Below, piece after piece: positions 1 to 21,901 of a stretch of 21,901 nt of DNA. A program made the translations under genes and the position numbers. Each line of letters starts with the position of its first letter. Within the stretch, counting starts at the first letter, position 1. The notes below the pieces were generated by a model. It saw only the letters and a list, made by a program, of their open reading frames with translations, made no database searches and had not been told where the DNA came from. Origin of the DNA: a virus; the IMG/VR virus record IMGVR_UViG_3300025913_000316, positions 1 to 21,901 of that record. One strand, 5' to 3'.

Positions 1-110
1 TTGGTATTGCCTACCTGCTGAGAAAAGGAGCCAAGGAGATACGCCGGGACGCCTTTCTGAAGCAGTTGCACGTTCAACGGGCTGAATGGATTGTTTGCGT
101 ATGCTGGCAT
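1..110 (-). CDS. Start of an unidentified late protein, cut by the window edge
   Basis: Only the first 36 residues are visible, beginning MPAYANNPFS and continuing off the left edge. The ATG at 110 follows a strong ribosome site (AAGGAG about 5 bases upstream), and the stop codon of the preceding gene sits just before that site, so the two genes are tightly linked. The visible part is too short to identify. It follows three probable internal or ejection proteins, so another virion protein is a reasonable guess, but this is inference from position only. Confidence 0.75.
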   Translation of the reverse strand, partial: MPAYANNPFSPLNVQLLQKGVPAYLLGSFSQQVGNT

Positions 111-119
111 CTTTTCTCC

Positions 120-1202
120 TTATTGACCTAAAACTCTTGGTACGATTTTCCCTAGCAGTCCCGTGCGTCTTGCTAATTCTTCCCCGACAAATCCAGCGCC
201 TATCAATCCAAGCCTACGAAGTTTGGCGTTGTTGGCATATTCCTTCATGGCTCCGGTATAGCGCGTAGCCTGATCTGGAGGCAGAGCATTGGTAACATCT
301 GAGTTCAATGCATCCTTTACTCCTCCCACGTTTCGGCGCATCTTGGGAGCAGAAGGGTCTTCCATGGCCCTTCTAAGGAATCCGGGTTTCTTGGTTTCCG
401 TAGTCACGTTCTCGTAAAACCGTCGCGCTTCGGGGAAATTTGGGTCACCCGCAGTCGGAACCTGATCGACGCGAGTTCCAAGTTTTCTGACCACAGTGTT
501 ATCTTTGCTTCCAGTTCTCACTAAATTGCGAAATGTATCAATCGCCGGAGTCGTCTGATTTAGGGGCACTGGAGTATTGGCGTTTTGGGCCTCTATATCT
601 CTGAATGCTTCAACCGCCCTACTCCGCAAAGGGAGCGGGTTAAATGCCTGATTAGCCGCACTCAAGCCGCTCCGAATAGGCTTAACCATTCCGCTTGCTT
701 CAATCAGTGGCGCAATCTGAGTTGCCGCTCCAGTAAGCGTTCCCATCGCTCCGGGATTTGTAGCAACGTCCATAACGCGGTCAAGGTAAGATTCTCCGGG
801 TTTGGATGGAGGCGCTTGCTCTGCTGCTTTGTCCATAGCCGGACCAGCAAACGGAATAGCGGAAATTGCATGAGAGGCTAACCCCCACGGATTGCCTTCT
901 GACGCATCTTTTAATCCATGTCCAATTTCGGATGCTGACCGCATCGCGCCATGCGCTAAACCTTCAGCTAGCCCCATTCCCGGAATCTGCTCAAAGGCGT
1001 GCTGGATAGGGTGCGCTTTCATTTGCTCCGCATCTGCTTTAGCGGATTCATGGTCCAAGCCGAACTGCTTTCCGAATGACTCAAGGAACCCCGGCTCTTT
1101 CGCGGGTGTGCTTGCCGGAATGAAGTCATTGCCAGCGGGGATAAAGTCCGGTTGTGCCGGAATGAAGTCAGGCTGACTACTTGGCTGCTTTTGCGGGGGC
1201 AT
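120..1202 (-). CDS. Probable virion (ejection-type) protein with three N-terminal DFIPA repeats
   Basis: A 360-aa protein not recognised by family. The start at 1202 is chosen because AAAGGAG lies about 10 bases before it; a longer open frame to 1301 lies inside the upstream gene and lacks such a site. Residues 10-30 are three tandem seven-residue units ending DFIPA (QPDFIPA, QPDFIPA, GNDFIPA). Residues 50-190 are rich in Ala, Gly and Pro with short hydrophobic stretches (IPFAGPAMDKAAEQ), as in phage proteins that cross membranes during DNA ejection. The C terminus is basic with a glycine-rich hydrophobic segment (LRRLGLIGAGFVGEELARR). It overlaps the upstream gene by 26 bases. The virion role is inferred from position after the tail genes; no enzymatic motif is visible. 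Confidence 0.75.
   Translation of the reverse strand: MPPQKQPSSQPDFIPAQPDFIPAGNDFIPASTPAKEPGFLESFGKQFGLDHESAKADAEQMKAHPIQHAFEQIPGMGLAEGLAHGAMRSASEIGHGLKDASEGNPWGLASHAISAIPFAGPAMDKAAEQAPPSKPGESYLDRVMDVATNPGAMGTLTGAATQIAPLIEASGMVKPIRSGLSAANQAFNPLPLRSRAVEAFRDIEAQNANTPVPLNQTTPAIDTFRNLVRTGSKDNTVVRKLGTRVDQVPTAGDPNFPEARRFYENVTTETKKPGFLRRAMEDPSAPKMRRNVGGVKDALNSDVTNALPPDQATRYTGAMKEYANNAKLRRLGLIGAGFVGEELARRTGLLGKIVPRVLGQ
1113..1175 (-). repeat. Three tandem 21-base units encoding QPDFIPA-type heptads
   Basis: Bases 1155-1175, 1134-1154 and 1113-1133 encode QPDFIPA, QPDFIPA and GNDFIPA. The DNA units differ at several third positions, so the peptide rather than the DNA is being kept, which suggests a functional short linear motif near the N terminus of this virion protein. 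Confidence 0.85.
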
Positions 1203-2568
1203 ACCAACCTGCTCCTTTCGGTCCATTGGCATCAAAGTGATAGCCGTCCGGTACATTCGCTGGACGCTGTGGCTGATTGCCGCTCGGCGCAGCAGGTACA
1301 TCTTTGCCGCCAGCCTTGGCGTAGCCTCTCAGCCATGAGTCAGCGTGATCGATGCGGGAAATCAAATCCTCTGGCGACTGCGCTTCTCCGAACATCTTCT
1401 TTAACTCTTCACGGTATTGCTGACCGCCGCGAGCGCCGAAGTGAGTACGAACCACAGCCGAAGCCAGCAAATCAAGGTCAGTGTTCAATCCAGCAAACTC
1501 AGGGAAGTCCTTGCCCCCCTTGTTGACCAGCAACTCGTTCCAACGACCAGCGGCAGGGCCAAGCGAACTAGCCAACTGCTTCACTTCGGCTTTCACGTTT
1601 TCCGCCATCGGCAGAACTGTTTCAGCCATCTCTCCCATATTCCGCATGGTCGTAGTTGGGATATTCTGAGAGCCGCCCTGTGTCAAAGTGCGATAGCCCT
1701 CTGGTAGAGGTTTACCTACCTGTGGACGGACCACGGAATTAGTCTCCGGATCAACCACAAACGGAGGCACTTGGAACGCCTGCGGATTCGGCCTGAATCC
1801 CGTTACCTGCTGTCCGGTGTCAGGGTCGGTATAGATTCCCCGCAGAGGATCAAAGTTGGCATAGGCGGGCTTCCCATTGAGGGTTCCACCTACATGCTGG
1901 AGCTTATCCACTGTCCTGCCATAGTGCAGACCTTCCACATCACCCGGCTTATAAGCACCTGAGTGCTTTTCCATCTCCACGGGCTGTCCGGATGGCGTAA
2001 GCATCCCCGGAACCTGCTCGTATTCAGGCAGCGGGTGTTCGCGCATCTTGGTTTCAGACTCTAGGTTTCCAGTGCTTGCCGCTTGGAGCGCCCGAGTAGA
2101 AGCCGCATTAGGTGCCACTTCGGGAGTTTCCGCATTGAGATGTCCAGCCGTAGCCGCCTGCTGCTCCTGAAGGCTCTTGTCTTCGAGTTCCTTGTTGAGT
2201 CGGTTGGCTAACCCCCCTTCCTTCTCCCGCATATTCAACTGCGTGCCTTCAATGTTCGCCATGGTTGCTGGAGCTACGATGTTCCCTGCGATATTCCCGA
2301 TTTGGGAAAACACATGCGCCAGCTTGCCGAGCTTGCCGGGATGATTCTCAGGCGTTCCCCACGGATGCGCTTCTGCCCATCTGACCTTCTGTAGCTTCTG
2401 CTGGTCCTGATCTATCTGCTGCGCTATAGGGTCTTCCGTCACTCTCTGCGGAGCAACAGGTGGCAAAGCAGGAGGCATATCACTGACAGGTGCCCACGGT
2501 CCCGGATCGGGAGGCGGAGCATCCAACTGCGTCGAATTACGAACTACTGCCCAAGGAGATACGGCCAT
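1177..2568 (-). CDS. Probable internal virion or ejection protein, 463 aa
   Basis: A 463-aa protein without a recognised family. The ATG at 2568 shares a base with the stop of the preceding gene (TGATG), a translational-coupling arrangement, and is preferred to a TTG one codon earlier. Residues 40-180 are rich in Gln, Glu, Ala and Asn with helix-forming, coiled-coil-like runs (KELEDKSLQEQQAATAGHLN). The middle has a turn-rich stretch with GIYTDPDTGQQ. The tail ends in a VPDGYHFDANGPKGAGWY motif, a Gly/Trp C-terminal signature of a kind seen in other phage virion proteins (from memory, not searched). Its place between two other Ala/Gly-rich proteins after the tail module suggests the trio equivalent to the internal proteins of T7 or P22. 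This is contextual inference. Confidence 0.78.
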   Translation of the reverse strand: MAVSPWAVVRNSTQLDAPPPDPGPWAPVSDMPPALPPVAPQRVTEDPIAQQIDQDQQKLQKVRWAEAHPWGTPENHPGKLGKLAHVFSQIGNIAGNIVAPATMANIEGTQLNMREKEGGLANRLNKELEDKSLQEQQAATAGHLNAETPEVAPNAASTRALQAASTGNLESETKMREHPLPEYEQVPGMLTPSGQPVEMEKHSGAYKPGDVEGLHYGRTVDKLQHVGGTLNGKPAYANFDPLRGIYTDPDTGQQVTGFRPNPQAFQVPPFVVDPETNSVVRPQVGKPLPEGYRTLTQGGSQNIPTTTMRNMGEMAETVLPMAENVKAEVKQLASSLGPAAGRWNELLVNKGGKDFPEFAGLNTDLDLLASAVVRTHFGARGGQQYREELKKMFGEAQSPEDLISRIDHADSWLRGYAKAGGKDVPAAPSGNQPQRPANVPDGYHFDANGPKGAGWYAPAKAAK

Positions 2569-3122
2569 CAATATCCACCCGGCTTGTAAGCCTTACTGGC
2601 ACCCGTTATGGATGCGATTGTGTCATTGAGATTCTGAAGCCATCCAGTTTTGTTCCCAGCGATTTCCGCGTTGATGTCGTTGGCTTCCTGGCCCTGCGAT
2701 TCAAGCATCCCTGACGTGTCGATGCCGTACATCTTCTGCAATCCGCCAGCGCCTTCCTGCATCTGTTGCTGTTTCAGGTTCTCGTTCTGCGCCTGAATGC
2801 CCTCCGAGGCTCCTGCGGCTGCTTTCATGCGGTCACGGGAGATGTCGCCTAGTGCGGCCTGGAACCCGCCAGCGTTGTGGGAGGCGGCTGCGCGTTGGTC
2901 TGCCGCCCCCATCAACCCAGACGCGGCCCCCCCGGCCCCGCCCAAGGCTGCTCCTGTTTCCGCTGCAATGCCTTCCTGACCCAATCCTTGAGGATGGAGC
3001 ATTTCGTTGGTCAGAAATGGGGTGAGGTTTGCGCCGACGCCCTGCGCTTCGTTTCCAAGAGTGGAGGCTGTCTGTCCGGCTTGCTTGTAGGCGTTACCAG
3101 CTTGCGAAACTGCGCTACGCAT
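2568..3122 (-). CDS. Small Ala/Gly-rich probable ejection protein, 184 aa
   Basis: A 184-aa protein very rich in Ala, Gly and Gln. It starts with MRSAVSQAGNAYKQAGQTAS, has a glycine-rich block near residues 55-75 (TGAALGGAGGAASGLMGAAD), then a Gln-rich helical region (NENLKQQQMQEG). There is no cysteine and no enzyme motif. Glycine-rich amphipathic proteins of this size directly after tail genes are often internal or ejected virion proteins, comparable in position to T7 gp14 or P22 gp7; that assignment is inference. Its start overlaps the end of the upstream 64-aa gene by 8 bases and its stop overlaps the next start (TGATG). Confidence 0.75.
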   Translation of the reverse strand: MRSAVSQAGNAYKQAGQTASTLGNEAQGVGANLTPFLTNEMLHPQGLGQEGIAAETGAALGGAGGAASGLMGAADQRAAASHNAGGFQAALGDISRDRMKAAAGASEGIQAQNENLKQQQMQEGAGGLQKMYGIDTSGMLESQGQEANDINAEIAGNKTGWLQNLNDTIASITGASKAYKPGGY

Positions 3123-3309
3123 GAGGAACCTCGCTATTGGCGACTAGTAGCCGCTCTCTAGATTCCGCGCTAAATCCTTCGGGAACCTCATCTAAGGAGA
3201 CAATGCCCTTTTCGTCTAGTAATTGCTGAACACGCGCAAAGTGAAGCGACAATGAATCCATTGCCTCACAAAGCATCTGAATTGTCTCTTCGATAGGTCT
3301 GTCAGACAT
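3115..3309 (-). CDS. Small hypothetical protein, 64 aa
   Basis: A 64-aa acidic protein beginning MSDRPIEETIQMLCEAMDSL. The first 35 residues form an amphipathic helix; the rest is charged with EVPEGFSAESRERL. It overlaps the GNAT-like gene upstream by 8 bases and the Ala/Gly-rich protein gene downstream by 8 bases, so it is embedded in the late operon and likely translated by coupling. No family is recognised. A small chaperone or adaptor for a neighbouring virion protein is possible but unsupported. Confidence 0.65.
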   Translation of the reverse strand: MSDRPIEETIQMLCEAMDSLSLHFARVQQLLDEKGIVSLDEVPEGFSAESRERLLVANSEVPHA

Positions 3310-3691
3310 TCTCTACGCTCCTCGAATAAAGCGCCCAATCACGTTCCTTGGCCCAACCCATCCGAGTCAGTACAGGAGAGAAGTCTGGTTCTATTTCAGG
3401 AGGGACTACGCAAACGATTTCGCTTAGACCCTTCTCCCATGCCGCCCGGACAACTTCAGGCTGTAGCTCCTCAACACTACGGCCCTTTGTTACCGGGCTT
3501 CCATCCACCAGGAGGAAAGTCTCCGCTGTAATGCGCAAAAACATCGCGCCTACAACGCGCCCATCGACCTCACGGACCTTTTTAACCAATATGAGTGGCG
3601 ATGTGAGATCAGGTAAAGGATAGTCGAATCCTTGCCGTTTGTGAATATCTTTTATTGCCTCAACGTCTTCGGGACGCGCATCGCGTATCAC
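3302..3691 (-). CDS. GNAT-like acetyltransferase fold protein with degenerate cofactor loop
   Basis: A 129-aa protein that reads like a Gcn5-related N-acetyltransferase: the opening MIRDARPEDVEAIKDIHKRQ matches the first strand and helix of the fold, VDGRVVGAMFLRI matches the central strands, and LTRMGWAKERDWALYSRS matches the terminal strand-helix-strand. The usual acetyl-CoA pyrophosphate loop (Q/R-x-x-G-x-G/A) is not evident; its place is taken by a TKGRSVEELQPEVV stretch, so catalytic activity is doubtful. It starts at GTG 3691, whose GTGA overlaps the stop of the fibronectin-like gene by 4 bases. Phage structural operons often carry such a protein. A role in modifying or assembling tail proteins is inference. 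Confidence 0.7.
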   Translation of the reverse strand: MIRDARPEDVEAIKDIHKRQGFDYPLPDLTSPLILVKKVREVDGRVVGAMFLRITAETFLLVDGSPVTKGRSVEELQPEVVRAAWEKGLSEIVCVVPPEIEPDFSPVLTRMGWAKERDWALYSRSVENV

Positions 3692-4254
3692 TTGGACCCC
3701 AATCTGACACTCGCCTTGCCTAGTCCTACCAACACCTGACCGCCGTTTCTGGCCGTTCCTGACCCTGTTCCCTGTTGAATATCCATCTGCGTCGAACCGG
3801 AGAGCGTGATTGGAATTGGCGTCTTGCCGCCGTAGTAAGTGGGCTTCGATGGAGGAGAGCCGGGATATTGGACTACCGTTGCCACGTAGAACTGGTGATT
3901 GTCTCCAGCCAGATTCTTGGTTGGCAGAACGATGTGAGCGGGAGCGCGGCTTGGCCCGTGGTCGATAATCTGCGAATTGATGAACTCCGGATTCGTGGCT
4001 ACGTGCGTGATGTAGTGAGCGCCGATCTGAAGCGGTGCCGTGTGGTTTACCACCACCTGAAGCATCTCTCCTGCCGTGGTCACAGAGACAGACTCAGGCG
4101 GCTGCGGTGCGGCAATCTTGGCCGTGGGAGATACCCCCGCGTTCCTTGCCGTGGTCTGAATCGCAGGCAGAACATACCGCTCAAGGTAGATACCGAGGTC
4201 TTTGTTATCGTTCTTGATCTTGGCGAGTAAATCCCTGCCCGGTATGCCGCTCAC
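3688..4254 (-). CDS. Tail-associated protein with fibronectin type III-like domain
   Basis: A 188-aa protein. Residues of roughly 48-140 follow a fibronectin type III pattern: a proline-rich lead (APQPPESVSVTTAG), strand EMLQVVVNHTAP, a GAHYITHVATNPEF strand pair, then HIVLPTKNLAGDNHQFYVAT and a closing PSKPTYYGG. Such domains are common on phage tail and surface proteins, where they mediate weak surface or carbohydrate contacts. The start is GTG at 4254, immediately after the TAG of the 1311-aa gene and behind a strong GGGAGGAAA site; no ATG fits as well. It is encoded between the tail nozzle-like protein and the GNAT-like protein. The domain call is by eye from sequence pattern only. Confidence 0.7.
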   Translation of the reverse strand: MSGIPGRDLLAKIKNDNKDLGIYLERYVLPAIQTTARNAGVSPTAKIAAPQPPESVSVTTAGEMLQVVVNHTAPLQIGAHYITHVATNPEFINSQIIDHGPSRAPAHIVLPTKNLAGDNHQFYVATVVQYPGSPPSKPTYYGGKTPIPITLSGSTQMDIQQGTGSGTARNGGQVLVGLGKASVRLGSK

Positions 4255-7200
4255 CTATTTCCTCCCGAGCAACTTGTTCCATGAATCGGCTTTCTGATGA
4301 AGGACTAGATTCGACAGGCTAAATCTAAACCCATCGTTTTCTCTGAACTCGAAGAATGTCCGGGATGCAGCGAAATTTAGGCTGCATTCGCAGTCATTCA
4401 TCGCCGGGTTGCCGGGGCTGAATCCTCCGGGTACGGTCCATGCGTTGTAGTTGGTAGTATCTTCTCCCGGCCCTAACAGGACATTCGGTAGCAGGCGCTC
4501 ATTCACTAGACCTCTTGTTTCGATTTGCGCAACCTGATATCCCCACCGCTGCCGGAACGAACCCGCCATAGGCGTCTGAGGCCTCTTGGTCAACTCAACC
4601 AATCCCGCCGTAGTGTAGAGCGAATCAATCGTCAGCCCGTCATCGGTATCCGCCGTATCGTCAAGGAAGTAGATACGGGAATTAGCCCTGCCGCTACAGA
4701 TGTACACGTTCTGGCTGAGAGGTCCCAGACCTGTCAGCGTCGGAGGCTGCGATTCCACGATTGCCATGTATGGCGAAGGAATCTGCCACAGGCTCCACTT
4801 CCGCCGCATGTCTACCGAGTTCAATGTTCCGAACATGGTAGTGTGCATCTGCGGTTCGCCCTTGAGCGCACCCCCGGAATCAAGTCCCTGATAGTTGCAC
4901 ATCAGGATCACGTTCGGGCTGGATGGCGTCAGGTTTACCGGAGCATTGGGCAGATAGAAGTTAGGCGTAGGGATGGGAAGGCCAATGAACAGCCTGCGAT
5001 GCACTACGTCATTCTTGACCCAGATAGTCTTTGCCGAGGGCCAGTAGATCGAGTCCCATATCTGGTAAATCTCCTGCGTAATCTTTCCCGGCTGACCGCC
5101 CTCAAAGATGTAGAGGCCGTTGCGGTTCGCCATCGCAATCCACTGTTCGCCAAAGTCGTAGGCCAGTATCCCGATAGCTCCCGACTTCTGCGCTACTTCG
5201 GGCTCATCCCATTGCGCGGGTTCAAGATTGGCCGATGCCTGGAGCGAATACATCGACGTGCCTTCAATTGTTCCCTTGAGGCCATAGAGGGTGTCGTACA
5301 TGACTACGGCGCCATTCAATGGCTGCTGGTTTTCTGAGGAGAACTCCACTCTTCCCGTTACCGCGTCAAACTGCTCCGGAAGTCCCGCGTAGGACATGAA
5401 GAACGATGTCGTCAGTACCGGGATTGCCGTGGGGAAGATTTCAATGCGGTCTATCTCCACGTCGGCATTGGGCTGCAATTCCAGCCCCCTGACTCCCAAC
5501 AAAAGGGACGCTGGAATCTGCGGAAGCCCGGTAGTCAGTACGCCCTCATAAATCCCGTAGTCCGTGGTCATTGCGGAGAAGGGCAGCGAGAAGAATGATG
5601 CCTGAATCCCCGCCGCGCTGAGGTAGATTTGGAGCGCACCCGCCGTGATGCCGGAAGGAATACGCGCCGTGACCCTGACGCTGTACCCGGTGTTCGGCTG
5701 GAGAATGGGAACCTTGTAGGCGTCCTGATAGGCATTCTGCGTAATAAGCCCGATAGACGCGAGAGACAACCCGCCATTCTTGATGTAGTAGGCATTGCCG
5801 AATCGCGGCGAGACGATCAGTGACCCGTAGATGTCCGGAGTAGACCATCCAAGAGGTACCAATTGACCGTCCTGCTGCGAAGGCAGGTAGCCTCCGTCAA
5901 AGGAGAGGTTATTGAAGTTCTGTATCTTGTTCCGGCACAGTCCTACGCCCAGACGTTCCGCGTACTTCACGATAAAGCCGGGATCGCCAATCTCAATCTG
6001 GTTGAACAGGTTGTAGCCATACACATCGACAGCCAGCGCATTCAGGAGAACCGAATCCGAGAATGTCAGCGTGGCCGAGGTAGAAACGTTGTCTGGGATG
6101 ATGAACGACGTAGCCGTATAGGTCACGTCATTGACCACATAATCCACTTCGTCCGGGATGGTAAAGAAGTTCGCTCCCGGAGTCCCGTTCTGACCCGGCT
6201 CCGTGATGATAATGCCGCGCTTCACGACGTTAGGCGGTCCTACGGGAATCTGCGATACGAACAGAGACGTGGTGTTTTCAGGACACGTAAAGATGACCGG
6301 AGGAGCAGGAGCCGTGTAGTAGCCGTTGCGGGTAATGAAGAAAACCGACCCTTGCCGGGTTCCCGGACCGATCAACTGCGCACTGGCAGGAATGAAGGTC
6401 AGCGTACCGCCTGTCGCGTTGCCGTAAATCGGGCTGGTCGTGGTGGTCAGCAACGGCAGTCCGGGATCGAACTGGAAGATCGTCCCTGCGGTGGTTGCGA
6501 GTCCATCTTCCGGGACGCTTGCCGCCGTGGTTACAGGAACCGAAAGAGTAAACGTGCCCGTCGTTCCCCCCGACGCTCCGGTAATGGTTGCGTTGGCGAG
6601 ATTCAGGGCACCATTGGCATTCGTTGTCCCGGTGATGGTGACAAGCTGCCCGATAGTGGGAGGGGTTCCCGAGTTCACCGAATAGTTGTAGGTAGCTACC
6701 GACGCCGTGACGGAGGTGTTGGTAATGACCATAGCCGCCGAGTTGAGCGCAGCCGAGATGGGCCACGTGGCATCCCATGAAGCTACCGATGACCCTGAAA
6801 TAGTAACGTTGTTCCCTACCTGAAGCCCGGGAACCGGAACCGCCATGGTCAGCGTAGCTGCAGACTGCTGGTACTGTCCCGCTCCCGCCACGATCTTCTG
6901 ATAGGCCGAGGTCTGCGCCTGCACCGTGAAGTAGTAACGGAAGTGATCCACTCCCGGAGGCTGCGCATTGCCTACCGACGTGACGAGATAGTTGCCGTTC
7001 GCAAACACGGTTCCAGAGATGTAGACATAAACCGATTTCCCGGAATTGAACATGTCTACCAGCGTCTTGTCTTCGGCTTCCGGGTGAGTCGAACCCCCGT
7101 AGAAGGAGGGCGAGTAGTAGACCGTAATCACGTTGCCGGGAGCCGTAGAGCCGGGACCAGTCGATTGCAGTAGGACGCTCAGAGTGCCCGGGTTGGTGAT

Positions 7201-8190
7201 GTCCGAGTTCGCCGGGAACTGCGTGATCGTGGAGATGGCAAAGGTGTTGGCATCGGCCTTCCCCGGAGTGAACACGGGAGGAGCACCCGGACCTACCTGC
7301 GTAATCCTGTCTATCCAGTCTTTGGTGTACTGAAGGGGAATATCGGACCCGGTAGAGCCATTCGAGAAAGCCAGGTATTCGACATCCGGACCGTTGACGC
7401 CCGTGGCATAGGAGTTGGGAGTAATGTCGCCTAACACCTGTACCAATACCCCGGGATTATTGGTCACATCTTCCACGTAGAGATTACCGTCAGCATCGAG
7501 CGCGATATTCTTGACGGTTCCATCCTGCTGCGTGAAGGTAGTAATGAAATTGAAGTTCGCCTGCCCCAGACGGGTTCCGAGCGTAATGGTCACATAGTCC
7601 AGAAACGCCGTAGTCAGGGTAAAGGATGAGTTTACCGTCAGCCTTACGCCAAAGGTGGTTGAGTTGATTTCTGAATGCGTATAGCCCGTTCCCCAGAGGT
7701 CCGAAAGACTGCCAAGAGAGAAGGGTCCAATACTGGACGCCATGGTTATGGACTTCGGCGCTCCTACCGCTACACCGTTCCTAATAATCTGCGCGGTCAG
7801 GGTCGTGGGAGCCGTGGAATAGCCGATCAGGTCTACTTCAATGCCCGTCAGCCCATCCGTGGGAGGAAGGTCAAAGGTAAACTGCGTTACGTCCAAATTG
7901 GACGATGGCACTCCGGAAGACGTGGAGCCTGACCCGGAAGTAAGGACGTTGGCAGGGTTGAGCCATCCGGTTGAGACGGCTCGCTCTGCGGGATTTGGAC
8001 CTAGCGGGATCGGGTCCGGAAAGGTATAGACGTTCCTTAGCCCTGCCCGGGTAAGAGTCGAGCCAACCAGAAAGTCCATATCGTAGCAACGCGGAGACGC
8101 GCCTTCCGGTATGGAGGATTGGTCGGCCAAGGTGACCAATCCCCCATAACTGGAAAGTGCTACCGGAGAACCCCCCGATGTACCGTGCAT
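4255..8190 (-). CDS. Large tail protein, tail-nozzle (tubular B)-like, 1311 aa
   Basis: The largest gene in the window. Residues about 28-50 carry a P-E-G-A-S-P start motif followed by DMDFLVGSTLTRAGL, which resembles the opening of podovirus tail-tube/nozzle proteins that ring the portal exit. Residues 60-640 are Thr/Ser/Val-rich beta sandwiches with repeated V-x-I-x-G and N-G-x-Y-x-V-T-S elements (near residues 390-405, 460-475 and 515-535). The last 380 residues return to propeller-like blades with Trp/Gly/Asp motifs, for example GEQWIAMANRNGLYIFEGG and TIWVKNDVVHRRLFIG. Compared with T7 gp12 (about 800 aa) it is long, the excess being the inserted beta modules. A weak AAGGGGA site precedes ATG 8190. 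The nozzle assignment is inference from order and blade pattern; a baseplate or receptor-binding hub is the alternative. Confidence 0.82.
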   Translation of the reverse strand: MHGTSGGSPVALSSYGGLVTLADQSSIPEGASPRCYDMDFLVGSTLTRAGLRNVYTFPDPIPLGPNPAERAVSTGWLNPANVLTSGSGSTSSGVPSSNLDVTQFTFDLPPTDGLTGIEVDLIGYSTAPTTLTAQIIRNGVAVGAPKSITMASSIGPFSLGSLSDLWGTGYTHSEINSTTFGVRLTVNSSFTLTTAFLDYVTITLGTRLGQANFNFITTFTQQDGTVKNIALDADGNLYVEDVTNNPGVLVQVLGDITPNSYATGVNGPDVEYLAFSNGSTGSDIPLQYTKDWIDRITQVGPGAPPVFTPGKADANTFAISTITQFPANSDITNPGTLSVLLQSTGPGSTAPGNVITVYYSPSFYGGSTHPEAEDKTLVDMFNSGKSVYVYISGTVFANGNYLVTSVGNAQPPGVDHFRYYFTVQAQTSAYQKIVAGAGQYQQSAATLTMAVPVPGLQVGNNVTISGSSVASWDATWPISAALNSAAMVITNTSVTASVATYNYSVNSGTPPTIGQLVTITGTTNANGALNLANATITGASGGTTGTFTLSVPVTTAASVPEDGLATTAGTIFQFDPGLPLLTTTTSPIYGNATGGTLTFIPASAQLIGPGTRQGSVFFITRNGYYTAPAPPVIFTCPENTTSLFVSQIPVGPPNVVKRGIIITEPGQNGTPGANFFTIPDEVDYVVNDVTYTATSFIIPDNVSTSATLTFSDSVLLNALAVDVYGYNLFNQIEIGDPGFIVKYAERLGVGLCRNKIQNFNNLSFDGGYLPSQQDGQLVPLGWSTPDIYGSLIVSPRFGNAYYIKNGGLSLASIGLITQNAYQDAYKVPILQPNTGYSVRVTARIPSGITAGALQIYLSAAGIQASFFSLPFSAMTTDYGIYEGVLTTGLPQIPASLLLGVRGLELQPNADVEIDRIEIFPTAIPVLTTSFFMSYAGLPEQFDAVTGRVEFSSENQQPLNGAVVMYDTLYGLKGTIEGTSMYSLQASANLEPAQWDEPEVAQKSGAIGILAYDFGEQWIAMANRNGLYIFEGGQPGKITQEIYQIWDSIYWPSAKTIWVKNDVVHRRLFIGLPIPTPNFYLPNAPVNLTPSSPNVILMCNYQGLDSGGALKGEPQMHTTMFGTLNSVDMRRKWSLWQIPSPYMAIVESQPPTLTGLGPLSQNVYICSGRANSRIYFLDDTADTDDGLTIDSLYTTAGLVELTKRPQTPMAGSFRQRWGYQVAQIETRGLVNERLLPNVLLGPGEDTTNYNAWTVPGGFSPGNPAMNDCECSLNFAASRTFFEFRENDGFRFSLSNLVLHQKADSWNKLLGRK

Positions 8191-8199
8191 GGATTCCCC

Positions 8200-9075
8200 T
8201 TAGAATGCGTTTTTCACGAACTCCGCCCTGAACTTCACCGTGTCGGCAACGATAGCCGTGGTATCGGATACCTGCGTGATGCCGGAGTAGATCAGGAGCA
8301 GATTCGGGAACACTTCCGTGTTGATCTTGTAGTTGTAGACCGACCCCGAAACGGTCTGCGCTTCAATCCACTTCGGCTGCGCCAGAGGGCCAATCGTTCC
8401 TACTGGCCGCTGCCGTCCGAACTGATCGACAAAGGCATAGCTGATCGCCAAGCCTGCGGTCTGGTAAGTTCCCTGCACAAACGCGACGCCACCCTGAGAG
8501 CCGGAACCGTCAGCATGAGTCAGAGCAGCCACAATGATCGTTGCGGTTGCAGAGGTCACAGTGTACGTCCCGTTGAGGAAGGTATAAGCAGCCGGATTGC
8601 CTGCTATGCCACCGAACCCCTGGACCGTGATCACATCGCCGCCGCCCGTGGTCAGCGAATTGACTGCGGTAAAGGTTACGACGTTTGAGGTGATAGACCA
8701 GCCCGTGATCTGAATGATCTTGCCAGAGTTGGTGTTGATGGTGGTGGTGATGGTTGCGCCTGTCCCGTTGCCTGTGAGCGCGAAGGTGGTTGCGCCAGTC
8801 TTGGCGACGTAGTTCTGCCCTGTGTTGACAAGTGTGACCGTGGCGACGGCTCCAGAGGTCACAGTAGCTACCTTGAAGATGCCGTTGTTGCCGCCGTTGA
8901 TCTGGACGTAATCGCCTACCGCATAGCCGGACCCGCCAGCTACCACAGTGAGGGTTGCCAGCGAACCAGCCAGTGAGAGAATCTGACCTTCCACGATGGT
9001 TGAGCGGGAGGTGTCATCGATTCCCGCCAGAGTGTATTCGCTAACCTGAAGAACTACAGTTGCATTGCCTGCCAT
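8200..9075 (-). CDS. Beta-rich virion protein with GGSGY-type repeats
   Basis: A 291-aa protein composed almost wholly of Thr, Val, Gly, Ala and Asn, as in beta-helical or beta-sandwich virion proteins. Residues 40-115 hold two units of the pattern VVAGGSGYAVGDYVQINGG then VNTGQNYVAKTGATTFALTG, a G-x-G-Y-x-x-G-D module often seen in phage tail and decoration proteins. Residues near 148-172 carry VITVQGFGG and FLNGTYTVTS, closely resembling modules in the neighbouring 1311-aa tail protein. Residues 215-291 differ (FVDQFGRQRPVGTIGPLAQP) and may be a docking domain. GAGGAGG lies about 10 bases before ATG 9075. Tail accessory or decoration protein are both possible; not resolved. Confidence 0.75.
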   Translation of the reverse strand: MAGNATVVLQVSEYTLAGIDDTSRSTIVEGQILSLAGSLATLTVVAGGSGYAVGDYVQINGGNNGIFKVATVTSGAVATVTLVNTGQNYVAKTGATTFALTGNGTGATITTTINTNSGKIIQITGWSITSNVVTFTAVNSLTTGGGDVITVQGFGGIAGNPAAYTFLNGTYTVTSATATIIVAALTHADGSGSQGGVAFVQGTYQTAGLAISYAFVDQFGRQRPVGTIGPLAQPKWIEAQTVSGSVYNYKINTEVFPNLLLIYSGITQVSDTTAIVADTVKFRAEFVKNAF

Positions 9076-9126
9076 TGGGTTATCCCTCCTCGGAATAAAG
9101 TTGGGGTTCGCCGCTCCTCGCGGGGT

Positions 9127-9978
9127 TTAACTGACTAGAGGCCACGTCTGCGCAAAATCTGCCACAGCAGCGTCACCAAAGGACTGTCTGCGGTTTTCCT
9201 GTGTCTGCTTCTGTAGAACAACTTCCTTTTTCAACTTACCGATCAGTCTCGCTTCCTCGGCTATGCACATCTGGTAGTTCTCAGGGGCAAAGCGCATGGC
9301 ATAGCGAATCAGCATCTTCGAGACGATGGCGTTGCGCGAATCGAGAATCGGCACGTAGGCTGTGGTGTAGTCGATGGTACGGGGATCAAGGAACTCGGGG
9401 TAGGTGATGGTTCCCCGGATTCTGATGTCGGTCAGGTTCACGCATCCCGGCATCCATATCTGCCCCTGCCGCATTTCCCACTGATACATGTGCTGGCCCT
9501 GCTGCACTCCTGCCAAGCCAAAGGGAGCCGCTTTCATGGGAATGAAGTCATAGCCTACATTTGACTGCCGTTCCCACAAAGCCAGCACCTTGCTCAAGGA
9601 AATGGGGATAGTCCACTGCGGATACCATTGCACGCCGTCGAAGTAGCCCGAATAGGCCAGAGATACCTGTGTTGCCGAGTTAGGTACTCCGGGACCAAGG
9701 TTGCTATTAACTACCGGGAGTCCTACCAGGATGTAGTTGTCCAGAATCAGTTCCGGATCGCCCACGATGCGAAGGTCTGCGTATGTCTCCTGAATCGCCG
9801 CATCGAGGAAGGTAATGAGATCGGGATTCGAGTTGGGCATGATGAGGCCAGCCCCTCCCCCTGTACCCGTACCAGACCCGCCTGCATTATTAAAGGTGTC
9901 GTTGATTGACGTGCGGAAGAGGTCTGCGATGGATTGCAGATTCGGATACCTTACGTTACCGCCCGTGACTGCCTGCAT
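9127..9978 (-). CDS. Probable head-tail connector (adaptor) protein
   Basis: A 283-aa protein sitting between the head block and the tail block, the expected place for the gp4/gp11-type adaptor that docks on the portal. The N terminus (YPNLQSIADLFRTSINDTF) and residues 50-75 (NPDLITFLDAAIQETYADLR) form amphipathic helices like those of adaptor bundles, separated by a Gly/Thr linker (AGGSGTGTGGGAG). The middle is beta-rich with many Trp and Tyr (YFDGVQWYPQWTIPIS), and the C-terminal third is helical with Glu/Lys runs (EARLIGKLKKEVVLQKQ). At 283 aa it is longer than P22 gp4 (about 166) or T7 gp11 (about 196). AAAGGAAG precedes ATG 9978. The role is inferred from order and helix pattern; no sequence signature is decisive. 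Confidence 0.7.
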   Translation of the reverse strand: MQAVTGGNVRYPNLQSIADLFRTSINDTFNNAGGSGTGTGGGAGLIMPNSNPDLITFLDAAIQETYADLRIVGDPELILDNYILVGLPVVNSNLGPGVPNSATQVSLAYSGYFDGVQWYPQWTIPISLSKVLALWERQSNVGYDFIPMKAAPFGLAGVQQGQHMYQWEMRQGQIWMPGCVNLTDIRIRGTITYPEFLDPRTIDYTTAYVPILDSRNAIVSKMLIRYAMRFAPENYQMCIAEEARLIGKLKKEVVLQKQTQENRRQSFGDAAVADFAQTWPLVS

Positions 9979-10065
9979 ACTCTTCCTTTCTTCAGTGAGG
10001 AGACTCCAATAACGGAATCTGCGGAGACAGGTCAGAAGCTACCAGAATCCCCTCCCTGAAGCCCG

Positions 10066-10884
10066 TTAGCCGCGCCGTGGTGCCTGTTTTACGGGCGCTG
10101 GCTGATCTATGCCTAGCAACTCTTCCATCTTTTCCCTGTCAATCACACCCGCCTTGAATGCCCGGGCGGGATCAATCACGCATGGACCCAAATCGCTCTT
10201 GTGAAATGCCACTCCCGGCCTGATCTTCTCGCCGCAGTTCGGGCAGAACGCCTCAATCACCGAGGCCGCGTGCCACGGAGCCGACAGACCAAGAGCATCC
10301 ATCGCAGGGTGAACGTCGGGATAGGTCTGAAGGAACTCGTTAAACTCCTTCTGCATTCCCGAACCCGCCATGCGGATAGCCTGATCAGTCAGCCACTTGA
10401 AATGCTTCTTGACGCACTCCTCGGCCTTGATGATTTCCTTCTCTGTCGGCACTTCGCGGGTAGAAGGGAAGAATCCTTCAGCCAGCAGATTCTGACCAGA
10501 CTTGTTGGCGTGCCACTCAAACTCGGTATCCCCGCTATAGGGGTCGTTGGTTGTATTGCGCGGATTGAGGAGGTCAATGATCGCTCTCCACCCGTCATGC
10601 TCATCAACGCGAATCCCGCCGCGCTCCTGATCGGGAGATGGCTGCGCGATAGGGTCGGCAATCACCGCACAGGTCACGTACCGCTCTCCGCTGTCGCATC
10701 CCTTGAGAAGCAGATGAGGAAAGAGTGTCCGGTTGACGATGCGCGGTTTCTTCGAGACGGTGTGGATGTAGATCAGTCTCCGAGGCTCCCGCATCGAGCG
10801 TCCGTTGATGATGGTGTTGAAGTTCGCTTCGTTCTGCTTGCGAAGTTCCGAGCGAGTTTCCTGTTCCAGAATCGGTTGTCCCAT
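10066..10884 (-). CDS. Hypothetical late protein with C-terminal zinc-ribbon-like motif
   Basis: A 272-aa protein not recognised by family. A predicted helical N terminus (LEQETRSELRKQNEANFN) is followed by a basic region with RRLIYIHTVSKKPRIVNR. Residues 214-235 give C214-x2-C217-x10-H228-x6-C235, a plausible zinc site (CPNCGEKIRPG). The upstream stop codon runs into the ribosome site (TAAGGAGACAGC before ATG 10884). It lies in a run of two unknown genes between the co-chaperonin and the connector, a position where phages encode head completion factors. That role is inference. An 87-bp space separates its stop from the connector gene start and shows no clear terminator. Confidence 0.72.
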   Translation of the reverse strand: MGQPILEQETRSELRKQNEANFNTIINGRSMREPRRLIYIHTVSKKPRIVNRTLFPHLLLKGCDSGERYVTCAVIADPIAQPSPDQERGGIRVDEHDGWRAIIDLLNPRNTTNDPYSGDTEFEWHANKSGQNLLAEGFFPSTREVPTEKEIIKAEECVKKHFKWLTDQAIRMAGSGMQKEFNEFLQTYPDVHPAMDALGLSAPWHAASVIEAFCPNCGEKIRPGVAFHKSDLGPCVIDPARAFKAGVIDREKMEELLGIDQPAPVKQAPRRG

Positions 10885-10893
10885 GCTGTCTCC

Positions 10894-11589
10894 TTAGATT
10901 GGTTCCATCTTCATGCCGAGGCCGTTACGGGCTGCGATAGCCATTGCCTGCCGCATACCTCGTTCAATCTCCTCGGCCTTGCGTCGTACCAGTTGTGAAC
11001 CACGCATGACCCGATGGCCGTCCCGTGCATCCTTGACCATCTTCATGTACTGCTTTTTCTGCTCGTTTTCCCGCTGTTTGAGCATTTTGATCCTGATTGC
11101 GGCTTCCAACTTATGCCATGCCATCAACATAGGCAAAATGAGGTCTAATATCAGGCCCCGTGGTTCCATGCGGTAGGTTTCCGTCTTCAGGGTGGAAATC
11201 ACTTCCACTCTGGGTTCGCCCTTGGTGTTGAAGGAATATCGTTCCTTTGGCTGCTCAAGGATTTCAGTATGGATGAATCTCTGCAATACACGGTAGCGAC
11301 CATACTTCGGGTAGCCCCCGCATTCAAGTAGTCCGGTTTCATCCCGGAACTCCCGATTCCACGTCTCGTAGCTCCCCTGAACTTCGGTAGGTTCCCAGAC
11401 CATGAGAATCCAGCAGGGTTCGGGGGTCATGCAGACGTTGCGATAGCCTACGAATCCATCAGCCCACTTGCCGCCAATAACCTGCTTATTATCAAGGGAC
11501 CAGATCAACTTAAAGATGGGTTCGCCATATACGTTCGTTCCGCCAATACGGGTCAGTTCATCCTGAAACCAGCTAGGACACTCGCGCAT
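10894..11589 (-). CDS. Hypothetical late protein with basic helical C terminus
   Basis: A 231-aa protein without a recognised family. The first 140 residues are mixed alpha/beta and unusually rich in Trp, Tyr and Cys (PSWFQDELTRIGGTNVYGEP, PEPCWILMVWEPTE). Residues 155-231 are a long, strongly basic helical stretch (MLKQRENEQKKQYMKMVKDA, RRKAEEIERGMRQAMAIAAR) that could bind nucleic acid or the capsid interior. It overlaps the end of the GroES-like gene by 17 bases and is followed directly by the zinc-ribbon-like gene, so the three are probably co-translated. Function unknown. Confidence 0.72.
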   Translation of the reverse strand: MRECPSWFQDELTRIGGTNVYGEPIFKLIWSLDNKQVIGGKWADGFVGYRNVCMTPEPCWILMVWEPTEVQGSYETWNREFRDETGLLECGGYPKYGRYRVLQRFIHTEILEQPKERYSFNTKGEPRVEVISTLKTETYRMEPRGLILDLILPMLMAWHKLEAAIRIKMLKQRENEQKKQYMKMVKDARDGHRVMRGSQLVRRKAEEIERGMRQAMAIAARNGLGMKMEPI

Positions 11590-12010
11590 TGGTTGCAGTC
11601 TCCAATAGGTCTTCCTTGGTAATACATGGATGTTTACTGTAGAACTCTGGAGTGTAATAGAGCTTGCATATCGGACAGCGTTGGTATTCCGCCTCTACTG
11701 CTACTCTTACGCCCTTTAAGTCGGGCACCCGAATCTGCCAATAGCGAGGAAGGTCAACTCGGTTCTTGTGAGCCGGGTTGAGATAGATGGGGTCGGACAT
11801 ACAATACTCGTCGTACTGCACCGTATCCCCCACCTTTACCTCTTCTACCTTGGAGCCGATGGCTACCACCACGCCACGGTCAGAGCGTTCCTTGATGAAT
11901 GCATTCTGAAGATCTACGGCAACATGCTCTGACTGCTCGTAGTAGTCCTCAATCGGTACTTCCCTCACGATCACACGATCAAAGAGAGGGCGAATCGGAA
12001 ATGTCTCCAT
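11573..12010 (-). CDS. GroES-like co-chaperonin with C-terminal zinc-binding extension
   Basis: A 145-aa protein. Residues 5-107 track the Cpn10/GroES barrel: FPIRPLFDRVIVREV at the start, SDRGVVVAIGSKVEEVKVGD in the middle with the V-K-V-G-D hallmark, YDEY as the following turn, and WQIRVPDLKGVRVAVEA at the end. Between RVIV and S-x-R-G there are 27 residues, against about 22 in E. coli GroES, so the mobile loop that binds GroEL is longer, as in T4 gp31. Residues 112-129 add CPIC and HPC (C112, C115, H127, C129), a zinc site absent from bacterial GroES. GGAGACAGCA precedes ATG 12010. Directly downstream of the capsid gene, it probably helps the host GroEL fold the capsid protein; the partner is inferred. 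Confidence 0.85.
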   Translation of the reverse strand: METFPIRPLFDRVIVREVPIEDYYEQSEHVAVDLQNAFIKERSDRGVVVAIGSKVEEVKVGDTVQYDEYCMSDPIYLNPAHKNRVDLPRYWQIRVPDLKGVRVAVEAEYQRCPICKLYYTPEFYSKHPCITKEDLLETATNARVS

Positions 12011-12027
12011 TGCTGTCTCCGTTACAT

Positions 12028-12049
12028 TGGGCGGATTACCCGCCGCCCA
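12028..12049 (-). terminator. Hairpin between capsid and co-chaperonin genes
   Basis: A 7-bp perfect G+C-rich stem (TGGGCGG at 12028-12034, CCGCCCA at 12043-12049) with an 8-base loop lies in the 48-base space after the capsid stop codon. In the leftward transcript it is not followed by a run of U, so it is not a canonical intrinsic terminator. It more likely marks partial termination or protects the 3' end of the capsid message, as hairpins after major capsid genes often do. The role is inference. Confidence 0.5.
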
Positions 12050-12058
12050 CGGGGTTAG

Positions 12059-13396
12059 CTATGCGTCAGCAGGTGTCGGTAAACCCTGAATATAGAACTG
12101 TGCTTTCATCTCAGGGCATAGTAAGTTGAAGGCGGTCTCGTAGGCAAACATGGTGCTGTCATAGTACGTATTCCCACCGCCGTCGTTTACGGGAACCGCT
12201 GCTACGGTGTTGCCTGGTGTCCACTCATGCAGGCGAGTCTCGTAGAGTTCGCCGAAGGTGAAGGACGAGGGAACGATGCGGTCAAAGCGTCCAGGTTCGG
12301 ACGTTGAGGACCAGCAGACTTCCTCGCCAGCCCACTTGTCCTGCATGTACCGCTTGGCAACGTCGGGAACGGTATCCCCGCCATTGTCGAGATCGGTTCT
12401 GCCCGGGACATAGTAGTTGCCAGCCAGAGCCACGCCCTGCACGGGGTTGCCGTACCAGAACGCCTTCTCCTGCTTGTCGTAGTCATCGCCCATCGCACGC
12501 ATACGAATGGACTGAACCCGCAGGGCTGTGGAATTGACAATGGTTCCCGATCCGCCAAAGTTGATGGTAGGAGTCGAGAAGCGGCCCGGATACTGCGAGA
12601 TGTCGATACCAGCCTTGGTGCCGACGTTTCCGTTCTGAATCCAGTAATCCTTGCCATAGACCGAGGAGCCAGCCGCGCCTGTCGCGCCCTGAACCACCAG
12701 CAAGTCACCCGCAGCCGTCGCACCGCCCGTCGAAGGCAGAGCATCAGCCGAATAGAGCCGCTGCGCAACCGGATCGACGTAGGAGATGGTAAAGGTGCCG
12801 CGTGTCGTTCCGCCCACCGAAGGGAGAACCGATACTACCTGCTGATCTACGAATGATGCAGCGTTGTTGGTCACGACATAGGAGAATGCCGGACCAGCGG
12901 AGCCGGAACCCGAGGATGGCGTCACGACGGAATCGATGGTGCCCGAGCCGTCACGGTTCAGGAGGGCTTCGATGCCGTTGTCATGCGCCAGAAGGGATTT
13001 GTTCATCTCTTCCTTGGAGAACTTAACCAGACCGCGTTCCTTGCCGTCTGTCGCGTAGTTCGCCATGTTGGAGATTTCGCAGATGGAGACAAACCGAACC
13101 GGGCTGGCCGCCATCGAAACGTACTTGCCAGCCGAGCCGCGTCCGTAGGCGGGAGCGGTGGTTGCTGTGTCATTGCCGAACTGTTGAATCGGAGCGCCGC
13201 CCTGAACGCGAGCAGATGCCCAGAAAGGAGCGCGTTGAACGCCCCCACGGTTGGTTTCAAAGGAGCACTGCTTTGTAGTGGCTCCCTTTTTGATACGGGT
13301 TTGAAGCCGATCAAATTTCGCCTGAAGGTCCGGAATATCCGATACAAACGCTTCAAGTTCAATTGCTTCGGCTGCTAATTCTGTGGATAGAGCCAT
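12059..13396 (-). CDS. Major capsid protein
   Basis: A 445-aa protein placed directly after the scaffold in the head block, apart from the accessory cassette. The N-terminal region is helical and charged (LEAFVSDIPDLQAKFDRLQT), followed by a K-K-G-A-T-T-K-Q loop and a Gly/Ala/Ser-rich core. Residues about 150-260 form a Ser/Gly/Thr/Val-rich insert resembling a surface domain (TPSSGSGSAGPAFSYVV), and the C-terminal part has aromatic-rich beta segments ending KAQFYIQGLPTP. An HK97-type fold is expected from the role but is not proven by the sequence. ATG 13396 follows an AGGACGG site; a GTG frame extending to 13453 is rejected for lack of one. A co-chaperonin gene follows. Confidence 0.85.
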   Translation of the reverse strand: MALSTELAAEAIELEAFVSDIPDLQAKFDRLQTRIKKGATTKQCSFETNRGGVQRAPFWASARVQGGAPIQQFGNDTATTAPAYGRGSAGKYVSMAASPVRFVSICEISNMANYATDGKERGLVKFSKEEMNKSLLAHDNGIEALLNRDGSGTIDSVVTPSSGSGSAGPAFSYVVTNNAASFVDQQVVSVLPSVGGTTRGTFTISYVDPVAQRLYSADALPSTGGATAAGDLLVVQGATGAAGSSVYGKDYWIQNGNVGTKAGIDISQYPGRFSTPTINFGGSGTIVNSTALRVQSIRMRAMGDDYDKQEKAFWYGNPVQGVALAGNYYVPGRTDLDNGGDTVPDVAKRYMQDKWAGEEVCWSSTSEPGRFDRIVPSSFTFGELYETRLHEWTPGNTVAAVPVNDGGGNTYYDSTMFAYETAFNLLCPEMKAQFYIQGLPTPADA

Positions 13397-13572
13397 GGTG
13401 TCCGTCCTGAGAAATGAGCTACGCGAGCTTGCGCCCCGTGCGTGTGTCTCCACATCTCAATCAGTCAGGATTTAGCCAGTTTACGGTCATTAGTCCGTCC
13501 GACCTGGAATCGGGTAGTACCTGACGGGTGTTGTCTATTGGAATACTACTTTGTTCTCCAAATGTAAAGCCT
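13397..13572 (-). promoter_or_regulatory. 176-base leader before the capsid gene, with a weak promoter candidate
   Basis: This is the longest gene-free stretch upstream of a core head gene here. On the minus strand TTTACA (13568-13563) and TATTCC (13545-13540) stand 17 bases apart; the -35 matches 5 of 6 and the -10 only 3 of 6, so promoter activity is possible but weak. The leader also has CCGTC and GACGG arms around the middle, too short to be convincing. No open frame of useful length lies in it. A long leader on the most strongly expressed phage gene is often regulatory; that is inference. Confidence 0.3.
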
Positions 13573-14094
13573 TTAAATGCCTAATGAACCGCTCCCCATC
13601 TCTAGTGATGCCTCTTTTGATGCTTTCTTGTTCTCTTTTAAGGTCGGGTCTAGGCCGTTCTCCGCGCACCATTCGTATCGCGCATTCATAAACGCTTTCG
13701 ACTTGAGCGTGTTGAACCCCTTCCGATTTCCAAACTCCCTGTCTCTTTCCATGTTCGACGGAAGGAATCTATCGCCTATCCCATACTCGTATTCGTAGAT
13801 GAGTGTGCTCGGATAAACAGTCATCGCCTTAATGAGGTCTTTGGCTTCTTGAGTCCTCAAACCAAACCATTCGCCATTGATGCGTTTACCGGCATAAGTT
13901 TTGTGCATTTCGGATTCGAGAATAGTTTCGTTTGAGGTTCCCCAGATGGCGAACACTTCAATTTTGAATGGCAACAGAATCCCAATGTCGGATACCCGAA
14001 TTTTTGCGTTCTTGGATTTTCCTATTTTGTACCAACCGTATTTCTGGGAACCGATTAGGTAGACATAGCCAAGGTAAGATTGCTCTTGAGGCAT
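13573..14094 (-). CDS. T5orf172/GIY-YIG-like nuclease-family protein
   Basis: A 173-aa protein. Residues 9-14 (GYVYLI) and 22-25 (YKIG) match the two halves of the GIY-YIG core, R33 sits where the catalytic arginine lies, and ILESEMHKTYAGKRINGEWF (residues 58-77) supplies the E/H and G-E-W-F elements of the T5orf172/MUG113 branch. Family members include homing-type endonucleases and proteins of unknown role. The C-terminal 75 residues are charged and unassigned. The ATG at 14103 abuts GGAGG with no spacer, so the ATG at 14094, with a 9-base spacer, is the better start. Hand counts of two 60-base blocks give 40-45% G+C against 50-63% in the capsid gene, consistent with late acquisition. Confidence 0.82.
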   Translation of the reverse strand: MPQEQSYLGYVYLIGSQKYGWYKIGKSKNAKIRVSDIGILLPFKIEVFAIWGTSNETILESEMHKTYAGKRINGEWFGLRTQEAKDLIKAMTVYPSTLIYEYEYGIGDRFLPSNMERDREFGNRKGFNTLKSKAFMNARYEWCAENGLDPTLKENKKASKEASLEMGSGSLGI

Positions 14095-14123
14095 CTCGGA
14101 CATCCTCCGATAGTCGAATGACT

Positions 14124-14139
14124 GGGTGTTTGCGCACCC
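14124..14139 (-). promoter_or_regulatory. Hairpin at the 5' end of the leftward nuclease transcript
   Basis: GGGTG and CACCC form a 5-bp stem around a 6-base loop. Given the -10 element at 14153-14148, transcription would start near 14141, so this hairpin would be the first structure in the message. It could stabilise the RNA or be a protein-binding site. The predicted position relative to the promoter is inference. Confidence 0.4.
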
Positions 14140-14147
14140 GATGCCTC

Positions 14148-14156
14148 ATTATATCA
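14148..14156 (-). promoter_or_regulatory. Consensus extended -10 promoter, leftward
   Basis: On the minus strand the bases read TGATATAAT, that is TGn directly followed by a perfect TATAAT hexamer. No good -35 is seen 16-18 bases upstream (GTCATG at 17), as is usual for extended -10 promoters of housekeeping sigma factors. It would drive the nuclease gene and possibly the capsid gene beyond it. It lies 28 bases from an inverted repeat that may be an operator. Confidence 0.6.
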
Positions 14157-14183
14157 AATAAATAGCTTTACATGACGCCTAAG

Positions 14184-14202
14184 TGGTGTCACACTGACAC
14201 CA
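14184..14202. promoter_or_regulatory. Perfect inverted repeat, candidate operator of the divergent cassette
   Basis: TGGTGTCA (14184-14191) and TGACACCA (14195-14202) are exact inverted arms of 8 bases with a 3-base centre. The right arm ends on the A of the ATG of the ribbon-helix-helix gene, and no Shine-Dalgarno sequence is visible before that ATG. Proteins of this fold usually bind such sites as dimers and repress their own gene, so autoregulation of the rightward pair is likely; effects on the leftward promoter are possible. Binding is inferred. Confidence 0.55.
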
Positions 14203-14474
14203 TGAAGCGCATTACTGTACGTCTTACCGACCAAGTACATGGCGCGTTAATGATTGAACTGCCCGAGTGGCGAAAGTTGCGTGGACCACGGTTCAGCCTT
14301 AATAACCTTTGCGAAGAGAAGTTGTCAGCGCCAGTCCAGCCTACACAATGGCAGACTTTCACAACAGGTACAAACAATGTGGTTTACACAGTCAGCACCC
14401 CACCGATTTATCAACCTCAACCTAAGGAGACAAAATGTCAGGCCAAGTTGAAGAAACAGCAATCGCGTCCGTAA
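14202..14474 (+). CDS. Ribbon-helix-helix (Arc/MetJ/CopG-type) regulator
   Basis: A 90-aa protein on the strand opposite to the late operon. Residues 1-8 (MKRITVRL) form the N-terminal strand with alternating polar and hydrophobic residues that enters the DNA major groove; T10-L20 (TDQVHGALMIE) fits helix 1, and RFSLNNLCEEKL (30-41) fits helix 2 with the S-L-N-N-L-C-E-E-K-L pattern typical of the fold. Residues 45-90 are a Gln/Pro/Thr-rich, basic tail of unknown role. An in-frame ATG at 14172 would add ten residues before the fold and is less likely. An inverted repeat ends on its start codon. The gene overlaps the next by 40 bases, so the two are co-expressed. Confidence 0.7.
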   Translation: MKRITVRLTDQVHGALMIELPEWRKLRGPRFSLNNLCEEKLSAPVQPTQWQTFTTGTNNVVYTVSTPPIYQPQPKETKCQAKLKKQQSRP

Positions 14475-14731
14475 CCAAAAAAGCTCTTGTAACCTTGCGC
14501 GGAGATGTGTGCATTCTTGTGAATGACAGTCCCGTGGTGACCCACGCCTTTATTATCGAGTATCAGGAGGACCCAACGCACAACGGCCCTGCGAAGGTCA
14601 AAGTTCCGAATGAGGTAACTGTTATTGGTTTCCCCGACGGACGGAAGCTATCGCGGCGCATCTTCCTGCACTTGAATTACGACATGATCACATGCGCAAT
14701 GGAATTACCGCTGGATTGGAAACCGATTTAA
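14435..14731 (+). CDS. Unknown 98-aa accessory protein paired with the regulator
   Basis: A 98-aa protein not recognised by family. It begins MSGQVEETAIASVTKKALV, then has alternating strand-like stretches (VTLRGDVCILVNDSPVVTHA, FIIEYQED, AKVKVPNEVTVIGF) and ends ITCAMELPLDWKPI. The look is a compact, mostly beta protein without signal peptide or membrane segment. A strong TAAGGAGACAAA site precedes ATG 14435, the same ribosome-site style as the phage late genes. It overlaps the regulator gene by 40 bases and ends 28 bases before the convergent scaffold gene's end. A small regulator-linked accessory protein could act in counter-defence or exclusion, but nothing in the sequence proves this. 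Confidence 0.68.
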   Translation: MSGQVEETAIASVTKKALVTLRGDVCILVNDSPVVTHAFIIEYQEDPTHNGPAKVKVPNEVTVIGFPDGRKLSRRIFLHLNYDMITCAMELPLDWKPI

Positions 14732-14759
14732 CCGCTAATCCCTTTGAATGTCAATTACT

Positions 14760-16088
14760 TCATCGATTCGGCCTGAAAATCCGGATACTTCCGTCCTTCA
14801 TTCGGAACTGCTTGCTTCCGTCAGCCTTGGTCATCAGCCAGTCGGTAGGCGTGTTCTGAAAGTCGATTTCCCCGTTTGGCGGTCTTACCGATACCACCTT
14901 GGGTCCGTTGGCAGGCGCAAAGGTTCCATTGGGTGTGCGCGGTGCGGGAGGAGATGACATCGGACGTTGCTGCATGAACTTGCGATAGCCTCGTTCATCT
15001 ATGAGTGCTTCAAGAACTCCCCTTGCGTGCTTATCGAAGTTCACATTAGCCAGATTAACCACTACCGCTCCATCGGGGCTGGTCTGCTTCTGATAGCGGG
15101 ATAGCTGGGTAACATATTGCCTATCGGCGCTCAGTTTGTTGACTACGCCTGTCAGAAATGCCCTCTTTAATCCATCCATTGCTGGCTGGTCTAGTTTGAG
15201 CCGATTAGCGTAGGGCTTGAATAGTTCCTGAAAACGCTGCTCGCCAAAGGCGGTTGTTTTAGGATGAATGTTCTTATCCCAATACATCTGCCGCTTTTCA
15301 TTCTCAATCTGCTGACGTTCCTGCTGTAACTGGTCCTGCTGCGGTGGACGCCCGTTTACCCCCGGGACCGTCTTCCCTTTTACCGCCTGATCCTGCGCAT
15401 TCAGCCACGCAGCCATACCGTTCGCGTGCTTGATGACGTTTTGCAGCTTGTCGTTGATCCAGTTCGTCTTCTGGTCGGGGGTCAGCCACGCAGGCGGTTC
15501 CTGGTTGAGCACATCCACGATGCCGTTGAACTCGGAGACGAGCGGCGATACTCGTAGTGCGGATACCAGATGCGGAAGGATAGTTTCTGAATACGCTTCC
15601 GGCTTAGATTGCTGGAGACGATTCAGATATGATGGAGCCAGTTTAGCTAGTCCGTCATCGAACTCTGGCCCAAATAAATCCCACACCTTTTCGTTGCCCG
15701 AAGCCAGAAGCTCATCCGACTGCTCGTAATCCTTGATCTGGTCCTGAATCGCGGATATGGCGTCTACGCCCTTGGCTTCCCCGTATTCGAGGCCATCAAG
15801 GATAGCTTTGACTTCCCGTACCTTGCTGACACCCTCGGGGTAGAGTTCCCGAAGAAGCCTATCCCGGCCTTCAAGGTCTTTGCCGTACCGCGCAAACTTC
15901 TGAATCTCAGGGTCGGTTGCGGTGTCCCGCGTGGTCTTCAGCCAGTCAGAGAAGCGCTTCGAGAACTTGTTATCGCTCTCTCCGGGTTGCTGTTCGGGTT
16001 GTTCCTGCGTTTGCTGTTCAGGTGCTTCCTGTACGACTTCCTCTGCCCCGATTTCGGGCTGGTCGATTACCGCATCAAATCCGTCCAT
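14760..16088 (-). CDS. Probable scaffolding protein
   Basis: A 442-aa protein located between portal and capsid genes, where podophage scaffolds lie. Residues 10-40 are Glu/Gln/Pro-rich and probably disordered (EQQTQEQPEQQPGESDN); residues 55-330 are mainly charged helices (KVREVKAILDGLEYGEA, LQQERQQIENEKRQMYW). The extreme C terminus is basic (KQFRMKDGSIRIFRPNR), as in P22-type scaffolds, whose positively charged end binds coat protein. No protease motif is seen. The ATG at 16088 follows GGAGACAGGGAGACAA, and the upstream stop overlaps that site. The call rests on position, composition and charge pattern. Confidence 0.7.
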   Translation of the reverse strand: MDGFDAVIDQPEIGAEEVVQEAPEQQTQEQPEQQPGESDNKFSKRFSDWLKTTRDTATDPEIQKFARYGKDLEGRDRLLRELYPEGVSKVREVKAILDGLEYGEAKGVDAISAIQDQIKDYEQSDELLASGNEKVWDLFGPEFDDGLAKLAPSYLNRLQQSKPEAYSETILPHLVSALRVSPLVSEFNGIVDVLNQEPPAWLTPDQKTNWINDKLQNVIKHANGMAAWLNAQDQAVKGKTVPGVNGRPPQQDQLQQERQQIENEKRQMYWDKNIHPKTTAFGEQRFQELFKPYANRLKLDQPAMDGLKRAFLTGVVNKLSADRQYVTQLSRYQKQTSPDGAVVVNLANVNFDKHARGVLEALIDERGYRKFMQQRPMSSPPAPRTPNGTFAPANGPKVVSVRPPNGEIDFQNTPTDWLMTKADGSKQFRMKDGSIRIFRPNR

Positions 16089-16103
16089 TTGTCTCCCTGT
16101 CTC

Positions 16104-16343
16104 CTACGCGATTCCTTGATTCCTTTGGTTATATTCATAGGTTCCTTCAATTTCCCAAGGTTCCTTGATGCGCTTACCGATGAAAGTTATCATCACCCAG
16201 AAGCAAAGGAAGGAAATACTGAAACTCTGATAATAGGAGAAGGCTTCTGATTTCCTAATCCTAGTCATATTTGGAATCAACCTGAACCATTGGCACTTCA
16301 TAAACATGAAGCTAAATCTATCCCAATGCTTCTCAATCTTCAT
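16104..16343 (-). CDS. Small single-span membrane protein, AT-rich insertion
   Basis: A 79-aa protein. The first 35 residues are basic and aromatic (HWDRFSFMFMKCQWFRLIPN), followed by a hydrophobic segment near residues 41-56 (FSISFLCFWVMITFIG) flanked by KRIK, suggesting one membrane span with a positively charged side. The tail (GTYEYNQRNQGIA) is hydrophilic. GGAGACAGCA precedes ATG 16343, and the portal stop codon merges into that site, so expression with the head genes is expected. A hand count of block 16201-16260 gives 37% G+C, lower than a sampled portal block (50%). Superinfection exclusion or a lysis helper are possible; neither is supported by a motif. Confidence 0.72.
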   Translation of the reverse strand: MKIEKHWDRFSFMFMKCQWFRLIPNMTRIRKSEAFSYYQSFSISFLCFWVMITFIGKRIKEPWEIEGTYEYNQRNQGIA

Positions 16344-16352
16344 TGCTGTCTC

Positions 16353-18848
16353 CTAACGTAACGGCTGGCCTGCTACTGAAACCTTGGTCTTGGTGGGAAT
16401 ACCCTGTGCATCGACTCCCTCTTTTTCCTGAATCACTTCATGGGTCTGGTCTTCCGGCTCCAGCGAATCCGGTGGAACCTCAAGGCCCATTGCCTGGAAC
16501 ATCTTGCCCTGTGCCTGTGGCGGGAACTTCGATGGGTCAATCGATACCGTACCCTTGAACTCCAGTTCCTTTGGAGGCGTGAGCTTCTGCGCCATATCCA
16601 TGTGTTCTTTCCAGTGAGTCAGGAAGTTCTGGAACACTTGCTGCTGCTGCTCATTGCCGTACTTCAGCTTCCGCCCGGAGGGCGAAGTCAGGAAGCCGAG
16701 CGTGATGGCAGCATGGATAGCGTGGTTTTCCGAAGTGTCCTTGGCCACGGGAACCGTCGAAATCATCTGCGGAATCTGCTGCAATGCCTGTTGCGCCTGC
16801 CGCATTGCCGCCTGTCCTTCCGGAGTCTGTGCTTCAGGGTCGGTCTGCCCTTGAGTCAGTTGCGCCTGTACCTGCTCGTACTGAGGGTTAGGCAGAGGGC
16901 CGGACTTCATCAGGATTTCAAATTCGCCCTGCTGGTCGGCTACGTCGTTAGCTCCCGGTATCTCCAGTTTGGAGAGAGATGGGAAGGTAGAGAACACGGA
17001 AAGATTGCGTGGGTCATTCATGATCGCGCCATAGAGAGCTACGTTGGCGGACTGCTCGATAAGCCCTGCCATCTGTTCTTCCTGCTCGGCCATGGTCTGC
17101 GGAATTTCCAGTGACTCGGGCTGCACCAGAACCGAACCCTGCAATTTGCCTATTTCAATCTTGAGTTTCTTCTGTCCCGGCAGCGAAGCGGAGATGTCCG
17201 AGATTCTGTTCTTGGCCGCTGATTCGATAGCCTGTTGCGAGATGCAGCACACTATTTCGCAGATTGCCGCCCAAGGCATAGAGAACACTTGCAGGGCCTG
17301 ATCTCTCCGGAGCCTTGCGGTTCCCACAAACCCTCTATCCTCGGAGCTTGTTTCCACATCCCCAAAGGCCGCAGGTGAGCCGCCGTCCATAGCCTCGGGA
17401 CCGCCCTGTATGAGCCACTGGATGAACTCGAAGAGTGAGGAGTTTGGTTGAGGGACTGATTCGACGCTGGTAATGTCGGCAAGGGATTCTCCGTCTCCAA
17501 GCTGGACCTCTGTAATGTTAGCGGGGTCATTTGATTGAGCGTTGATGAGGTCAGTATTGATAGTCCCGGCCTTGGCGAATCTACGCGCTACAGCCGCACG
17601 GAAGTATCTGTCGCCCAAGGAGATGTTCGCATTGAGCACTTTCTGCAAAGGAAGGTAGTTAGTAAGGATGGCTTCGCGGTTCTGCCCGTCTCCGGGGGAA
17701 GGATGGGCAATCTTGACATGATCGGACATCCTTGCATTTCTACAGAAAGCGAACTGACCTCCAGCGTGCCATACTTCCAACCCATCCGGAAAGGTCTGAT
17801 ACCAGATCGCCCGGATATTCTCGTCGGCAATCGACTCATACTCCGATGGCTGGTAGAAAGTTACGGATTCGGTAGCCTGATTTCCCCGGGTGCTTCCTGC
17901 CGAGGATGATGTCTGGATAGCCAGACGAACATTGATCCTAGCCATCCGGTCAAGCTGGTCAGCGCCATCCGATACCGTGCTTGACGTGATCTTGGACCTG
18001 ATCCACGGGTATTTGGCCTTGAGACGATTATCAGATACCTCATGGGAGTACCGCGCCCAAGGCATCTCCGCTTCCTCGTCTGCCATGATGGGAACTTTCC
18101 ATTCGAGCTTCCCTCCAGCCAAACTCATTTCTCTGCGTGCCGGGGTTTCGTCCGATGCTGGACCCCCATCCATCTCCGTCTCAGGCGTTACGCCGTCCGG
18201 CTCTTCCATACCAAAGGACAACTGATCGCGCATGGGGGTTTCAGTTCCCCACTGCGTCTGGTCGGCCCATGTATAGGTGAGCAACCCTGCTCTGCCATCG
18301 GTACAGAAGTAGCCAGCCACCTTGGTAACGAGAGCTTTCAGTTTTGCCTGATAGAGAAAGACTTCAAGGAACTTCTCTGCTTCCTCGGCAGCGGTCTGGT
18401 CCATCGGGTCTTCGTCTTCTACCGGAGTTACCGTCATCCCCGGAACTTCACGGGAGAGCAGGGCGGTGATTTTCTTGTGACGAGCGCCGATGACGTTGCA
18501 GGGGAACAGTTTCATGGTGTTCCCGGATTGCATGGTCAACTGCGATGCTCCGGAGTTGGCTGAAGCGCCGTACATCGACCAGCCCTTGAATCCGCAGTTC
18601 AGGAAGTGATAGCCCCTGCGGAACAGGCGCATCTCCCATGCCTGAAGCACTTCCCAGATACGGGCGGCGGAATCGCACTTGGCTACATTGTCTGAGAGGT
18701 CGTTGATGACCGAGATGAGTTCGCCTAGCTCGTCAGGCCCATAGATAGGCTGATCGGAACAGGGCCATGGAGCGAATTTGCCCGGAACGTAACCCTGCGG
18801 AAACTTCAGAGGCGTAAGAGCGGCGGGAGCATTGATTGTCGTAGCCAT
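16353..18848 (-). CDS. Portal protein
   Basis: An 831-aa protein placed between the packaging block and the scaffold. The N-terminal region (SDQPIYGPDELGELIS, then SAARIWEVLQAWEMRLFRRG) and the central beta/alpha core with a long Gln-rich C-terminal part (GQAAMRQAQQALQQIPQM, then EQQQQVFQNFLTHWKEHMDM) match large podovirus portals of the P22 class (about 725 aa) better than T7 gp8 (about 536 aa). It forms the dodecameric ring at one capsid vertex through which the terminase drives DNA and on which the connector docks. The ATG at 18848 directly follows the TAA of the small basic-protein gene, with GGAAAG upstream. No truncation is seen. Confidence 0.85.
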   Translation of the reverse strand: MATTINAPAALTPLKFPQGYVPGKFAPWPCSDQPIYGPDELGELISVINDLSDNVAKCDSAARIWEVLQAWEMRLFRRGYHFLNCGFKGWSMYGASANSGASQLTMQSGNTMKLFPCNVIGARHKKITALLSREVPGMTVTPVEDEDPMDQTAAEEAEKFLEVFLYQAKLKALVTKVAGYFCTDGRAGLLTYTWADQTQWGTETPMRDQLSFGMEEPDGVTPETEMDGGPASDETPARREMSLAGGKLEWKVPIMADEEAEMPWARYSHEVSDNRLKAKYPWIRSKITSSTVSDGADQLDRMARINVRLAIQTSSSAGSTRGNQATESVTFYQPSEYESIADENIRAIWYQTFPDGLEVWHAGGQFAFCRNARMSDHVKIAHPSPGDGQNREAILTNYLPLQKVLNANISLGDRYFRAAVARRFAKAGTINTDLINAQSNDPANITEVQLGDGESLADITSVESVPQPNSSLFEFIQWLIQGGPEAMDGGSPAAFGDVETSSEDRGFVGTARLRRDQALQVFSMPWAAICEIVCCISQQAIESAAKNRISDISASLPGQKKLKIEIGKLQGSVLVQPESLEIPQTMAEQEEQMAGLIEQSANVALYGAIMNDPRNLSVFSTFPSLSKLEIPGANDVADQQGEFEILMKSGPLPNPQYEQVQAQLTQGQTDPEAQTPEGQAAMRQAQQALQQIPQMISTVPVAKDTSENHAIHAAITLGFLTSPSGRKLKYGNEQQQQVFQNFLTHWKEHMDMAQKLTPPKELEFKGTVSIDPSKFPPQAQGKMFQAMGLEVPPDSLEPEDQTHEVIQEKEGVDAQGIPTKTKVSVAGQPLR

Positions 18849-19016
18849 TTACTTTCCGTTCAACGTCGATACCGATTTACGCCGTGGAGCCTTCTTTTCA
18901 GGCAGATTCATTCCCTTGCTGGCATTATCCCACTCGCTTACATTCACCCCTTGCTTCTGGAGTGCGTCCTTTTTCGCGTGGAAAAACCGCTCTTGTGCCA
19001 GTGACCTATACGGCAT
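18849..19016 (-). CDS. Small basic protein, 55 aa
   Basis: A short gene found by translating the gap before the portal. It begins MPYRSLAQERFFHAKKDALQ and ends in a basic stretch (KKAPRRKSVSTLNGK); there is no cysteine. Short phage proteins with an M-P-x-x-S-x-A-Q-x-R-F-x-x-A opening are common near packaging genes, role unknown. Its start overlaps the end of the 52-aa gene by 11 bases behind a GGAGTGAGAG site, and its TAA touches the ATG of the portal gene, so it is part of the coupled chain. DNA or terminase contact is a guess from its charge. Confidence 0.72.
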   Translation of the reverse strand: MPYRSLAQERFFHAKKDALQKQGVNVSEWDNASKGMNLPEKKAPRRKSVSTLNGK

Positions 19017-19164
19017 CTCTCACTCCATGCGACTTGCGCCATTCAGGGTTTGCCAGCAATACAATCACGTCGCGCATGTGATCGCAGCAGGGCTTATAGG
19101 CAGGACTCAGCAACTGCGCTTCCGATGGGATGGGCTTGTCGCAGTTATAGCATTTGTCCCCCAT
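19006..19164 (-). CDS. 52-aa protein with CxxC...CC zinc-binding-like motif
   Basis: A short gene starting MGDKCYNCDKPIPSEAQLLS, with C5, C8, C26, C27 and H29 arranged as a possible zinc knuckle, followed by an amphipathic stretch (MRDVIVLLANPEWRKSHG). Its ATG shares two bases with the stop of the upstream gene (TAATG), a strong sign of coupled translation and the main reason to accept so small a gene. The next gene begins inside its last codons. Function unknown; it may be a small DNA- or protein-binding factor of the head-packaging block. Confidence 0.7.
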   Translation of the reverse strand: MGDKCYNCDKPIPSEAQLLSPAYKPCCDHMRDVIVLLANPEWRKSHGVRDAV

Positions 19165-19466
19165 TACATCATCGGCTTTCTGCGGGGCGGTGCCACCACG
19201 GGGTTAGGAGGTGCCTGCATCTGAACCGGATGCTGGAATGACTGATTGGCCGCATCGTTGGCGTGGGAGTTGGTATGCTTGTTCATCTGCTGGATTGCCC
19301 CCTGATGGGTAGCGGGAGATTCGGGAATACCAAGCATTCCCCTGATTCCAGCGCCAGGGTTGTTCCAGAAGTCCACGCCCTTGTTATAGGCGCTCCCAAG
19401 ATCATCGAGAACAGGCTGCGCGGCACCAAGATTCCCGGTTCCGGGAGTGTAGCGGGGAAGTGGCAT
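19164..19466 (-). CDS. Hypothetical protein, 100 aa
   Basis: A 100-aa Pro/Ala/Asn/Gln-rich protein starting MPLPRYTPGTGNLGAAQPVL and ending PNPVVAPPRRKPMM. The middle (NNPGAGIRGMLGIPESP) is glycine-rich and the rest looks disordered; no cysteine or enzyme motif is present. Both ends are coupled to neighbours by TAATG overlaps, so it is clearly translated as part of the operon. No family is recognised. Confidence 0.7.
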   Translation of the reverse strand: MPLPRYTPGTGNLGAAQPVLDDLGSAYNKGVDFWNNPGAGIRGMLGIPESPATHQGAIQQMNKHTNSHANDAANQSFQHPVQMQAPPNPVVAPPRRKPMM

Positions 19467-19723
19467 TACATCCCTCCCATAGCTGGCGGTTCCTGCTGTC
19501 CGGACTCAGATTGCTCGCTCTGGCCCATAGCCTGCTCCACGTCATCAGCCGTATATCCCTTTTGCTGAAGAATCTGGACGCATTGCATGGCTTCAGGGTC
19601 GGATTCGATGGGCGGTGGTCCCTGCTGCTCGGGTTGAGGCGCTGGTTCCTTCATAATTCCGCCATGAGAGCGAGCGGTATCAGCATTGGTGTACTTCTTG
19701 CCGTCTTTTGCTGGAAAAGCCAT
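19466..19723 (-). CDS. Hypothetical acidic protein, 85 aa
   Basis: An 85-aa protein opening MAFPAKDGKKYTNADTARSH, then Pro/Gln/Glu-rich and probably disordered, with a short helix near residues 46-66 (MQCVQILQQKGYTADDVEQA) that resembles a UBA-like or helical recognition element by pattern only. It starts behind GAAAGGAAATC and shares its stop with the next start (TAATG). Together with the following gene it may form a small head-assembly or DNA-associated pair. Function unknown. Confidence 0.7.
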   Translation of the reverse strand: MAFPAKDGKKYTNADTARSHGGIMKEPAPQPEQQGPPPIESDPEAMQCVQILQQKGYTADDVEQAMGQSEQSESGQQEPPAMGGM

Positions 19724-19736
19724 GATTTCCTTTCAA

Positions 19737-19940
19737 TTACCAGAGAACTTTGAGCGATTCGAGAAAATTCCGGTCACAACCATCGATTTCCGGCTCAATG
19801 CGTTGCTTTTCTTTGAGGGCTTCGATCATTGGTGTCATTTTGGCTATATGAGCCGCCACATCCGACGCCAAACCCTCTAATGCTTCTGCCTCTTCAATCC
19901 TCATCTGCTCAATCCGCTTACGACGCCAGAAGGATTCCAC
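19737..19940 (-). CDS. Hypothetical helical protein, 67 aa
   Basis: A 67-aa protein rich in Arg, Glu and Lys, starting MESFWRRKRIEQMRIEEAEA, likely one long helix followed by a shorter one (IAKMTPMIEALKEKQR). The start is GTG at 19940 with AGAGGG upstream; a later ATG at 19904 is the alternative and would drop the first twelve residues. It lies 4 bases after the preceding stop. No family is recognised. Confidence 0.62.
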   Translation of the reverse strand: MESFWRRKRIEQMRIEEAEALEGLASDVAAHIAKMTPMIEALKEKQRIEPEIDGCDRNFLESLKVLW

Positions 19941-19944
19941 TTGT

Positions 19945-20220
19945 TTAGCCCTCTTTCAAGACTTCCTTTTGCATATTGGCGAGTTCCAGGCGCTGCACGT
20001 TTTCCCAATCGAGAGTGGGGGCCATAAAAGACTTCACTTTGTAGTCAATTTCGGCCTGAGATTTAGATTTTGAGAGAATTTCGAGCACTTGACGATGATT
20101 CTTCTCGATAGACTTGCGAAATGCGATGAGTTCAAGGCGGGTAGGCAGTACATCGGTGCCCAGAAAGGCACGCACGTGGTAGCGGAACCACTGAACCATC
20201 TTGTTGAGGGTCATCATCAT
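19945..20220 (-). CDS. Hypothetical helical protein, 91 aa
   Basis: A 91-aa protein starting with three consecutive ATG codons (20220, 20217 and 20214) behind AAGGGGA; which is used cannot be settled. It has an amphipathic N-terminal part (LNKMVQWFRYHVRAFLG), then a charged helix with heptad-like spacing (FRKSIEKNHRQVLEILSKSK) suggesting a coiled coil, and a basic-acidic end (LELANMQKEVLKEG). The position next to the terminase gene would fit a small packaging accessory, but this is only context. Confidence 0.66.
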   Translation of the reverse strand: MMMTLNKMVQWFRYHVRAFLGTDVLPTRLELIAFRKSIEKNHRQVLEILSKSKSQAEIDYKVKSFMAPTLDWENVQRLELANMQKEVLKEG

Positions 20221-20262
20221 AACTAAATCCCCTTTTCCCTGCTACGTCAAGCAGATTTAATG

Positions 20263-20358
20263 TTTGGGGTCGTCCATACTGAGCAAGGAGCCTCGAAACG
20301 CGCTAAAGCACATCCGCTCACCTTTGCTCCTCAGTGAGCAGCATCCCTCGACCCCAAA
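20263..20358 (-). ncRNA. Strongly foldable RNA segment after the terminase gene
   Basis: In the leftward transcript this 96-base stretch can form a rod-like structure. A 10-bp closing stem is perfect (20358-20349 with 20272-20263, TTTGGGGTCG against CGACCCCAAA). Inside it, 10 further pairs with one 4-base bulge join 20335-20326 to 20291-20288 and 20283-20278. A terminal hairpin has a UUUA loop at 20307-20304 and about nine pairs, several G-U. The G-U pairs would be A-C mismatches in the opposite strand, so the minus transcript is the likely actor. The 5' part overlaps the end of the 48-aa zinc-ribbon gene, including its stop codon. The role (processing site, regulatory RNA, packaging RNA or terminator) is unknown. 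Confidence 0.5.
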
Positions 20359-20477
20359 ACCTTCGTATCCAATATGCGCGATCCATGTTTCGGACAATCC
20401 CATGACGTAGATTCTCCGCTCTTGCGTGGAATCAACTTCTTACCGCACAGATTACAAAGCAGATTTTCCTGATCCAT
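20331..20477 (-). CDS. 48-aa zinc-ribbon protein
   Basis: A short gene starting MDQENLLCNLCGKKLIPRKS with C8-x2-C11 and C28-P-K-H31, a compact four-ligand zinc ribbon of C2CH type, and a basic middle (KKLIPRKSG). TAAGGAGACAG lies just before ATG 20477, where TAA is the terminase stop, so the two genes are closely coupled. Its tail runs into a foldable RNA segment. Small zinc ribbons near packaging genes may bind DNA or RNA; here that is inference. The size and the strong ribosome site argue for a real gene. Confidence 0.75.
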   Translation of the reverse strand: MDQENLLCNLCGKKLIPRKSGESTSWDCPKHGSRILDTKVLGSRDAAH

Positions 20478-20485
20478 CTGTCTCC

Positions 20486-21901
20486 TTATTGCCAGTACAT
20501 TTTCGGCTGCGCTGCCTTTTTACGTCTTTCCGTCTCCGCTAACAACATAAAGTGGCGCTGCATCGGGTCTTGTTCCTTTTCCAAGGATTCCCGGAAGGCT
20601 TCATCCCTAGTCTGGCGTTCCGGCATCACCGCAAAGGTCATGGCGAGGTTATCCCCGATGTCAGGTGAGGACAGACCTCGCTTTTTCATGTCCTCTTTCG
20701 ATTCCAGTTGGATCGTGTTTTTGCTGGAGAAGAAATACTCGGGTCCGGTAAGGTCGGATTCCACCTCCGGATCGTCAGGGATAGACCCTGTAACCAGCCA
20801 GTCGCGCATCAGCCCCCAGACCTCGGCGCGTTTGTTGTAGTACATCGACTTGTCGGCTACAGACCCGGCTCCGTGGAACTCCTTGAGCTTGAAATAAGGG
20901 CGAACTTTCATCCATTCAGCAAAGTGAAGGTTAATGTAATCAACTACCCCACCACCTACACCATCTCCATCGATAACTAAGGCTCGTGGTTCGTGGATGC
21001 GGGTGAAGTGCATGGTTCGCATGGCGATTTGCATGGTATCTGCTCCTCGGATGCGTTCGATAATCCTATATACAAGTCCTTGTCTGAATCCGATGACAGA
21101 CTCATCGTCACCGAATCTAGCAACATCCACCGATAGGATTTTGAATGCCTTAGCCTGATCTCCCACGTCTCGCCTTCTTGCGAGCGCAACAACATCTGAA
21201 GCAATAAATTGAGACGATCCTGCTCTGGGGAATTCGCCTTTGACTCTAACTCGACAGAAATCTGAATCTTCACCGTAATCCTCCACCCACTTGCCGATCT
21301 GTGCCTTGTTGGTTCCGGGTACTGTCCTTGAATCGATCTGCCTTGTTTTCCAGCGATGCTTAAGTTTGCCGAAGCACTCCCGGAATCGCCCGGTATTGAC
21401 GGTAGGATTTCCGAACGCTACCCAGATAATCTCCGTCTCTGCGTCAGTCAGAGCGCCTTCGGCTACCTCCCAGATTTTTTCGGGAATAGCGGAGGCTTCG
21501 TCAAAGATAAGGACGATGCGCTTTCCTTTGTTATGAAGTCCTGCGAATGCCTCCGTTTTCTCTAGCGACCACGTATGGAAGTCGATGCGCCAGTTGTCGG
21601 CATGTTTCTTGTCGGCGCTCTTAATGGACTCAGCCGCGAGGGTCCACCAGTGGTTGTTGATCGACCGAGAGAACCACTTTTTGACTTCCGGGATGGTCTT
21701 GGTTGCCAACTGATCGCCCGTGTTGGCCGTGACCAGGATTCTCGCGTCCTCACATGTACTAAGGCTCCAGTCTGCAATCCAAGAGACAAGCGCCGATTTA
21801 CCAATTCCGTGCCCAGAAGCAACCGCAAGAAGGAGGGGCTCAAATCTTCGTTGGCTAGTAAGGTGCGCACCAATTTGGGCGAGTATGCGTGATTGCCAGT
21901 C
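20486..21901 (-). CDS. terL: Terminase large subunit, 5' end beyond the window
   Basis: The motor that pumps DNA into the capsid and cuts it. 471 residues are visible and the frame stays open to the window edge, so the true start lies outside; an internal TTG at 21709 is not the start. The ATPase half shows a Walker A loop ASGHGIGKSAL (residues 28-38), a V-T-A-N-T-G-D-Q-L segment resembling the adenine-binding motif, and Walker B IVLIFDEAS (D134, E135), then the coupling motif FGNPT. The nuclease half follows an RNase H pattern with acidic residues in SVDVARFGDD, VIDGDGVGGG and DIGDNLAM. No small terminase subunit is seen in the window. A zinc-ribbon gene follows closely. Confidence 0.92.
   Translation of the reverse strand, partial: DWQSRILAQIGAHLTSQRRFEPLLLAVASGHGIGKSALVSWIADWSLSTCEDARILVTANTGDQLATKTIPEVKKWFSRSINNHWWTLAAESIKSADKKHADNWRIDFHTWSLEKTEAFAGLHNKGKRIVLIFDEASAIPEKIWEVAEGALTDAETEIIWVAFGNPTVNTGRFRECFGKLKHRWKTRQIDSRTVPGTNKAQIGKWVEDYGEDSDFCRVRVKGEFPRAGSSQFIASDVVALARRRDVGDQAKAFKILSVDVARFGDDESVIGFRQGLVYRIIERIRGADTMQIAMRTMHFTRIHEPRALVIDGDGVGGGVVDYINLHFAEWMKVRPYFKLKEFHGAGSVADKSMYYNKRAEVWGLMRDWLVTGSIPDDPEVESDLTGPEYFFSSKNTIQLESKEDMKKRGLSSPDIGDNLAMTFAVMPERQTRDEAFRESLEKEQDPMQRHFMLLAETERRKKAAQPKMYWQ

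Follow-up and report, generated by a model that had tools for sequence, protein, structure and literature searches.

Control by a hairpin coupled to a promoter has been described for the T4-group genes I-TevI, I-TevII, I-TevIII, segB and mobE (PMC2988022). In T4 I-TevI and segB and in Aeh1 mobE, the start region is sequestered in long upstream transcripts, and an internal promoter yields a transcript that lacks the 5' arm (PMC2988022). A second related group is the T5orf172 proteins, homing endonucleases that are often found near capsid, terminase or reductase genes and that have sometimes been recruited against satellites, as in ICP1 (PMC10448857). Here we analyze a 21,901-nt stretch of DNA from a virus record (the window), in which the terminase, portal, scaffold-like and capsid-like head genes all lie on the minus strand and a three-gene cassette sits between the scaffold-like and capsid-like genes (Table 1). 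We read this cassette as a likely insertion of a homing-type nuclease, with RNA/promoter control that resembles T4's and occurs here in a new setting. Specifically, we propose with a probability of about 0.7 that it is an accessory insertion cored on a free-standing GIY-YIG homing endonuclease-like gene with hairpin/promoter control.

Table 1. Features of the scaffold-capsid junction, in descending order of window position.
Feature	Position	Strand	Basis or remark
Scaffold-like gene	14760-16088	-	Label from first-pass annotation and gene order
Third gene, 98 aa, no known family	14435-14731	+	Codon usage; no homologue
Small gene	14202-14474 (start at 14172 less likely)	+	Codon usage; ribbon-helix-helix-like by eye only
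Operator-like perfect palindrome TGGTGTCAcacTGACACCA, 19 bp, arms of 8	14184-14202	.	Overlaps small-gene start
Weak -10 CACACT of small gene, 17-nt spacer from TTTACA	14190-14195	+	Inside palindrome
Candidate -35 TTTACA of small gene	14167-14172	+	Sequence
Extended -10 promoter TGATATAAT	14148-14156	-	Predicted transcript start ~14142, inside 5' arm
Start-codon-burying multi-branch fold, read-through RNA	14087-14148; closing arms 14140-14148 and 14087-14095	-	
Shine-Dalgarno GGAGG of nuclease	14104-14108	-	9 nt before ATG 14094; sequence
Nuclease gene, GIY-YIG (MUG113/T5orf172)	13573-14103, probable true start 14094	-	Pfam, motif residues
-35-like GCTTTACAT	13562-13570	-	Just upstream of capsid leader
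Capsid-gene leader, conserved structured RNA	13397-13545	-	
Leader strands	A 13520-13525; B 13464-13470; C 13405-13410 (over capsid ribosome-binding site)	-	
Capsid-like gene	12059-13396	-	Label from first-pass annotation and gene order

The three genes that the first-pass annotation had reported are present, and their codon usage resembles that of the core genes, with negative scores in all other frames. The small and third genes overlap by 40 nt. As had been claimed, the nuclease gene is lower in G+C than the capsid gene (0.454 versus 0.575); the small gene (0.480) and the third gene (0.495) compare with 0.542 for the whole window. The control region is indeed divergent; the nuclease is co-oriented with the head operon, and only the small and third genes are opposed to it. 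A group I intron or intein was rejected as an explanation for the block, which lies between complete genes and has no Rfam intron match; neither a tRNA search nor Rfam matched anything in the window.

Comparison with relatives at the scaffold-capsid junction indicates that the cassette is an accessory insertion, as the annotation had suggested. Capsid-based searches identified 21 further records (capsid identity 54-72%), one of which is an Acidobacteriaceae MAG contig, and none of the 21 has any of the three genes in its scaffold-capsid gap, which measures 132-439 nt. The only carriers are the window and one record identical to it over 8191 nt, a twin that possibly shares its sample with the window or stems from a linked one and is not independent confirmation of the cassette. 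Whole-record searches of the relatives, many of which are fragments, found neither a MUG113-type nuclease nor a third-gene homologue elsewhere. Among these relatives there is no cassette-free allele with near-identical flanks, and therefore no homing site can be named. Two of them (L006 and L037) have a different small insertion at this junction, whose ORF of ~59 aa looks like a membrane peptide. Neither the scaffold-like nor the capsid-like protein passes a Pfam cut-off or has a significant PHROG match; the capsid-like protein also has no match in phage records and is an undescribed lineage, seen here in metagenomes and the Acidobacteriaceae MAG contig only.

The nuclease-like gene of the first-pass annotation proves to be a GIY-YIG nuclease by Pfam, with scores above the curated cut-offs for MUG113 (1.1e-11, 45.5 bits, cut-off 22.3) and T5orf172 (1.4e-7, 32.4 bits, cut-off 20). 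The motif residues Y15, KIG26-28, R36, E63, H67 and GEWF77-80 are invariant with two phage proteins. It shares its GIY-YIG subfamily and its place beside a capsid or other essential gene with the T5orf172 homing genes of ICP1, T5-like and Vibrio phages (PMC10448857), but their CapR/DUF723/DUF4397 zinc-finger DNA-binding part was not found in it, and it belongs to a three-gene block. No known DNA-binding domain matched its C-terminal half (residues 95-176), and a Pfam search found no RepA_N, CapR, DUF723 or DUF4397 domain.

Other free-standing nucleases occupy neighboring head-gene junctions in relatives, and for this reason we favor a free-standing homing endonuclease-like gene. Endonuclease VII genes directly follow the capsid gene in L009, L010/L011, L026, L035 and L043/L044, and HNH/AP2 genes lie before or after p283 in L005, L009, L027 and L028, two of them opposing the operon. 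(HNH-type genes run against the head operon at L009 10864-11430 (-), which has a good promoter match of 11 points, and at L027 7534-8064 (-).) The window nuclease itself shows the presence/absence pattern between relatives, at an intergenic site beside a conserved gene, that is used to recognize homing genes. Judged from sequence, the cassette is best read as a homing-type insertion, which is the economical reading, and we infer that the nuclease moves by homing. The insertion would sit after the scaffold stop and ahead of the promoter and leader that belong to the capsid gene itself, with the third gene most likely carried along as passenger cargo. An unlikely alternative is that the nuclease has been domesticated to cut the DNA of a competing satellite or phage, like ICP1 Odn, with the small gene as a check. 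T5orf172 nucleases have been turned against satellites in ICP1 (PMC10448857), and ordinary homing genes do not need two extra cassette genes; however, the domains listed above were not found, no satellite target is known, and the nucleases at neighboring junctions are of the ordinary homing type.

The annotation's claim that the cassette is separately controlled is supported by an RNA fold and an internal promoter match. The nuclease more likely starts at ATG 14094 than at 14103, because the former lies at the 9-nt distance from GGAGG. On the nuclease strand the palindrome is followed by the extended -10 TGATATAAT, whose TATAAT is the only one in the window by direct search of both strands, and then by TGAGGCATC, the pairing partner of GATGCCTCA at the start codon. 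The -35 is poor (2/6), and a consensus promoter/terminator scan of the cassette gave no excess over shuffles. In read-through RNA, a cloverleaf-like four-way fold (-32.5 kcal/mol; z -4.9, reached by 0/200 shuffles) encloses the ribosome-binding site and ATG 14094. RNA made from the promoter, starting ~6-7 nt past the -10, is without the 5' arm, and its fold is hardly stronger than those of shuffles (z -1.1). The energy needed to open the start is 12.4 kcal/mol in the read-through RNA versus ~2.6 in the promoter-made RNA. Sequence and folding together give the two marks of I-TevI-type control, a start codon buried in read-through RNA and a promoter RNA that lacks the 5' arm. Long messages reading through from the upstream head genes would bury the start codon and keep nuclease translation off; the -10 abutting the 5' arm would give a short message without the arm and turn translation on. 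Both this off/on effect and the transcript start near 14142 are predictions from the sequence.

The five endonuclease VII genes that directly follow capsid genes show the same layout, with their start codons in or at strong hairpins whose sequences differ. Their predicted -35/-10 elements, all with 17-nt spacing, are TTGACA/TAAGAT (L009), TAGAAA/TAATAT with TG (L010), TTGCAA/TACAAT (L026), TTGACG/TAGGAT with TG (L035) and TTGTCA/TATGAT (L043). Counting the window nuclease, each of the six capsid-flanking nucleases has, within or next to its 5' arm, a promoter match that scores 9-11 points and has a 17-nt spacer; the background rate is 3.4% at >=9 points and 0.5% at >=10. Start opening energies are 10.0-17.3 kcal/mol in 6/6, above every one of 139 core genes (mean 3.5, maximum 8.8 kcal/mol; Mann-Whitney p 1.8e-5, not corrected for relatedness). 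In the promoter-made RNAs, which have discriminators of 6-8 nt, these energies fall to 0.1-4.4 kcal/mol. Since the endonuclease VII genes are mutually homologous, the six cannot be counted as independent events. Within these homologues the first base of codon 2 shows a compensatory series: U-A (ACC, Thr), U-G wobble (GCC, Ala) and G-C (CCC, Pro).

There are also differences from T4. Where T4 uses late promoters, those here are sigma70-like and have a spacer of 17 nt. Two of the relatives (L009 and L026), in contrast to I-TevI, segB and mobE, would yield essentially leaderless endonuclease VII messages, and in the window the control region is shared with a divergent small gene that has a palindrome of its own. 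These results suggest that the timing device of T4-group homing genes is also used in uncultured soil phages, possibly of Acidobacteria, and by two unrelated nuclease families. If true, the device would be a solution, general or evolved more than once, for selfish genes that sit in essential operons, and its simple sequence signature may serve to find such nuclease genes. The HNH/AP2 genes were rejected as further start-hairpin cases, as their opening energies (1.5-6.4) are within the core range. The strong hairpin upstream of the three co-oriented HNH/AP2 genes belongs instead to a conserved leader, kept in the window without the gene. A long, strong hairpin with a TGTCTC loop lies between p272 and p283 (window ~9980-10060 (-); also L005, L027 and L028) and is conserved with and without the inserted gene; its loop is complementary to the GGAGACA ribosome-binding motif that is common in the window phage.

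The first-pass annotation had also described the cassette as self-regulated and the small gene as a regulator. The operator-like palindrome at the small gene's own start is one of only two in the window with arms of at least 7. The putative regulator itself is recognized by no profile, with nothing in Pfam up to an E of 10 and nothing from RHH_1, RHH_3 or Arc, and the small gene has no homologues in viral contigs. It has no visible ribosome-binding site, and its promoter elements suggest a leaderless, self-repressed message. Autoregulation through this candidate operator is plausible, and the divergent small protein would probably act as a repressor of its own promoter. The third gene has its own strong ribosome-binding site. 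It matched nothing in Pfam, PHROGs, PADLOC, NCBIfam, PDB, phages, viral contigs or genomes, and its one match among plasmids was insignificant.

In outline, then, the cassette is accessory and separately controlled, as the annotation held; the defense analogy does not carry over. JBD30-type anti-CRISPR loci likewise place accessory genes among head genes together with a small putative regulator, and a defense or counter-defense role had been proposed by analogy with them. We find no positive support for this role. The nuclease belongs to a class known for homing endonucleases that neighbor capsid genes (PMC10448857), its PADLOC matches (best 3e-7, PDC-S57) span only the shared GIY-YIG domain, and nothing points to an anti-CRISPR because the third gene matches nothing searched. 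Unlike the JBD30-type locus, the cassette is divergent and has a nuclease as its main gene, and profile and homologue searches found no Aca-like HTH gene and no known acr homologue. An anti-defense locus, with the small gene as an Aca-like repressor, the third gene as an inhibitor of host defense and the nuclease as a hitchhiker, draws on published analogy only: the head-gene location, the perfect operator-like palindrome and a small protein without known family. Given a putative repressor not recognized as HTH or RHH and a third gene without homologue in any collection searched, we regard it as quite improbable. Least probable of all is a toxin-antitoxin-like pair (small gene as antitoxin/repressor, third gene as toxin) that stabilizes the insertion with the nuclease as mobility gene, since the two genes, short, overlapping and lying after a palindromic operator, do resemble many type II pairs in size and order but match no toxin or antitoxin family, and their AlphaFold2 single-sequence models (pLDDT 38 and 44) are too poor to use.

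Downstream of the proposed homing-type insertion, there are signs of an undescribed regulatory RNA ahead of the capsid gene. The capsid genes of relatives are preceded by promoter-like elements, which often overlap the scaffold stop. Their leader combines a three-way junction with a second hairpin that carries a conserved GAGACA bulge. A structured leader with three mutually complementary strands is seen in the window, L003-L012 and L026-L037. Strand B (typically GAATCC) is complementary both to strand A (GATTCG-type) and to strand C (the ribosome-binding site, GGGATTC), and the three lie at near-constant distances of about -120, -70 and -10. In a fixed-geometry test, 9/14 leaders were reached by at most 3/60 shuffles; the window leader is weaker (6/60), and those of L006, L026, L028 and L035 were not significant by this strict test. 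In the window all three strands have changed together (GTCAGG, CCTGAC, TCAGGA). Rfam has no match to the element. With two mutually exclusive helices, one of them over the capsid ribosome-binding site, the leader is a candidate translational RNA switch; if this holds, a major capsid gene would be under a cis-acting switch of a new class. That the whole junction is under two-level RNA control, by the leader switch and by nuclease start-codon hairpins coupled to internal promoters, is a tentative and rather doubtful extension. Lastly, the capsid leader of L005 contains at 5798-5866 a tRNA-like element, also present as the same sequence in L004, which is not called by ARAGORN and scores 41.6 bits against the Rfam tRNA family, over the cut-off.
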